From Pseudomonas fluorescens (GTDB lineage Bacteria; Pseudomonadota; Gammaproteobacteria; Pseudomonadales; Pseudomonadaceae): DNA of 64,000 nucleotides. Numbering within the stretch: the stretch's first letter is position 1; the number at the start of each line of letters is the position of its first letter. The stretch covers positions 1-64,000 of the forward strand of contig NZ_LVEJ01000010.1 of NCBI RefSeq assembly GCF_001648775.1. The letters are read 5' to 3'. A model generated the notes under the pieces. It saw nothing but the letters and a program-made list of their open reading frames with translations, did no database searches and had not been told where the DNA came from. This document shows positions 1-64,000 of the stretch, in pieces. The translations under genes were made by a program, and so were the position numbers.

Positions 1-91
1 AACCGCCAGCGGCAGCACCCGCAGCAACGGATATGCCCCCAATCCAAAAAACCCAAAACATTGACCCATAAGCAAGCCATGCGTAGCCTTG

Positions 92-283
92 CGCTTTCGA
101 GGTTCTTCGGCCCACGCCGAAGCTAAGAAGGGAACGCGGTCAATGCCGCGGCTGCCCCCGCAACTGTGAACGGTGAAATTCACTGCCACGCCACTGCCAG
201 CTCAACCCATGAGCCAGCGGGAAGGCGCAGCGAATGCCAGGCCCCGCGCCTGAACACCGTCAGCCAGGAGACCTGCCTCGTCA
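92..283 (+). promoter_or_regulatory. Cobalamin (adenosylcobalamin-type) riboswitch
   Basis: Conserved blocks of the cobalamin riboswitch are seen in order: the AAGGGAA element near 127-134, the GCCCCCGCAACTGTGA block near 154-169, and the B12 box AGCCAGGAGACCTGCC at 261-276. It lies directly 5' of cobW and the cobalt chelatase genes, the usual position for feedback control by cobalamin. Boundaries are approximate because P1 was not folded. The downstream hairpin at 363-391 is the likely expression platform. Confidence 0.93.
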
Positions 284-362
284 CAGATTCTCACTACAAC
301 CGGGCGGGGTGATCCGGTGGCGAACGCTTCCGGCGCGCACGCGCGTGGCCGGTTCTCGTCCC

Positions 363-391
363 GTATGCCCGCCGCTTGCCAAAGGGCATAC
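363..391 (+). promoter_or_regulatory. RBS-sequestering hairpin upstream of cobW
   Basis: GTATGCCC (363-370) pairs perfectly with GGGCATAC (384-391). The 3' arm and adjoining loop contain AAAGGG (381-386), the only plausible Shine-Dalgarno for the ATG at 394, 7 bases downstream. This is what a translational expression platform for the riboswitch should look like. How the aptamer competes with this stem was not modelled. Confidence 0.65.
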
Positions 392-393
392 CG

Positions 394-1467
394 ATGAAAA
401 CACTGGCCAAACTCCCTGTCACCATCGTCACCGGCTTCCTCGGCTCGGGCAAAACCACGCTGCTGCGACACATGCTCGACAACGCCCAAGGCCGTCGCAT
501 CGCGGTGATCGTCAACGAGTTTGGCGAGTTGGGCATCGACGGTGAAATCCTCAAGCAATGCACCATCGGCTGCACCGAAGAAGAAGCCACCGGCCGCGTT
601 TACGAACTGGCCAACGGCTGCCTCTGCTGCACCGTTCAGGAAGAATTCTTCCCGGTCATGCGCGAACTGGTTGCCCGTCGCGGCGACCTCGACCACATCC
701 TCATCGAAACCTCGGGCCTGGCCCTGCCGAAACCGCTGGTGCAAGCCTTCCAGTGGCCGGAAATCCGCAGCGCCTGCACCGTTGACGCGGTGATCACCGT
801 GGTCGACAGCCCAGCCGTGGCCGCTGGCACCTTCGCCGCGTTCCCGGATCAGGTCGATGCCCAGCGCAAACTCGACCCGAACCTCGATCACGAATCGCCG
901 CTGCACGAATTGTTCGCCGACCAACTGGCCAGCGCCGACCTTGTCATCCTCAACAAGGCCGACCAGACCAGCCCGGAAGACTTGGCCCGTGTACGCGCCG
1001 AAGTCGCCGAAGAACTGCCACCCGCGGTAAAAATCATCGAAGCCAGCAACGGTCGTCTGCCGCTGGACGTGCTAATCGGTCTCGGCGCCGGTTCTGAAGA
1101 GCACATCGACAGCCGCCACAGCCATCACGACCATCATCACGGTGAAAGCGATGACGACCACGATGACCACGATCACGACGCTTTCGATTCGATCTCCATC
1201 GAACTGCCGCAAGCCGACGAAAGCCTGCTGCTCGACGCGCTGACGCAATTGGTGGTCAAGCACGGCATCCTGCGTGTCAAAGGCTTCGCGGCGATCCCGA
1301 ACAAGCCAATGCGTCTGCTGATCCAGGGCGTGGGCACGCGTTTCGACAAGCACTTCGACCGTCAATGGGGCGCCGATGAAGCGCGCGTGACGCGTCTGGT
1401 GTTGATCGGTCAGGAACTCGATGCGGCGCAACTCGAAGCGCAACTGCGCGCTGCGCTCAGCGTTTAA
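394..1467 (+). CDS. cobW: CobW, zinc/cobalt-related G3E GTPase
   Basis: A 357-residue P-loop GTPase of the G3E (COG0523) family, predicted to deliver metal during cobalamin synthesis. Walker A GFLGSGKTT lies at residues 14-22 and the CLCC metal-binding motif at 76-79. A His/Asp-rich loop near 238-262 (HSHHDHHHGESDDDHDDHDHD region) is typical of metal-loading members. The ATG at 394 is preferred over an upstream in-frame TTG at 376, because AAAGGG (381-386) is correctly spaced and the TTG has none. It is first in the riboswitch-controlled operon, with cobN starting 3 bases after its stop. In this family the metal could be Co or Zn; the cobN linkage favours a cobalamin role. Confidence 0.95.
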   Translation: MKTLAKLPVTIVTGFLGSGKTTLLRHMLDNAQGRRIAVIVNEFGELGIDGEILKQCTIGCTEEEATGRVYELANGCLCCTVQEEFFPVMRELVARRGDLDHILIETSGLALPKPLVQAFQWPEIRSACTVDAVITVVDSPAVAAGTFAAFPDQVDAQRKLDPNLDHESPLHELFADQLASADLVILNKADQTSPEDLARVRAEVAEELPPAVKIIEASNGRLPLDVLIGLGAGSEEHIDSRHSHHDHHHGESDDDHDDHDHDAFDSISIELPQADESLLLDALTQLVVKHGILRVKGFAAIPNKPMRLLIQGVGTRFDKHFDRQWGADEARVTRLVLIGQELDAAQLEAQLRAALSV

Positions 1468-1470
1468 GCC

Positions 1471-4400
1471 ATGCACCTGCTCAGGACCCAGCCCGGCGGA
1501 TTCGTCTCGGATGACAACATTGCCGACCTTGGACAAACCCCCGCCGAACTGGTGATCCTGTGCAGCGGCGACTCCAGCCTGGCGCTGCTCGCCGAAGCCG
1601 CGCAGCAATTGCCCGAGGATTATCCGAGCCTGCGCCTGGCTAACCCTATGCAGGTGCAGAACCACGCTTCGGTCGACTTGTACGTCGATGAAGTGCTGCG
1701 TCACGCCAAGGTGATTCTGATTTCGCTGCACGGCGGCATTGCTTATTGGCGCTACGGCGTCGAGCGTCTGGTCGAGTTGGCCGAGCGCGGCGTGCAGGTG
1801 ATTCTGGTGCCGGGCGATGACCGGCCCGATCCGGAGCTCAGCGACTTGAGCACCGTCAACGCCGAGGAACGTGACCGACTCTGGCAGTTCCTGCGCCAGG
1901 GCGGTATGGGCAATGCACTGGATTTCTTCCGCTGCCTGGCCAACCGCTGGCTCGCCCGCGATTACGCTTGGCAAGAGCCGCAAACCCTGCCGCGCACGGC
2001 GATTTACCATCCACAAAAAACCTCCGCCGCACTGAGTGACTGGCAAGCGGAATGGCTGCCCGATCAACCGGTCGCGGCGGTGTTGTTTTACCGCTCGCAT
2101 CTGCAGGCGGCGAACACCGCGTTCATCGACGTTTTCTGCCAGCGCTTGCAGGTGGCGGGTTTGAATCCGTTGCCGATCGCGGTGGCCAGTTTGAAAGAAC
2201 CCGGCTGCCTGACGGTGGTCGAGGATTGGCTGGACGAAGTCGAGGCGGGGGTTATTCTCAACACCACTGGTTTTGCCCAGTCGAGCCCGGAAGCGCCGCA
2301 CTTGCGGCCGTTTCGCCGCAATATTCCAGTGATTCAGGCGATCTGCGCGCAGGACAACGAACCCGGCTGGCGCGCCAGCGAGCAGGGCCTCGGCCCGCGC
2401 GATCTGGCCATGCACATTGCCTTGCCGGAACTCGACGGGCGGATCATCAGCCGGCCGATCAGCTTCAAGGATCTGGCCTGGCGCAGCGAGCGCAGTCAGT
2501 CCGATGTGGTCTGCTATCGCGCGCAGCCCGAGCGCATGGATTTCGTCGCCGAACTGGCGCGGCGCTGGATCGACCTGGCGCGGGTGCCGAACGGCGAAAA
2601 ACGCATCGCGCTGATTCTCGCCAATTACCCGACTCGCGACGGACGCATCGGCAACGGCGTCGGTCTCGACACGCCGGCAGCGGCGCTGAATATTCTGCGC
2701 GCGTTGCAGGCCGAGGGTTATCCGATCACCGCAGAGTTGCCGCAGAGCGGCACTGCGTTGATCCAGCAATTGCTCGGCGGCGTCAGCAACGATCTCGACA
2801 CCATCGATCAGCGACCCTGCCAGCAAAGTCTGGCGATGGACGCTTACCTGACAATGTTCAACGCACTGCCCGAGGCCAATCGTGCCGCTGTGGTTGCGCG
2901 TTGGGGCACGCCAGAAAACGATCCGATGTGCCGCGACGGGCGGATGATGATCGCCGGCATTCGTTTCGGTCTGACCTTTGTCGGCATCCAGCCGGCGCGC
3001 GGGTATCAGGTTGACCCGAGCGCGGTGTATCACGACCCGGATCTGGTGCCGCCGCACGGCTATCTCGCGTTCTATTTCTGGCTGCGCAACACCTACGGCG
3101 CGCACGGTGTTATTCACGTCGGCAAGCACGGCAACCTCGAATGGCTACCGGGCAAAGGCGTCGGGCTGTCGGAGAATTGCTGGCCGGACGCGCTGCTCGG
3201 GCCGTTGCCGAATATTTACCCGTTTATCGTCAACGACCCGGGTGAGGGCGCTCAGGCCAAACGACGCACGCAAGCGGTGATCATCGACCACTTGATGCCG
3301 CCGTTGACCCGCGCCGAAACTTACGGCCCGTTGCGCAATCTGGAACTGCTGGCCGACGAATATTACGAAGCACAACTGCTCGACCCACGCCGCGCGCGGG
3401 AGTTGCAGCGCGACATTCTGCAACTGGTGCGCGATACGCAGATCGATCGCGAACTGCAACTCGATGCCGGGCTGGACAGCGACGCCGACGCCGCAATCTG
3501 GTTGCCGCGTCTGGACACGTATTTGTGTGATTTGAAGGAATCGCAGATCCGCGATGGCCTGCATATTTTCGGTGAGTCGCCGAGTGGGCGGTTGCGCATT
3601 GATACGTTGTTGGCGTTGTTGCGTATTCCGCGCGGAGACGGGAAGGGCGCGCAGTCGAGCCTGTTGCGAGCACTCGCCAAGGCATTCGAACTGGGTTTCG
3701 ATCCGCTCGATTGCACGTTGGCCGACCCATGGACCGGCCCGCGTCCCGAAGCACTGCAAGCGCAAAGCGACGATTCCTGGCGCACCGCCGGCGACACCCG
3801 CGAACGCCTCGAACTGTTTGCCACACAGCTGATTTCCCAAGCCCTGCACGATCCCTGTGGGAGCGAGCTTGCTCGCGAAGGCGTCGTGTCAGCCAACACT
3901 TCATTCACTGACACACAGCTTTCGCGAGCAAGCTCGCTCCCACAGGGATCGGGGGGGGCTGATGTGAATGCGATCATCCAGTCTCTGCGCGAAGTCGTTG
4001 CCCCACGCCTCGATGCCTGCGGCCCTGCCGAAATGCGCGGCCTGCTCGATGCCCTCAGCGGCCGCTTCGTTCCTGCCGGCCCAAGCGGCGCGCCCAGCCG
4101 TGGTCGCCTCGACGTGCTGCCGACCGGGCGCAATTTCTATTCGGTCGACGTCCGTAACCTGCCCACCACCACCGCCTGGCGCATCGGTTTCCAGTCGGCC
4201 ACGTTGATTCTTGAGCGGCACTTGCAGGACCACGGCGATCACCTGCGCCAGCTCGGCTTGTCCGTGTGGGGCACCGCAACCATGCGCACTGGCGGTGATG
4301 ACATTGCCCAGGCCATGGCGTTGATGGGCGTGCGTCCGGTGTGGGCCACCGGCAGTCAGCGCGTCGATGATTTCGAGATTCTGCCGTTGAGCCTGCTCGA

Positions 4401-5319
4401 TCGTCCGCGTGTCGATGTCACGTTGCGCGTGTCCGGGTTCTTTCGCGATGCCTTCGCCAACCTGATCCGCCTGTTCGACGCCGCCGTGCAAGCAGTGGCT
4501 GCGCTGGATGAGCCAGACGACCTCAACCCATTGGCCGCGAAAGTCCGCGCGGAACGCGAGGCGCTGCTGCAATCAGGCCTCGACGAAGACACCGCGCGGC
4601 GCCAGGCCGGTTGGCGGATTTTCGGCGCCAAACCCGGTGCCTACGGCGCGGGCGTGCAGGGCGCGATCGACGGGCGTTTGTGGCAAAGCCGCGACGATCT
4701 CGCCGAGGTTTATCTGAACTGGGGCGCTTACGCTTACGGCGGTTCCGACGAAGGCACTGCCGCTCGCGAACAGTTCGTCCAGCGCCTCAGCCAAGTGCAA
4801 GCGGTGCTGCAGAATCAGGACAACCGCGAACACGACTTGCTCGACTCCAACGACTATTACCAGTTCCAGGGTGGCATGCTCGCCGCCGTGGAGAGCCTGC
4901 GCGGTGAAGCCGCGGCGAGTTATCACGGCGACCACAGCCAGCCGGATCTACCGAAGATCCGCACCTTGAAGGAAGAGCTGAACCGGGTGATCCGTTCGCG
5001 CGCGGCGAATCCGAAGTGGATCGACGGGGTCAAGCGGCACGGCTATAAAGGTGCGTTCGAAATGGCCGCGACGGTCGACAACCTGTTCGCGTTCGATGCG
5101 ACGACGCAGCTGATCGATGATCATCAATACGCGTTGTTGGCGGATGCTTATTTGCTCGATCCGGCGACGCGGGAGTTTGTGCGCGAGCATAATCCCCATG
5201 CGCTGCGGGACATGACCGAGCGGATGCTCGAAGCGCAGCAGCGGGGGATGTGGCAGGCGCCGGGGGCTTATAAAGAGGCGTTGGAGAATCTGCTGCTGGA
5301 TATAGAGGAAGATATGTAG
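1471..5319 (+). CDS. cobN: CobN, cobaltochelatase large subunit
   Basis: A 1282-residue CobN/BchH-like subunit that binds hydrogenobyrinic acid a,c-diamide and inserts Co2+ together with AAA+ partners. Family motifs include HVGKHGNLEWLPGK near residues 549-562, PSGAPSRGRLDVLPTGRNFY after residue 870, and the conserved C-terminal NPKW and GYKGAFEM segments. Residues of about 794-827 are encoded by a complete REPIN (3850-3950) inserted in frame, followed by a G8 tract (3951-3958). The insert lies in a linker before the PSGAP block, so the protein is probably still functional. It starts 3 bases after cobW; chlI/chlD follows after a 214-base spacer holding another palindromic repeat. Confidence 0.96.
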   Translation: MHLLRTQPGGFVSDDNIADLGQTPAELVILCSGDSSLALLAEAAQQLPEDYPSLRLANPMQVQNHASVDLYVDEVLRHAKVILISLHGGIAYWRYGVERLVELAERGVQVILVPGDDRPDPELSDLSTVNAEERDRLWQFLRQGGMGNALDFFRCLANRWLARDYAWQEPQTLPRTAIYHPQKTSAALSDWQAEWLPDQPVAAVLFYRSHLQAANTAFIDVFCQRLQVAGLNPLPIAVASLKEPGCLTVVEDWLDEVEAGVILNTTGFAQSSPEAPHLRPFRRNIPVIQAICAQDNEPGWRASEQGLGPRDLAMHIALPELDGRIISRPISFKDLAWRSERSQSDVVCYRAQPERMDFVAELARRWIDLARVPNGEKRIALILANYPTRDGRIGNGVGLDTPAAALNILRALQAEGYPITAELPQSGTALIQQLLGGVSNDLDTIDQRPCQQSLAMDAYLTMFNALPEANRAAVVARWGTPENDPMCRDGRMMIAGIRFGLTFVGIQPARGYQVDPSAVYHDPDLVPPHGYLAFYFWLRNTYGAHGVIHVGKHGNLEWLPGKGVGLSENCWPDALLGPLPNIYPFIVNDPGEGAQAKRRTQAVIIDHLMPPLTRAETYGPLRNLELLADEYYEAQLLDPRRARELQRDILQLVRDTQIDRELQLDAGLDSDADAAIWLPRLDTYLCDLKESQIRDGLHIFGESPSGRLRIDTLLALLRIPRGDGKGAQSSLLRALAKAFELGFDPLDCTLADPWTGPRPEALQAQSDDSWRTAGDTRERLELFATQLISQALHDPCGSELAREGVVSANTSFTDTQLSRASSLPQGSGGADVNAIIQSLREVVAPRLDACGPAEMRGLLDALSGRFVPAGPSGAPSRGRLDVLPTGRNFYSVDVRNLPTTTAWRIGFQSATLILERHLQDHGDHLRQLGLSVWGTATMRTGGDDIAQAMALMGVRPVWATGSQRVDDFEILPLSLLDRPRVDVTLRVSGFFRDAFANLIRLFDAAVQAVAALDEPDDLNPLAAKVRAEREALLQSGLDEDTARRQAGWRIFGAKPGAYGAGVQGAIDGRLWQSRDDLAEVYLNWGAYAYGGSDEGTAAREQFVQRLSQVQAVLQNQDNREHDLLDSNDYYQFQGGMLAAVESLRGEAAASYHGDHSQPDLPKIRTLKEELNRVIRSRAANPKWIDGVKRHGYKGAFEMAATVDNLFAFDATTQLIDDHQYALLADAYLLDPATREFVREHNPHALRDMTERMLEAQQRGMWQAPGAYKEALENLLLDIEEDM
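3850..3950. repeat. REPIN inside cobN reading frame
   Basis: A perfect 30-base inverted repeat (3850-3879 against 3921-3950) with a 41-base spacer. Each arm contains the REP core GTGGGAGCGAGCTTGCTCGCGA. The arm order is the reverse of the other REPINs here: the GTGGGAG ends point outward and the GCGAA ends inward. The cobN frame stays open through it, encoding DPCGSELAREG on the left and LSRASSLPQG on the right. Confidence 0.95.
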
Positions 5320-5333
5320 CCGGTCAAAAGCTA

Positions 5334-5481
5334 CCCTCACCCCAGCCCTCTCCCGGAGGGAGAGGGAGCCGATTTGCGTTGGCTTTTAGGCCGGAGTTCA
5401 ACCCGATTATTCAGGTCGGCGCAACTTGCAAGAACACCCGGATCAGTTCCCTCTCCCCCTGGGAGAGGGCTAGGGTGAGGG
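5334..5481. repeat. Long palindromic intergenic element between cobN and chlI
   Basis: An inverted repeat of about 36 bases (5333-5368 and 5446-5481) with only a few mismatches. The arms read CCCTCACCCCAGCCCTCTCC and its near complement, separated by about 77 bases. It fills most of the gap between cobN and the chlI/chlD gene. It is a different family from the REPINs elsewhere in the window and could affect read-through or mRNA stability within the operon. Confidence 0.8.
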
Positions 5482-5533
5482 CCACCCCAACTGACACCCC
5501 ACACTACCAACGACCACGAAAGAGAAACCCCAA

Positions 5534-6538
5534 ATGACCGACACCCCGCATTTCCCGCTCTCCGCCGTGGTTGGCGCCGATGACCTGAAACTCGCACTGT
5601 GCCTCACCGCCATCGACCCGAAAATCGGCGGCGTACTCATCGAAGGCCCGCGCGGCATGGCCAAATCCACCTTGGCTCGCGGTTTGGCCGACCTGCTCGC
5701 CAGCGGCCAATTCGTCACCTTGCCGCTGGGCGCCACCGAAGAACGTCTGGTCGGCACCCTCGACCTCGACGCCGCGCTCAGTGCCGGGCGCGCGCAATTT
5801 TCGCCTGGCGTGCTGGCCAAGGCCGACGGCGGCGTGCTCTATGTCGATGAGGTCAACCTGCTGCCGGATCACCTCGTCGATCTGCTGCTCGACGTCGCCG
5901 CCAGCGGCACCAACCTGATCGAGCGCGATGGTATCTCCCATCGGCATTCGGCGCGGTTCGTGCTGATCGGCACGATGAACCCGGAAGAGGGCGAGTTGCG
6001 CCCACAATTGCTCGACCGTTTTGGTTTGAACGTCGCCCTCAGTGGCCACACGGCGCCGACCGAGCGCGGGCAGATCATTCGCCGGCGACTGGATTTCGAC
6101 AGCGACCCGCAAGGGTTTTGCGCGCAGTGGGAAACACAGCAAAAAGCGTTGCGCGAACGTTGCGAAAGCGCCCGCGAAGCCTTGGCCGATATACCGCTGG
6201 ACGATGTCGCCCTGGCGCAGATTACCGAGCGTTGCTTCGCTGCTGGCGTCGATGGCTTGCGCGCCGATCTGGTGTGGTTGCGCGCCGCTCGGGCACATGC
6301 TGCATGGCGCGCTGCTGAGGCTATTGAAGAACAGGATATCGACGCGGTCGCTGAATTCGCCTTGCGCCATCGTCGTCGCGAACAGCCCGCATCCAGCCCA
6401 CAACAACCGCCGGCGCAAGCGCCGAGCAACGCGCAGACCGAGCCGGGCGAAGGGCAGGGCCAATGGGGCGACATGCCGGCCCCGGCACTCGCCACCGGCG
6501 CGCGCCGTGAAGTGCCGAGCTGGCCAAAAAAGCCTTAG
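5534..6538 (+). CDS. chlI: ChlI-type AAA+ chelatase subunit (unshifted product)
   Basis: A 334-residue AAA+ ATPase like magnesium-chelatase subunit I, here the probable small subunit of the CobN cobaltochelatase. Walker A GPRGMAKST is at residues 38-46 and Walker B VLYVDEVN near 101-108. The C-terminus enters a Pro/Gln-rich linker typical of ChlD proteins and stops right after the slippery codons AAA AAG CCT TAG. The missing partner domain lies in the -1 frame directly downstream, so this looks like the termination product of a frameshifting gene rather than an independent chlI. It is the third gene of the riboswitch operon; no separate cobS or cobT is visible. Confidence 0.88.
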   Translation: MTDTPHFPLSAVVGADDLKLALCLTAIDPKIGGVLIEGPRGMAKSTLARGLADLLASGQFVTLPLGATEERLVGTLDLDAALSAGRAQFSPGVLAKADGGVLYVDEVNLLPDHLVDLLLDVAASGTNLIERDGISHRHSARFVLIGTMNPEEGELRPQLLDRFGLNVALSGHTAPTERGQIIRRRLDFDSDPQGFCAQWETQQKALRERCESAREALADIPLDDVALAQITERCFAAGVDGLRADLVWLRAARAHAAWRAAEAIEEQDIDAVAEFALRHRRREQPASSPQQPPAQAPSNAQTEPGEGQGQWGDMPAPALATGARREVPSWPKKP

Positions 6539-7203
6539 GCATTCGCCCCCGATCCGACGCGGGGGCGAATGCCAGACCCCGCGCCGGTCGGCTCGACAAC
6601 GGACGTCAGGGCAAGCGCCATGCCGCCCGCAGCGGTACGGTGAACTGGCCGGGAACGCTGCTCAATGGCCGCCCGCAAAGCCGTGAGGATCTGCTGTTTG
6701 CGCAACGCACGCGCACCTCGCATGAGTTGTGGCTGGTGATCGTCGATGCCTCGGCGTCTACCCGTCGCCATCAGGCCTTGAGCGATGCCAAAGGTCTGCT
6801 TGCGCAATTGTTCGATGACGCCTACCGCCAGCGTGCGCGGTTGGCGTTGTTGACCGCCAGCGGTTCTGCGCCGAAATGGCAGGTGCAGGGGTTGAAGGCC
6901 TCCAGCGGCTTGCGCGTGTGGCTGGATACACTGGGCGCGGGCGGCGGCACTCCGTTGCTGGCGGCGTTAACCGAGGCGCAACAATGGCTGACGCGGCGGC
7001 GCAAGCGCTTTCCCGCCGAGCAGCAGCGTTTGCTGGTGGTGACGGATGGACGCTTGAAAGACGGGTGCGGATTGCCGGCGCTGGGGTGTCCGGGGCTGTT
7101 GATCGATATCGAACGTGGACCGATTCGGCTTGGTCGGGCGCGGGATCTGGCGGCGGCGTTGGATGCCGAGTATCGACATATCGATGAACTGATTTCGATC
7201 TGA
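5534..7203 (+). CDS. chlD: ChlD-type chelatase subunit made by -1 frameshift (AAA+ plus VWA)
   Basis: Joined product: 5534-6532 in frame, then a -1 shift, continuing from 6532 to 7203, about 556 residues. The first 333 residues are the AAA+ domain. The shifted part supplies a basic Arg/Gly/Pro linker and a von Willebrand factor A domain with MIDAS elements DASAS, GGGTP and VVTDGR. AAA+, Pro-rich linker and VWA is exactly the ChlD/BchD order. The -1 frame has no ATG between its upstream stop at 6508 and the domain; the first GTG (6640) would cut off part of the linker. ChlD genes with programmed frameshifting that give both subunits are described in the literature (work by Antonov and colleagues); the assignment here is inferred from sequence. 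Confidence 0.82.
6526..6573 (+). promoter_or_regulatory. Programmed -1 ribosomal frameshift signal
   Basis: The slippery heptamer A AAA AAG at 6526-6532 is in the correct phase: the zero-frame codons are CCA AAA AAG CCT TAG. A 5-base spacer (6533-6537) leads to a perfect 14-bp stem, 6538-6551 paired with 6560-6573, with an 8-base loop. Heptamer, spacer and stem all match classical -1 frameshift cassettes such as dnaX. The stop of the zero frame is 4 bases past the heptamer. No upstream Shine-Dalgarno-like stimulator is obvious. Confidence 0.88.
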
Positions 7204-7228
7204 CGGTGCCGGCGATTGATCGGCCGTC

Positions 7229-7304
7229 TTCGCGAGCAGGCTCGCTCCCACAATGGAATCGGGATTCGACGCAAACTCCCTGTGGGAGCGAGCTTGCTCG
7301 CGAA
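7229..7304. repeat. REPIN
   Basis: Two inverted REP arms, 7229-7252 (TTCGCGAGCAGGCTCGCTCC...) and 7281-7304 (TGTGGGAGCGAGCTTGCTCG...), lie between the chelatase gene and the phospholipase D-like gene. The arms differ at the central dinucleotide (AG against TT). Confidence 0.93.
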
Positions 7305-7389
7305 GGCATCGACTCGGTCTCCAAGCCAAACAACCAAAACCCGCATCCCTGCTCTATGCTGCACCCAGCCCAATCACAAGGAGTGAGCG

Positions 7390-9036
7390 ATGCGCGTACT
7401 GGTCAAAAATCCCTCGGACGATTTCCGCGTCAAGGCCTACGCCGGCACCAACGGCGTACTGCTGGCGATGGACCTCGCCGAGTCCCGTCGCCAGGGTCTA
7501 CTCGGCTTCGCCATCGAAAAGCAGCAGGGCGCCAAACCCTGGTTGTTCCTGTTCAACAGCCTGACCTTCCCCGGTAAAACCCACACATTTGCGCAATTTC
7601 ATGCCACGCCAAGCGATAAAGCCCCGCTGCAGAAATTTCGCTGGGCCGATTACGCGGCCAATCCGGGGATGACGATTCACTACCGCGTGCACTTGGCGTA
7701 CGGCACGCCGGATGCGCCGGTACTGGGCGAGGCGCTGGAGCTGACCATCACCTGCGACGATGGTCACCCCTGCGATCAAAGCGTGATTTTCAATCGCGCC
7801 GTTGCCGCCAGTCAGGCGTTTCAGCGCAAGTTTCCCGACCTCGACGCACAGATCAGCGCCAACAAAAACATGCCCATCGAAGCCTGGCCCGATGCCGCGC
7901 GACAGTGGCTGGAAAACGGTTTGCTTGGGCGTCTGCTGGGGTTTATCGAGCGCGCGGTCGATGCTCAGTGGGCGCTGGACATCGCGATTTACGAGTATCA
8001 GTTGCAGGTCATCGTCGACGCGGTCGATGCCGCGTTTGCGCGGGGGGTGCAGGTGCGCGTGCTGTATCACGCCCGGCCGGATGACGAAGACACCACCATC
8101 AATGAGGCGAGCCTGGCGAAACTGCCGGCGACCAGCAAGCTCGGGCGGGTCACCCACAACATTTTCCACAACAAATTCATTGTCCTCAGTCGTGTCGGCG
8201 AGGGCGGTCAGCGCACGCCGCAAGCGGTCCTGTGCGGCAGCACCAATTTCACCGCCAACGGCGTCTATCGTCAGGCCAACGTGGTGCATGTACTTGATGA
8301 CGCGGCGGTCAGCGCGAGTTATCTGCGCACCTTCGAAGAGGTCTGGGCCACGCCTGCCGACGTCGGCGCCACGCGTGACTGGATCACCGCGCACAACCCG
8401 ATGGACGCCACACAGCCGCTGTTTGCCGGGTTCTCGCCGCGCACCGGCGGCGCCGATCTGCGTGAGTTCGTCGAGATCATCGAGGCGGCGCAGAAGGACG
8501 TGCTATTCGTCACTGCGTTCGCCTTGCCGGACAGCATCCTCAACGCACTGTTGGGCCAGCCGCACGACGACATCCTGCGTTATGGCCTGCAGAACACCGC
8601 CAGCCGCATCACCGGGTTTCACGCCGACCGCAGCGCCGAATTCGCCGCCACAGCGTTGCTCAACACCGGCCTGGAAGGCTGGCTGCGCGAGAACATGAAG
8701 GGCCAGAAGGGCAACTTGCTGGTGCACACCAAAGCGGTGGTCACCGACTTCACCACAGATGCGCCGACGATCATCAGCGGCAGCCACAACCTCAGCGCTT
8801 CAGCGAGCAATGGCAACGACGAAAACTACCTGATCATTCGCGGCGACACCGCTCTGGCGGATCGTTACGGCCTCGAACTGTTGCGGTTTTACGAGCATTA
8901 CCGCTTTCGCTATTTCGCGAAGAAACTGGCGTTGAAGCAGGTGAGTCCGTTGGCCGTGGATGACAGCTGGACCAACGATTACTACCTCGAAGGCGATTTG
9001 CGTCAGTTATCTCGGTTGCGCTTTGCCGGCCGCTGA
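7390..9036 (+). CDS. Phospholipase D-like domain protein
   Basis: A 548-residue protein with two PLD-type half-sites. The first is HNKFIVLS followed by GSTNFTANG (near residues 258-290), and the second is HTKAVVTDF followed by GSHNLSASASNGNDEN (near 444-475). HxK plus the downstream GS-N motif is the paired signature of PLD hydrolases and nucleases. No signal peptide or membrane segment is apparent; the N-terminus is a separate beta-rich region. A good RBS (AAGGAG) precedes the ATG. It stands alone between REPINs and no partner gene suggests the substrate. Possible roles are phospholipid cleavage or nucleic-acid cleavage; the sequence does not decide between them. Confidence 0.85.
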   Translation: MRVLVKNPSDDFRVKAYAGTNGVLLAMDLAESRRQGLLGFAIEKQQGAKPWLFLFNSLTFPGKTHTFAQFHATPSDKAPLQKFRWADYAANPGMTIHYRVHLAYGTPDAPVLGEALELTITCDDGHPCDQSVIFNRAVAASQAFQRKFPDLDAQISANKNMPIEAWPDAARQWLENGLLGRLLGFIERAVDAQWALDIAIYEYQLQVIVDAVDAAFARGVQVRVLYHARPDDEDTTINEASLAKLPATSKLGRVTHNIFHNKFIVLSRVGEGGQRTPQAVLCGSTNFTANGVYRQANVVHVLDDAAVSASYLRTFEEVWATPADVGATRDWITAHNPMDATQPLFAGFSPRTGGADLREFVEIIEAAQKDVLFVTAFALPDSILNALLGQPHDDILRYGLQNTASRITGFHADRSAEFAATALLNTGLEGWLRENMKGQKGNLLVHTKAVVTDFTTDAPTIISGSHNLSASASNGNDENYLIIRGDTALADRYGLELLRFYEHYRFRYFAKKLALKQVSPLAVDDSWTNDYYLEGDLRQLSRLRFAGR

Positions 9037-9345
9037 TAGCGCGGTGGAACAACTCCTTCAGCGGCTATTCGGTGCGTTTTACAGATTTTGAAATGATTTG
9101 CCGCTGTAGGAAATGTTCCCAAAGCCTGTACGCTCCAAGGCCATTTTTCATTCAGGATTTGCATGAACACCCTCTCGGAGCCTCCCAGTTTCAGCTTCCC
9201 CTCGCGCCATGGCGCGGTCTTGACGCACTCGCAACATCCAGTTTTTCGACTCCCGACTATCGTTGATAACGCGGCTTCAGAGCCTTCGCGTTGCACTTTG
9301 CCGTGTCCGGCAGCCTGAATTCACTGAGAGAGATCGAGACGTTTT
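9037..9345. other. 309-base gap upstream of the TerC/CBS gene
   Basis: There is no convincing gene. A 51-codon forward ORF (9163-9318, starting MNTLSEPPSFSF) has an AGGA six bases before its ATG and could be a leader ORF, but it has no recognisable content. I looked for a yybP-ykoY (manganese) riboswitch, often found upstream of TerC-family genes, and did not find its conserved core. The start of the downstream gene and its promoter must lie here. Confidence 0.3.
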
Positions 9346-10902
9346 ATGGAATGGTTAGCGGATCCCACAGCCTGGTTGGGCTTGTTGACATTGATCGTGC
9401 TGGAACTGGTGCTGGGTATCGACAACCTGGTGTTCATCGCCATTCTCGCGGACAAGTTGCCGCCGCATCAGCGTGACCGTGCGCGGATCATCGGCCTGTC
9501 GTTGGCGCTGATCATGCGTCTGGGCCTGTTGGCGAGTATTTCCTGGCTGGTGACCCTCACGCAGCCGTTGTTCGAGGTGTTCGACAAGAGCTTCTCCGGC
9601 CGAGACCTGATCATGCTGTTCGGTGGTGTGTTCCTGTTGTTCAAGGCAACGATGGAGTTGCACGAACGACTGGAAGGCCACGTTGGCGAACGTTCGAGCA
9701 ACACGGCCTATGCGCTGTTCTGGCCGATCGTGGCGCAGATCGTGGTGCTCGATGCGGTGTTCTCGCTCGACGCGGTGATTACCGCCGTGGGCATGGTCGA
9801 TGAGCTGGCGGTGATGATGATCGCCGTGATCATCTCGATCGGTCTGATGATCGTCGCGAGCAAACCGTTGACGCGCTTCGTCAATGCGCACCCGACCGTG
9901 ATCATGCTGTGTCTGGGCTTCCTGATGATGATCGGTTTTGCCCTGACCGCTGAAGGCCTGGGTTTCCACATCCCGAAAGGTTATCTGTACGCCGCCATCG
10001 GTTTCTCGATTCTGATCGAGGTGTTCAACCAGATCGCCCGGGCGCGTCGCAAGCGTTCGATGCAAGGCTTGCGGCCGATGCGCGAGCGTACGGCGCACGC
10101 GGTCATGCGTTTGCTTGGTGGTCGTAAACTGGCCGTTGAAGAAGTCGGTGAAGAAATCTCTGACCTGCTCGACGATGGTGACGCGCCGAGCGCCGAGCTG
10201 TTCGACCGACGCGAACGGGTGATGATCAGCGGCGTGTTGCAACTGGCCGAGCGGCCGATCCGCCGTTTGATGACAGTACGCGCCGATGTCGACAGCATTG
10301 ATCTGGCTGACGACGCCGAAGCGATTCGCACCAAGCTGATGCATTCCTCTTACTCGCGCCTGCCGCTGATTCGCCACGGTGCGGTGGATGAGCCCTTGGG
10401 CTTCGTCCACAAGAAAGAACTGCTAAAAGAGTACCTCGCTGGCGTAGAGCCGAACCTCGAACACCTAGCGCGCAAGACGATCAACCTGCTCGACAGCTAT
10501 TCGATCCTCAATGCGCTGGAGCAGATGCGCGCGGCATCGACGCACATTGCCTTTGTGGTCAACGAATTCGGTGATTTCGTCGGCGTGCTGACGATGACCG
10601 ATATTCTTGAATCGATTGCCGGTGAATTGCCGGACGCCAGCGAAATCGAAGGCCCGGACGTGGTCGAGGCGCAGGGCGGGTTTATCGTCAGCGGTGCGTT
10701 GAACCTGGCGCGTGTGCGTCAGCGCACCGGGTTTGGCGCCGAGGCGACCGAGGACTATCAGACGGTGGCGGGACTGGTCATGAGCTTGCTCGACCGGCTG
10801 CCGATGAAGGGCGACCGTCTGGAGCATGCAGGCTGGCAGATGACAGTGGTAGCAGTTGAAGAGCGGCGTGTGACGCAGGTGCTGTTGGTTGCCGCCGCGT
10901 AG
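9346..10902 (+). CDS. TerC-family membrane protein with CBS and CorC domains (YoaE-like)
   Basis: A 518-residue inner-membrane protein. The N-terminal half (about 1-235) has seven or so hydrophobic helices with the TerC signatures [12 protein letters not shown] and [14 protein letters not shown], whose acidic residues lie in the membrane. It is followed by a CBS pair (about 300-420) and a CorC/HlyC-type C-terminal domain (about 430-515, ending in TQVLLVAAA). The same architecture and length occur in E. coli YoaE. TerC-like proteins are linked to metal (Mn) export, but the substrate here is unknown. No operon partner is present; a REPIN follows 33 bases downstream. Confidence 0.9.
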
Positions 10903-10934
10903 CATTTGAGTTGTCGGTCGGCTGTACTGGCCTA

Positions 10935-10999
10935 TTCGCGAGCAGGCTCGCTCCCACATTGGAACGCGTTTCAAGGGTGGGAGCGAGCCTGCTCGCGAA
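10935..10999. repeat. REPIN
   Basis: Inverted REP arms at 10935-10958 and 10977-10999 with a spacer of about 18 bases. It lies in the convergent gap between the TerC/CBS gene and the thioredoxin-like gene. Confidence 0.92.
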
Positions 11000-11079
11000 T
11001 ACGATTTATCGTGCACCGCGGTATTCACGGATGGAAGGTGTGGCGATCCTTGCCGGTATGCTTTGGCTCATACAACGCC

Positions 11080-11517
11080 TCATCTGCGATACAGACTCCG
11101 CAGGCGGGCATGCGGGACAGTGTGCAGAGTTCGAAGTATCCGGCGTAACCAAGGCAGGTCATGCGGCCGTTTGCGAGGTGCAGTTGCCGCTTTGGTCCTG
11201 CCAATGTGCTCGGCAAAATCCCGTGCGAGCGTTTCCTCAGTGCCGATGCCTTTGAGCTTCTTCACCAGTTTGCCGTTCTTGTAAAACAGCACGGTGGGCG
11301 TCCCCGTGACCAGTGGATGACGCGGCGACTCGCCGGTATTGAGCATGTAGATATTGGCGCGATGCCGATACGGCTCGGCCGTCTGACGAAAGATCGGCCC
11401 GGCCCACTCGCAGGCGGGGCAGTGTTCGTTGGCGAAGTAGAGGATCACCGGGCGCCAGGTTTTCAGGGCTTTGCGGTAGGTGGGCGGCAAGGTAAAGAGG
11501 GGGATATTCGCGCTCAT
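11080..11517 (-). CDS. Thioredoxin-like protein with CPAC active site
   Basis: A 145-residue thioredoxin-fold protein. The N-terminal strand VILYFANEHCPACEWAGP carries the CxxC (CPAC) dithiol, and the cis-proline segment is GTPTVLFYKNGKLVKKLKG. A basic C-terminal tail of about 35 residues is beyond the usual thioredoxin length and may be a separate tail. There is no signal peptide, so it is predicted cytoplasmic. A GACAGG-type RBS precedes the ATG. CPAC rather than CGPC suggests a specialised reductase or disulfide role; the partner is unknown. Confidence 0.8.
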   Translation of the reverse strand: MSANIPLFTLPPTYRKALKTWRPVILYFANEHCPACEWAGPIFRQTAEPYRHRANIYMLNTGESPRHPLVTGTPTVLFYKNGKLVKKLKGIGTEETLARDFAEHIGRTKAATAPRKRPHDLPWLRRILRTLHTVPHARLRSLYRR

Positions 11518-11852
11518 GAGCCTGTCCTTTCGGCCGTCGTTGAATCCGATGACGGTAAACCCGCCTGATCCCTGCGCCTACTGTCAGAGTTGACAGGTGT
11601 AATGCGCGTCGTTTTGTGTCAGGCGCCCCGAAACGTGGCGCGAATACCCCACGTGTGTAGCCAACGGTAGCGTGTCTTCAAGGGGGCTTTCGTAACAGCG
11701 CCTCTGTGCTTTTTTGCATCTCTTTGATTTCGTAAACATTTCGCTTCGCCGCAGATTCTCATCCAGTCCTGTGGCACACTTTCTGCTGTCTATTCCGTAG
11801 TAACAAACCGAGTTCCGGTATAGCGGAATAAACAGCCTCTGGAGTGCTTGCC
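11518..11852. other. Divergent intergenic region, promoter region of the ABC operon
   Basis: The gap between the divergent thioredoxin-like gene and the ABC transporter operon holds no ORF of note. It contains T-rich stretches (for example CTTTTTTGCATC near 11708-11719) but no clear sigma-54 pair. Promoters for both directions should lie here, possibly under control of the IclR protein encoded at 15443. Confidence 0.3.
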
Positions 11853-12701
11853 ATGCATCGCCGACCTTCCTTGTTCAAAGCGTGTGTTTTTGTTCTCGCG
11901 GCTTCGTCCGCTGTCATGGGCATGGCCCAGGCAGCCGACAGCAAGCTCGACAGTGTGCTGGCCCGTGGCAAATTGATTGTCGGTACTGGCAGTACCAATG
12001 CGCCGTGGCACTTTCAGGGCGCGGACGGCAAGTTGCAGGGGTTTGATATCGACATTGCGCGGATCGTCGCCAAAGGTCTGTTCAACGACCCGAGCAAGGT
12101 CGAGTTCGTGGTGCAGTCGTCCGATGCGCGGATCCCCAATCTGCTCACCGACAAAGTCGACATGAGCTGCCAGTTCATCACCGTGACCGCCAGCCGTGCG
12201 CAGCAAGTGGCGTTCACGCTGCCGTACTACCGCGAAGGCGTTGGCCTGCTGCTGCCGAACAACAGCAAGTACAAGGAAATCGAAGACCTGCAAGCCGCTG
12301 GCGACAGCGTCACTGTGGCCGTGCTGCAAAACGTCTATGCCGAAGAACTGGTGCATCAGGCACTACCGAAAGCCAAGGTCGATCAGTACGACAGCGTTGA
12401 CCTGATGTACCAGGCGGTGAACTCCGGCCGTGCCGATGCTGCTGCCACCGACCAGTCCTCGGTCAAATACCTGATGGTGCAGAATCCTGGCCGCTATCGC
12501 AGCCCGACCTATGCGTGGAGCCCGCAAACCTACGCGTGCGCGGTGAAACGCGGCGATCAGGACTGGCTGAACTTCGTCAACACCGCGCTGCATGAAGCCA
12601 TGACCGGCGTTGAATTCCCGACTTACGCAGCATCGTTCAAGCAATGGTTCGGTGTAGATCTGCCTTCGCCAGCAATTGGTTTCCCAGTCGAATTCAAATG
12701 A
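11853..12701 (+). CDS. Polar amino acid-type ABC transporter substrate-binding protein
   Basis: A 282-residue periplasmic binding protein (family 3). The signal peptide runs to about residue 27 and ends AQA before ADSKLDSVL. Typical blocks follow: KLIVGTGSTNAPWHF, LQGFDIDIARIVAK, VDMSCQFITVTASRAQQVAF and the DAAATDQ hinge region. The ATG at 11853 is chosen for its GGAG at 11841-11844; an in-frame GTG at 11844 overlaps that RBS. Two permeases and an ATPase follow. Family members bind amino acids, but the neighbouring deaminase and KDG-type kinase suggest an amino-sugar acid as ligand. Confidence 0.9.
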   Translation: MHRRPSLFKACVFVLAASSAVMGMAQAADSKLDSVLARGKLIVGTGSTNAPWHFQGADGKLQGFDIDIARIVAKGLFNDPSKVEFVVQSSDARIPNLLTDKVDMSCQFITVTASRAQQVAFTLPYYREGVGLLLPNNSKYKEIEDLQAAGDSVTVAVLQNVYAEELVHQALPKAKVDQYDSVDLMYQAVNSGRADAAATDQSSVKYLMVQNPGRYRSPTYAWSPQTYACAVKRGDQDWLNFVNTALHEAMTGVEFPTYAASFKQWFGVDLPSPAIGFPVEFK

Positions 12702-12752
12702 TCCCGTGAGAGTGGGGCGATTTACTTCGCCCCGCTCAAGGTACTGCTGACC

Positions 12753-13415
12753 ATGAACTATCAGTTGAACTTTGCCGCCGTGTGGCGCGATTTCGACACC
12801 TTGCTGGCGGGGCTCGGTCTGGGCCTTGAACTGGCCTTGGTGTCGATCGCCATCGGCTGCGTGATCGGCCTGCTGATGGCGTTTGCCTTGCTGTCAAAGC
12901 ATCGCGCCTTGCGGGTGCTGGCTTCGGTGTACGTCACGGTGGTGCGTAACACGCCGATTCTGGTGTTGATTCTGTTGATCTACTTTGCCTTGCCGAGCTT
13001 GGGAATCCGTCTGGATAAGATCCCGTCGTTCATCATCACCCTGTCGTTGTATGCCGGGGCGTACCTGACCGAAGTGTTCCGCGGTGGTTTGCTGAGTATC
13101 CCCAAAGGGCAGCGCGAAGCCGGGCTGGCCATCGGTCTCGGCGAATGGCAGGTCAAGGCCTACGTCACGGTGCCGGTGATGCTGCGCAACGTCTTGCCGG
13201 CACTGTCCAATAACTTCATTTCGCTGTTCAAGGACACTTCGCTGGCCGCTGCGATTGCGGTGCCGGAGCTGACCTATTACGCGCGCAAGATCAACGTCGA
13301 AAGCTACCGGGTGATCGAAACCTGGCTGGTGACCACGGCGTTGTATGTCGCGGCCTGCTACCTCATTGCCATGCTGCTGCGATACCTCGAGCAGCGTCTG
13401 GCAATCCGCCGATAG
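12753..13415 (+). CDS. Amino acid-type ABC transporter permease 1
   Basis: A 220-residue HisM/GlnP-type permease with about five membrane segments. The cytoplasmic EAA loop reads GQREAGLAIGLGEWQ (near 118-132), which contacts the ATPase. The motif TVVRNTPILVLILLIYFALP is characteristic of the family. It follows the binding-protein gene by 51 bases and precedes permease 2 by 9 bases. The two permeases probably form a heterodimer. Confidence 0.92.
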   Translation: MNYQLNFAAVWRDFDTLLAGLGLGLELALVSIAIGCVIGLLMAFALLSKHRALRVLASVYVTVVRNTPILVLILLIYFALPSLGIRLDKIPSFIITLSLYAGAYLTEVFRGGLLSIPKGQREAGLAIGLGEWQVKAYVTVPVMLRNVLPALSNNFISLFKDTSLAAAIAVPELTYYARKINVESYRVIETWLVTTALYVAACYLIAMLLRYLEQRLAIRR

Positions 13416-13424
13416 GAGGCTGCG

Positions 13425-14087
13425 ATGTACGAATCACCCAGTTGGTTACATGAGTTGTGGGTCGCGCGCGAACCGCTTTGGCAGGGCTTTTTGACCAGCG
13501 TGCAGGTATCGGCGCTGGCCATTGTGCTCGGCACGATGCTCGGCGTGGTTGCCGGTCTGGTGCTGACTTACGGCAAGTTCTGGATGCGCGCACCGTTCCG
13601 TTTCTATGTTGATCTGATTCGCGGCACGCCGGTGTTTGTGCTGGTGCTCGCTTGCTTCTATATGGCGCCGGCGCTCGGTTGGCAGATCAGTGCGTTTCAG
13701 GCCGGCGCGTTGGGCCTGACGCTGTTTTGCGGTTCTCACGTTGCCGAGATTGTGCGGGGTGCGCTGCAAGCATTGCCGCGCGGGCAGATGGAAGCGAGCC
13801 AGGCCATCGGCCTGACGTTTTACCAATCGCTCGGCTACGTGCTGTTGCCTCAGGCCTTGCGGCAGATCCTGCCAACCTGGGTCAACTCGTCCACCGAAAT
13901 CGTCAAGGCCTCGACCTTGCTCTCGGTGATCGGCGTGGCCGAATTGCTGCTCAGTACCCAACAGATCATCGCCCGGAACTTCATGACCCTGCAGTTCTAT
14001 CTGTTCGCCGGTTTTCTGTTCTTCGTCATCAACTACGGCATCGAATTACTCGGCCGGCACATTGAAAAGCGGGTGGCCTTGCCATGA
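13425..14087 (+). CDS. Amino acid-type ABC transporter permease 2
   Basis: A 220-residue second HisM/GlnP-type permease. The family motifs are [20 protein letters not shown] and the EAA loop [16 protein letters not shown]. An AGGAGG just before the ATG (13414-13419) is a strong RBS. The ATPase gene starts inside its last codons (overlap ATGA at 14084-14087), showing translational coupling. Confidence 0.92.
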
Positions 14088-14875
14088 CTCAAACTCACGT
14101 TTCCCCACAGAATCAGGCGTTGCTGGACATTCGCGGCCTGCATAAACAGTACGGCGCGGTCGAGGTACTCAAAGGTGTCGATCTGAGCATGCAGCGCGGC
14201 AACGTGGTCACGCTGATCGGCTCCAGCGGTTCGGGTAAAACCACATTGCTGCGTTGCGTGAACATGCTTGAGGAATTCCAGGGTGGGCAGATCCTGCTCG
14301 ACGGCGAATCCATCGGCTATGACGAAACCAACGGCAAACGCATCAGACACGCGGAAAAGGTCATCGCCCGGCATCGTGCGATGACCGGCATGGCGTTCCA
14401 GCAATTCAACCTGTTCCCGCATCTGACCGCGTTGCAGAACGTCACCCTGGGCTTGCTCAAGGTGAAGAAAATGCACAAGGACGAAGCCGTGGTGCTCGCC
14501 GAAAAATGGCTCGAGCGCGTTGGCCTGCTGGAACGGCGCAATCACTTTCCCGGTCAGTTGTCCGGCGGTCAGCAACAGCGCGTGGCCATTGCCCGAGCGA
14601 TTGCGATGAACCCGAGTTTGATGCTGTTCGATGAGGTCACCTCGGCCCTCGACCCGGAACTGGTTGGCGAAGTGCTCAACGTGATCAAGGGGTTGGCCGA
14701 AGACGGCATGACCATGTTGCTGGTAACCCACGAAATGCGTTTCGCCTTCGAGGTTTCGGACAAGATCGTCTTCATGAATCAGGGGCGGATCGAAGAGCAG
14801 GGGCCTCCCAAGGAGCTGTTCGAACGCCCGCAATCACCGCGTCTGGCTGAGTTTCTCAAGAACACGCGGTTTTAA
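14084..14875 (+). CDS. Amino acid-type ABC transporter ATP-binding protein
   Basis: A 263-residue ATPase of the GlnQ/HisP type. Walker [10 protein letters not shown] is near residues 46-54, the Q-loop is [13 protein letters not shown], the signature [14 protein letters not shown], Walker [15 protein letters not shown] and the H-loop VTHEM. It completes the importer with the upstream binding protein and two permeases. RidA follows after 30 bases, so co-transcription with the catabolic genes is likely. Confidence 0.94.
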
Positions 14876-14905
14876 TTTTTCGTTTTGTCATCAGGAGAAG
14901 TACCC

Positions 14906-15295
14906 ATGAGCATTACTCGTTACGGCACCGGCAGCACCGCCGCTGGTGGCCAGCCCCGTCCCTTCGCTCGCGCCGTTGAAGCGGATGGCTGGCTGCATGT
15001 GTCCGGCCAGGTGCCGGCGGTGGATGGCGAGATCATTGTCGGCGGCATCGTCGAGCAGACCCACCAGACCATGAAGAACCTGATCGCGATTCTCGAAGAA
15101 GCCGGTTATGGCCTGGAAGACGTGGTGCGTGCTGGCGTGTGGCTGGACGATCCACGGGATTTCAGCAGTTTCAACAAGGTCTTCGGCGAGTACTTCAAGC
15201 CTGAACACGCACCGGCACGCGCCTGTGTGCAGGCGAGCATGATGGTTGATTGCAAGGTCGAGATCGATTGCATCGCCTACAAGAAAAAGGTCTGA
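14906..15295 (+). CDS. RidA family enamine/imine deaminase
   Basis: A 129-residue YjgF/YER057c/UK114 (RidA) protein. It has the family start YGTGSTAAGGQPRPFARAV, an internal LHVSGQVPAVDGEIIVGG strand and the C-terminal PEHAPARACVQA segment with the conserved substrate-binding Arg, followed by MMVDCKVEIDCIAY. RidA proteins hydrolyse reactive enamine/imine intermediates released by PLP dehydratases. The PLP deaminase at 16247 in the same locus is the obvious source of such intermediates. The start at 14906 is set by AGGAGAA at 14892-14898; the in-frame TTG at 14885 has no RBS. Confidence 0.92.
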   Translation: MSITRYGTGSTAAGGQPRPFARAVEADGWLHVSGQVPAVDGEIIVGGIVEQTHQTMKNLIAILEEAGYGLEDVVRAGVWLDDPRDFSSFNKVFGEYFKPEHAPARACVQASMMVDCKVEIDCIAYKKKV

Positions 15296-15311
15296 AATCT
15301 TTGCTGATTTC

Positions 15312-15376
15312 TTCGCGAGCAGGCTCGCTCCCACATTTGAAATGCAATCCCCTGTGGGAGCGAGCCTGCTCGCGAA
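15312..15376. repeat. REPIN
   Basis: Inverted REP arms (15312-15335 and 15353-15376) with central dinucleotides AG and CC. It sits between ridA and the IclR regulator gene. Confidence 0.93.
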
Positions 15377-15442
15377 AGCGGCCTACCAAGCGACGCAATA
15401 CTCTCGGTAAACTCCCGGCGACTTTGAATGGGAACCACTGAA

Positions 15443-16207
15443 ATGACCGAAGACACCATCAAACGCCGGGCCCGCGGTCTGGACCGGGCGTTCGATATCC
15501 TCGATTTCCTCAAGGAAATCGGCCAGCCGCTGCGCCCGAACGACATCGCCAACGGCATCGGCAGCCCGAAATCCACGGTCTACGAACTGGTCGCTTCGCT
15601 GCTGGAACGACGGATTCTGGAGCCGGTGGGCAAGGACGGTCACGTCTATCTCGGGCGGCAGTTGTACTTCCTCGGCCAGGCGCACCTGCGTCATTTCGAC
15701 CTCAGTCGCGAGGCCGATCACGCCTTGCAGGAAATCGTCAGCCAGACCCATGAAACCGCGCAGATGTGCCTGCTCAACGGGCGTAAATACACGGTGGCGT
15801 TGATGAAGGAGGGCGAGCGGCATTTCCGTATTTCCTCCGACATCGGTGAAAACGCGCCGATCCCGTGGACCGCCTCCGGACGCTTGCTGCTCGCGCATTT
15901 GAGCGATCAGCAAATCATCGATTTGATCGACGAGGACGATTACATCCTGCCGGATGGCGAACGCTTGCCGCTGGAGCTGTTCCTGGCGCAAATCCGCCAG
16001 GCCGGCATCGACGGATTTTTCTCCTTCGACAGCGTCGCCGACACCTTTACCCATTGCTTCGCCGCCCCGGTCAAAGACCCCGGCGGCGTGGCCATTTGCA
16101 CCCTGTGCATCGTCGCCCCACGGGCCGACGCGAAAAACAATTACAACGACTATCGCCGGGTTCTGATCGAGAGCGCCAACAGCCTCGCCCGGCGCATCAA
16201 CGAATAA
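15443..16207 (+). CDS. IclR family transcriptional regulator
   Basis: A 254-residue regulator with an N-terminal winged helix-turn-helix (about 8-70; DIANGIGSPKSTVYELVASLLERRILEPV) and a C-terminal IclR effector domain (about 75-250; ISSDIGENAPIPWTASGRLLLAHL and FAAPVKDPGGVAICTLCIVAP). IclR proteins typically sense small carboxylic or sugar acids and control adjacent catabolic genes. The ATG at 15443 has GGGAA nine bases upstream; an ATG at 15428 is also in frame but lacks an RBS. It is encoded between the transport/ridA genes and the deaminase/kinase genes, so it probably controls them. Confidence 0.9.
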   Translation: MTEDTIKRRARGLDRAFDILDFLKEIGQPLRPNDIANGIGSPKSTVYELVASLLERRILEPVGKDGHVYLGRQLYFLGQAHLRHFDLSREADHALQEIVSQTHETAQMCLLNGRKYTVALMKEGERHFRISSDIGENAPIPWTASGRLLLAHLSDQQIIDLIDEDDYILPDGERLPLELFLAQIRQAGIDGFFSFDSVADTFTHCFAAPVKDPGGVAICTLCIVAPRADAKNNYNDYRRVLIESANSLARRINE

Positions 16208-16246
16208 TCGCGGCTGCCTGCGGCCGTGAACACGAGGAGTTCGACC

Positions 16247-17461
16247 ATGACGACTGCCATCAATACTGCTATGGAAAAGGGCGGCGCGGCCATTGGCGCG
16301 CAACTGGTACGCGACGTCAGCCTGCCGGCCCTGGTGCTGCACCGCGAGGCGCTGGAGCACAACATCCGCTGGATGCAGAAGTTTGTCAGCGACAGCGGCG
16401 CGCAACTCGCGCCACACGGCAAAACCAGCATGACCCCGGCACTGTTCAAGCGTCAGCTCGACGCCGGCGCATGGGGCATCACTCTGGCCAGCGCTACTCA
16501 AACCCGCGCCGCCTACGCCCACGGTGTGCGCCGGGTGCTGATGGCCAACCAATTGGTCGGCACACCGAACATGGCCTTGATTGCCGATCTGCTGGCTGAT
16601 CCATCGTTCGATTTCTATTGCATGGTCGATCATCCGGACAACGTTGCCGATCTCGGCGCTTACTTCGCCTCGCGCGGGGTCAAGCTGAACGTGATGATCG
16701 AGTACGGCGTAGTCGGTGGCCGTTGCGGTTGCCGCAGCGAGCAGGAAGTCATCGCACTGGCCAAGGCCATCAACGCGCAACCGGCGCTGGCTTTGACCGG
16801 CATCGAAGGTTACGAAGGGGTGATTCACGGCGATCATGCGGTCAGCGGCATTCGCGAATTCGCCGCATCACTGGTGCGCCTGGCGGTGCAGTTGCAAGAC
16901 AGCGGCGCGTTTGCCATCGGTAAGCCGATCATCACGGCCTCGGGTTCGGCCTGGTATGACCTGATTGCCGAATCGTTCGAAGCACAGAACGCCGCCGGGC
17001 GTTTCCTCAGCGTGTTGCGTCCGGGCAGCTACGTCGCCCACGACCATGGCATCTACAAAGAAGCGCAGTGCTGCGTGCTCGATCGCCGCAGTGATTTGCA
17101 CGAAGGTCTGCGCCCGGCACTGGAAGTCTGGGCACACGTGCAGTCGCTGCCCGAGCCGGGCTTTGCAGTGATCGCGCTGGGCAAGCGTGATGTCGCGTTC
17201 GATGCCGGTTTGCCAGTGCCGTTGTTGCGTTACAAGGCCGGCGCGTTGCCGGCGGTGGGTGATGACGTCGGTGCGTGTAAAGTCACGGCGGTGATGGATC
17301 AGCACGCGTTCATGACGGTGGCGCCGGGCGTTGAGTTGCGCGTGGGTGACATCATTTCCTTTGGCACATCGCATCCGTGCCTGACGTTCGACAAGTGGCG
17401 TGTTGGGTTGTTGGTGGATGAGCAGTTGTCGGTGATCGAGAGCATGGAGACTTGTTTCTAA
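16247..17461 (+). CDS. PLP-dependent amino acid deaminase (D-serine dehydratase-like fold)
   Basis: A 404-residue enzyme of the alanine racemase N-terminal/DSD1-like family (COG3616 type). The PLP-lysine strand is QLAPHGKTSMTP (Lys near residue 52). Later segments GGRCGCRSEQ and TASGSAWYDLI suit the phosphate-binding barrel, and the C-terminal HAFM plus SFGTSHPCLTFDKW match the zinc-binding His/Cys region of eukaryotic-type D-serine dehydratases. It catalyses dehydrative or eliminative deamination of an amino acid. With RidA and a KDG-type kinase next door, D-glucosaminate is a plausible substrate giving 2-keto-3-deoxygluconate. The start is chosen by AGGAG at 16235-16239. Confidence 0.85.
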   Translation: MTTAINTAMEKGGAAIGAQLVRDVSLPALVLHREALEHNIRWMQKFVSDSGAQLAPHGKTSMTPALFKRQLDAGAWGITLASATQTRAAYAHGVRRVLMANQLVGTPNMALIADLLADPSFDFYCMVDHPDNVADLGAYFASRGVKLNVMIEYGVVGGRCGCRSEQEVIALAKAINAQPALALTGIEGYEGVIHGDHAVSGIREFAASLVRLAVQLQDSGAFAIGKPIITASGSAWYDLIAESFEAQNAAGRFLSVLRPGSYVAHDHGIYKEAQCCVLDRRSDLHEGLRPALEVWAHVQSLPEPGFAVIALGKRDVAFDAGLPVPLLRYKAGALPAVGDDVGACKVTAVMDQHAFMTVAPGVELRVGDIISFGTSHPCLTFDKWRVGLLVDEQLSVIESMETCF

Positions 17462-17484
17462 GGCTTGAAACCGAGTCGCGGCCA

Positions 17485-17550
17485 TTCGCGAGCAAGCTCG
17501 CTCCCACAGGTGAAATGCATTCCAAGTGTGGGAGCGAGCCTGCTCGCGAA
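17485..17550. repeat. REPIN
   Basis: Inverted REP arms (17485-17508 with AA centre, 17527-17550 with CC centre). It lies between the deaminase gene and the kinase gene, 43 bases before the kinase start. Confidence 0.93.
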
Positions 17551-17592
17551 GGCGTCCGATCAAACGCCACTGAATCAACAGAGACCCCTTAC

Positions 17593-18525
17593 ATGAACAC
17601 CCTTAGCCCCCTGGGCCCGAACATTCCGCGTATCGCCCTGATCGGCGAATGCATGATTGAACTGCAGCAGCGCGCCGACGGCAGCCTGCAGCAAAGCTTC
17701 GGCGGTGACACGCTCAACACTGCGGTCTATCTGTCCCGCGCCTTGGGCGACAAGGCACAGGTCGATTACGTCACCGCGCTGGGCGATGACAGTTTCAGCG
17801 ACGCCATGTGCCAGATCTGGTCCGACGAAGGCATCGGCCTCGAACGGGTCCAGCGCCTGCCCGGACGTTTGCCGGGCCTGTACTGCATTCAGACCGACGC
17901 CAATGGTGAGCGGCGTTTCCTCTACTGGCGCAACGAGGCGGCGGTTCGCGACTGCTTCACCACCGCGGCTGCCGAACCGATTCTGGCTGCGCTGCCTGAT
18001 TACGACGTGTTGTATTTCAGCGGCATCACCCTGGCCGTGCTCGGTGCGCTGGGCCGTGAGCGTTTGATCCAGACTCTGATTGAAGCGCGCGAGCGTGATG
18101 CGCGGATCGTTTTCGACAACAACTATCGGCCACGGCTTTGGGCCTCAGTAGAAGATGCGCGCGTGGCGTATCGCAGTGTGTTGCCCTACGTTGATCTGGC
18201 GTTGCTGACGGTGGATGACGAACAGGCGCTGTTCGGTTTCGCCGATTGCGATGCGGTGTTTGATGCTTACGCGCAGTTCGGCACCGCGGAAGTGGTGCTC
18301 AAACGGGGGGCCGAGGCGTGTCTGATTCAGTGTGACGGCGAAACGTTTGAAGTGCCGGCGCAGAAGGTCGAGAAGGTGGTAGACACCACAGCGGCGGGGG
18401 ATTCGTTCAGTGCGGCGTATTTGGCCAGTCGCTTGATGGGGGACGGTCCGGCGGAGGCTGCGCTGGCGGGGCATGTGTTGGCGAGCCGGGTGATTCAGGT
18501 ACCCGGAGCGTTGATTCCGAAATAG
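17593..18525 (+). CDS. kdgK: PfkB-family sugar kinase, 2-keto-3-deoxygluconate kinase-like
   Basis: A 310-residue ribokinase/PfkB fold. The N-terminal signature is IGECMIELQQ with FGGDTLNTAVYLSR; the C-terminal catalytic motif is VDTTAAGDSFSAAY, with Asp as base. The YWRNEAAVRD and DNNYRPRLW segments are typical of KDG kinases. The product would be 2-keto-3-deoxy-6-phosphogluconate for the Entner-Doudoroff aldolase. The reading frame is open back to 17452 through a REPIN, but ATG 17593 is where homologous sequence begins. The substrate assignment comes from family resemblance and context. Confidence 0.87.
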   Translation: MNTLSPLGPNIPRIALIGECMIELQQRADGSLQQSFGGDTLNTAVYLSRALGDKAQVDYVTALGDDSFSDAMCQIWSDEGIGLERVQRLPGRLPGLYCIQTDANGERRFLYWRNEAAVRDCFTTAAAEPILAALPDYDVLYFSGITLAVLGALGRERLIQTLIEARERDARIVFDNNYRPRLWASVEDARVAYRSVLPYVDLALLTVDDEQALFGFADCDAVFDAYAQFGTAEVVLKRGAEACLIQCDGETFEVPAQKVEKVVDTTAAGDSFSAAYLASRLMGDGPAEAALAGHVLASRVIQVPGALIPK

Positions 18526-18555
18526 GTTTTGTATGGCCGCTTGCTGCGCAATCGG

Positions 18556-18620
18556 TTCGCGAGCAGGCTCGCTCCCACAGGGGAATGCATTTCAAAATGT
18601 AGGAGTGAGCCTGCTCGTGA
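18556..18620. repeat. REPIN with one decayed arm
   Basis: The left arm at 18556-18579 is a good REP. The right arm (18598-18620) reads GTAGGAGTGAGCCTGCTCGTGA, with several changes from the consensus. It lies in the convergent gap between kdgK and the parvulin gene. Confidence 0.88.
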
Positions 18621-18641
18621 TAGGGCCCGAAAGGCAACCAT

Positions 18642-18917
18642 TCAATCGCGGTAAAACACCTGCACCAGGTGATAACCGAATTTGCTCTTGATCGGCCCAT
18701 GCACCGTGCGCAGCGGCTTTTTGAAGATCACCGCATCAATCGCGCCGACCATCTGCCCCGGCCGCACTTCACCCAGATCTCCACCGCGCTTGCCGGACGG
18801 GCAGGTCGAAAATTTCTTTGCCAGCACATCAAACGCTTCACCCTTGGCGATGCGTTGTTTGAGCTGTTCGGCCTCTTCGGCGGTTTTCACCAGAATGTGG
18901 CGGGCTTGGGCTTTCAT
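18642..18917 (-). CDS. Parvulin-type peptidyl-prolyl isomerase (PpiC-like)
   Basis: A 91-residue single-domain parvulin. It has the start ARHILVKTAEEAEQL, the centre CPSGKRGGDLGEV with the family's Gly-rich turn, MVGAIDAVIFKK and a C-terminal FGYHLVQV. There is no signal peptide, so it should be cytoplasmic like E. coli PpiC. A second, related copy is encoded at 34453-34734. No operon partner is seen. Confidence 0.92.
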   Translation of the reverse strand: MKAQARHILVKTAEEAEQLKQRIAKGEAFDVLAKKFSTCPSGKRGGDLGEVRPGQMVGAIDAVIFKKPLRTVHGPIKSKFGYHLVQVFYRD

Positions 18918-18968
18918 CGTGCGATACCTGATAACGGGGTGACGGCGGGGCGCGGATTATGCCTCAAG

Positions 18969-21506
18969 TCACGGGGTTTGACTGATCATCGTGCGGATCT
19001 TGCTGGCGAGTAACTCAATGGCAAACGGTTTGGCGACCATGTCCATGCCGTCTTCGAGAAAGCCCTGACGTTCGGCCGCTTTCTGCGCGTAGCCGGTCAT
19101 GAACAGCACTTTCAGGCTCGGGCGATGCTGCCGGGCAATTTCCGCCAGCTGGCGCCCGTTCATGCCCGGCAGACCGACGTCAGTGACCAACAGGTCGACG
19201 CGCAGATCCGATTCCAGCAGCGGCAGGGCGGTCTTCGCGTCTTCGGCTTCGAACGCCCGATAACCGAGCTCCTTGAGCAGATCGAGCACCAGCATGCGCA
19301 CCGCCGGATCATCCTCGACGACCAGCACCGTTTCGCCGGCTGCCGTGGCCGAGAGCGGCTCGACGCTCGTGGCTGTTGGCCGCTGCGCTTGCAGCGCATG
19401 CAGCCGCGGCAGGTACAGGCGCACGCAGGTGCCTTGACCGGGCAAGCTGTCGAGGCTGACGTGCCCGCCCGATTGCTGGGCGAAGCCGTAAATCATCGAC
19501 AAGCCCAGGCCAGTGCCTTGACCGATAGGTTTGGTGGTGAAAAACGGATCGAATGCCTTGGCCCTGACCGATGGCGTCATGCCGGTGCCATTATCACTGA
19601 CCGCCAGCATCAGATAGTCACCGGCCTTCACCGGTTCCAGTGTGGTGATGTCACTGCCGTCGAGGTAGACATTGGCCGTTTCGATCAGCAGTTCTCCGCC
19701 GTCGGGCATCGCGTCGCGGGCGTTGATCACCAGATTGAGCAGGGCGTTTTCCAGTTGACTGACGTCGGTGCTGACCGGCCACAGATCTTGCGCCAGTTTC
19801 AATCTGAGTTCGATCGGATCGCCCTTGGTCCGCCGGATCAGGTCTTCCAGCGAGGCAATCAGCTCGTTGACGTTGAGCTGTTTGCGGTCCAGTGACTGGC
19901 GCCGGGAGAACGCCAGCAAACGGTGGGTCAGGGCCGCCGCGCGATTGGCCGATGACACCGCAGCTTCGGTGAAACGCCCGATCTCGTTGGCCCGCCCGTT
20001 GGCAATGTAGCGCTGCATCAAGTCGAGGCTGCCGATGATTCCGGTGAGCATGTTGTTGAAGTCGTGGGCAATGCCGCCGGTGAGCTGGCCGACCGCTTCC
20101 ATCTTCTGGGCATGGCGCAATGCATCTTCGGCGCGCTCGCGCTCGAACATTTCGTTCTGCAGACGCTGATTGGCCTGGGCCAATTGCTCGGTGCGGGCGC
20201 TGACGCGTTCTTCCAGTGTTTCGTTGAGATTACGCAGCGCTTCTTCGGTTTTCTTGCGCTCGGTTTCGTCGATGACAAAGATGTAGAAACCGTTGACCGC
20301 GCCATCTGCACCGTGGCGCGGCAGGTAGTTCATCAACGCATGGCGGCTGCTGCCATCACGGTGGGTGGTGTACAGACTGAACGAACATGGCCGGCCGGAC
20401 AGCGCTTCGGCAATGTACGGCGCGCGCAGGAAATAGGCTTCTTCACCGATCACTTCGCGAATGGTGCGGCCATAGAGTTCCTGCGGCGTCAGCCCATACC
20501 AGTCGAGATAGGCGGCGTTGTTCAGGCGAAAGCGTTCTTCGTGATCGACATAACTGATCAGGATCGGCATGGCGTTGATGATCAGTTGCAGTTCTGTCTG
20601 GCTTTGGCGCAACGCCTGCTCGGTGTGTTTGCGCTCGGTCAGGTCCAGGGCCGCGCCGAGGAAACGCACGGGCCGACCGTGGTGATCCTTGTAGCAACGG
20701 CCACGGGCAAACACCCAGCGCAACTCACCGTCAGGTTGCAGCAGACGATACTCCTCGGCGTATTCGGTGCCGTGGGTGATGCAGTGTTTGATGCTGCGGG
20801 CGATCAACGCGCGGTCTTCCGGGTGCACGCCCTGCAAGTAATCCGTGATGGGTAAGCGGCTGGCCTGCGTCGGATCGACGCCATGCAACTGGGCAAAATG
20901 CGCATCGGCGATGAAGCGATCTTCGCCGATGTCCCAATCCCAGGTGCCCACGGCGTCGGTGGCGGCCAGGGCCAGTTGCAGGCGCTCTTCGGTTTGCCGT
21001 TGCGCCTTGAGGCTGTCTTCGGAGCGTTGCTGCAATTCCAGTGCGATGCGCCGGCGTTCGTTGGTTTCAATCGCGGTGACCAGAATGCCGGCGACCTGCG
21101 CGGTTTCATCGCGAATCGGGCTGTAGGTCAAATCCAGCCAGAAGTCGCAATCCTTGCCGTCACGCTGCAGGGTAAAGCGTCGTTCGCTGTAGGTGCGCAC
21201 TTGGCCTTGTAGGACGGCGCTGTAAATTGGGTCAGTAAAGTCGCGAAGTTCTGGCCATATAAGGTGTGCCGGCTGTCCGAAAGCGTGCGGATGCTTGCTG
21301 CCGGCAAGCATGGCGAAGCCGTTGTTGTAGATCTGCGTGAGTTGCGGCCCCCACAGCAGCAGCATCGGCATCGGCGAATGCAGCACGATGTCCACCGCGG
21401 TACGCAGGCTTTGCGGCCATTGACTGGCGTCGCCCAGTGCCGTGCTGTTCCAGTCAGTGCGGGCAATCAGCGCCTGAGCGTCGTCGTGGGTGGGTACAGC
21501 GTTCAT
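18969..21506 (-). CDS. PAS-containing hybrid sensor histidine kinase with receiver domain
   Basis: A protein of 845 residues. The order appears to be three PAS/PAC sensor modules (about 20-155, 185-300 and 300-425), a coiled coil ([18 protein letters not shown]), HisKA with [17 protein letters not shown] (phospho-His), HATPase_c with DNGTGM and [12 protein letters not shown], and a C-terminal receiver ([13 protein letters not shown], Asp in [13 protein letters not shown]). There are no membrane helices, so it is a soluble kinase. The start at 21506 has AGGA eight bases upstream; an ATG at 21524 is in frame. No cognate response regulator adjoins, and the signal is unknown. Confidence 0.9.
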
Positions 21507-21637
21507 CGCGTAAGTCCTGGGCATCGTTCGGTGAGGCGGCGTCTACTATCCTTCGGGAGGGTAGACGCACAATGTACCGCTGCGTCACGACAGCGGGCCA
21601 TCTCTGATTACTGAAAGCTTCGTAGGTGAATTTGACC

Positions 21638-22744
21638 ATGGAAATCGATGCGCTGTTAACACGCCTGGCCAGTCAGCACGGTTCGGACCTGTTCTTGTCC
21701 ACCGGAGCGCCGCCCAGCGCGCGATTTCAAGGCGTGTTGACGCCGTTGGCCGAGGAGCCGTTCAAACCCGGTGACGTCGCTGCCATTGCCAACTCCCTGA
21801 TGGACGCCGAACAGCGTCGGGAGTTCGATCGGGATCTGGAAATGAACCTGGCCATCTCGCGCGCCGGCATCGGACGTTTTCGGGTCAATCTGTTTAAACA
21901 GCGCAATGACGTGTCGATCGTGATCCGCAACGTCAAACTCGATATTCCACGCTTCGAAGACCTCAAACTGCCGCCGGTATTGCTGGAGACAGTGATGCTT
22001 AAACAAGGCTTGATTCTGTTCGTCGGCGCCACCGACTCCGGTAAGTCGACGTCACTGGCGGCGTTGATCGATCACCGCAATCGCCACAGTCGCGGGCACA
22101 TCATCACCATTGAAGACCCTATCGAGTACATCCACCGCCATCGGCTGTCGATCATCAATCAGCGCGAAGTCGGCGTTGACACCCGCAGCTTTCACGCCGC
22201 GTTGAAAAACACCCTGCGCCAGGCCCCCGACGTGGTACTGATCGGCGAAATTCGCGACCGCGAGACCATGGAGCACGCACTGGCGTTTGCCGAAACCGGG
22301 CATCTGGTGCTTTCGACGCTGCATGCCAATAACGCCAATCAGGCCTTGGAGCGAATCATCAATCTGTTCCCCGAAGAACGCCGGCCGCAGTTGTTGCATG
22401 CGTTGGGCAACAATCTGAAAGCCTTTATCTCGCAGCGGCTGGTACGCACGATTGATGGGCAGCGGCGGGCGGCTGTCGAGGTCATGCTGGGATCGCCGAC
22501 CATCGCTGATCTGATCCGGCGCAATGAACTGAGTGAGTTGAAAGTCATGATGGAAAAGTCCGCGGAGCTGGGCATGCAGACCTTCGACGCGGCGCTACAC
22601 GCTTTGGTCGTCGAAGGTTCGATCAGCGAGGACGAAGCGCTCAAACATGCCGATTCGGTGAACAACCTGCGTCTGCGCCTCAAGCTGCAGGCCGATGCTG
22701 CACCGGCGCCACCCGCCTCGGGTGAGTGGGGCCTGATGGACTGA
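21638..22744 (+). CDS. PilT/PilU-family ATPase, stand-alone
   Basis: A 368-residue type IV pilus retraction-type ATPase. Walker A is GATDSGKSTS (GxxxxGKS kept, with Asp where Gly is usual), the Asp box TIEDPIEYIH, Walker B VVLIGEIRDRETM and the His box GHLVLSTLHANNANQALERII. Overall it looks closer to PilU than PilT, with an extended C-terminus. The start at 21638 is set by AGGTGA upstream. It sits alone, away from other pilus genes, and could be an accessory retraction or twitching-related ATPase. Confidence 0.88.
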   Translation: MEIDALLTRLASQHGSDLFLSTGAPPSARFQGVLTPLAEEPFKPGDVAAIANSLMDAEQRREFDRDLEMNLAISRAGIGRFRVNLFKQRNDVSIVIRNVKLDIPRFEDLKLPPVLLETVMLKQGLILFVGATDSGKSTSLAALIDHRNRHSRGHIITIEDPIEYIHRHRLSIINQREVGVDTRSFHAALKNTLRQAPDVVLIGEIRDRETMEHALAFAETGHLVLSTLHANNANQALERIINLFPEERRPQLLHALGNNLKAFISQRLVRTIDGQRRAAVEVMLGSPTIADLIRRNELSELKVMMEKSAELGMQTFDAALHALVVEGSISEDEALKHADSVNNLRLRLKLQADAAPAPPASGEWGLMD

Positions 22745-22750
22745 GTGGCC

Positions 22751-24706
22751 TCAGTCCCTGAGTTCAACACGGTCGCGAAATTGCTCCAGCGCTTGCGGGT
22801 TAGCCAGAGCGTCGGTGTTTTTCACCGGTTGCCCATGCACCACGTTTCTCACGGCAAGCTCAACGATCTTGCCGCTGATGGTGCGCGGTATATCGGTGAC
22901 GGCAACGATTTTCGCCGGCACATGCCGCGGTGTGGTGTTGGCTCGGATCACTTGGCGGATCTGCGCTTGCAGTGGCTCATCCAGTTCGATGCCTTCCTGC
23001 AAGCGCACAAACAGCACCACACGTACGTCGTCCTGCCACTGTTGGCCAATGGCGACGCTGTCGAGTACCTGCGGGACTTTCTCCACTTGCCGATAAATCT
23101 CTGCGGTGCCGATGCGCACACCGCCGGGGTTGAGCACCGCATCAGAGCGGCCGTGAATCATCATGGCGCCGTGGTGCAGTTGTTCGGCGTAATCGCCTTG
23201 CGCCCAGACACCGGGGAAAAGGCTGAAATAGGATTGCTGCAGTTTGCTGCCATCCGGGTCATTCCACAGGCCTATCGGTATCGCCGGAAAGTGCCGGGTA
23301 CAGACCAACTCACCTTTCTCGCCGATCACGAGTTGACCGGCGTCATTCCACACTTCCACGGCCATGCCAAGACTCTTGCCCATGATCTCGCCGCGCCTGA
23401 CCGGTGACAGCGGGTTGCCGTTGACGAAGCACGAGACGATGTCCGTGCCACCGGACATCGAGGCCAGGCACACGTCGGTTTTGAAGTCTCGGTAGACGTA
23501 GTCGTAACTTTGCGGCGACAGGGCTGATCCGGTGCAGAGCAGGGTCTTCAGGCTGCCCAGATCATGGCTTTCGCGCGGTGTGCAGCCACTGCTTTCGAGT
23601 GTCGCAAGGAACTTGGGACTGGTGCCGAACACGGTGATGCGTTCGTCGTCGATCAGGTCGAGCAAACGCGCAGGGTCGGGATGAAACGGTGAGCCGTCGT
23701 ACAGCACCACGGCGCTGCCCACCGCCAGGGCCGAGACCAGCCAGTTCCACATCATCCAGCCACAGGTGGTGTAGTAGAACAACCGGTCGCCGGGGCCAAG
23801 ATCACAATGCAGACCGTGCTCCTTGACGTGTTGCAGCAGCACGCCGCCGGTGCTGTGGACGATGCATTTCGGCACGCCGGTGGTGCCGCTCGAATACAGC
23901 ACGTAAAGCGGATGATCAAACGGCACCGCGACAAAATCCGGTTCGCCAGCGGCTTGGTAAAAGTCATCCCACAGGCTGACTTCGGCGTGGGTGCGGTAAT
24001 CCGCGACGCGGGCCTGTGGGCGTGCGTACGGCACGATGATCAACTGTTGCAGCGAGGGCAGTTGTTGCAGGATTTCGTTGAGCTTGCCGGTCTGGTCTAT
24101 TTCTTTACCGGCGTAGCGATAGCCGGCGCAGGTGATCAACACTTTAGGCTCGATCTGGCCGAAACGGTCGATCACGCCGTGGGTGCCGAAGTCCGGCGAC
24201 GAGCACGACCAGATCGCCCCAAGGCTGGTGGTGGCCAACATTGCGACCAGGGTTTGCCAGGTGTTGGGCATGCACGCTGCCACCCGATCGCCGAGGCCGA
24301 CGCCGCAGGCTTGCAAACTGGCCTGAAAGCCAGCGACCTGTTCGGCCAGCTCAGCCCAGGTCAACTGTTCACGCTGGCCGTTTTCCGCCACGGCGATGAC
24401 TGCCACGGCATCGTCGCGACGGCGCAACAGGTGTTCGGCAAAGTTCAGCGTGGCGCCGGGAAACCATGTAGCGCTGGGCATCTGTGGGCCTTCACGCAGC
24501 ACGGCGTCGGGCTGGCTGTGGAAGCGAATATCGAAGCAGTCGACGATGGCTTGCCAGAATTCACTGCGCTGCTCGATGCTCCATTGGTGCAGGGCAGGGT
24601 AGTCGTCAAGGTGCAGCGAATGACGCTGATTGACCGCGCGCCGAAAGGTGTCCATGCGCGACTTGGCGATGCGCTCGGCATCGGGTTGCCAGAGAATCCC
24701 GGACAT
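22751..24706 (-). CDS. aacS: Acetoacetyl-CoA synthetase
   Basis: A 651-residue ANL-superfamily acyl-CoA ligase, activating acetoacetate with ATP and CoA. It has the adenylate motif YSSGTTGVPKCIVHS, the acetoacetate-CoA ligase feature WMMWNWLVSALAVGSAVVLYDGSP, the hinge DAVLNPGGVRIGTAEIYR, and the C-terminal catalytic Lys in RTISGKIVELAVRNVV. The length matches the family. It is the last gene after hbdH and the GntP permease on the same strand (67 bases after hbdH), giving permease, dehydrogenase and ligase for 3-hydroxybutyrate use. Confidence 0.95.
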   Translation of the reverse strand: MSGILWQPDAERIAKSRMDTFRRAVNQRHSLHLDDYPALHQWSIEQRSEFWQAIVDCFDIRFHSQPDAVLREGPQMPSATWFPGATLNFAEHLLRRRDDAVAVIAVAENGQREQLTWAELAEQVAGFQASLQACGVGLGDRVAACMPNTWQTLVAMLATTSLGAIWSCSSPDFGTHGVIDRFGQIEPKVLITCAGYRYAGKEIDQTGKLNEILQQLPSLQQLIIVPYARPQARVADYRTHAEVSLWDDFYQAAGEPDFVAVPFDHPLYVLYSSGTTGVPKCIVHSTGGVLLQHVKEHGLHCDLGPGDRLFYYTTCGWMMWNWLVSALAVGSAVVLYDGSPFHPDPARLLDLIDDERITVFGTSPKFLATLESSGCTPRESHDLGSLKTLLCTGSALSPQSYDYVYRDFKTDVCLASMSGGTDIVSCFVNGNPLSPVRRGEIMGKSLGMAVEVWNDAGQLVIGEKGELVCTRHFPAIPIGLWNDPDGSKLQQSYFSLFPGVWAQGDYAEQLHHGAMMIHGRSDAVLNPGGVRIGTAEIYRQVEKVPQVLDSVAIGQQWQDDVRVVLFVRLQEGIELDEPLQAQIRQVIRANTTPRHVPAKIVAVTDIPRTISGKIVELAVRNVVHGQPVKNTDALANPQALEQFRDRVELRD

Positions 24707-24773
24707 TGGTTTGCCTCTTTTTATCTGAATCGTACAGGTTCAGGATCACACCGAACCTGTGCAGGAATGGGGC

Positions 24774-25547
24774 TTACTGCGCCAGCCATCCACCATCAAT
24801 ATTCCACGCTGCGCCACGCACCTGACTGCCGGCCTCACTGCACAGAAACAACACCAATTCCCCCAGATGTTGCGGCGTGACGAACTCCAGCGACGGCTGT
24901 TTTTCCGCTAGCAGATCATGCTGCGCCTGCTGCGGATCGACGCCCTTGGCCGCACGATCATCGATCTGCTTTTGCACCAATGGGGTCAACACCCAGCCCG
25001 GGCAGATTGCGTTGCAAGTGACATTACTGGTGGCGGTTTCCAGACCGATCACTTTGGTCAGGCCGATCACGCCGTGCTTGGCGGCAACATAAGCCGCTTT
25101 ACCGGTCGAGCCGACTTGGCCGTGCACGGAGGCGATATTGATGATCCGCCCCCAACCTTTGGCGCGCATGCCCGGCAGGCTCAACCGGGAGCTGTGAAAC
25201 ACCGAAGACAGATTGATCGCAATGATCGAGTCCCAGCGCTCCACCGGGAATTCCTCGACCGCCGCAACATGCTGAATGCCAGCATTGTTGACCAGAATAT
25301 CGACCCCGCCGAACTCGCGCTCGGCATAGGCGATCATCTCGGCAATCTGTGCCGGGTCACTGACGTCGGCGGGATGATGGCCGACCTTGCCGCCGTATTG
25401 CCCGACTTCGGCGATGACGGTGCAAGCATCGCCAAACCCGTTGAGAATCAGGTTGGCGCCAGCCTTGGCCAGGCTCAGTGCAATGCCCAGACCGATGCCG
25501 CTGGTGGAGCCGGTGACCAGTGCGGTTTTGCCCGAAAGAGTCGTCAT
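24774..25547 (-). CDS. bdhA: D-3-hydroxybutyrate dehydrogenase
   Basis: A 257-residue short-chain dehydrogenase. The NAD site is VTGSTSGIGLGIA, the NNAG motif is VNNAGIQHV, the catalytic Ser is in NIASVHG and the Tyr/Lys pair in YVAAKHG. The C-terminal QVRGAAWNIDGGWLAQ is typical of 3-hydroxybutyrate dehydrogenases. It oxidises D-3-hydroxybutyrate to acetoacetate. The start at 25547 has GAGGT upstream; the permease stop lies 7 bases before it, so they are co-transcribed. Confidence 0.94.
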   Translation of the reverse strand: MTTLSGKTALVTGSTSGIGLGIALSLAKAGANLILNGFGDACTVIAEVGQYGGKVGHHPADVSDPAQIAEMIAYAEREFGGVDILVNNAGIQHVAAVEEFPVERWDSIIAINLSSVFHSSRLSLPGMRAKGWGRIINIASVHGQVGSTGKAAYVAAKHGVIGLTKVIGLETATSNVTCNAICPGWVLTPLVQKQIDDRAAKGVDPQQAQHDLLAEKQPSLEFVTPQHLGELVLFLCSEAGSQVRGAAWNIDGGWLAQ

Positions 25548-25554
25548 GAATACC

Positions 25555-26946
25555 TCACACAATGCCAGTGGCGTAGAAAGTGCCGATCACTACGAAAACC
25601 GCGAGGGTCTTGATCAGCGTAATACAGAAAATGTCTTTATAGGCTTCACGGTGGGTCAGACCGGTGACCGCGAGCAGGGTGATCACCGCGCCGTTGTGCG
25701 GCAGCGTGTCCATGCCGCCGCTGGCCATCGCCGCCACACGGTGCAGCACTTCCAGCGGAATATTCGCCGCGTGGGCGGCGCTGATGAACTGGTCGGACAT
25801 CGCCGCCAGCGCAATGCTCATGCCGCCCGACGCCGAGCCGGTGATACCGGCCAGCAGCGTAACGGTAATGGCTTCGTTGACCAGCGGATTGGGGATTTGC
25901 TTGAGCCAGTCGGCCAGCACCAGAAAGCCCGGCAGCGAGGCGATCACCGCGCCGAAACCATATTCGGAGGCGGTATTCATTGCCGCCAGCAGGGCACCGC
26001 TGACGGCACTTTTACTGCCTTCAGCGAGCTTGCTGCGGATCGCCTTGAAGCCAAACACCAGCACCATGAGGATGCCGATCAGCAGCGCCGCCTGCACGGC
26101 CCAGATCGCCGTGAGTTTGGCGATCTCGGTAGTCACTGGCGTGGCCATGCCCGGCAGCGCGAGGCTGTGGGTCTTGCCATACCACTGCGGTATCCACTGC
26201 GTGAACAGCAGGTTCATGATGCCCACCGCGAGTAATGGCGACAGCGCGAGCCACGGGTTCGGCAGCTTGAGATCTTCGGCGGTTTCCGGTTCGTTGCGCA
26301 ACTCGGTGCCGTAGCCTTCACCCGCGCGTTGGGCCTTGTTGCGCTGGCGCTGCAGAAACAACATGCCGCTGCAGAACACGAAAATCGTGCCGATCACCCC
26401 CAGCCACGGCGCGGCCCACGCAGTGGTGTTGAAAAAGGTGCTGGGGATGATGTTCTGGATCTGCGGGGTGCCGGGCAGGGCGTCCATGGTGAACGAGAAC
26501 GCACCGAGGGCGATGGTGGCCGGGATCAGCCGTTTAGGGATGTTGCTCTGCCGGAACATCTCCGCAGCGAACGGATACACCGCAAACACCACCACAAACA
26601 GCGACACGCCGCCGTAGGTGAGCAGGGCGCAGACCAGCACGATCACCAGCATCGCTTGTCGGGTGCCGAGCAAGCGAATCGCCGCCGCAACAATCGAACG
26701 GGAGAACCCCGAGAGTTCGATCAACTTGCCGAACACGGCGCCCAGCAGGAACACCGGGAAGTAGAGCTTGATGAAACCGACCATTTTCTCCATGAACACC
26801 CCGGTGAACGCGGGGGCGACAGCAGAAGGGTCGGTGAGCAGGACTGCGCCGAGGGCGGCAATCGGGGCGAAGAGGATGACGCTGTAGCCACGGTAGGCGG
26901 CAAGCATCAGCAGCGCGAGGGCCGCCAAGGCAATGATCACACTCAT
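25555..26946 (-). CDS. GntP-family permease, probable 3-hydroxybutyrate transporter
   Basis: A 463-residue polytopic membrane protein with about 12 hydrophobic segments. It has GntP-family blocks such as TYGGVSLFVVVFAVYPFA and LPHNGAVITLLAVTGL near the end. The gene order permease, dehydrogenase, acetoacetyl-CoA synthetase points to D-3-hydroxybutyrate (or acetoacetate) as substrate, as in the P. aeruginosa PA2003-PA2005 locus. A sigma-54 type promoter lies upstream (27003-27020). Confidence 0.9.
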   Translation of the reverse strand: MSVIIALAALALLMLAAYRGYSVILFAPIAALGAVLLTDPSAVAPAFTGVFMEKMVGFIKLYFPVFLLGAVFGKLIELSGFSRSIVAAAIRLLGTRQAMLVIVLVCALLTYGGVSLFVVVFAVYPFAAEMFRQSNIPKRLIPATIALGAFSFTMDALPGTPQIQNIIPSTFFNTTAWAAPWLGVIGTIFVFCSGMLFLQRQRNKAQRAGEGYGTELRNEPETAEDLKLPNPWLALSPLLAVGIMNLLFTQWIPQWYGKTHSLALPGMATPVTTEIAKLTAIWAVQAALLIGILMVLVFGFKAIRSKLAEGSKSAVSGALLAAMNTASEYGFGAVIASLPGFLVLADWLKQIPNPLVNEAITVTLLAGITGSASGGMSIALAAMSDQFISAAHAANIPLEVLHRVAAMASGGMDTLPHNGAVITLLAVTGLTHREAYKDIFCITLIKTLAVFVVIGTFYATGIV

Positions 26947-27002
26947 GGTGTGTCTCTCCAGAATTGTTATTTTTGTGGGTGAAGCGGGTGTGGGAGAGGT
27001 GT

Positions 27003-27020
27003 TAGCGAGATCTGTGCCAG
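27003..27020 (-). promoter_or_regulatory. Sigma-54 (-24/-12) promoter of the 3-hydroxybutyrate operon
   Basis: On the minus strand the sequence reads TGGCACAGATCTCGCTA. The GG and GC doublets are separated by exactly 10 bases, the defining spacing of RpoN promoters; the -24 element TGGCAC is perfect and the -12 element CTCGCT is weaker. It ends about 57 bases before the permease ATG. The adjacent gene encodes a sigma-54 enhancer-binding protein. Confidence 0.75.
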
Positions 27021-27081
27021 ATACTTAACTCTTTGAAAGATAAGAGTTATTTATTTTATCTTCGGCGGAGTGACCATGATT

Positions 27082-27097
27082 GTCTCTCTTTTGAGAC
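27082..27097. promoter_or_regulatory. Candidate enhancer site for the sigma-54 activator
   Basis: The inverted repeat GTCTC-N6-GAGAC is centred about 75 bases upstream of the -24/-12 element on the minus strand, a usual distance for an upstream activating sequence. The same pentamers occur in the other order at 27208-27221 (GAGAC-ATCA-GTCTC), just past the activator gene's stop. Binding is inferred only. Confidence 0.4.
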
Positions 27098-27119
27098 TTG
27101 CGATGACAGGAATGACGCT

Positions 27120-27184
27120 TTCGCGAGCAGGCTCGCTCCCACATGGAGAACGCGTTCCAATGTGGGAGCGAGCCTGCTCGCGAA
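27120..27184. repeat. REPIN
   Basis: Inverted REP arms (27120-27143 and 27161-27184), 23 bases beyond the candidate enhancer site, between the operon promoter and the end of the activator gene. Confidence 0.93.
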
Positions 27185-27231
27185 GCTTTTGATCATGTCC
27201 GTAAATAGAGACATCAGTCTCGATAATGAGA

Positions 27232-28638
27232 TCAGGCAATCCCCAGCGACACCATTTTTTTGTAGAGCGTCGACCTCCCCAGCCCTAACCGAGCTGCGGC
27301 TTCCGGCACGTTTCCCGCACACTGCGCTAGCGTGGACGCGATCAATTGCCGATCAAAACGCTCTCGCGCCTGCGCGAATGTTTCCTGCTTCAATAGATTT
27401 AACGTCGGTGCCATAGTGTGCTCAACCGGCGTAAATGTACCGATGGCCGCGCGAATATCCTGCACCGTGAGGATCAAGTCATCACTGAGCAGCGCCGCCC
27501 GCTCGAGCACATTGCGCAACTCACGAATGTTTCCCGGCCATGCGTGTTGCCCAAGCAGCCCAAGGGCATCACGGTGCAGCTCATGCTGACTGCGCAGTTC
27601 TTCGAGGATCGCTTCACTGAGCGCCGGCAGATCATCCAGACGTTCACGCAGCGGCGGCACCTGGATCGGCAGCACGTTGAGGCGGTAATACAAATCGGCG
27701 CGGAATTCACCGCGTTTGATCGCCGCTTGCAGGTCCGTCGAGGTGGCGGCGATCACTCGCACGTCACTCTGGATCACTTCGTTGGAGCCTACAGGCTCGA
27801 ATTCCTTTTCCTGCAACACCCGCAGCAGTTTGCTCTGCAGGGGCAACGGCATGTCGCCGATTTCATCGAGGAACAGCGTGCCGCCCTGGGCAATCTGCAA
27901 TTTGCCGGTGCGCCCCTTGCGGTCGGCGCCCGTGAATGCGCCGGGCGCGGTGCCGAAAAATTCAGCTTCGAGCAATGCCTCGGGAATCGCTGCGCTGTTG
28001 ATGCTGACGAACGCTTTGTGCGCTCGCGGCGAAGCGCTGTGAATGGCCTGGGCCAGCAGTTCTTTGCCGGTGCCGGTTTCACCGAGCAGCAACACCGGCG
28101 ACTCGGCGCTGGCGCTGCGGCGGGCGCGGCGTTTGACTTCAAGGCTGGCGGCGCTGGTACCGATGAAATGCGCGAAGTTGTATTTGGTCTGCCGCGCGCG
28201 CAGCAGTGAGCGAGTCGAAGCCAGTTCTTCCTGCATGCTCAGGTAGCGCTTGAGCATCGGCGAGAGAGTGCGCAGTTCATCGAACAAGGCAAAACCGATC
28301 GCGCCGATCACCGTGCCAGCGTCGTCGTGGATCGGCAGGCGCATCACCACCAACGGTTCTTTCGGCGTGTCTTGCATGTCCAAAAGAATCGGCCGCCCCG
28401 TGCGCACCACCTCGCGCAGCAGGCTGCCGGGGATCACGCTTTCGCAGGGTTTGCCAATCGCGCCAGCGGCCGAATCCAGACCGAAGCGGCGCGCGTAACG
28501 TTCGTTCATCCAGACGATATTGGCGTCGCGGTCGACAATCACTGTGCCTTCGCTGGACTGTTCGATGATCTCGAACAGCGAGCGGATTGCCAGGGTGCGA
28601 ACCCGTTGGTAGTCCTTGAGGCTTTCGGTGGTGTTCAT
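27232..28638 (-). CDS. hbcR: Sigma-54-dependent PAS/AAA+/Fis activator (HbcR-like)
   Basis: A 468-residue enhancer-binding protein. It has an N-terminal PAS domain (about 20-130), an AAA+ domain (about 150-390) with Walker A GETGTGKE, the sigma-54 contact loop GAFTGA and Walker B GGTLFLDEIGDM, and a C-terminal Fis-type HTH (NVPEAAARLGLGRSTLYKKM). It sits next to the permease-bdhA-aacS operon, which has a readable -24/-12 promoter. In P. aeruginosa the equivalent protein (PA2005/HbcR) with RpoN controls 3-hydroxybutyrate genes. The ATG at 28638 is preferred; a GTG at 28698 would add 20 residues. Confidence 0.92.
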   Translation of the reverse strand: MNTTESLKDYQRVRTLAIRSLFEIIEQSSEGTVIVDRDANIVWMNERYARRFGLDSAAGAIGKPCESVIPGSLLREVVRTGRPILLDMQDTPKEPLVVMRLPIHDDAGTVIGAIGFALFDELRTLSPMLKRYLSMQEELASTRSLLRARQTKYNFAHFIGTSAASLEVKRRARRSASAESPVLLLGETGTGKELLAQAIHSASPRAHKAFVSINSAAIPEALLEAEFFGTAPGAFTGADRKGRTGKLQIAQGGTLFLDEIGDMPLPLQSKLLRVLQEKEFEPVGSNEVIQSDVRVIAATSTDLQAAIKRGEFRADLYYRLNVLPIQVPPLRERLDDLPALSEAILEELRSQHELHRDALGLLGQHAWPGNIRELRNVLERAALLSDDLILTVQDIRAAIGTFTPVEHTMAPTLNLLKQETFAQARERFDRQLIASTLAQCAGNVPEAAARLGLGRSTLYKKMVSLGIA

Positions 28639-28723
28639 CTGACGGCTGATCCTGATTGTTTGTTGCCAGTGCCGGCCCACAGGATCGTCGTTGTTCACAA
28701 AACCTGCGAACGATCAAATCCAC

Positions 28724-28747
28724 TGTGGGAGCGAGCCTGCTCGCGAA
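28724..28747. repeat. Single REP element
   Basis: One REP arm (TGTGGGAGCGAGCCTGCTCG plus CGAA) with no inverted partner nearby. It lies between the hbcR-like gene and the yejF stop and is the last REP seen; I find none from here to 64 kb. Confidence 0.88.
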
Positions 28748-28784
28748 GGCCGCGACTCGGTTTCAAGTCGAATGGAGATTATGC

Positions 28785-30359
28785 CTAGCCCGGATGCGCC
28801 GCCGCCAACAGCTCTTTGGTATATGGATGCTGCGGCGCATCGAACACCTCATGACTGGCGCCACGCTCGACCACTTTGCCGTCCTTGATCACAATCATGT
28901 CGTGGGCGAGGGCGCGCACCACCGCCAGATCGTGGCTGATGAACAGATAGGTCAGGCCGTGTTTTTCCTGAAGGTCGCGGAGCAGGGCGACCACTTGTTT
29001 CTGCACCGTGCGGTCAAGTGCCGAGGTCGGTTCATCGAGCAGGATCAGCGCCGGTTTCAGCACCAGTGCCCGGGCGATCGCGATGCGCTGGCGCTGGCCA
29101 CCGGAGAATTCGTGCGGGTAGCGATGGCGGCTTTGCGGATCGAGGCCGACTTCCTTGAGCACGCGGATCACTTGTTCATCGCACTCATCGGCGCTCGACT
29201 CGCAATGCACTTCCAGGCCTTCGCTGATGATCTGCGCCACTGACATGCGCGGGCTGAGGCTGCCGAACGGATCCTGAAACACCACCTGCATCTGCCGCCG
29301 CCAGGGCCGCAACTGCTTCTGGTTGAGACCGTCGAGCGCTTCGCCCTGAAAGCGGATGCTGCCCTCGGAGTCGAGCAAGCGCAGGATCGCCTGACCCAGT
29401 GTCGACTTGCCTGAGCCGGATTCGCCAACGATGCCCAAGGTCTTGCCGCGCTGGATGCTCAGACTGATGCCGTCCACCGCACGCAGGTGTTGCTTGCGCT
29501 GAAACAGACCACCGCCGATGAGGAATTCAACCTTGAGGTTTTCCACCTCCAGGACGTTTTCACGATTATCGCGCGGCAAGGCTTCGCCTTCCGGTTCGGC
29601 GTTGAGCAATACGCAGCTGTACGGGTGCTGCGGTGCCGTGAACAGCGTTTCGCAGGGGGCCTGTTCAACGATTTGTCCGGCCTTCATGACACACACGCGC
29701 TGGGCGATGCTGCGGACCAGATTGAGGTCGTGGCTGATCAGCAGCAGCGACATGCCGAGCCGCTGTTGCAGGGATTTGAGCAGCAGCAGGATCTTGCGCT
29801 GCACGGTGACATCGAGCGCTGTAGTCGGCTCGTCGGCGATCAGCAACTCGGGTTCGCAAGCCAGGGCCATGGCGATCATGACCCGTTGCCGTTGCCCGCC
29901 GGACAGCTGATGGGGATAGGCCTTGAGCCGCTCTTTGGGTTTCTGGATGCCAACCAGTTCGAGCAGTTCGAGAATGCGCTGTTGCGCCGCTTTACCGCCG
30001 AGGCCACGGTGCAGCAGAAGGGTTTCGCCGATCTGCTTTTCGATCGTGTGTAACGGATTGAGCGAGGTCATCGGCTCCTGAAAGATCATCGCAATGCGGT
30101 TGCCGCGCAGTTCACGCAAGACCTTGGGGTCGGCACCGACCAGTTCCTCGCCGCGATAGCGAATGCTGCCGGTGGTCTGCGCTTCGCTTTGCGGGAGCAA
30201 TTGCAGGATCGAGTGGGCGGTGACCGACTTGCCCGAACCCGACTCGCCAACCAATGCCAGGCATTCGCCGGGACGAATGTCCAGGCACAGGTCACGCACC
30301 ACGTTCTGGCCGTGGAAGGCGACGTTGAGGTTGCGGATTTCTATCAGGTTATCAGTCAT
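28785..30359 (-). CDS. yejF: Peptide/microcin ABC transporter, duplicated ATP-binding protein
   Basis: A 524-residue protein with two fused ABC modules, each with Walker A (GESGSGKS), signature ([12 protein letters not shown] and [12 protein letters not shown]) and Walker B ([12 protein letters not shown] and [12 protein letters not shown]). This DppD-DppF-type fusion is characteristic of YejF. It energises import through YejB/YejE. The ATG at 30359 lies 9 bases after the yejE stop. Substrates in this family include oligopeptides and peptide-nucleotide antibiotics such as microcin C. Confidence 0.93.
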
Positions 30360-30368
30360 GGTCACGCT

Positions 30369-31391
30369 TCAGGATCGAGGGTCGAAGGCGTCACGTAACG
30401 CTTCGCCGATGAACACCAATAAAGAAAGGATCAGCGCCAGGGTAAAGAACGCCGTCAAGCCGAGCCACGGCGCTTGCAGGTTCTGCTTGCCCTGGCCGAT
30501 CAGTTCGCCCAGCGAGGCACTGCCGGCGGGCATGCCAAAACCGAGGAAATCCAGCGCCGTAAGAGTAGAAATCGCCCCGGTCAGAATGAACGGCAAATAG
30601 CTCAGTGTGGCGTTCATCGCGTTGGGCAGGATATGCCGGACAATCACCTTGCGGTCGGTCAAGCCCAACGCGCGCGCAGCCTTGACGTATTCCAGGTTGC
30701 GCCCGCGCAGGAACTCGGCACGCACCACATCGACCAGCGCCAGCCATGAAAACAGCGCCATGATCCCCAGCAGCCACCAGAAATTCGGTTCGACAAAACC
30801 GGAGAGGATGATCAGCAGGTACAACACCGGCAGCCCCGACCACACCTCAAGCAAACGCTGCCCGAGCAGGTCGACCCAACCGCCGTAGTAGCCCTGCAAG
30901 GCGCCGGCTGCGATGCCGATCAGAGCGCTGACAAAAGTCAGCATCAACGCAAACAGGATCGATACTCGCGCACCGAAAATCACCCGCGCCAACACATCCC
31001 GCGCCTGATCGTCGGTGCCGAGCCAGTTGACCGAGGTGGGTGGGCTCGGCGCCGGTTTGTTGAGGTCATAATTTGGCGTGTCATCACTGAACGGGATCGG
31101 CGGGAACAGCAGCCAGCCGCCATCCTTGCGAATCAGGTTCTGTACATATTCGCTGCGATAGTCGGCCTGAAACGGCAGTTGTCCGCCGAACTCCTGCTCG
31201 GTGTGACGCTTGAGCACTGGGAAGTACCACTGTCCTTGATAGCTGACCATCAACGGCTTGTCGTTGGCGATCAGTTCACCGCCGAGGGTCAGCAGGAACA
31301 GACCGATGAACAGCCACAGCGACCACCAGCCACGACGGTTTTTCTTGAAACGTTCGAAACGGCGACGGCCTAACGGCGAGAGCTTGAACAT
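30369..31391 (-). CDS. yejE: Peptide/microcin ABC transporter permease
   Basis: A 340-residue permease of the DppC type. The N-terminal cytoplasmic segment RRRFERFKKNRRGWWSLW is typical of YejE, followed by a long periplasmic insert (about 40-135) and five further membrane segments. The cytoplasmic EAA loop is RGRNLEYVKAARALGLTDRK. Its start overlaps the yejB stop (TGATG), so translation is coupled. Confidence 0.93.
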   Translation of the reverse strand: MFKLSPLGRRRFERFKKNRRGWWSLWLFIGLFLLTLGGELIANDKPLMVSYQGQWYFPVLKRHTEQEFGGQLPFQADYRSEYVQNLIRKDGGWLLFPPIPFSDDTPNYDLNKPAPSPPTSVNWLGTDDQARDVLARVIFGARVSILFALMLTFVSALIGIAAGALQGYYGGWVDLLGQRLLEVWSGLPVLYLLIILSGFVEPNFWWLLGIMALFSWLALVDVVRAEFLRGRNLEYVKAARALGLTDRKVIVRHILPNAMNATLSYLPFILTGAISTLTALDFLGFGMPAGSASLGELIGQGKQNLQAPWLGLTAFFTLALILSLLVFIGEALRDAFDPRS

Positions 31392-32452
31392 CAGGCATTC
31401 CTCGCGGCGAAGTCGATGCGCGGGTCGACGAAGGTGTAGCAGAGGTCGCCGATCAGTTTTATCAAAAGGCCGAACAGCGTGAAGATGAACAGCGACCCGA
31501 ACACCACCGGGTAATCTCGGGACACGGCCGCTTCGTAACTCATGCGGCCGAGGCCGTCGAGGGAGAAGATCACTTCGATCAGCAGCGAACCGGCGAAAAA
31601 CACGCTGATGAAGGCTTGGGGAATCCCCGAGACCACCAGCAGCATCGCATTGCGGAATACGTGCCCGTAGAGCACGCGGCGCTCGCTCAGGCCTTTGGCC
31701 CGGGCAGTCACCACGTATTGGCGGGTGATTTCATTGAGAAACGAGTTCTTGGTGAGGATCGTCAGCGTGGCGAAACCACCGATCACCAGCGCTGTCACCG
31801 GCAATACCAGGTGCCAGAAGTAATCGGTGATCTTGCCGAGGGTCGACAGCGACTCGAAGTTGTCCGAAACCAGACCGCGAACCGGGAACCAGTTCAACGA
31901 TGTACCGCCGGCAAACACCACGATCAGGAACATCGCAAAGAGGAACGCCGGCATCGCGTAGCCGATGATGATCGCGGTGCTGCTCCAGATGTCGAAATGG
32001 CTGCCGTGGTGCACGGCTTTGCGGATGCCCAGCGGGATCGATACCAGATAGGTGATCAGCGTCGCCCACAATCCGAGGGAAATGGTCACCGGCATTTTTT
32101 CCAGAATCAGGTCGGTGACGGTTGCGCCGCGAAAGAAGCTCTTGCCGAAGTCCAGTTGCGCGTAGTTCTTGAGCATCAGCCACAGGCGTTCATGGGCGGG
32201 TTTGTCGAAACCGTATTGTTTTTCAATGTCCTTGATCAATTGCGGATCGAGGCCACGGCTGGCGCGCGAGGTACCGCTCATGGTTTCGCCCGAACCACCG
32301 CCGACATTGCCGCCGCCGATGCCTTGCAAGTGTGCGATCGCCTGTTCCACCGGGCCGCCGGGCGCGGCTTGAATGATCACGAAATTGACCAACAGAATGA
32401 TCACCAGCGTCGGGATGATCAGCAGCAGACGCCGCAGTATGTAAGCCCACAT
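31391..32452 (-). CDS. yejB: Peptide/microcin ABC transporter permease
   Basis: A 353-residue DppB-type permease beginning [19 protein letters not shown]. It has the long periplasmic region after helix 1 that is characteristic of YejB, and the EAA-like loop [19 protein letters not shown]. The ATG at 32452 overlaps the yejA stop (TGATG); in-frame upstream codons lie inside yejA and are not used. Confidence 0.93.
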
Positions 32453-34320
32453 CAGTGCGCTCCTCCGGGTCTGCCACGGCCGATTTTTTCGGCGGTCATC
32501 TGTTGGTTGGTCAGCGCGGTACTGCTGATTTCCCACCAGCTCTCGATCGCTTCGTCATTGCTCGCCTGAACCGACGGGATACCAAAGCGGTTCCACCACA
32601 CGGTCGAGGTGCCCGGCGGGTAATAGTTGGGAATCCAGTAGTAGTTCCATTGCAGCACCCGATCCAGCGCGTGGGCGTAATGCAGCATGTCCGATTGTGT
32701 TGAGGCGCGGATCAGGCCGTTGATCAAGGTGTCGACCGCCGGGTTTTTCAACACCATGTAGTTGTTGGCGCCGGGGTCGTTGGCCGAGGCGGAAGCGAAG
32801 TAATTGAGCAATTCGCCACCCGGAGAGGTGGTCACCGGATAGCCGGTGACGATCATGTCGTAGTCACGGCTCATCAGCCGATTGACGTACTGCGAAGAAT
32901 CGATGCGGCGGATATCCAGGTTGATGCCGATCTGTTTCAGCGTGCGTTTGTATGGCAACAACAGGCGATCCATGCCGTTCTGGCTGACCAGGAAAGTGAA
33001 GCTCAATGGCTCGCCCTCGGCATTCACCAGTTGATCGCCGTCCGGTTTCCAGCCTGCTTGCTCAAGCAATTCGAGAGCCTGCAACTGCTTGTCGCGGATC
33101 AGGCCGCTGCCATCGGTTTTCGGCGCTTCGAAGACAGTGGTGAAGACTTCATCGGGAACCTGTCCGCGCAGCGGTTCGAGGATTTTCAATTCCGCCGCAT
33201 CCGGTAGCGCACGAGCCGCCAGATCGGTGTTGGAAAAGTAGCTTTGCTGGCGGATGTACAGGTTGCGCATCATCTGCCGGTTGCTCCACTCGAAATCCCA
33301 GAGCATGGCCAGCGCCTGACGTACGCGACGATCCTTGAACATCGGTTTTTGCAGGTTGAATACGAAACCCTGGGCCGATTGAGGTGCTTCGGTGGCCAGG
33401 TGAGCCTTCTGCAGGCGCCCGTCGCTCAGGGCCGGGCTGTCGTAACCGATTGAGTAGCCGGTAGCAGAGAATTCGCGGTTGTAGTCATACGCGCCGCCGC
33501 GCAGCACCTGGCGAGCGACGTCGGTGTCGCCGAAGTACTCGATACTGAAGTGGTCGAAATTGTAGAGGCCACGACTGACCGGCAAGTCCTTGCCCCACCA
33601 GTCGGCATTGCGTTCGAACGTGATGCTGCGCCCCGAGTCGACCTTGCCGACACGATAAGGGCCGCTGCCCAGCGGCGGTTCATAGCCGCCACCGCCAGCG
33701 AAATCGCGACTCTTCCACCAATGTTCGGGAAACACTGGCAGGGTCGCGATGTCCAGCGGCAGGGTGCGGTTTTCATTGTTTTTGAAGTCGAATCGCACGG
33801 TCAGCGGTGCTTCCACTTCGACGCCTTTGACGTCGGCGAACTGCGTGCGATAACGCAGGCTGCCTTGGGTCATCAATAGATCGTAGGTGTAACGCACGTC
33901 TTGCGCGGTGATCGGTTTGCCGTCAGCGAAACGTGCCTTGGGATTGATGAAGAAACGCAGAGAAAGCCCGTCATCCGAGCGCTCCATTTTTTCCGCCACC
34001 AGGCCGTAGACGGTGTACGGCTCATCCATCGAGCGTTGCGCCAGCGGCGAGTAAAGCAGGCCATCGATCTGGGTGACGCCAATACCTTTGTCGATGTAGG
34101 GCAGGACATGATCGAAGTGGCCAATCTCGATCGCCGAGCGACGCATCGTGCCGCCCTTGGGGGCTTGCGCATTGGTGTAGTCGAAGTGGCTGAAGCCGGG
34201 AGCGTATTTGGCCGGCTCGCCATAAACGGTCAACGCGTGTTGCGGTGCCGCGTTCACGCCGGTGACGCCCGACAGCAGGGTGAGGGCGGTAAGCATCAAT
34301 GTGGGGAAAACCAGTCGCAT
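32452..34320 (-). CDS. yejA: Peptide/microcin-type periplasmic solute-binding protein
   Basis: A 622-residue SBP family 5 protein with a signal peptide ([18 protein letters not shown], cleaved near VNA-APQ). The SBP_bac_5 blocks include [55 protein letters not shown] and [13 protein letters not shown] near the C-terminus. It is first in the yejABEF operon. Homologous P. aeruginosa systems (Npp) take up peptidyl-nucleoside antibiotics; here there is a single binding protein. Confidence 0.93.
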
Positions 34321-34405
34321 TGTCAGCCTTGGAGCGAGAAATCGATAAGCGCAATTTGTACGCGAGAGGCGCGTCTGTCGCCAGCCGTATGTGTAACTGA
34401 AACAC

Positions 34406-34431
34406 AACGGCCCACCAGATGGCGGGCCGTT
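34406..34431 (-). terminator. Hairpin downstream of the second parvulin gene
   Basis: AACGGCCC (34406-34413) pairs with GGGCCGTT (34424-34431). On the minus strand it follows the parvulin stop at 34453. The T-run after the stem is short (GTGTTT), so it may be a weak terminator. Confidence 0.5.
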
Positions 34432-34452
34432 GGGGAGCAGTCAGGCGAACTA

Positions 34453-34734
34453 TCAGTCCTGACGGCTGGTGACTTCCAGCAGGTGATAACCGAACTGAGT
34501 CTTCACCGGGCCTTGCACGACGTTGATTGGCGCGCTGAAAACCACGGTATCGAATTCCTTGACCATCTGGCCAGGACCGAAGGAACCCAGGTCGCCGCCC
34601 TGACGGCTGGACGGGCAAGTGGAGTTGGCCTTGGCGACTTCGGCGAAATCAGCGCCGCCTTCGATCTGGGCCTTTAGTTCGTTGCACTTGTCTTCGCTGG
34701 AAACCAGGATGTGGCGGGCAGTGGCTTTAGCCAT
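34453..34734 (-). CDS. Parvulin-type peptidyl-prolyl isomerase (PpiC-like), second copy
   Basis: A 93-residue single-domain parvulin beginning MAKATARHILVSSEDK, with CPSSRQGGDLGSFGPGQMV and ending FGYHLLEVTSRQD. The RBS GGAGAT precedes ATG 34734. It shares the fold and the GGDLG/FGYHL motifs with the 91-residue protein at 18642 but is clearly diverged. Predicted cytoplasmic. Confidence 0.93.
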   Translation of the reverse strand: MAKATARHILVSSEDKCNELKAQIEGGADFAEVAKANSTCPSSRQGGDLGSFGPGQMVKEFDTVVFSAPINVVQGPVKTQFGYHLLEVTSRQD

Positions 34735-34833
34735 GGGGAAAATCTCCAATCTATTTCAGTAAAGTGTGGAGCCTACCGGATTCAGTGGGCGAATTCTCGG
34801 CAAAGTTCCGTTCGACGGTCCTGCATCGTGCCT

Positions 34834-35703
34834 TCAGAGATCCGCGGCTTGCAGACGCGCTGCATGCTCGAGGTACAGATCGATCGGGTCGGGCAGGGCG
34901 GCTGCGCTGGTAATCGTACGGCGCACACTGCCCAGATGATCCAGTGGATAGTCGGAGCGAATCACGGTGCCCAGGTGTGAGCTGTAGCGGCCGACGAAGC
35001 CATCATTTTGTCCGGCCTCGGTAATGAAGTACTCCGCCAGTCCACGGCAGACCTCATGCACCGGGTCGAGCGTGGGCACTCGAGTCGCTGGCAGGGTACC
35101 GCTCCATGAATAGTAGCGGACACCGTCAACCAGCTCCGCGCCGTGTCCACCCCAGGTAGTTGGCAGACCTTGCGGGTATTTGTCATTGAAGTCCCCCACA
35201 CCTGCGGTGGTCAGGGCGTTGAGAGCCGCCAGGGCATTCTGCGGAAGCGTCAGGCTGCCGCTCAATAACGTCAGGAACTCGGAAAACAGCGTTACTACAT
35301 TCAATGCGACGGCTTCCGGCAACCGATCCGGGATCAGCGCCTTGCGCAGGAAGTCAGCCAGTTCTGAACCGTGATTCGGGCCGCTGACGGAGGTAACCGA
35401 AGCGACGGCGTGCGGCACATGCGCAGCAGCATATCGCGCCGTCAGTGCGCCTTGACTGTGTCCGATGAGATTGACTTTTTCAGCGCCGGTGCTAGTGAGC
35501 ACGCGGTCGATTTGCTGCAGTAGCTGTTCACCCCTTGTTTCGTTGTCATGGGTGGCAGACAGGTGCGGGACCAACACCCGGTTGCCAGTTGCCTTAAGTG
35601 CCTCTTTTACCTCGTGGAAAAGTTCGAAATGACCGATTCGCTCAAATCCGAACAGGCCGTGTATCAACAGTATGGGATAGCGAGTTGTAGCATTCCGTTG
35701 CAT
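34834..35703 (-). CDS. Family I lipase lacking a signal peptide
   Basis: A 289-residue alpha/beta hydrolase closely resembling true Pseudomonas lipases. It has the start YPILLIHGLFGFERIG, the nucleophile elbow GHSQG, FNDKYPQGLPTTWGG, YYSWSG, the acid in GQNDGFVG and the catalytic His in SSHLG. There is no signal peptide, and both cysteines that form the disulfide in secreted family I.1 lipases are absent (PTTWGG and GRYSSH instead of Cys-containing segments). This resembles the Proteus/P. fluorescens subgroup that folds without a foldase; no lif gene is nearby. The start at 35703 has AAGGTAAG upstream. Confidence 0.88.
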   Translation of the reverse strand: MQRNATTRYPILLIHGLFGFERIGHFELFHEVKEALKATGNRVLVPHLSATHDNETRGEQLLQQIDRVLTSTGAEKVNLIGHSQGALTARYAAAHVPHAVASVTSVSGPNHGSELADFLRKALIPDRLPEAVALNVVTLFSEFLTLLSGSLTLPQNALAALNALTTAGVGDFNDKYPQGLPTTWGGHGAELVDGVRYYSWSGTLPATRVPTLDPVHEVCRGLAEYFITEAGQNDGFVGRYSSHLGTVIRSDYPLDHLGSVRRTITSAAALPDPIDLYLEHAARLQAADL

Positions 35704-36036
35704 GTTCTTACCTTTTTCACAGAAGTTCATCGGGAAAACTGTGAGCCACTCTAAAACACTCATGCCGTTGGCGAAGTAAGAAGAGGCCTAGGTTGTCCGA
35801 CGAATCTGGATCAGGTGGCGTAGGGCGTTTCTGTTTCTCATGAGGCTCGAATCGGAAGTTGCGGACGTCCTCTGCTGAATTAATCGATTTTTTCGGTTAC
35901 TGGCCTACTCGATCCGTAGCTTTTGCCCGATGGTTGCGGCGAACTGGGCTGACATCGAAGCCTTCAGGGATGGCGTTCAATATTCGTTGTCACGCCATCG
36001 ATGAGATTGGCGTTTATCCAAGGAATGGAGCGGCGA
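35704..36036. other. Divergent intergenic region
   Basis: A gap of about 330 bases between the lipase gene and the divergent three-repeat protein gene. I see no RNA gene or terminator. Composition is somewhat richer in A+T than the flanking genes. The promoters for both genes should lie here. Confidence 0.25.
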
Positions 36037-37116
36037 ATGAACACCCATGAAATCGAGTTTTGCTACCGGATGCGTCACCCTGTCAGTGTCGGCATTTCGG
36101 CAGAGCCGTTGCCAGCGCCATCGCTTGATTCACTGGAGGGGGCGGTGCTCGATCCGGCTCTGAACAGGGTCGTCGTGCGTGTCGCGCCTTATGCAAACAT
36201 GGCGAGCGGAGATCAGTTGCTGTTGAGCTGGGAAGGCCTGGATGTCGAGGGTTTTAGCTACCAGCATGAGATGGTTCGTTTCGTCAGCGACTCGCAGGTT
36301 GGCAACGATGTCATTTTCGTCATCAAGGGCATGCACATCGCGGCTCTGGATGGCGGTTCCCTTGAGGTCTACTGGACGCTTGTCAGCGCGGGTTTGTCCG
36401 AACCGCTGTCGTCTGTGCGCCTGGCATTATCGGTAGGCGATACACCGTCGCAACTGTTGGCTGCGCATGTCGAAGGTGTCATCGGTGGCACGCTTGATCC
36501 CGCGCGGGTGAGGGAGGGGGTGCTTGTTACGCTGCAGCCTTATGGCCGGATGGCCGCTGGCGACCGGGTGTCGCTTATCTGTAACAACGGCGCTTCGCCG
36601 ACGCCGTTCACCGATACCTTGAAAGTTGAAGCCTTTGCGGTTGCGCAGGCACTGTCATTCTGGGTTGCCCCGGAGTATTTTGCTGTGCAGCCTGGTGGCG
36701 AGTTGACCCTGCATTATCGCGTCGAACAAGCGTGTGGAGCAGTACGTGAATCCACGCCGGCAACCGTTCGCATGATTCCATTTCTGCGGGGCGAGTTGGC
36801 CGCGCCTGATGTGCTGGAAGCCGAGGATGGCTTGCTGTTGACGGAGGATGCGATCGATGGCGCGACCGTTGTGATCGGCAATGCTCAAACACAGGAAGGC
36901 GAATTGGTCTACCTCAAGTGTGACGGGGACTTGTTCAATCATCGGGATGACCGCGAGATCACGCGGGAGACCGCCGGCAAACCGCTGATTTTTATCGTTC
37001 CGCATCGTTTCTGGCGCGAGCACCTTGGGGGGACTGTTCGTGTCGCTTATACGGTTGAGCGATTGGACGACATCAGTCAGGAGTCTGCGGTGACGCGAGT
37101 GCAGGTAGAGGCCTGA
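36037..37116 (+). CDS. Uncharacterised protein of three Ig-like beta repeats
   Basis: A 359-residue protein I cannot name. It shows three tandem modules of roughly 110 residues, each with a G-x-LDP-type start, an alternating beta pattern (VVVRVAPYANMASGDQLLLSW; VLVTLQPYGRMAAGDRVSLIC; ATVVIGNAQTQEGELVYLKC) and an end like GGSLEVYWTLVSA, GGELTLHYRVEQA and GGTVRVAYTVERL. The PY..MA-GD motif is shared by repeats 1 and 2. There is no signal peptide at the chosen start (GGAG before ATG 36037; ATG 36001 also open). Similar repeats occur in large Pseudomonas surface or toxin-associated proteins, so an adhesin-like or structural role is possible. Confidence 0.7.
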   Translation: MNTHEIEFCYRMRHPVSVGISAEPLPAPSLDSLEGAVLDPALNRVVVRVAPYANMASGDQLLLSWEGLDVEGFSYQHEMVRFVSDSQVGNDVIFVIKGMHIAALDGGSLEVYWTLVSAGLSEPLSSVRLALSVGDTPSQLLAAHVEGVIGGTLDPARVREGVLVTLQPYGRMAAGDRVSLICNNGASPTPFTDTLKVEAFAVAQALSFWVAPEYFAVQPGGELTLHYRVEQACGAVRESTPATVRMIPFLRGELAAPDVLEAEDGLLLTEDAIDGATVVIGNAQTQEGELVYLKCDGDLFNHRDDREITRETAGKPLIFIVPHRFWREHLGGTVRVAYTVERLDDISQESAVTRVQVEA

Positions 37117-37130
37117 CTGTATTCGCGCCC

Positions 37131-37159
37131 GCCCTCCGGGTTCAACGAAACCGGAGGGC
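37131..37159. terminator. Hairpin in convergent gap
   Basis: GCCCTCCGG (37131-37139) pairs with CCGGAGGGC (37151-37159), between the three-repeat protein gene and the DAHP synthase gene. A bidirectional terminator is likely, although no long T-run is present. Confidence 0.5.
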
Positions 37160-37170
37160 AAGCCACTTCA

Positions 37171-38247
37171 TCAGCCTTGAGCGTGTGCGCGCAAACGTTG
37201 GGCGGCATCCCGCAACAGGTGTTCGGTTGCACTGAAACCCAGGCAGCCGTCGGTGACGGATACCCCGTAGCGCAGATTCGCGCTGAGCGGCTGACAGCCT
37301 TCGAACAGATGCGACTCGATCATCATGCCGATCAATGAACCGTCGCCTTGAAGGCGCTGTTCGAGCACGTCGTTGAAAACGGCGGGCTGACGCAGTGGGT
37401 CCTTGCCGCTATTGGCGTGGCTGCAATCCACCATGATCCGGCTGGGGATTTTCAATCGGTTCAAATCAGCATGGATTTTCGCCACGCTGTCGCGATCATG
37501 GTTCGGGCCCTGATGGCCGCCGCGCAACACCAGATGGGTGTCAGGGTTGCCTGGGGTCTGAATGATTGCTGGATGGCCTTGGCTGTCGACGCCGAAGTGC
37601 CGGTGTGGGTGGGCTGCCGAGCGCATCGCGTCTACTGCAATGGCTGCGCCACCGTCGGTGCCGTTTTTGAAGCCGACAGGCATGCTCAAGCCACTGGCCA
37701 TTTCCCGGTGAATCTGTGATTCGGTGGTGCGGGCACCAATCGCAACCCAACTGAGCAGATCGTCGAAGTAGCCGGCAGCCATGGGTTGCAGTAGCTCGGT
37801 AGCCACTGGCAAGCCGAGTCGGACCATTTCCAGCATCAGTTCGCGGGAGAGTGTAAGTCCGCCAGCCATGTCATCGCTGCCGTCCAGATGCGGGTCGTAG
37901 GCCAGGCCTTTCCAGCCAACGGTGGTGCGCGGTTTTTCGACGTAGGCGCGCATGACCAGAAGCATTTCGTCGCGGACCTCGTCAGCAAGGCATGCGAGTT
38001 TGCCGGCGTACTCAAGTGCGGACTGTGGGTCGTGGATGGAACAGGGGCCAACAATGACCAGCAGGCGCTGGTCTTCACCATCAAGGATGGCGCGAACCGC
38101 TTGGCGGTGGGTGGCGACTTGCTGACTCAAGGCAGTGCTCAGCGGCAATTGCTGTTTGAGCTGCAACGAGCTGGGCAGACGCAGGGTCAGCGCTTCGTTG
38201 GCAGAATCGAGAGTGGACAGTGGCAGAGCAGAAACGGACGAGTTCAT
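37171..38247 (-). CDS. 3-deoxy-7-phosphoheptulonate (DAHP) synthase, class I
   Basis: A 358-residue AroF/AroG/AroH-type enzyme condensing phosphoenolpyruvate and erythrose-4-phosphate at the entry of the shikimate pathway. Signature segments are LLVIVGPCSIHDP, MRAYVEKPRTTVGWKG, VGFKNGTDG, LRGGHQGPNH and MVDCSHANSGKD. The N-terminal extension typical of feedback-regulated enzymes is present, but which aromatic amino acid inhibits it cannot be read directly. Upstream are a leader peptide, a terminator and a second aromatic-rich ORF, implying attenuation by charged aromatic tRNAs. Confidence 0.95.
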   Translation of the reverse strand: MNSSVSALPLSTLDSANEALTLRLPSSLQLKQQLPLSTALSQQVATHRQAVRAILDGEDQRLLVIVGPCSIHDPQSALEYAGKLACLADEVRDEMLLVMRAYVEKPRTTVGWKGLAYDPHLDGSDDMAGGLTLSRELMLEMVRLGLPVATELLQPMAAGYFDDLLSWVAIGARTTESQIHREMASGLSMPVGFKNGTDGGAAIAVDAMRSAAHPHRHFGVDSQGHPAIIQTPGNPDTHLVLRGGHQGPNHDRDSVAKIHADLNRLKIPSRIMVDCSHANSGKDPLRQPAVFNDVLEQRLQGDGSLIGMMIESHLFEGCQPLSANLRYGVSVTDGCLGFSATEHLLRDAAQRLRAHAQG

Positions 38248-38294
38248 ATTCGGTCTTCCTGGGCAGGCGGCGGGTGCTTCCCGCTCGCTCGGCC

Positions 38295-38447
38295 CTACTG
38301 GGGTGTTCGACAGTTGGCCGTATTGGCTATGTGTGTGTGCTTGCCACCTGTAGGTGACCGATCGGAGGCGGCAGGCTGTCCCGAGCGGAAGCTGGTAAAT
38401 CGCCAGGCGCTAAAGCTGTCGTAACGGTAATAAGTGGCGTAGTTCAT
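38295..38447 (-). CDS. Small aromatic-rich ORF between the attenuator and the DAHP synthase
   Basis: A 50-residue ORF starting MNYATYYRYDSFSAWRFTSF: four Tyr, three Phe and one Trp in the first 20 residues, while the rest is ordinary. GAGG lies nine bases before the ATG. It is transcribed after the terminator and before the DAHP synthase start. It may be a second regulatory leader sensing Tyr/Phe supply. No terminator follows it, so any control would be translational or Rho-dependent. Confidence 0.55.
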   Translation of the reverse strand: MNYATYYRYDSFSAWRFTSFRSGQPAASDRSPTGGKHTHIANTANCRTPQ

Positions 38448-38505
38448 GGGTTGAATCCTCAAAGTGTCTGGTGTGTTGCTAAATAGTCAGGGCCTGAAAA
38501 AACAA

Positions 38506-38535
38506 AACCCCCGGTCGGGAAGCCGACCGGGGGTT
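38506..38535 (-). terminator. Intrinsic terminator in the DAHP synthase leader (attenuator)
   Basis: A perfect 11-bp GC-rich stem, CCCCCGGTCGG (38508-38518) with CCGACCGGGGG (38523-38533), and a 4-base loop. On the minus strand it is followed by TTTTGTTTTTT. It sits 48 bases after the leader peptide stop and about 260 bases before the DAHP synthase. A weaker upstream hairpin GGCGCCC/GGGTCGCC lies between leader and terminator and could take part in switching. Confidence 0.88.
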
Positions 38536-38582
38536 GAGAAACTCTCTGGTGGCGACCCGTTTACATGGGCGCCGTGTGGGTA

Positions 38583-38711
38583 TCAGGCGCGCCAGTGGCT
38601 AAACCAATACCCAAAATAAAAGCTGACCGGAGCACATACGTCAGTCGCCCGGGCAGCCGAAACCGAGCGCAGGGCGCTGGCGGTACGTAGCTGTGAAAGG
38701 GCGTTGAGCAT
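38583..38711 (-). CDS. Attenuator leader peptide rich in Phe/Tyr/Trp
   Basis: A 42-residue ORF with a strong RBS (GGAGA six bases before ATG). Near the C-terminus it reads SFYFGYWFSHWRA and stops: three Phe, two Tyr and two Trp within ten residues. The intrinsic terminator follows directly, then the DAHP synthase. Ribosome stalling at uncharged aromatic tRNAs would favour read-through, the classical attenuation logic. All three aromatic amino acids are represented, so the sequence does not identify a single effector. Confidence 0.85.
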   Translation of the reverse strand: MLNALSQLRTASALRSVSAARATDVCAPVSFYFGYWFSHWRA

Positions 38712-38864
38712 GGTCTGTCTCCGATGAATGCGCCGAGCTTACTAGAGGCGGATACGCCTCAGCAATCGGAAATTGCTATTGCATCGGCAACCAAATACCT
38801 ATTGATCAAGTGCTGCAGGAGTTGTGACACACTCTGCGTTTTAACCGCGCATCAAGGAAGAATC

Positions 38865-39626
38865 ATGTCGACACTGATCATTGCCGCCGCCCAGGCTGTC
38901 TCCATCGCCGGTGATCTCAACGCCAATATTGCCAGTCATATGCGTTTTATGAGGGCGGCTGCGGAGCAGGGTGTCGAGCTTCTGGTTTTTCCAGAGTTGT
39001 CCCTGACCGGCTATGAGGGCGAGATGGCCGCAAGATTGGCGATTGATCCGCTGGATGCGGTGTTAGCACCGCTGCGAGACCTCGCCCACGAACTGCGTAT
39101 CACCACTGTCGTTGGCGTGCCGATTCGCCAGAAAGCGAACTCTGCCGTGTTGATTGGTGCACTGATATTGGCGGCTGACGGCTCTTTCGGGGTTTACAGC
39201 AAGCAGCATTTGCACGCGGGTGAAGAGGTTTTCTTCGCGCCGGGTGCTGGTGGTCCGCCTCTGGTCTTTGGCGCTGATACCGTTGCCTTGGCAGTCTGCG
39301 CCGATTTTTCTCACGCCAGCCATGCGGCCGCAGCCGCCAGGCAAGGTGCCAATATTTATGCGGCTGGGGTATTGATCAGTGAAAAAGGCTACGCCTCGGA
39401 TACGGACTTGCTTCAAGGCTATGCCCGTGAGCATTCGATGGTGGTGTTGATGGCCAATCATGGCGGACCTACCGGCGGGTGGGTGTCAGCGGGGCGCAGT
39501 GCGATCTGGTCTGCTCAGGGATCACTGATTGTCGAGGCGCCCGGGCCCGGTGACGTTCTGGTCGTTGCCCGGCGCGAATCCGGCGCATGGCAGGGGCATG
39601 TCGTGGCGTTGACGGAGGCGCAATGA
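38865..39626 (+). CDS. Carbon-nitrogen hydrolase (nitrilase superfamily)
   Basis: A 253-residue protein with the Glu-Lys-Cys triad: Glu in LLVFPELSLTGYEG, Lys in GVYSKQHLHAGEEVFF and Cys in VALAVCADFSHA. It hydrolyses an amide or nitrile; the substrate is not predictable. The ATG at 38865 has AAGGAAG upstream; the longer open frame from 38724 overlaps the divergent leader and is not used. The GNAT gene starts within its stop (ATGA), so the two are translationally coupled. Confidence 0.88.
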   Translation: MSTLIIAAAQAVSIAGDLNANIASHMRFMRAAAEQGVELLVFPELSLTGYEGEMAARLAIDPLDAVLAPLRDLAHELRITTVVGVPIRQKANSAVLIGALILAADGSFGVYSKQHLHAGEEVFFAPGAGGPPLVFGADTVALAVCADFSHASHAAAAARQGANIYAAGVLISEKGYASDTDLLQGYAREHSMVVLMANHGGPTGGWVSAGRSAIWSAQGSLIVEAPGPGDVLVVARRESGAWQGHVVALTEAQ

Positions 39627-40066
39627 CCTACCAGTGGCGACGTGCAACACCCGAGGATCTGACATTTTCGCGAAATCTCACCTGTCAGAATATGTTGCGT
39701 TACTACCTGCATCATGACCTGTTGTGGCAGGACGAGGCTTTCGACGTAGCGTGGGCGGGGCGCGAGAACTGGTTGATATCGAGCGGTGATGAGGTGGCAG
39801 GTTTTCTCAGCCTCAGTCGGGATGCGCGGGCTTTGTATATTCGTGAACTGCAGATGGCTGAACCGTTTCAGGGGCAGGGCGCAGGTTCCTGGGCAATCGA
39901 TCAGGTTATCGCGATGGCTCGCAAGGAGCGGCGTCCGGCATTGCGCCTGACGGTGTTCAAAAATAATCCGGCAAAACATTTGTATGAAAGAAAAGGACTA
40001 CACGTTCAGGGTGAAGATGAGTGTTTCCTGCGAATGCAGCTTGATATCAGTACACCTGTGCTCTGA
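39623..40066 (+). CDS. GNAT family N-acetyltransferase
   Basis: A 147-residue GNAT fold. It has the acetyl-CoA loop QGQGAGSWAIDQVI (Q/R-x-x-G-x-G/A) near residues 90-105, preceded by strand YIRELQMAEPFQ, and the C-terminal FKNNPAKHLYERKGLHVQGEDECFLRMQL typical of the family. Its start overlaps the nitrilase-like gene stop. The acceptor is unknown. Confidence 0.85.
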   Translation: MTYQWRRATPEDLTFSRNLTCQNMLRYYLHHDLLWQDEAFDVAWAGRENWLISSGDEVAGFLSLSRDARALYIRELQMAEPFQGQGAGSWAIDQVIAMARKERRPALRLTVFKNNPAKHLYERKGLHVQGEDECFLRMQLDISTPVL

Positions 40067-40193
40067 AACCCACGGCCTGCAAGCCCTGAAAGATGAAATG
40101 AAACTTTTTAAATGCGCCTTTCCGCTAGGTCTGTCCGGCACTTTTTGCTAAGGTGTCCGGCATCCCAATAAGACCATATCGCGAGGTGTCTGC

Positions 40194-40835
40194 TTGATTA
40201 GGGTGCTAGTGGTCGACGACCATGATCTCGTTCGTACAGGCATTACCCGTATGCTGGCCGATATCGATGGCTTGCAGGTGGTGGGTCAGGCCGAGTCAGG
40301 GGAGGAATCCCTGATCAAGGCCCGTGAATTGAAGCCCGATGTGGTTTTGATGGACGTCAAGATGCCTGGCATCGGTGGCCTGGAAGCCACGCGCAAACTT
40401 TTGCGCAGTCATCCGGATATCAAAGTAGTGGCCGTCACGGTGTGTGAAGAGGACCCGTTTCCGACTCGCTTGCTGCAGGCGGGTGCCGCCGGTTATCTGA
40501 CCAAGGGTGCAGGGTTACCTGAAATGGTCCAGGCGATTCGCCTGGTGTTTGCCGGCCAGCGCTACATCAGCCCGCAGATCGCCCAGCAGTTGGCGATCAA
40601 ATCCTTTCAGCCTACCAACGATTCGCCGTTCGATGCGTTGTCCGAGCGCGAGATTCAGATCGCCCTGATGATCGTTGGCTGCCAAAAGGTTCAGATCATT
40701 TCTGACAAACTGTGTTTGTCGCCGAAAACCGTGAATACCTACCGCTACCGTATTTTCGAGAAGCTTTCGATCAGCAGCGACGTCGAACTGACACTGCTGG
40801 CGGTGCGTCACGGCATGGTTGATGCCAGCGCCTGA
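40194..40835 (+). CDS. gacA: Response regulator GacA
   Basis: A 213-residue NarL/FixJ-type regulator. The receiver (1-120) has the acidic pair VVDDHD and phospho-Asp in [10 protein letters not shown]; the LuxR HTH (about 145-205) contains [16 protein letters not shown] and [17 protein letters not shown]. It is the partner of the GacS sensor and activates Rsm small RNA genes controlling secondary metabolism. The start is TTG at 40194 with GAGGTG upstream; no ATG precedes the conserved VLVVDD. gacA-uvrC-pgsA-tRNA is the standard Pseudomonas order. Confidence 0.97.
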
Positions 40836-40837
40836 TC

Positions 40838-42661
40838 ATGACTGAAGTATTCGATTCCGGCGCCTTTCTGTCGACGGTCAGTGGGCGTCCCGGTGTGTAT
40901 CGCATGTTCGACAGCGATGCGCGCTTGCTCTACGTCGGCAAGGCCAAGAACCTCAAAAAGCGCTTGGCCAGTTATTTCCGCAAGACCGGTCTGGCGCCGA
41001 AAACCGCTGCCCTGGTCGGGCGTATCGCTCAGGTCGAAACGACCATCACGGCCAACGAAACCGAGGCGCTGCTGCTTGAGCAGACGCTGATCAAGGAATG
41101 GCGGCCGCCGTACAACATTCTGTTGCGCGACGACAAATCCTACCCCTATGTATTTTTGTCCGATGGGCAGTTCCCGCGCCTGAGCATTCATCGCGGCGCG
41201 AAGAAAGCCAAGGGCAAATACTTCGGTCCGTACCCGAGCGCTGGCGCCATTCGCGAAAGCCTCAGTCTGCTGCAAAAGACTTTTTTCGTTCGCCAGTGTG
41301 AAGACAGTTACTACAAGAACCGCACCCGGCCTTGTCTGCAGTATCAGATCAAGCGCTGCAAGGCACCCTGTGTCGGATTGGTCGAGCCTGAAGTTTATGC
41401 CGAGGATGTTCGTCACTCGGTGATGTTCCTCGAGGGCCGCAGTCACGCGCTGACCAATGAGCTGTCAACGGCGATGGAAGAGGCCGCGATCAATCTTGAG
41501 TTCGAGCGAGCTGCCGAGTTGCGTGATCAGATCGCACTGCTGCGTCGCGTTCAGGATCAGCAGAGCATGGAAGGCGGCACGGGCGATATCGATGTCATCG
41601 CCGCATTCGTCAATCCGGGTGGCGCCTGCGTTCATTTGATCAGTGTTCGCGGCGGTCGGGTGTTGGGCAGCAAAAATTTCTTTCCCCAGGTCGGGATCGA
41701 AGAAGACGTGTCTGAAGTCATGGCGGCATTCCTCGGGCAGTACTTCATCAGCAGTCCCGAGCGCGATTTGCCGAGCGAGTTGATCGTCAACGTGGTGCAC
41801 GAGGACTTTCCGACGTTGATCGAGGCCATTCACGAGTTGCGCGGTCGCGAGTTGGCCATCAGTCACCGGGTGCGCGGTACACGTGCGCGTTGGCAGCAAT
41901 TGGCAGTTACCAACGCCGAGCAGGCGCTGAGCGCACGCCTGGCCAACCGTCAACACACCGCTGCGCGCTTCGAAGCCCTGGCTGAAGTGTTGAATCTGGA
42001 TGAGCCGCCACAGCGCCTGGAATGCTACGACATCAGTCATTCCAGTGGTGAAGCAACCGTTGCGTCCTGCGTGGTCTTTGGGCCTGAAGGCGCGATCAAA
42101 TCCGATTACCGCCGCTACAACATCGAAGGCGTGACCGCGGGCGACGACTATGCCGCCATGCATCAGGCGCTAACTCGACGTTTCAGCAAGCTGAAAGAAG
42201 GCGAGGGCAAGTTGCCGGACATCTTGTTGGTTGACGGTGGCAAGGGTCAGTTGTCGATGGCGCGTGATGTGCTCAACGAACTGGCCGTTCCCGATCTGAT
42301 CCTGCTGGGCGTTGCCAAAGGCGCAACGCGCAAGGCAGGCTTCGAAACGTTGTATCTGAATGATGCAGCGCACGAGTTCACCTTGCGTGGCGACTCACCG
42401 GCGTTGCACCTGATTCAGCAGATCCGCGATGAAGCTCACCGCTTCGCCATTACCGGACACCGCGCGCGCCGTGGTAAAACCCGCCGTACGTCAACGCTGG
42501 AAGGCGTTGCCGGGGTAGGGCCGACGCGGCGACGCGACTTGTTGAAACATTTTGGTGGATTGCAGGAGCTGTCTCGTGCAAGCATCGAAGAGATCGCCAA
42601 AGCCCCGGGGATCAGTAAAAAGCTCGCAGAGTCGATTTATGCAAACCTGCATAGCGAGTAG
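40838..42661 (+). CDS. uvrC: Excinuclease ABC subunit C
   Basis: A 607-residue UvrC. It has the N-terminal GIY-YIG nuclease ([25 protein letters not shown]), a Cys cluster near [15 protein letters not shown], the UVR UvrB-binding motif (about 205-240), a C-terminal RNase H-like nuclease ([31 protein letters not shown]) and tandem helix-hairpin-helix motifs at the end. It makes the dual incision in nucleotide excision repair. It starts 2 bases after gacA. Confidence 0.97.
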
Positions 42662-42693
42662 AATGCCCCTTCACCTCGTAGCCAGTTGTGCCG

Positions 42694-43254
42694 ATGAATA
42701 TCCCTAATCTGATTACCGTTCTACGCGTCCTGCTCATTCCAATCTTCATTTTGCTGTTCTATCTGCCTTACCAGTGGAGCTACATGGCCTCCGCCTCGGT
42801 GTTTGCCTTTGCGGCAGCCACAGACTGGCTGGATGGTTATCTGGCCCGTCGTCTGGAACAGAGCACGCCATTTGGTGCGTTTCTCGATCCGGTCGCCGAC
42901 AAACTCATGGTTGCCGTGGCGTTGGTGCTGCTGGTGCAAGAGCACGGCAATCTCTGGCTGACCTTGCCAGCAGCGGTCATCATCGGTCGCGAGATTGTGG
43001 TATCGGCATTGCGTGAATGGATGGCCGAACTCGGTGCCCGCGCCCACGTTGCCGTATCGAATCTGGGCAAATGGAAAACCGCGGCGCAGATGCTTGCACT
43101 GGTCATCCTGTTGGCCAATCCAAAGGACTTCAGCTTCTGGGTTGTGCTGGGTTATGCGTTGCTGATGGTCTCCGCAGGCCTGACGCTGTGGTCGATGGTT
43201 CAGTACCTTCGCGCCGCCTGGCCACATCTGAAGACTGATGTTGAAAAGAAATAA
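42694..43254 (+). CDS. pgsA: CDP-diacylglycerol--glycerol-3-phosphate 3-phosphatidyltransferase
   Basis: A 186-residue integral membrane enzyme committing CDP-diacylglycerol to phosphatidylglycerol. The CDP-alcohol phosphotransferase motif is complete: DG-x2-AR-x8-G-x3-D-x3-D in [10 protein letters not shown]...GAFLDPVAD. There are about four membrane helices. The ATG at 42694 gives the conserved start [12 protein letters not shown]; the GTG at 42688 is a poorer choice. It follows uvrC by 32 bases. Confidence 0.96.
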
Positions 43255-43274
43255 AACTTTTTTGAATCAAGGGG

Positions 43275-43302
43275 TTGACGGAGCTTCTTAATTCTATAGA
43301 AT
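43275..43302 (+). promoter_or_regulatory. Sigma-70 promoter of the tRNA cluster
   Basis: TTGACG (43275-43280), a 16-base spacer and TAGAAT (43297-43302). It ends 12 bases before tRNA-Gly and is the only good -35/-10 pair between pgsA and the tRNAs. Confidence 0.7.
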
Positions 43303-43314
43303 GCGCATCACCAA

Positions 43315-43390
<76 letters not shown>

Positions 43391-43437
43391 AGTTTAAAAC
43401 GCGTTTGTTGTTGTGCTACTGATAGCAAACGTTTTGA

Positions 43438-43511
43438 GGCCGAGTAGCAAAATGGTTATGCAGTGGATTGCAAATCCACCTACGCCGGTTCGATTCCGAC
43501 CTCGGCCTCCA
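43438..43511 (+). tRNA. tRNA-Cys (GCA)
   Basis: A 74-base cloverleaf with acceptor GGCCGAG/CTCGGCC, anticodon loop ATTGCAAAT (GCA), T-loop TTCGATT and an encoded CCA end. It lies 47 bases after tRNA-Gly. Confidence 0.98.
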
Positions 43512-43520
43512 CTATAAACA

Positions 43521-43554
43521 AGCTCCGTAGATCCATGATTTACGGAGCTTTTTT
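43521..43554 (+). terminator. Terminator after tRNA-Cys
   Basis: AGCTCCGTA (43521-43529) pairs with TACGGAGCT (43541-43549), followed by TTTTTT. It separates tRNA-Gly/Cys from tRNA-Leu. Confidence 0.9.
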
Positions 43555-43706
43555 ATTTGCAGTGCGCTGCAAGATTTAGTCTTGAAAACGGCCATTGCGA
43601 ACTTGCTTCACCGGGAACGGATGTATATATTTCCCGCTCGGCTGTTGAAGCCTTGATCCTGTCAGGATCGCCACTCAGCTGCCGGACAGAGCAACACCGC
43701 GCTACC

Positions 43707-43793
43707 GCCCGAATGGCGAAACTGGTAGACGCATGGGACTTAAAATCCCCCGCTCGTAAGGGCGTGCCGGTTCGATTCCGGCTTCGGGCACCA
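43707..43793 (+). tRNA. tRNA-Leu (TAA)
   Basis: An 87-base class II tRNA with acceptor GCCCGAA/TTCGGGC, anticodon loop CTTAAAA (TAA), a long variable arm CCGCTCGTAAGGGCG, T-loop TTCGATT and an encoded CCA end. Confidence 0.98.
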
Positions 43794-43895
43794 TCTTGAA
43801 TCAAGGGTTTGCCGGCGAAAGCTGATGCAAGCCCTTGTTTGTTTCCGGGGCAATGTTTCGACGACCACAAATTCCGAGCAGAACACCTGAAGCGA

Positions 43896-43922
43896 AAGCC
43901 CAGCCATCGAGCTGGGCTTTTT
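43896..43922 (+). terminator. Terminator after tRNA-Leu
   Basis: AAGCCCAGC (43896-43904) pairs with GCTGGGCTT (43911-43919), followed by a T-run (TTTTTT) into 43923. Confidence 0.92.
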
Positions 43923-43929
43923 TATGGCC

Positions 43930-44214
43930 TTAAACAAATGCCTGATGAGCAAAGCCTCGAGGCAAACGCTGGCGGCCGGACATCGCTGTCAGCCGTTCAG
44001 TCCACTCCGCGCGCCAATTCGCTGCACCGTGAGTGGTTTTGGCATGCCTGGCTGTGCGTCGGGCGGCATTGCGCTGGTCTTTTCTCGCTTGTTTGTAGGC
44101 ATCGGTGTTACGGCAACTGCGGCATTTCACACGGTTGAGTTCGCGGCTGGCAGTGAGGTGTTTACCTTTGTGACCACAAGCCAAATGCCCGTCGACGTTG
44201 AAATGGATAACCAT
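43930..44214 (-). CDS. Small Cys/His-containing basic protein, unknown function
   Basis: A 94-residue protein not recognised. The N-terminal half has a possible zinc site: CGHKG near residues 14-18 and CRSC near 32-35 (GHLACGHKG...RVKCRSCRNT). The second half is strongly basic and helical (ARKDQRNAARRTARHAK). AGGAGA precedes ATG 44214. It is convergent with tRNA-Leu. It could be a small nucleic-acid-binding protein. Confidence 0.6.
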   Translation of the reverse strand: MVIHFNVDGHLACGHKGKHLTASRELNRVKCRSCRNTDAYKQARKDQRNAARRTARHAKTTHGAANWRAEWTERLTAMSGRQRLPRGFAHQAFV

Positions 44215-44288
44215 GAACCGTCTCCTTTGTGACGTGTACTGGTTATGACATCTGACAGCCAAAGGTGTTCGCCGAGTCAAAACCCAGG

Positions 44289-44308
44289 CAAAAAAACACC
44301 CGCATGCG
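44289..44308 (-). terminator. Terminator-like palindrome
   Basis: CCCGCATGCGGG (perfect 12-base palindrome) followed on the minus strand by TGTTTTTTT. It lies 187 bases downstream of the minus-strand gene ending at 44494. Confidence 0.6.
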
Positions 44309-44493
44309 GGCGGGCGTTGAATGTGTCACTAAAGGAGTGATTTCACAGTAAGTGAGGGGAGGTGAAGGTTTTGTGAAAAAAAACAGACCCTCGCGCGCGA
44401 ATATAAATGGCGGGCAACCCAAGGCCCGGTGACGTTACGCCGCCGCTGCAGTATCTCGCTTGGTTTTCGTGAGGACGATGATTTCGCTTGTGG

Positions 44494-44724
44494 TTATCTG
44501 AACCGAGGCAGCGGCCGATCAACAGGCTTGAGTGCTGACAGCGTGTTGCGAATCAGCGGCGCATCCTTTTCGATATCGTTCAGCCGATCACGAATACGCA
44601 GGGCCGTCGGGTGACCGCCTTGATGGTCGACCCAGTCGGCGATCTCTTTGCAAGCGGCCGCGAGGCGCGCCTGCCGGGCGTCGAGCAAGGTGAGGAGGGT
44701 GGTGATGGACTCTTTTTCGGACAT
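44494..44724 (-). CDS. Small uncharacterised protein
   Basis: A 76-residue, mostly helical, charged protein (MSEKESITTLLTLLDARQAR start, RIRDRLNDIEKDAPLIRNTL near the end), with no recognised domain or signal peptide. A strong RBS (GGAGGTG, 6 bases before ATG) supports translation. It is flanked by other small minus-strand genes. Confidence 0.6.
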   Translation of the reverse strand: MSEKESITTLLTLLDARQARLAAACKEIADWVDHQGGHPTALRIRDRLNDIEKDAPLIRNTLSALKPVDRPLPRFR

Positions 44725-44842
44725 GGAACACCTCCGTTCAATGAAACCAGAGCTGCAGCAAAAAGCCCGCGTGCTGCGAGCCTTCTGCCGTGGGGCGCTG
44801 CTCCTTCAGCTGGTTTCAGTATAGACCCGCTTTTGATCGACA

Positions 44843-45073
44843 TCAGCCGGACGATTCGCGGGCCGGTAGTGGGGAACTGACTGCGTTGAGACGCGTGCAT
44901 TCACGCGTTGCTTCTTTCTCCGTGTCGTAGCCATCGCCGATGAACCCGCCCGTGCGCGTGTCGCAGATTCGAAACCAGCTAATGGCTTCGGCGGGATCAT
45001 GCTGGCTGTCTTCGGCGCGTCGACCGTGAATAATGATCTTGTTGCAACGCTTCACGACGAAAATGTCTTCCAT
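44843..45073 (-). CDS. Small uncharacterised protein
   Basis: A 76-residue protein beginning MEDIFVVKRCNKIIIHGR, with SWFRICDTRTGGFIGDGYDT in the middle, a mixed alpha/beta pattern and no signal peptide. The start at 45073 is chosen because the sequence before it (up to 45124) lacks an RBS. Function unknown. Confidence 0.55.
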   Translation of the reverse strand: MEDIFVVKRCNKIIIHGRRAEDSQHDPAEAISWFRICDTRTGGFIGDGYDTEKEATRECTRLNAVSSPLPARESSG

Positions 45074-45144
45074 GGCGTCACCGCAGCTGATTCGTGTCAG
45101 ATCAACTATAGAACCCCTCAGCAATCGTGCAAAAAATAGTCAGT

Positions 45145-46782
45145 TCAGCTCGTCGGTTGCCACTGCCAGCCAGTGGAGTTCCAGCTCAAACAATGACTGG
45201 GGTTTAACGCGCGTATAAACGCCTGATCGTGGGAAACCGCGACAATGGCCCCGGGAAATGTCTGCAAGGCTTGCTCGAAAGCTTGCACAGACGCGAGGTC
45301 GAGGTGATTGGTCGGTTCATCGAGCAGCAGCAATTGCGCCGGTGTCTGCCGCCACAACGCCAGTGCGAGCGCAGCTTTCAAACGTTCGCCGCCGCTGAGC
45401 GCAGCACAGGGCTGAGTCGCGCGCTGCGCATCGAGTTGCAGGTGGGCGAGGTAGCTGCGCAAGGTGCCTTCGCTCAAAGGTGTGCCCTGGGCCTTCAATT
45501 GTTCAACGATCGAGGTTTTTGCATCCAGCAGGGCCAATTGCTGATCGAGAAAGGCGAAAGGCACATGGGTGTTGCAGGTGCCGCTCACGGGTAACTGTTC
45601 GCCGGCCAGCACTTTCAACAGCGTTGATTTGCCACAACCATTGGGACCGGTGATTGCCACGCGCATCGGCCCATGGAGGTTCAAATTCAGTCGACTCGCG
45701 GGTGAGGCAATCGCTAACCACGGTAAACACGCATCGACCAAGGTACACACTTGCCGACCATTTGGGACCACACTTCCCGGCAGGTTGATCAGCACACCTT
45801 CATCCGGCAGGACATTCGCATAAGCGCGGCGCACCCGCTCATCCAGGTCGGTTTTTTGTGCCTGATGACCCACCTTCACATGGCCCATGATTTCCCTCGC
45901 CGCGGCTTTCATGGCTGCCCGTTCAAAGCCGGAAACATTCGCCGTTTCTGCGTTTCGCCGGCTTCCGGCCGCGTGGCGCTGGATCGTGTCGTGCTCGCGT
46001 CGCAGTCGTGCGCGCGCTCGCTGGCGTTCGATTCGGGCTTGATCGAGCTGTGCTTGCGCTGCTGCCTGATGGATTTGGCGTTGCTCGGCGAACGCTGAAT
46101 ATTGGCCACTGAAGACTGTGACGCCCATGGGGGTCAGCTCGATGATGCGCTGCATGTGCTCGAGCAGTTGCCGGTCATGACTGACAACGATCAGGCCGCC
46201 GCGCCATGTTTGCAGGCTGTTCATCAGCCATTGCCGGCCCGCACTGTCGAGATGATTGCTCGGCTCATCCAGCACCAGCAGTTGCGCACGGCTCAGGAAT
46301 GCACCGATCAGGGCGATTCGGGCTTGCTGGCCACCGCTGAGCTTTGCTGTCGGATGCGTTGCGGCAATACCGCTTAGGCCAGCCTCATCAAGTCGCTGTC
46401 GCAGGCGCTCGCGCAGATCCCAGCAATCACCGATGGTGTCGAAGTCTGCGGCAGTGGCGAGGCCCTGATCGAGTCGATCGAGTGCGGCCAGCACACAGGC
46501 TGTGCCGGTTGCTTCGGCGACGGTTTGTCCGGGTGTGGCGGCGAAGGTTTGCGCAACGTAGTGCACGCACACTGAACTCACCACGCTGCCGGCAGTGGGT
46601 TGCAAGTGCCCGGCGATCAACTGCGCGAGTACGCTTTTACCGACGCCATTGCGTCCGACAATGGCGGTGGGTTGATCATCAAATGTCAAATTCAGTGCAT
46701 CGAACAGCGTCTCGCCATTGGCGAACTGAAAACCCAATTGATTCAGTGAGACGAGAGCAGGCGTACGCGAGACGTGAGTCAT
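45145..46782 (-). CDS. ABC-F family ATPase
   Basis: A 545-residue protein with two ABC domains and no membrane segment. The first has GRNGVGKS, signature LSGGQQARIALIGAFL and LLVLDEPSNHLDS; the second has GPNGCGKST, LSGGERLKAALALAL and LLLLDEPTNHLD. A charged linker lies between them. ABC-F proteins act on ribosomes (antibiotic protection or translation factors); the subtype is unclear. Start at 46782. Confidence 0.92.
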   Translation of the reverse strand: MTHVSRTPALVSLNQLGFQFANGETLFDALNLTFDDQPTAIVGRNGVGKSVLAQLIAGHLQPTAGSVVSSVCVHYVAQTFAATPGQTVAEATGTACVLAALDRLDQGLATAADFDTIGDCWDLRERLRQRLDEAGLSGIAATHPTAKLSGGQQARIALIGAFLSRAQLLVLDEPSNHLDSAGRQWLMNSLQTWRGGLIVVSHDRQLLEHMQRIIELTPMGVTVFSGQYSAFAEQRQIHQAAAQAQLDQARIERQRARARLRREHDTIQRHAAGSRRNAETANVSGFERAAMKAAAREIMGHVKVGHQAQKTDLDERVRRAYANVLPDEGVLINLPGSVVPNGRQVCTLVDACLPWLAIASPASRLNLNLHGPMRVAITGPNGCGKSTLLKVLAGEQLPVSGTCNTHVPFAFLDQQLALLDAKTSIVEQLKAQGTPLSEGTLRSYLAHLQLDAQRATQPCAALSGGERLKAALALALWRQTPAQLLLLDEPTNHLDLASVQAFEQALQTFPGAIVAVSHDQAFIRALNPSHCLSWNSTGWQWQPTS

Positions 46783-46926
46783 CGGCACCTCCAGAAAATG
46801 TTGTGAGCACAGACACGCGCCGGGGGCGGCATGTCGCGATTACATTTTTAGAAGGCCTGGTTGTTCACTTCTGCGGTCGTCCTGAGGAGGGAAAGGTGGC
46901 TAGCCTAAACGACGCTGCCTGGTCGA

Positions 46927-47964
46927 TCAAGGCGCATCGGTCATGTCACTCATTCGTTCGAGAAACATCGCCAGTGCCACCTCTTCGGCACGCAAGCCTT
47001 TGCGCACGCGTGGGCGTGGCAGTTCGGCCAGCGCCCCGAGCATGAATTTTTCCACCACGGCGGGATGGATGTAGCACTTGCGGCACACTGCCGGCGTGTT
47101 GCCCAACTGCTTGGCCACACCCTTGACCATCTCGACGACGTGGCGCTTGGCTTCGGTCTCCGACTCGTGGGTCAGCTCGCGCAACACGGCCAGTGCCAGG
47201 GCGCTGCCGGCCCAGGTCCGATAATCCTTGGCGGTGAAGTCGGCGCCGGTCAGGGTTTGCAGGTAAGCATTGACGTCGGAAGAGCTGACGGTATGCCGTT
47301 CACCGTTTTCATCCAGATACTGGAACAGGTTCTGCCCGGGGATTTCCAGGCAACGTTTGATGATGCGCGCCAGGCGCCGATCCTTGACGGTGATCTGGTG
47401 TTCGATGCCGCTCTTGCCGCGAAACTGAAACAGGATCGCGCTGCCGTTGACTTCAACATGGCGGCTGCGCAGCGTGGTCAGGCCGTAGGACCGATTGTCC
47501 CGCGCGTATTGCGTGTTGCCGACGCGGATCAGCGTGGCATCGAGCAGGGTAATCACGGTCGCCATGACCTTGTCGCGACTGAAACCGGGCGCAGCCAGCA
47601 GCGCTTCGAGTTGTTTGCGCAATTTCGGCAAGGCCAGGCCGAACTCACGCAGGCGCGAATATTTGTCGGCGTCACGCACTTCGCGCCAGCGTGGGTGATA
47701 GCGATATTGCTTGCGGCCACGCGCGTCGCGGCCGGTGGCTTGCAAGTGGCCGCGCGGATCCGGGCAGATCCACACATCGGTGTAGGCCGGCGGTACGGCG
47801 AGGGCATTGATGCGTTTGATTTCGTCGGGGTCGGTGATCCGCTGGCCCGACGGCTCGAAATAGTTGAACTTGCCGCGCAGTTTCTTGCGGGTGATGCCGG
47901 GCTGGATGTCATCGACGTAGTGCAGGTCGGATGGCAGTGTGGCGGTCAGCTCGGTATCAAGCAT
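46927..47964 (-). CDS. DNA topoisomerase IB
   Basis: A 345-residue poxvirus-like bacterial topoisomerase IB. It starts LHYVDDIQPGITRKKLRGKFNYF, with the DNA-binding part TDVWICPDPRGHLQATGRDARGRKQYRYHP, the catalytic region (VGNTQYARDNRSYGLTTLR, FRGKSGIEH, KDYRTWAGS) and the active-site Tyr in CRKCYIHPAV. It relaxes supercoils through a 3'-phosphotyrosine link. The ATG at 47964 has AGGA 8 bases upstream. Confidence 0.93.
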   Translation of the reverse strand: MLDTELTATLPSDLHYVDDIQPGITRKKLRGKFNYFEPSGQRITDPDEIKRINALAVPPAYTDVWICPDPRGHLQATGRDARGRKQYRYHPRWREVRDADKYSRLREFGLALPKLRKQLEALLAAPGFSRDKVMATVITLLDATLIRVGNTQYARDNRSYGLTTLRSRHVEVNGSAILFQFRGKSGIEHQITVKDRRLARIIKRCLEIPGQNLFQYLDENGERHTVSSSDVNAYLQTLTGADFTAKDYRTWAGSALALAVLRELTHESETEAKRHVVEMVKGVAKQLGNTPAVCRKCYIHPAVVEKFMLGALAELPRPRVRKGLRAEEVALAMFLERMSDMTDAP

Positions 47965-48035
47965 GGCGGCTTCCTTCAAAGGGCGGCGGTGTGTAAAACG
48001 ATTGACCGCACGCCGGGGCCGTCGTGCCGAATGAT

Positions 48036-49115
48036 TTACGCCAGGACCGCAACCGCCTTGATCTGTGCCCAGAGTTGCTGGCCCGGGTGCACGCCGAGTT
48101 GATCCCGAGAGAACCGCGTGATGCGCGCCACCAGTGGCGTGCCGCCGGCGTCGAGACGAATCAGCACATGCGCGGCGTTATCCGCCGCTTGTTCGCTGAC
48201 CACGGTGACCGGCAGCCGATTGAGGATGCTGCTGAACTCGGTGTTGTGCAGAGTGAGGCTGATGTCCCGCGCATGCACTTTGCAGCGCAACGCCTGACCG
48301 AGTGCCATCGGTGCATGCGTGACGCGAATGCTCATTTCAGTGGCCGGAAGTTGCAGGCTCAGCAATTGATAATCCGCGTCGTAGGCACAGACCTGACCTT
48401 CGATGATCACCCCGGCGTCGTCGCCCATCGCCATTGGCAGATCCAGACGTGCGAGGGTCTCGCCGATCGGACCACTGGCCAGGGCTTTGCCGTCGCTGAG
48501 CAACACCAGGTGATCGGCCAGTCGTGCGACTTCATCCTGCGCGTGGCTGACGTACAGCACAGGAATGTCCAGTTCGTCATGCAGACGTTGCAGGTACGGC
48601 AGTATTTCGCTTTTGCGCTGACTGTCGAGGGCGGCCAATGGCTCGTCCATCAACAGCAGTTTCGGGCTGGTCAGCAACGCGCGGGCGATGCCGACGCGTT
48701 GGCGTTCGCCACCAGACAAATGCTGCGGATGACGCTCGAGCAAATGCCCGATGCCTAACAGCTCGGTGGCTTGGGCCATGTCGACCCGGCGCTGGGATTT
48801 GGCGATGCGCTTGAGGCCGAACTGCAAATTGGCCAGCACTGACAGGTGTGGAAACAGGCTGGCTTCCTGAAACACATAGCCGAGGGCGCGTTTGTGCGGC
48901 GGCACGAAAATGCCGTTATCGCTGTCCTGCCAGATTTCGTCGTTGATCCGGATAAAGCCCTGTTCGGCCCGTTCGAGCCCGGCAATACAGCGCAGGCAGG
49001 TGGTTTTGCCAGAGCCGGAATGACCGTACAACGCGGTGACGCCACGCCCCGGCAAGTGCAGGTCGACGTCGAGGCTGAAGCCTGAATAAGCGATGTTCAG
49101 ACGTGCATCAATCAT
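48036..49115 (-). CDS. modC: Molybdate ABC transporter ATP-binding protein
   Basis: A 359-residue ModC. The ATPase domain has Walker [10 protein letters not shown], signature [14 protein letters not shown] and Walker [13 protein letters not shown]; the C-terminal molybdate-binding (TOBE/Mop) domain is about 290-355. It energises high-affinity molybdate uptake. It begins 3 bases after modB. Confidence 0.96.
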
Positions 49116-49118
49116 TGA

Positions 49119-49799
49119 TCAACTCCAACCCGCGCGGGTCTTGCGGCTGGAGTAGAGCGCCAGCAACACCAGAAACGAAAACACCAACATGGCCCCGGCC
49201 AGCCAATGCGCCTGCGCGTATTCCATGGCTTCGACGTGGTCGTAGATCTGCACCGAGACCACGCGGGTTTTGTCGGGGATGTTGCCGCCGATCATCAGCA
49301 CGACGCCAAACTCACCGACGGTGTGGGCGAAACCGAGGATCGCCGCCGTCACGAAGCCGGGGCGTGCCAACGGCAGAATCACACTGAAAAAAGTGTCCCA
49401 TGGGTTGGCGCGCAAGGTCGCGGCCACTTCCAGTGGGCGGGTGCCGATCGCCGAGAACGCGTTTTGCAACGGTTGCACCACGAACGGCATGGAATAGATC
49501 ACCGAACCGATCACCAGCCCGGTAAAACTGAACGTCAAGGTGCCGAGGCCCAGCCATTGGGTGAATTGGCCGAGAAAACCGTGCGGCCCCATCATCAGCA
49601 GCAGATAGAAACCGATCACGGTGGGTGGTAGCACCAGGGGCAAGGCGACAATTGCCCCGATGGGGCCGCGCAACCACGAACGGGTGCGCGACAACCACAG
49701 GGCAATCGGAGTGCCGACGACCAACAGGATCGCGGTGGTCAGGGAAGCCAGTTTCAGGGTCAGCCAGATCGCCGCGAAATCGGCACTCGTCAGCGACAT
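49119..49799 (-). CDS. modB: Molybdate ABC transporter permease
   Basis: A 226-residue permease with about five helices. The EAA loop is [20 protein letters not shown], and [11 protein letters not shown] and [26 protein letters not shown] are ModB signatures. Its ATG directly abuts the modA stop. Confidence 0.96.
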
Positions 49800-51801
<2,002 letters not shown>

Positions 51802-51909
51802 GACAGCGGTTCTCCGAACGACGAAACGGGCAGGGACGGCAGAAGCGGTTTTTAGCAGCAAAACCGCTTCGGGAGCCAGTTCGAAATTCAGAACAACGCA
51901 TGCAGTTTT

Positions 51910-54363
51910 TCAGCGTCGATGAAATCCGCCACCACCACCGCCACCAAATGAATGGTTCATGAATTGCGAAGAGTTGTGGAAGTTGTTGGTGCGCTGATTG
52001 CCGAAGTTGCGCGCGGCGGATTCGCGGTTGAGGTTTTGCAACTGCGCATTGTTGTTCACCGGCGCGGCCCGTGTCGAACCACCACCGCCGACCATTGATT
52101 GCCAGCCATTGTCGGTTTTCTTGTAGACGTTGCCGTCGTGCCCGGCATAGACGTTGTCGCCAACGCGTGCCGCGCCACTGTTGCGTCCACGGACACCGCC
52201 ATATTGGGTGGTGTTGCCGGTGTTGGGGTTGTACACGGCCCCGCGATTGGCGGTGACTTGTGTGCCATTGCGCGCATTGCCGGCGGTGACGCGCTCGCCG
52301 GCAATGGCGCCGCCGTTCGGACCGACTGCCACGCCACTGCGCCCGGCTGCGTAGTTGCCGGTGTAGACGTTGTGCACGGCGCCCCGTTGCCCGGCAGCCG
52401 CAACGCCGGTGCGTGAATTATAGGAAGCACCGACCTGACCCGCCCAGCGGTTACCGGTCCAGGCGTTGTAACCCGCGCCGTAGCGACTGACCGTCGCCCG
52501 ATCACCCCACTGATGGTAGATGTTGCCGGTGGTGCCGGCCCAGCCGCCGGGGCCCCAGGCGACAGCGCCGCCGCGATAACCGTAAGCGGCGCCACCCCAC
52601 GCCAGTGGTGCCGGATACAGATGCGGGCCCCACGCATAGCCCCAGCCATAATTGCCCCACCACGGATAAGCGCCCCAGCCCCAGCCCATTGCCACGGTGC
52701 TGCCGCCCCAACTCCAGCCAAATCCGAAACCAAAGGTCCAGCCGGTCCACGGCGTATAGCGGATGGCGACGCCGAAACCGTAGGTCACGGGCGGTCCATA
52801 CCAGACGCTGCCAACCCAAGGCGTATACGGATAACCGGTGCCGTAGACCACGACGCCAGTCGCCGGATCGAGATTCGAGCCTTGATAGCCCGGCGTGTAG
52901 CCGACCACCACGGTATCGCCGCTGGACTCATAGACTTTGACGTAAGTGAGGTAATGCATGGGCGAGCTCGGCGGGATCGAATAGATCACCGCCGGTACGG
53001 ATGTGGCCACGGTCCAAGGGCCGTTCACCGTGGTTGAGGTGAACCAGATGCCGTTTTCCACCGCATACCAACTGTCGTTGTCGACGCGAATGATCGGGGT
53101 GGCGCTGTTGACCACGTATTGCAGTGGCGTGTTGTCGATGGCTTTGAGTTGTGGCTCGCCATCGAACTGCGGAGCGCTCATCTTCACCGCGCTTTTCTTG
53201 ATCGCCGAAGTTTGTGGAATGGTCGCGGCAATCGCCGCTTCCTTGGCCTGTGGAGTGCCGGCGACCGATGCCTTGACGTTTTCCTTCGGGCTGTCGTCGG
53301 GGATGTTGGCGAAGTCTGCCGGCAACTTGTCCGCCGGGGTAAATGTCCACGGCCCCTGCATGTCGCTGGCCCGGAACCAGCGCCCGGAGATCAGCACGTA
53401 ACTGTTCTGATCGCCAATTTCCTTGAAGATGTGCCCGGTGGTATTGCTCACGTACAACAGGCTGGTGCCCTGAATGGGCAGCCACTGTGGTGCGCCGTCG
53501 GTGACCAACAGTTCGGTGGGGGCGGTGGCGATAAAGATTTTTGGTTGCGGCGGTTTGGCCAGGCTCGGCACTTTGTCTTTCGGATCACTCTGGCCGGTCA
53601 GCAGGTCGACTTGCCGGCTTTTGATGGCGGCCTGCTTGGCTTTCTCAAGATCGGCAGGTGGCGCGGCCAGACGTGTGTACTCGCCGTTCAACTGGTCGGC
53701 AACCATCCAGCCATCGAACACGTGCAGGTAATGTTTGCCCTGTGCGTCTTTCAACAACAGCGGCCGCGTGTTGATCACCCGTTGCAATGCCGTGCCATCT
53801 ACCGGCCGATATGCCGCATCGCCATCGATATAGACGAGCAGGGCGGGGACGTCGGAGGTGATGATGGCCGGCGGGGTGTTTTCCAGTGGCGCGTTATCAG
53901 CCTGCTGTTCTGCCGACAACACGCCGACGGCGGCTTCCAGTTGATCGAGCGAGATGGTTTTCTTGCGGTTTTCAGCATCTTTTTGCAGCGCGGAGACCCA
54001 AGTGTCGGCCTGACTGGCATCCGCCGGGAAGTCGGCTTTGATGATTTTGTATTGATCGAGCGCGACCCAGCGTGTGGCTTTGTCGACCAGTGTGTGCGCG
54101 CTGAACTGGACGATGCCGTAGGTGGATTTGCCGTCGGCAGCGGTGGCTTCGACGGCCGCGCGGGCATTCAGGGTGTAGCCATCCCAACTGTCGAGTTGCG
54201 GCTGATACACCGTCAGTTTCGCCTTGCCGCTGGTGATCACCTGCGGCCACGCTGGTGCGCTCGGTGCTGTGTCGGCGGCCGGTGCGGCGGGGGCGGCCCA
54301 CGCAGTGCCCAAGCTCAGCAGGCTCAGGATCAACAGCACAAAAAACCAGCGCGGGTAAGTCAT
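51910..54363 (-). CDS. Large secreted Gly/Trp/Tyr-rich protein, unknown function
   Basis: An 817-residue protein with a signal peptide (YPRWFFVLLILSLLSLGTAWA, cleavage near AWA). Residues 20-450 are a globular region with repeated proline-rich, Trp-containing modules (PLQYVVNSATPIIRV, QWLPIQGTSLLYVSNTT). About 520-620 is extremely rich in Gly/Trp/Tyr (WTFGFGFGWSWGGSTVAMGW), followed by an Asn/Gly/Ala repetitive tail and a terminal GGGGGGGFHRR. The start at 54363 is set by GGAG seven bases upstream. It resembles proteins labelled carbohydrate-binding family V/XII in pseudomonads. A cell-surface or extracellular matrix role is plausible. Confidence 0.75.
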   Translation of the reverse strand: MTYPRWFFVLLILSLLSLGTAWAAPAAPAADTAPSAPAWPQVITSGKAKLTVYQPQLDSWDGYTLNARAAVEATAADGKSTYGIVQFSAHTLVDKATRWVALDQYKIIKADFPADASQADTWVSALQKDAENRKKTISLDQLEAAVGVLSAEQQADNAPLENTPPAIITSDVPALLVYIDGDAAYRPVDGTALQRVINTRPLLLKDAQGKHYLHVFDGWMVADQLNGEYTRLAAPPADLEKAKQAAIKSRQVDLLTGQSDPKDKVPSLAKPPQPKIFIATAPTELLVTDGAPQWLPIQGTSLLYVSNTTGHIFKEIGDQNSYVLISGRWFRASDMQGPWTFTPADKLPADFANIPDDSPKENVKASVAGTPQAKEAAIAATIPQTSAIKKSAVKMSAPQFDGEPQLKAIDNTPLQYVVNSATPIIRVDNDSWYAVENGIWFTSTTVNGPWTVATSVPAVIYSIPPSSPMHYLTYVKVYESSGDTVVVGYTPGYQGSNLDPATGVVVYGTGYPYTPWVGSVWYGPPVTYGFGVAIRYTPWTGWTFGFGFGWSWGGSTVAMGWGWGAYPWWGNYGWGYAWGPHLYPAPLAWGGAAYGYRGGAVAWGPGGWAGTTGNIYHQWGDRATVSRYGAGYNAWTGNRWAGQVGASYNSRTGVAAAGQRGAVHNVYTGNYAAGRSGVAVGPNGGAIAGERVTAGNARNGTQVTANRGAVYNPNTGNTTQYGGVRGRNSGAARVGDNVYAGHDGNVYKKTDNGWQSMVGGGGSTRAAPVNNNAQLQNLNRESAARNFGNQRTNNFHNSSQFMNHSFGGGGGGGFHRR

Positions 54364-54552
54364 TGTCAACTCCATCGACAGGCCGATTTCTGAAGGAATA
54401 ATCGCGAAAGCACAACCGTCGGAAAAGCATAGTCGCCCGCCGTGGAAATACCCGGCCGATTCGCAGATTGGCTGAAAGTCGAGTGTGGCAATGTGTTGCG
54501 ATGTGGTATTCCAATGGACGCAATCTTCACATCCATTCCACGAGAGGTCGCC

Positions 54553-55536
54553 ATGTTCAACGCCATCCTGATCGATAAAGACGACAGCGGTTATCGCGCC
54601 AGCGTGCAGCAGATCAACGACGATCAATTACCCGAAGGCGATGTAACTGTACGAGTCGCCTACAGCACGCTGAATTTCAAGGATGGCTTGGCGATTACCG
54701 GCAGCAGTCCGGTGGTGCGCAAGTTTCCGATGGTGCCGGGGATCGATCTGGCCGGCACTGTAGAAAGCAGTGCTCACCCCGACTATAAAGCGGGTGATCA
54801 GGTGCTGCTCAATGGCTGGGGTGTCGGTGAAAATCACTGGGGCGGACTGGCGCAAAAGGCCCGGCTCAAAGGCGATTGGCTGATTCCATTGCCCAAGGCG
54901 TTTACCGCCGCACAAGCGATGGCCATCGGTACGGCCGGTTACACGGCGATGCTGTGCATCCTCGCGCTGGAGCGCAATGGCGTGACTCCGGATCAGGGCG
55001 AAGTGCTGGTGACGGGCGCTAACGGTGGCGTCGGCAGTTTCGCCATCGCGTTGCTCAACAAGCTGGGTTATCAAGTGGTGGCGTCGACCGGTCGACTCTC
55101 CGAGCATGAATATCTGAAACAACTGGGCGCCAGCGAAATTATTGATCGCGCAACCTTGTCCGAACCGGGCAAACCCTTGGCGAAGGAGCGCTGGGCAGCA
55201 GTGATCGATTCGGTGGGCAGTCATACATTGGCCAACGCCTGCGCCAGTACTCGCGCAGAAGGCACCGTCGCCGCCTGCGGTCTGGCGCAGGGCATGGACT
55301 TCCCGGCCTCGGTCGCGCCTTTCATTCTGCGCGGCGTGACCCTGGCCGGCATCAACAGCGTGACGCAGCCCAAGGCGCGCCGCCTGGAAGCCTGGGACCG
55401 TCTGGCCAAGGATCTGGACTTCGCTTTGCTGGCATTGATCAGCCACGAAATTGCCTTGAGTGAAGCCATCGATGCAGCACCGAAACTGCTCGCGGGACAG
55501 TTGCGCGGACGGGTTGTAGTTGACGTCAATCGCTGA
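54553..55536 (+). CDS. acuI: YhdH/AcuI-family NADPH acryloyl-CoA reductase-like protein
   Basis: A 327-residue medium-chain dehydrogenase/reductase. It has the N-terminal GroES-like fold, [16 protein letters not shown] as NADPH-binding motif, [11 protein letters not shown] and [12 protein letters not shown]. Length and layout match AcuI/YhdH. It probably reduces acryloyl-CoA or related enals. ATG 54553 has GAGAGG upstream. It is divergent from the large secreted protein gene. Confidence 0.88.
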
Positions 55537-55600
55537 CAAAGTAAGCGCCATTGCGGCGTCGCGAGTGCCGCATTTCAATCAATAGGGAGTGGCACATTCG

Positions 55601-56059
55601 ATGGAATTGAAACGGCAGTACGTCGATCCGTTCATTGTTTCAGGATTGCGCGTTCGCACTGACAATGCTGCAGAGAAAAAGGCAGAAACCGCGAAAATCG
55701 GTGCAGTCTGGGAGCAATTTCACCAAGAACAATTAGCGGCAGTCATTGCCGGTAAGCCAACTGAGTCGCCGGCTTATGGTGTGTACTTGAACTATGATTC
55801 GGATACTTCAGGCGCGTTTGATGTGATAGCCGGCGTCGCCGTAATTACGCCAGCGCCAGATTTTCAAACAGTAAAAGTCGAGGCCGGCGACTATCTGATT
55901 TTTGCGGCAGAGGGGCCGTTGCCCGGAGCGGTGATTGAGACGTGGGGTAAAGTCTGGACTTTTTTCAACGAGAATCCGCAGATTCAGCGCCGCTACGCCA
56001 CGGACTTCGAGGCCTATACCGGCCCCGAATCCGTCTCGATCTACATCGGTATCCGCTAA
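55601..56059 (+). CDS. GyrI-like/AraC effector-binding domain protein
   Basis: A 152-residue stand-alone effector-binding domain. It has SMELKRQYVDPFIVSGLRVRTDN, YLNYDSDTSGAFDVIAGVAV, YLIFAAEGPLPGAVIETWGKVW and the end SVSIYIGIR. Such proteins bind small molecules or gyrase. GGGAG precedes ATG 55601. It overlaps the convergent ada gene by 4 bases. Confidence 0.82.
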   Translation: MELKRQYVDPFIVSGLRVRTDNAAEKKAETAKIGAVWEQFHQEQLAAVIAGKPTESPAYGVYLNYDSDTSGAFDVIAGVAVITPAPDFQTVKVEAGDYLIFAAEGPLPGAVIETWGKVWTFFNENPQIQRRYATDFEAYTGPESVSIYIGIR

Positions 56060-57123
56060 GGCTGCGTTTCGCGCTCGAGCAGCTGTCGTTTGCGTTCGAC
56101 ACCCCAGCGATAGCCCGACAAATTGCCATCGCTGCGCACCACGCGGTGGCAAGGGATCGCCACCGCCAGGCGATTCGCCCCGCACGCCTGAGCCACCGCG
56201 CGCATCGAGGTCGGCGCGCCGATGCGCTGGGCAATTTCGGCGTAACTGGCGGTGCTGCCGAGCGGGATTTCACGCAATGCTTGCCAGACACGTTCCTGAA
56301 ACGCCGTCCCGCGCACGTCCAGTGGCAGGTCGAGGCCAATGGCCGGCGCCTCGATAAAACCCACGACTTTGGCGATCAACTGTTCGAAACCGCTGTCCGC
56401 GCCGATCAGGTTGGCTTTACGAAACTGATCCTGCAAGTCACAGACCAGTTGATGCGGGTCGTCACCCAGCAGAATCGCGCACACCCCGCGCTCGCTCTGC
56501 GCCACCAGAATCGCGCCGAGCGAACATTGGCCGACCGCAAAGTGGATGTCGTTGTTCTGACCGGCAGCGCGGTAGTCTCCAGGTTTCATGCCCAACAGTT
56601 GGTTGGCTGACTCATAGAAGCGGCTGTTGGAGTTGAAGCCTGCGTCGTACAACGCATCGGTCACCGAGCCACCGCCGGCCAGGCGTTCACGGACTCTGCG
56701 CGAACGGTGGGCGGCGGCGTAGGCTCTCGGTGTGAGGCCGGTCGCGGCTTTGAACACCCGATGGAAATGAAACGGGCTCAAACCTGCGGTTTCTGCGAGT
56801 TCGTTCAACGGCGGTGGGTTCTCGGCGGTTTCGATCTGCCGGCAGGCTATTGCGACGGTCGCCGCATGCTGCGCCGCGACATCACTTTGATCCTTGCTGG
56901 CGCGTTTGCTAGGTCGATAGCCCGCTGCTTCAGCCTGTTCGGCGGTATCGAAAAATTCGACGTTCTGTGGTTTTGGCAGCCGGGCGAGGCTGCTCGGGCG
57001 GCAATAGATGCCGGTGGTTTTTACCGCGTAGACAAATTGCCCGTCCGCCTGCGGGTCGCGTGCAATCACAGCGGCCCAGCGTGGATCATTTTCGGTAGTG
57101 AGCGTGGTCGAAAGCGTTTTCAT
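56056..57123 (-). CDS. ada: Ada, methyltransferase/transcription activator with altered N-terminal metal site
   Basis: A 355-residue protein with the Ada layout: N-terminal methylphosphotriester domain (1-85), AraC-type HTH (about 95-185) and O6-methylguanine methyltransferase (about 195-350; AIPCHRVVRSDG acceptor Cys). The N-domain keeps one Cys (IYCRPSS) but lacks the other three zinc ligands of E. coli Ada: the segments read CRPSSLAR and YRPSKRAS where Cys is expected. Phosphotriester-triggered activation may be lost. It follows alkB by 87 bases. Confidence 0.9.
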   Translation of the reverse strand: MKTLSTTLTTENDPRWAAVIARDPQADGQFVYAVKTTGIYCRPSSLARLPKPQNVEFFDTAEQAEAAGYRPSKRASKDQSDVAAQHAATVAIACRQIETAENPPPLNELAETAGLSPFHFHRVFKAATGLTPRAYAAAHRSRRVRERLAGGGSVTDALYDAGFNSNSRFYESANQLLGMKPGDYRAAGQNNDIHFAVGQCSLGAILVAQSERGVCAILLGDDPHQLVCDLQDQFRKANLIGADSGFEQLIAKVVGFIEAPAIGLDLPLDVRGTAFQERVWQALREIPLGSTASYAEIAQRIGAPTSMRAVAQACGANRLAVAIPCHRVVRSDGNLSGYRWGVERKRQLLERETQP

Positions 57124-57210
57124 GATGGGTAATCCGTTGACCTGTTTGATTCAGGTTAACCAGCGTCGCCTGGCGCAACACTCCGGGCCTTGCGGTCAAA
57201 TTTTGCGAGC

Positions 57211-57882
57211 TTACCGGGCGACACGAAACGTCAGATTGATCCGCTGTTCACCCAGGCGTGAATGCTGACCTTGCTTGATCGGCAGGACGCCGTGGAAGCG
57301 CAAGCGATCAACGCCGCCCCAGACCACCATGTCGCCGTGCAGCAGCGGGATTCGCTGGGTTTTGTCACTGCGGGCAAAGCCGCCGAACAAGAACATGGCC
57401 GGCAATCCGAGGGACAGGGAAACGATCGGCGCGGCGTAGTCCTTTTCGTCTTTATCCTGATGCAATGACATCTTTGCGCCAGGGACATAGCGATTGATCA
57501 GGCAGGAATCGGCATTGAAATCAGAGAACCCGGCTCGCTCGGCTGCCGAGTGTGCCAACTCGGTGAATGACCGCGGCATCTGCGGCCAGGGTAGACCGCT
57601 GAGCGGGTCGACACTTGAGTAGCGATAGCCACTGCGATCAGTGATCCAGCCCCACTCGCCGCAACTGCTGGTGCCGACCGACATGCTGAAACCTCCCGGC
57701 GTCATCATGTGACGCAACGGGGCCGCAGCGAGAACGGCGTCCAGCGCCGGCAGTATCTGATCGACAATCGGCAGGGCGAAGCCGCGCAACAGCCATGATT
57801 GCTCACCAATCCGTTCGGCTCGGGCGTGTTGTTCGGGTTCGTGGTCAGCGAACAGGTCGAGAGTTGTCGAGGACATGGCCAT
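57211..57882 (-). CDS. alkB: AlkB, oxidative DNA demethylase
   Basis: A 223-residue Fe(II)/2-oxoglutarate dioxygenase. The HxD iron site is in SLHQDKDE, the distal His in DRLRFHGVLP and the 2OG-binding Arg in QRINLTFRVAR. It removes N1-methyladenine and N3-methylcytosine lesions. Its ATG overlaps the upstream oxygenase stop (TGATG). Confidence 0.94.
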   Translation of the reverse strand: MAMSSTTLDLFADHEPEQHARAERIGEQSWLLRGFALPIVDQILPALDAVLAAAPLRHMMTPGGFSMSVGTSSCGEWGWITDRSGYRYSSVDPLSGLPWPQMPRSFTELAHSAAERAGFSDFNADSCLINRYVPGAKMSLHQDKDEKDYAAPIVSLSLGLPAMFLFGGFARSDKTQRIPLLHGDMVVWGGVDRLRFHGVLPIKQGQHSRLGEQRINLTFRVAR

Positions 57883-58592
57883 CAGGTTGCGTCGTGAAAG
57901 ATGATGCCTAGGGTATGCCTTTTTCCGCTGTGCAGGCGACTGACGCCATGACGCATGGTCACCCGATAGTCGCCGCGCACGCCTTTGACCGGGCGTTGAT
58001 TCACCGCAAAGATCAGCGCGTCACCTTGTTTCAGGTCCTGCACCAGCGGGCGCGATTGCATGCGCGGGCGTTGCTCGGTGAGCACGAATTCGCCGCCGGT
58101 AAAATCCTTCCCCGGTTCTGACAGAAGAATCGCGACTTGCAGGGGAAAAACCGATTCGCCGTACAAATCCTGATGCAGGCAGTTGTAGTCCTGCGCACCG
58201 TACTGCAATAAAAGTGGAGTAGGGCGCGACTGGCCGGCCGCATGGCAGCGCTGAAGAAATTCGCGGTGGGTCTGGGGAAAGCGCTCCGCCAGGTTCATGC
58301 GCTGGTACCAGCGATTTGCCAGCGGCAGCAGACGTGGGTAAAGCGCAGTGCGCAGGCGTTCGACGGTTGCGGGAAGCGGATAGCGGAAATACTTGTATTC
58401 GCCGCGACCGAAGCCGTGACGCGCCATGATGACCTGCGAGCGAAACGGTTCGGCTTGCGAATAGAGCGCACTCAAGCGCACACAAGTTTCTGGCGACAGC
58501 AGCGAGCGGATAATCGCGCAACCGTCGTCATCCAATTGCTGTTCCAGGCTTGCCCAGTCGAGCATTTCCAGCCGGGAGGGGGACATCGACAT
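57882..58592 (-). CDS. 2OG-Fe(II) oxygenase encoded upstream of alkB
   Basis: A 236-residue prolyl-4-hydroxylase-like dioxygenase. The iron site is HQDLYGE (HxD), the distal His lies near MRHGVSRLHSGKRHTLGIIFHD, and EPGKDFTGGEFVLTEQRPRMQS is a family block. AAGGAG precedes ATG 58592. It is translationally coupled to alkB and precedes ada, so a role in alkylation repair or damage response is inferred. Confidence 0.85.
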   Translation of the reverse strand: MSMSPSRLEMLDWASLEQQLDDDGCAIIRSLLSPETCVRLSALYSQAEPFRSQVIMARHGFGRGEYKYFRYPLPATVERLRTALYPRLLPLANRWYQRMNLAERFPQTHREFLQRCHAAGQSRPTPLLLQYGAQDYNCLHQDLYGESVFPLQVAILLSEPGKDFTGGEFVLTEQRPRMQSRPLVQDLKQGDALIFAVNQRPVKGVRGDYRVTMRHGVSRLHSGKRHTLGIIFHDAT

Positions 58593-58684
58593 GCTGACTC
58601 CTTGATTCGAGATCGAGGTCGTCAGTCTGGACAGCGCGCTGCGGCAGAACACTCCGCCGCTTGCGGTCGAATTCCTGTCGCTAC

Positions 58685-58858
58685 TTACAGGGCTTTGCTG
58701 ACGGCAATGTCGCTGATCACTTCTTTCGGATCATGGAGCTTGTCGAGCTCAGCCTTGGCTTCCTCTTCAGTCCCGTTCACCAGCTGAGCGAACTCAAAAC
58801 GGCGCTCACCGTTGAGTTTGTACTTGATGACGTATTTGGTCGTTTGGGCCACGGTCAT
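58685..58858 (-). CDS. Small conserved-looking protein, unknown function
   Basis: A 57-residue ORF, MTVAQTTKYVIKYKLNGERR... ending VISDIAVSKAL, with a clean alpha/beta pattern and acidic centre (GTEEEAKAELDKLHDPKE). GAGGTAAG precedes the ATG. It lies between the DUF1883 gene and the oxygenase-alkB-ada operon. Function unknown. Confidence 0.6.
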   Translation of the reverse strand: MTVAQTTKYVIKYKLNGERRFEFAQLVNGTEEEAKAELDKLHDPKEVISDIAVSKAL

Positions 58859-58886
58859 GCTTACCTCTCTGAATGGGCGGAACGGC

Positions 58887-59189
58887 TCAGCTGAGTTTGG
58901 TGCTGGAGCGGCGGATGATCTTGATCGAATGCGTCAACGTCGGTTTGCGAGTCACGCTGATAGGGCGACGGTTGACGGTGTCGATGGTGATGTTCCAGAA
59001 ACCGGTGCTCGGCGCAGTGATGCGGGCCGGAAAGGTGTCGAAAGCGCCGCCGTGATAGGTGTGACGTCCGCCATTTTTAAAGCTGCGGAAGTTGGCGTCG
59101 TTCATCAGACGGATGTTGCACATTTGCGAGCATTGGATGACGACGATGTCGTCTTCGTTGAGGTGCTCGCGCTGGTGAATAAATTTCAT
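58887..59189 (-). CDS. DUF1883 domain protein
   Basis: A 100-residue protein beginning MKFIHQREHLNEDDIVVI and ending THSIKIIRRSSTKLS, with QCSQMCNIRLMNDANFRSF, GRHTYHGGAFDTFPARI and GFWNITIDT. It matches the DUF1883 domain as I know it. Predicted all-beta and cytoplasmic; function unknown. Start at 59189; the open frame to 59240 lacks an RBS. Confidence 0.8.
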   Translation of the reverse strand: MKFIHQREHLNEDDIVVIQCSQMCNIRLMNDANFRSFKNGGRHTYHGGAFDTFPARITAPSTGFWNITIDTVNRRPISVTRKPTLTHSIKIIRRSSTKLS

Positions 59190-59399
59190 GGGCGCCTCCA
59201 GAAGGGCTTTTTCTACAAAATCAAAACGATAGCTTGTCAATGAGCGCAGTTTATCAGCCTGAACGGGTTATTATCTGGCCGTCGGGCGTTGCTTTGACAA
59301 TTTTGAACAGATATTCGCGATTGGATGCGGGTTAAATGCAGAAGACCCCGGAGAAAAACGGCATTTGTGCTGTCGGACGGTCTTTAACGGAGGTTTTGT

Positions 59400-59756
59400 A
59401 TGAAGTGGGGTGTGGTGTGTCTGCCGGTGGTTTTGGCTTTGGGTGGTTGCGCGAGTGTTTCCGAAATCAATGAAACGCTGCCGACCGTGAGCGTGATCTC
59501 TGGCAAGAAACCCCATGAATATGCGCAGTGCCTCGTCGATAAACTGGCTGACAGCCGTGGCGCACTGCAAGTCCAACCGCACAAGGACGGCGTGCGAGTG
59601 ATCGTTCCGGGGAAGCTGTCCTCGGGCCCGGCCGCCGTGTTTGATATCGAAGATCGCTCCGGCGGCAGCAGCATCAAGCTGCATGAGCGCATGTCGAATG
59701 TGCCTGTACGTCCGCGCGATGTTCGCAACGCTGCCAATGCGTGCATTTCCGGCTGA
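59400..59756 (+). CDS. Small lipoprotein
   Basis: A 118-residue protein with a type II signal: MKWGVVCLPVVLALGGCASV (lipobox LGGC). The mature domain is mixed alpha/beta with a C-terminal Cys. GGAGG precedes the ATG. A terminator follows. Function unknown. Confidence 0.75.
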   Translation: MKWGVVCLPVVLALGGCASVSEINETLPTVSVISGKKPHEYAQCLVDKLADSRGALQVQPHKDGVRVIVPGKLSSGPAAVFDIEDRSGGSSIKLHERMSNVPVRPRDVRNAANACISG

Positions 59757-59778
59757 TAGACTATGGGTCATCAGCTTG

Positions 59779-59810
59779 ATGCCGTCACAGTCATGCTGTG
59801 ACGGCATTTT
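59779..59810 (+). terminator. Terminator after the lipoprotein gene
   Basis: ATGCCGTCACAG (59779-59790) pairs with CTGTGACGGCAT (59796-59807), followed by TTTT. Confidence 0.85.
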
Positions 59811-59826
59811 CATTTCTGGAGTCGCG

Positions 59827-60057
59827 ATGAAGCGAGAGCAAGTACGGGAGCGCCACGTAGAGGGCCTGATCTCTGCCACCCATGTGATTCAGAACCCGGC
59901 GAATCCGGGGGAGTGGATCGTGTTTTTCAAGAAGAGCGCCGGGCGCAGTTATTTCCTGGTGGACGATAACGACGAAGTCGAGTCATTCAATCGACTCGAC
60001 GATCTGATCGAAGTGGTGCGCGGCCTCGGCATCAAATTCGCCGAAATTCATATGTAA
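59827..60057 (+). CDS. Small uncharacterised protein
   Basis: A 76-residue protein, MKREQVRERHVEGLISATH start, with a beta-rich middle (WIVFFKKSAGRSYFLVDD) and a helical end. GGAG precedes the ATG. It is convergent with the lipoprotein gene at 60061. Function unknown. Confidence 0.7.
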   Translation: MKREQVRERHVEGLISATHVIQNPANPGEWIVFFKKSAGRSYFLVDDNDEVESFNRLDDLIEVVRGLGIKFAEIHM

Positions 60058-60060
60058 GGT

Positions 60061-60354
60061 CTATTTGCAGACCACGACAACGCTGCGGTTTTTGTAGTTG
60101 CCGACATCGACGCCCAGGGTTTTGTCGCTTTCTTTGGGCTGCGGCGTACCGTCCGTGCCGACGATGCGATAACCGGTGCCAGCGCACGATGCATCGGCTT
60201 TTTCGTAGCACGTGGCCCAGGAGTTGGCTTCGCCGGAGCAGTCGATCGACAGCCCTTGTTCGCCGTTGTTCAGGTACGTGGGTTGAGAGGTGGCACAGCC
60301 GGCCAGTGCCAATACCGCAATCAGTGGCAGGAATTTTTTCAGAGTCATGTTCAT
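60061..60354 (-). CDS. Small lipoprotein
   Basis: A 97-residue protein with a lipobox (LIAVLALAGCATSQ), then four Cys and a short mature domain. The start at 60354 or 60348 cannot be decided. Function unknown. Confidence 0.75.
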   Translation of the reverse strand: MNMTLKKFLPLIAVLALAGCATSQPTYLNNGEQGLSIDCSGEANSWATCYEKADASCAGTGYRIVGTDGTPQPKESDKTLGVDVGNYKNRSVVVVCK

Positions 60355-60444
60355 GGTCTTCAGCGAAGGGGACTAGACGCTCTGACAGCGCCGGTGTGAA
60401 AAGGTTATAGCGTTTGGCCACTTGTTTGTACGTGGGCACAAAAA

Positions 60445-60465
60445 AGCCCTGCTCAAGGCAGGGCT
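60445..60465 (-). terminator. Terminator after the 61-residue gene
   Basis: AGCCCTGC (60445-60452) pairs with GCAGGGCT (60458-60465), followed on the minus strand by TTTTTTG. It lies 19 bases past the stop at 60484. Confidence 0.88.
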
Positions 60466-60483
60466 GGGGCATATCGCAGCAGA

Positions 60484-60669
60484 TCAGTCCTGATCTTTGC
60501 CACGGCGCTTGGCCGATGCCGGAGTGTCCGTAAATACGGAAGCGACATCGGTCGCCATTTGCTCGCTGTCGAAAGGCCCGGCAATGTGTTCACCATTGGT
60601 GGTGGTCAGCGTCCACTTGCCGTCTTTCTTGTCGATCACATACCCGTTGATGATTTTTACCGCGGCCAT
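60484..60669 (-). CDS. Small uncharacterised protein
   Basis: A 61-residue protein, MAAVKIINGYVIDKKDGKWT start, with a beta-strand rich middle and a basic end (AKRRGKDQD). A dedicated terminator supports expression as its own unit. Function unknown. Confidence 0.65.
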   Translation of the reverse strand: MAAVKIINGYVIDKKDGKWTLTTTNGEHIAGPFDSEQMATDVASVFTDTPASAKRRGKDQD

Positions 60670-60927
60670 CTATTTGTCTCGTTCGCTGGTTCAAAGGCGC
60701 CATGATACCGGCAAATGCTCGCATTGGGGGGCGATGAGCGTATGGTGATTCAGTTTGTCGGGCGCTTTGAGCTACGCTGATCTGGCTGCGCCAGGATGCC
60801 GATGGAACTATCGGCGAGAATATTTCTCTATGTTGGCATCGGTTAGCCAGTGCGGGGCATTGTAAGGTGCACGCCGCCTGATTAGACTGCGCCGAAACTC
60901 GTACACACAGCCCTTTCAAGGACTTAT

Positions 60928-61767
60928 ATGATCAAGAAATGCTTGTTCCCAGCAGCCGGTTACGGTACTCGCTTCCTGCCAGCGACTAAAGCCATGCCTA
61001 AAGAAATGCTGCCGGTGGTAAACAAGCCACTGATCCAGTACGGCGTTGAAGAAGCTCTGGACGCTGGCCTGACGGAAATCTCGATCGTGACCGGTCGTGG
61101 CAAACGCGCTCTGGAAGACCACTTCGACATCAGCTACGAGCTGGAAAACCAGATCAAAGGCACCGACAAAGAGAAATACCTGGTCGGTATCCGCAAACTG
61201 CTCGACGAGTGCTCGTTCTCCTACACCCGCCAGACCGAAATGAAAGGTCTCGGCCACGCGATCCTGACCGGTCGCCCGCTGATCGGTGACGAACCGTTCG
61301 CCGTGGTCCTGGCGGACGACCTGTGCGTCAACCTCGAAGGCGACGGCGTCCTGACCCAGATGGTCAAGCTGTACAAGCAGTTCCGCTGCTCGATCATCGC
61401 CATCCAGGAAGTCGACCCGCAGGAAACCAGCAAGTACGGCGTCATCGCCGGCGAAATGATCCGCGACGACATCTATCGCGTTCACAGCATGGTCGAGAAG
61501 CCAAAGCCGGAAGACGCACCGTCGAACCTGGCGATCATCGGTCGTTACATCCTGACCCCGGACATCTTCGACCTGATCGAACAGACCGAGCCAGGCAAGG
61601 GCGGTGAAATCCAGATCACCGACGCCCTGATGAAACAAGCCCAGAACGGCTGCGTCATGGCCTACAAGTTCAAAGGCAAGCGTTTCGACTGCGGTGGCGC
61701 TGAAGGCTACATCGAAGCGACCAACTTCTGCTTCGAGAACTTCTACAAGACTGGCAAGGCTTATTAA
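60928..61767 (+). CDS. galU: UTP--glucose-1-phosphate uridylyltransferase
   Basis: A 279-residue GalU. It has the nucleotide-binding start PAAGYGTRFLPATKAMPKEMLP, LADDLCVNLEGDGVL, MVEKPKPEDAPSNLAIIGRY and a C-terminal FDCGGAEGYIEATNFCF. It makes UDP-glucose for lipopolysaccharide and exopolysaccharide. AAGGA precedes the ATG; a terminator follows. It is a single-gene unit. Confidence 0.96.
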   Translation: MIKKCLFPAAGYGTRFLPATKAMPKEMLPVVNKPLIQYGVEEALDAGLTEISIVTGRGKRALEDHFDISYELENQIKGTDKEKYLVGIRKLLDECSFSYTRQTEMKGLGHAILTGRPLIGDEPFAVVLADDLCVNLEGDGVLTQMVKLYKQFRCSIIAIQEVDPQETSKYGVIAGEMIRDDIYRVHSMVEKPKPEDAPSNLAIIGRYILTPDIFDLIEQTEPGKGGEIQITDALMKQAQNGCVMAYKFKGKRFDCGGAEGYIEATNFCFENFYKTGKAY

Positions 61768-61826
61768 GAGCGCTTGATCGGTTTGTAGGTATGTCACACG
61801 GCTCGGCTCGTGTGACGCAAAAAAAC

Positions 61827-61853
61827 AAACGCCCCGACTTGTTCGGGGCGTTT
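61827..61853 (+). terminator. Terminator after galU
   Basis: AAACGCCCCGA (61827-61837) pairs perfectly with TCGGGGCGTTT (61843-61853), with a 5-base loop. Confidence 0.9.
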
Positions 61854-62200
61854 GCGTTTCCGCGAGAAGGAAAATTAATCTCCAGTCTTTTCCATATCTA
61901 AGTTCAGCCATCGTTGGCTGTTTTGCCGAAAAATCGATATTTTGTAACTTAACATTTAAGTTTGGTATGCGGCCGAAAAATATTAATTTAAGTTTCGATG
62001 ATTAACTGATTGGTTAGCCTTCGTGTTTGTTAGGCTTTGCTGGCTTTTTGTTGGTTGAATGTGTGAAGGTATTTCAAAGATACAATATGAAACAAATGCT
62101 CTATTGAACTGGTATGTAGCGAAACTATAGAAATGTTTTGTTTTTAAAAAGGTGGAAATTCAATTCTCTTAAACCGTAAGTAATATTTTGAGGTCAAAAC
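61854..62200. other. AT-rich intergenic region before the final cluster
   Basis: About 350 bases with a composition far more A+T-rich than the rest of the window (for example AAAAATATTAATTTAAG near 61975-61991). There is no ORF of note. It precedes the flavoenzyme gene and probably holds its promoter; the shift in composition suggests acquired DNA. Confidence 0.5.
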
Positions 62201-63634
62201 ATGGAGTTCGACGTCATTGTTGTAGGGGCGGGTGCTGTGGGTGGTTCAATCGCGTATGAGTTGTCATCGCGAGGTTTAAAAGTCTGTCGGGTCGGCGAAA
62301 CCGATCGTGCGAATGCAGCCTCGAGGGCTGCCGGGGCAATGAACGGTTGTTTTGGTGAGGTTACCAGTGGGTTGCTGGCGAGCGATTTTGGCCGCCTGAA
62401 GCTGGATATGGATCGTCAAGCCCAGCAACTATGGCCAAGCTGGGCGGAACGTTTGGCCGTTTCTTCTGGTAATCCGACATCCCTGTTCACTGCAATGGGG
62501 ACTCACGTTTTGCTCAATACGGCGGGCATGGACGAAGTCGATAGCGTCAACTACGACACTATCGAGAGCACGCTGACTGAGTATGGCGAACCCTTCGAAG
62601 TCATCGATCCACGTAAAATGGAGTGGCTCAAGCCGAATCATCTCGTTCGTCCTCTACGAGGGCTGTACATTCCGAACGAACATTCAGTGAACTCCCACCT
62701 GTTACTGGAAAAACTGGATGCTGCATTTGTCGCTGAAGGGGGCACTCTGAAGAATGAGAATGCCGAGCGAGTGCTGGCAGAGGGCGGTGTAGTCACTGGT
62801 GTGGAGTTGGGCAGTGGAGAGGTACTTTGGGCACGAAAAGTCATCGTCGCTGCGGGCGTTCACTCTCTGGATTTGCTGAGTCACTTTGACGAGGTGGTTA
62901 AGAGGATTCCACCATTGTTCAGTGGGTATGGCGTGTCCATACTGGTGAAAATGCCGGAGGGGGGCGATCTGCCTAACTCCGTCATTCGTACCCCGAACCG
63001 TGCATTTGCCTGCGGCCTGCACTGCGTCCCCCGTGGTGATGGAATTCTATACCTTGGGGCGACCAATATTATTTCCGAGCAGCCTAAGAAATACGCGCTG
63101 ATTTCGGATGTGCAGTTCTTGCTTGATTGTGCTGTCGATCAGTTGAGTTTAGATCTCCATGGAGCAGAAGTCATTTCCATTCAGGTCGGCAACAGGCCCA
63201 TTCCGGCAGACGGATTCCCATTGATAGGTGAGTGCGGTATAGAGGGGCTTTGGCTCGCAACAGGCACTTATCGGGACGGGTTGCATCAGTCGCCGTTATT
63301 GGCAGGCTATATAGCTGACTGTTTGACTGGCATGAAAAGTAATAGTCTTGATCTCAGTCCGTTTACGCCAGTGCGCGCTCCACTGACCGGATTTGCCCGC
63401 GAAAACACTGTTAAAGAAACGGTGCAACAGATGTTTGCAACGGGCTATGAGTATCGCTGGGATATAAAACCTTATTGGTTTCCACTGCTGGATGAGGGGT
63501 TGTCGCGCAACTATCAAAAGTTGATAGATGATTTGCACCCGTCGTTTACTCCGCCACCGGAGTTGGTAGCGTTTTCTTATCTGTACGAGTCAATCCTGAA
63601 TAAACTCTCCCAATATTACCGGGAGTGGTCATGA
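62201..63634 (+). CDS. DAO-family FAD-dependent oxidoreductase
   Basis: A 477-residue flavoprotein of the D-amino acid oxidase/glycine oxidase superfamily. The N-terminal dinucleotide-binding fold is VIVVGAGAVGGSIAYEL (GxGxxGxxxA/G), followed by ASRAAGAMNG and, near the C-terminus, GNRPIPADGFPLIGEC plus GTYRDGLHQSPLLAGYIAD. It carries an extra C-terminal region of about 100 residues beyond the usual length of about 370. The next gene starts within its stop (ATGA), so they are coupled. The substrate is probably an amine or amino acid; the role in a cluster is unknown. Confidence 0.85.
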   Translation: MEFDVIVVGAGAVGGSIAYELSSRGLKVCRVGETDRANAASRAAGAMNGCFGEVTSGLLASDFGRLKLDMDRQAQQLWPSWAERLAVSSGNPTSLFTAMGTHVLLNTAGMDEVDSVNYDTIESTLTEYGEPFEVIDPRKMEWLKPNHLVRPLRGLYIPNEHSVNSHLLLEKLDAAFVAEGGTLKNENAERVLAEGGVVTGVELGSGEVLWARKVIVAAGVHSLDLLSHFDEVVKRIPPLFSGYGVSILVKMPEGGDLPNSVIRTPNRAFACGLHCVPRGDGILYLGATNIISEQPKKYALISDVQFLLDCAVDQLSLDLHGAEVISIQVGNRPIPADGFPLIGECGIEGLWLATGTYRDGLHQSPLLAGYIADCLTGMKSNSLDLSPFTPVRAPLTGFARENTVKETVQQMFATGYEYRWDIKPYWFPLLDEGLSRNYQKLIDDLHPSFTPPPELVAFSYLYESILNKLSQYYREWS

Positions 63635-64000
63635 GTCTTACTGAACGTGAGTTCCTCGCTATTGACCAGGCGCGAGAACTGCTGAAAAAGTCCGGCGTCT
63701 GGAGTCTGGAAGAAGACCTGAGTTGTCTTGTGGATCGCTTTATCGAGCGCGCGGATAAGAGTTTGGCACTGGAGGAGTTCATGTTGGCGGTCCAGGAGCG
63801 CTGCAACCGGATTCCGCTCGGGCATATTGTCGGCACGGTGGACTTTGACGATTTGTCGCTTGTCGTCGGGAGTGGGGTGTTCATCCCGCGACCTCATAGC
63901 AGAGTCATTCACAAATGGATTGAGCGCAGTGCAGCGCTGGAGTCGGGCTCAAAGGTTCTGGATCTGTGTGCGGGCAGCGGCGCCATCGGTCTGGCGATTG
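63631..64000 (+). CDS. PrmC/HemK-like methyltransferase, truncated by the window edge
   Basis: The first 123 residues are present and no stop is reached. They contain a PrmC-like N-terminal helical part, then RIPLGHIVGTVDFDD, VGSGVFIPRPHSR and the SAM-binding motif VLDLCAGSGAIGLAI. IPRPHS replaces the IPRPET expected in true PrmC, so this is probably a paralogue acting on a small molecule or peptide. Overlap with the flavoenzyme (ATGA) shows one operon. Confidence 0.78.
   Translation, partial: MSLTEREFLAIDQARELLKKSGVWSLEEDLSCLVDRFIERADKSLALEEFMLAVQERCNRIPLGHIVGTVDFDDLSLVVGSGVFIPRPHSRVIHKWIERSAALESGSKVLDLCAGSGAIGLAI

Follow-up and report, generated by a model that had tools for sequence, protein, structure and literature searches.

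Programmed −1 frameshifting in a Pseudomonas fluorescens chlD gene probably yields the small and medium subunits of the CobN cobaltochelatase

The stretch of Pseudomonas fluorescens DNA analysed here (64,000 nucleotides, referred to below as the window) carries, downstream of cobN, a frame for a ChlI-like AAA+ protein that ends in TAG, and a neighbouring −1 frame that encodes a linker and a VWA domain. The question raised by this locus is whether these frames are two genes, one damaged gene, or a single chlD gene that is read in two ways. We consider it very probable that both ATPase-side subunits of the CobN cobaltochelatase come from chlD, by a −1 slip of the ribosome at A_AAA_AAG. Judged from the sequence, programmed −1 frameshifting that would give rise to a small and a medium cobaltochelatase subunit is well supported; slippage would take place in this host with some efficiency of its own, and both products would act with CobN. 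The observations that bear on this reading are the signal itself, its conservation, the selection on the RNA, the riboswitch–cobW–cobN context, and the lack of other recognisable genes for a small or medium subunit.

The features of the locus are collected in Table 1. Because a cobalamin riboswitch sits upstream, the arrangement suggests that the cobW–cobN–chlD cluster is controlled by B12. The Pfam domains recognised in chlD are AAA_lid_2, AAA_5 and Mg_chelatase in the first frame and VWA_2 in the second. Both halves of the gene match TIGR02442 ('putative cobaltochelatase'), one as its N part and the other as its C part; each half taken singly stays below the whole-protein cut-off of this model, and the TIGR02030 match to the zero frame is likewise below cut-off. 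By sequence match, the zero-frame product resembles the ChlI/BchI structures 6l8d, 8osf and 1g8p, and the VWA half resembles the 60 kDa subunit of Mg-chelatase (structure 2x31). Just 3′ of chlD, at 7228–7305, there is an inverted repeat with 25-nt arms that are 96% complementary and lie 28 nt apart, which resembles a Pseudomonas REP pair. Elsewhere, the window contains the Pseudomonas sRNA P15 and three tRNA genes (38508–38625, − strand; 43315–43790, + strand).

Table 1. Coordinates of the features of the chlD locus in the window, with the evidence for each
Feature	Position	Strand	Evidence or remark
Cobalamin riboswitch aptamer (RF00174)	83–294	+	98.6 bits against a gathering threshold of 31.5; precedes cobW–cobN–chlD
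cobW	376–1467	+	TIGR02475, 530.3 bits, above cut-off; PF02492, PF07683
cobN, aerobic cobaltochelatase large subunit, 1282 aa	1471–5319	+	TIGR02257, 1738.6 bits, above cut-off; PF02514
chlD, whole gene in question	5534–7203	+	Same strand as cobW and cobN
chlD zero frame: ChlI-like AAA+, 334 aa, from ATG at 5534 to TAG	5534–6538	+	Open reading frame; TIGR02030 and N part of TIGR02442
Slippery heptamer A_AAA_AAG, in −1 frameshift phase	6526–6532	+	Sequence; conserved in relatives
Zero-frame stop TAG, one codon past the heptamer	6536–6538	+	Sequence; distance conserved
Putative stimulatory hairpin, arms 6538–6551 and 6560–6573, loop 6552–6559	6538–6573	+	Pair counts, synonymous constraint
chlD −1 frame: linker and VWA with MIDAS	6532–7203	+	PF13519 (VWA_2); C part of TIGR02442; predicted shifted product 556 aa

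The zero frame of the window terminates as CCA AAA AAG CCT TAG, with the heptamer A_AAA_AAG in phase. The sequence-only reading had placed the TAG right after a correctly phased heptamer; the phase and the stop were confirmed, but "right after" proved loose, since the single codon CCT intervenes. The perfect 14-bp stem that it had described five bases past the heptamer was found as such, with 100% complementarity, a loop of 8 nt and a spacer of 5 nt, and the first base of the stem (6538) is the G of the TAG. No other perfect hairpin in the 64 kb reaches 14 bp with a loop of 3–12 nt, and ten dinucleotide shuffles of the same 64 kb gave zero perfect hairpins, even at 12 bp. The string AAAAAAG occurs three times on the + strand of the window. 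A search with Rfam 15 at gathering thresholds matched nothing at the frameshift signal. A second copy of the signal had been suspected in many genomes, including this one, from the presence of two matches to our signal model; for the window this was discarded, as its second match is that same stem read on the opposite strand. From the slip onwards, the −1 frame stays open up to the stop at 7203 and runs for 223 codons beyond the two lysines, in agreement with the products anticipated earlier, one of 334 residues upon termination and one of about 556 residues after a shift. It also enters the linker and the VWA domain without an ATG, as had been claimed: in the window none precedes the MIDAS, and DASAS, T and D, which we take to be the MIDAS residues, are all present.

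Relatives were drawn from one scan of named genomes, of which the best 80 loci were kept, and from a 398-genome sample of the genus that contributed 30 loci (L089 being the window). The nearest relatives in the named genomes are Pseudomonas. Four of the 80 named loci (L052, L069, L071 and L074) lacked the C half and were dropped, leaving 106 loci with both halves, the window included; L001–L003 and L089 are the window's own copy, and L010 and L106, which are identical over 1500 nt, were both counted. At the junction, 95 of the 106 listed loci show a −1 shift, eight are fused in one frame and three are odd, and 94 of the 95 are distinct over 1500 nt. The heptamer of these 95 is A_AAA_AAG in 90 cases and A_AAA_AAA in five (three Caballeronia, one Paraburkholderia and one Cupriavidus). 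A zero-frame stop lies within one codon of it in every one of the 95 (TAG in 69, TGA in 23 and TAA in 3), exactly one codon after it in 93 and directly after it in two. In these two, L022 and L108, the spacer is altered so that the usual stop is lost and another stands directly after AAG; termination has therefore been kept by another route. The combination of −1 junction, heptamer and immediate stop reaches down to 55% identity of the ChlI half and is found in Pseudomonas, Caballeronia, Paraburkholderia and Cupriavidus. Only five A, not six, are present in two of the odd loci, L104 and L111, whose frame is not rescued by −1 slippage; in L111 the reading frame of this gene breaks at additional points, as happens in assemblies rich in errors, and the five-A run there is likely a sequencing error. 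The third, L114, is normal in heptamer, stop and stem and has an assembly gap upstream.

Retention of the heptamer, spacer and stem in relatives had been put forward as one way to check the proposal, and a heptamer or stem that is not conserved as something that would speak against it. The proposal held up: 95 of the 106 listed loci keep a −1 slip heptamer with an immediate zero-frame stop, and across the genus 368 of the 398 genomes match the signal model at E ≤ 0.01 and 373 have the VWA half. Five genomes have the VWA half and no match to the model; four of them (G027, G148, G287 and G396) carry A_AAA_AAG and a stop one codon later, followed by a different downstream sequence, and in G076 the available sequence ends within the ChlI half, probably at a contig end. 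CobN lies upstream and on the same strand in 72 of the best 80 named loci, within 1.5 kb in 65 and at 1.8–2.7 kb in seven. About 1.8–2.7 kb separates the CobN match from chlD in Pseudomonas loci L057, L058, L059, L061, L065, L068 and L071, which is room for an inserted gene.

Evidence on the hairpin came from base pairing, synonymous variation and folding energy. Collapsing identical 57-nt rows left 71 (set A1); set A2 and the signal model consist of 65 gapless rows, without the divergent L051, L053, L055, L066, L072 and L079. Over the 65 rows, 94.3% of the cells of the window stem are paired, and the pairing falls to 32–54% when the partner is displaced by 1 to 3 columns. Changes on both sides were counted in 26 cells, a number reached in 0 of 500 shuffles; they may be few events, because 23 of the 26 fall at one pair (columns 22/47: U-A in 32 rows, C-G in 23 and U-G in 10). 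Four stem pairs show a double change, as did 2 of 500 shuffles, and the 11 further pair types in the stem are not exceptional (reached in 31 of 500 shuffles). With the divergent six included (71 rows), 90.0% of the cells are paired and 31 are changed on both sides. To the clearest covarying pair, an Ile codon (ATT/ATC) contributes its third base and an Asn/Asp codon (AAT/GAT) its first, so that a silent Ile change accompanies an Asn/Asp replacement and the pairing is kept. The stem is shortened in L053 and L055 and formed by different arms in L066 and L072, and all of these are predicted to fold at nearly the same place.

The sequence of the stem is well conserved in most of the aligned Pseudomonas rows. 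In the test of synonymous variation, for which 87 fused codon sequences were left after further drops, the 16 codons that span the slip site and the stem gave a ratio of 0.475 to the variation expected, the lowest of 540 segments. The energy test, with 300 synonymous recodings and 95 loci, gave a median z of −1.9, and the window stood at 3 of 300; 18 of the 95 loci were at 3 or fewer of 300, which is weaker than expected. In 13 of the 95, at least 75 of the 300 recodings were at least as stable, and nine of these 13 have a similar interrupted stem. These results point to a downstream stimulatory structure under selection, to which the energy test lends uneven support.

The same two frames could be accounted for in other ways. 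The VWA protein might be started separately after the TAG, by coupling or reinitiation, with the A-run being incidental. The window does have a GTG at 6640 in the −1 frame, a start codon occupies this site in 34 of 90 loci and another lies six codons past it in 47 of 90, and some of the constructs described by Antonov et al. (2013; PMC3711429) gave downstream initiation beside frameshifting. However, no start codon is universal among the 90 loci, which were scanned as far as the MIDAS pattern in the 86 where it was located and over 70 codons in the rest. The commonest one, present in 72 of 90, stands three codons ahead of the MIDAS, and a start there would truncate the VWA fold; any ATG of the −1 frame before the MIDAS occurs in only 10 of 90, and in 79 of 90 no start codon has a Shine-Dalgarno-like motif in front of it. 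A separate start would also leave unexplained the in-phase heptamer, the immediate stop and the constrained stem. An independent start for the VWA half thus finds little support, and we regard it as very unlikely.

Slippage during transcription of the A-run, which would give mRNAs one base longer or shorter, has in its favour the six-base run itself and the fact that longer A-runs can slip; nevertheless, the runs reported to do so are mostly of eight or more (PMC3711429), whereas the run here has only six A, or seven in some few loci, and the G after it is the same in 71 of 71 aligned rows, and the conserved hairpin at a spacing of 5 nt fits ribosomal slippage. We give this explanation a very slight chance. 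Two open reading frames in neighbouring frames, seen alone, look like a gene broken by a frameshift mutation or a sequencing error, and L104 and L111 illustrate what a missing base does, but an identical −1 junction in 95 of the 106 listed loci, 94 of the 95 being distinct, deprives this idea of virtually all probability. A role of the hairpin as a terminator of transcription between two genes is also extremely improbable: its strength and high G+C content would suit one, but no T-run follows the stem, a terminator scan had no match there on the + strand, and the hairpin lies inside the −1 coding frame. Ribosomal −1 slippage within a single chlD gene is therefore the reading that we retain.

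The sequence-only reading had seen neither cobS/cobT nor a separate chlI/chlD beside cobN, and this held throughout the genome. CobS and CobT (TIGR01650 and TIGR01651) had no match anywhere in it, and the ChlI query gave one strong match, with the next at E = 7e-8. The five other TIGR02442 matches belong to other families, namely three AAA_3 (MoxR-type) ATPases, a YfbK_C/VWA protein and a YifB-family protein, the last of which is above its NCBIfam cut-off. Given the absence of CobS and CobT and the single strong ChlI match, no source of a small subunit other than the frameshift is evident.

In the genus sample, CobN was searched in the 25 genomes without the VWA half, the five without a model match, the window's own genome and eight more. 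Sixteen of the 25 had no CobN match, seven had a longer CobN open frame of 1408–1491 codons (G060, G082, G179, G184, G241, G259 and G316), and two had an ordinary CobN frame. CobS- and CobT-like genes are present in four of the seven genomes with a longer CobN, and in the two with an ordinary CobN the match ends 135 or 773 bases from the contig edge, on the side where chlD is expected. Genomes of this sample that lack chlD therefore also lack CobN, have it replaced, or have a contig break. We also considered CobS as a mutually exclusive substitute for the frameshifted chlD, which is only partly true: a CobS-like gene at E ≤ 1e-90 was found in 7 of the 25 genomes without the VWA half and also in 10 of the 373 with it, none of them above the curated cut-off. 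Frameshifted chlD and a CobS-like gene at this threshold occur together in G015, G038, G207, G275, G366 and others. The CobS-like genes in such genomes may serve another function, because three of the seven genomes that have one and lack the VWA half (G041, G042 and G221) have no CobN match.

Outside Pseudomonas, chlD is fused in one frame in eight listed loci (L075–L078, L080, L081, L086 and L087). Loci L177 and L178 were entered alongside these eight. A scan for 27 heptamer types in the linkers of the eight fused genes revealed no shared in-phase slip site, and each of the eight genomes has one strong ChlI-like match. Three have strong CobS and CobT matches, which are below the curated cut-offs. 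The remaining five genomes (two Neptuniibacter, a Marinomonas, a Psychromonas and a MAG) all have CobN, which in the Marinomonas is in two separate pieces. The searches of these five gave no CobT match, and nothing better than E = 1e-8 for CobS or than E = 1e-9 for a second ChlI; in one Neptuniibacter and in the Psychromonas, the in-frame chlD is part of an apparent B12 operon with cobW and cobN. In these five genomes, either the small subunit is an unrecognised ATPase or one chain suffices. Two products may thus not be obligatory for a cobaltochelatase, because five genomes with CobN have an in-frame chlD and no clear gene for a small subunit. The frameshift in the window is itself untouched by these cases. 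In the window's host, both proteins would be made, in a ratio set at the slip, and both may be needed, although this last point is weakened by the five in-frame genomes.

A paper by Antonov from 2020 is said to deal with the frameshifted chlD (fs-chlD) of the aerobic Co-chelatase. The earlier statement that such genes are reported in the literature is borne out by two sources that cover Pseudomonas: Antonov et al. (2013; PMC3711429), who list magnesium chelatase fs-genes in Pseudomonas, Burkholderia, Delftia, Herpetosiphon, Methanocaldococcus and Methanococcus, and the review by Atkins et al. (2016; PMC5009743). Frameshifting in chlD of Pseudomonas is already known, and the gene in the window is a member of a published family; the novelty of the case is lowered because the literature names this genus. 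The window gene shows the traits of an fs-chlD: adjacent ChlI-like and VWA frames related by a −1 shift, a phased A-rich heptamer and a close stop, with cobN present and a separate small-subunit gene absent. It does not belong to the CobS/CobT type of aerobic cobaltochelatase, as its genome has neither gene. In E. coli, frameshifting amounted to 63, 40 and 10% for three cassettes of the magnesium chelatase cluster; the reported cassettes have A-runs of 11, 9 and 7, and the account of them in that paper names no Pseudomonas A_AAA_AAG cassette among them (PMC3711429). The review by Atkins et al. (2016; PMC5009743) prints the stem-loop of the P. protegens magnesium chelatase gene with its A_AAA_AAR site, and the stem in the window is of the same sequence class. 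In the scheme of Kuznetsov et al. (2022; PMC9227772), which models small plus medium subunits, chlD makes both for CobN (stage 8), and we saw no departure of the window gene from the scheme as given there.

Slippage on A_AAA_AAG before a stem is an established mode in E. coli dnaX, for which tRNA re-pairing as against entry into the new frame has been discussed (PMC5009743). Both dnaX and chlD have this heptamer, a downstream hairpin and two proteins that share their N-terminal part (PMC3711429). They differ in that the shift leads to the short product in dnaX and to the long product in chlD, and in that dnaX has an upstream Shine-Dalgarno-like stimulator (PMC3711429), whereas in chlD a 4-nt Shine-Dalgarno-like match occupies the corresponding place in 8 of 90 loci, and none does so in the window.

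The mechanism that we propose for the window is as follows. Ribosomes that remain in frame would stop at the TAG and release the ChlI-like AAA+ small subunit of 334 residues. At A_AAA_AAG some would slip back one base, presumably by lysyl-tRNA slippage as in E. coli dnaX and with the aid of the 14-bp hairpin 5 nt downstream; these would read on through the linker and the VWA domain to give the ChlD medium subunit of 556 residues. Since the two products have their AAA+ module in common, the composition of the ring should be set by how often ribosomes slip, and with it the I:D ratio of the AAA+ assembly that would drive the insertion of Co by CobN. A regulatory role for the slip frequency and a triplex were both raised by Atkins et al. 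(2016; PMC5009743). As regards the triplex, the longest purine runs at the position of the 3′ arm, taken at a fixed offset, are of 3 to 6 nt among 22 distinct arms. That the slip frequency is regulated, for instance by divalent cations or in concert with the upstream cobalamin riboswitch, with the I:D ratio and cobalt insertion responding to metal or B12, seems to us unlikely.

The genomes with an in-frame chlD pose the question of what a minimal cobaltochelatase is. Its conservation makes the chlD signal well suited as a model of −1 frameshifting in genes other than dnaX. For the bacterium, a single gene would supply two subunits to one step in the aerobic synthesis of B12, which would also explain the annotation of such a gene as two.
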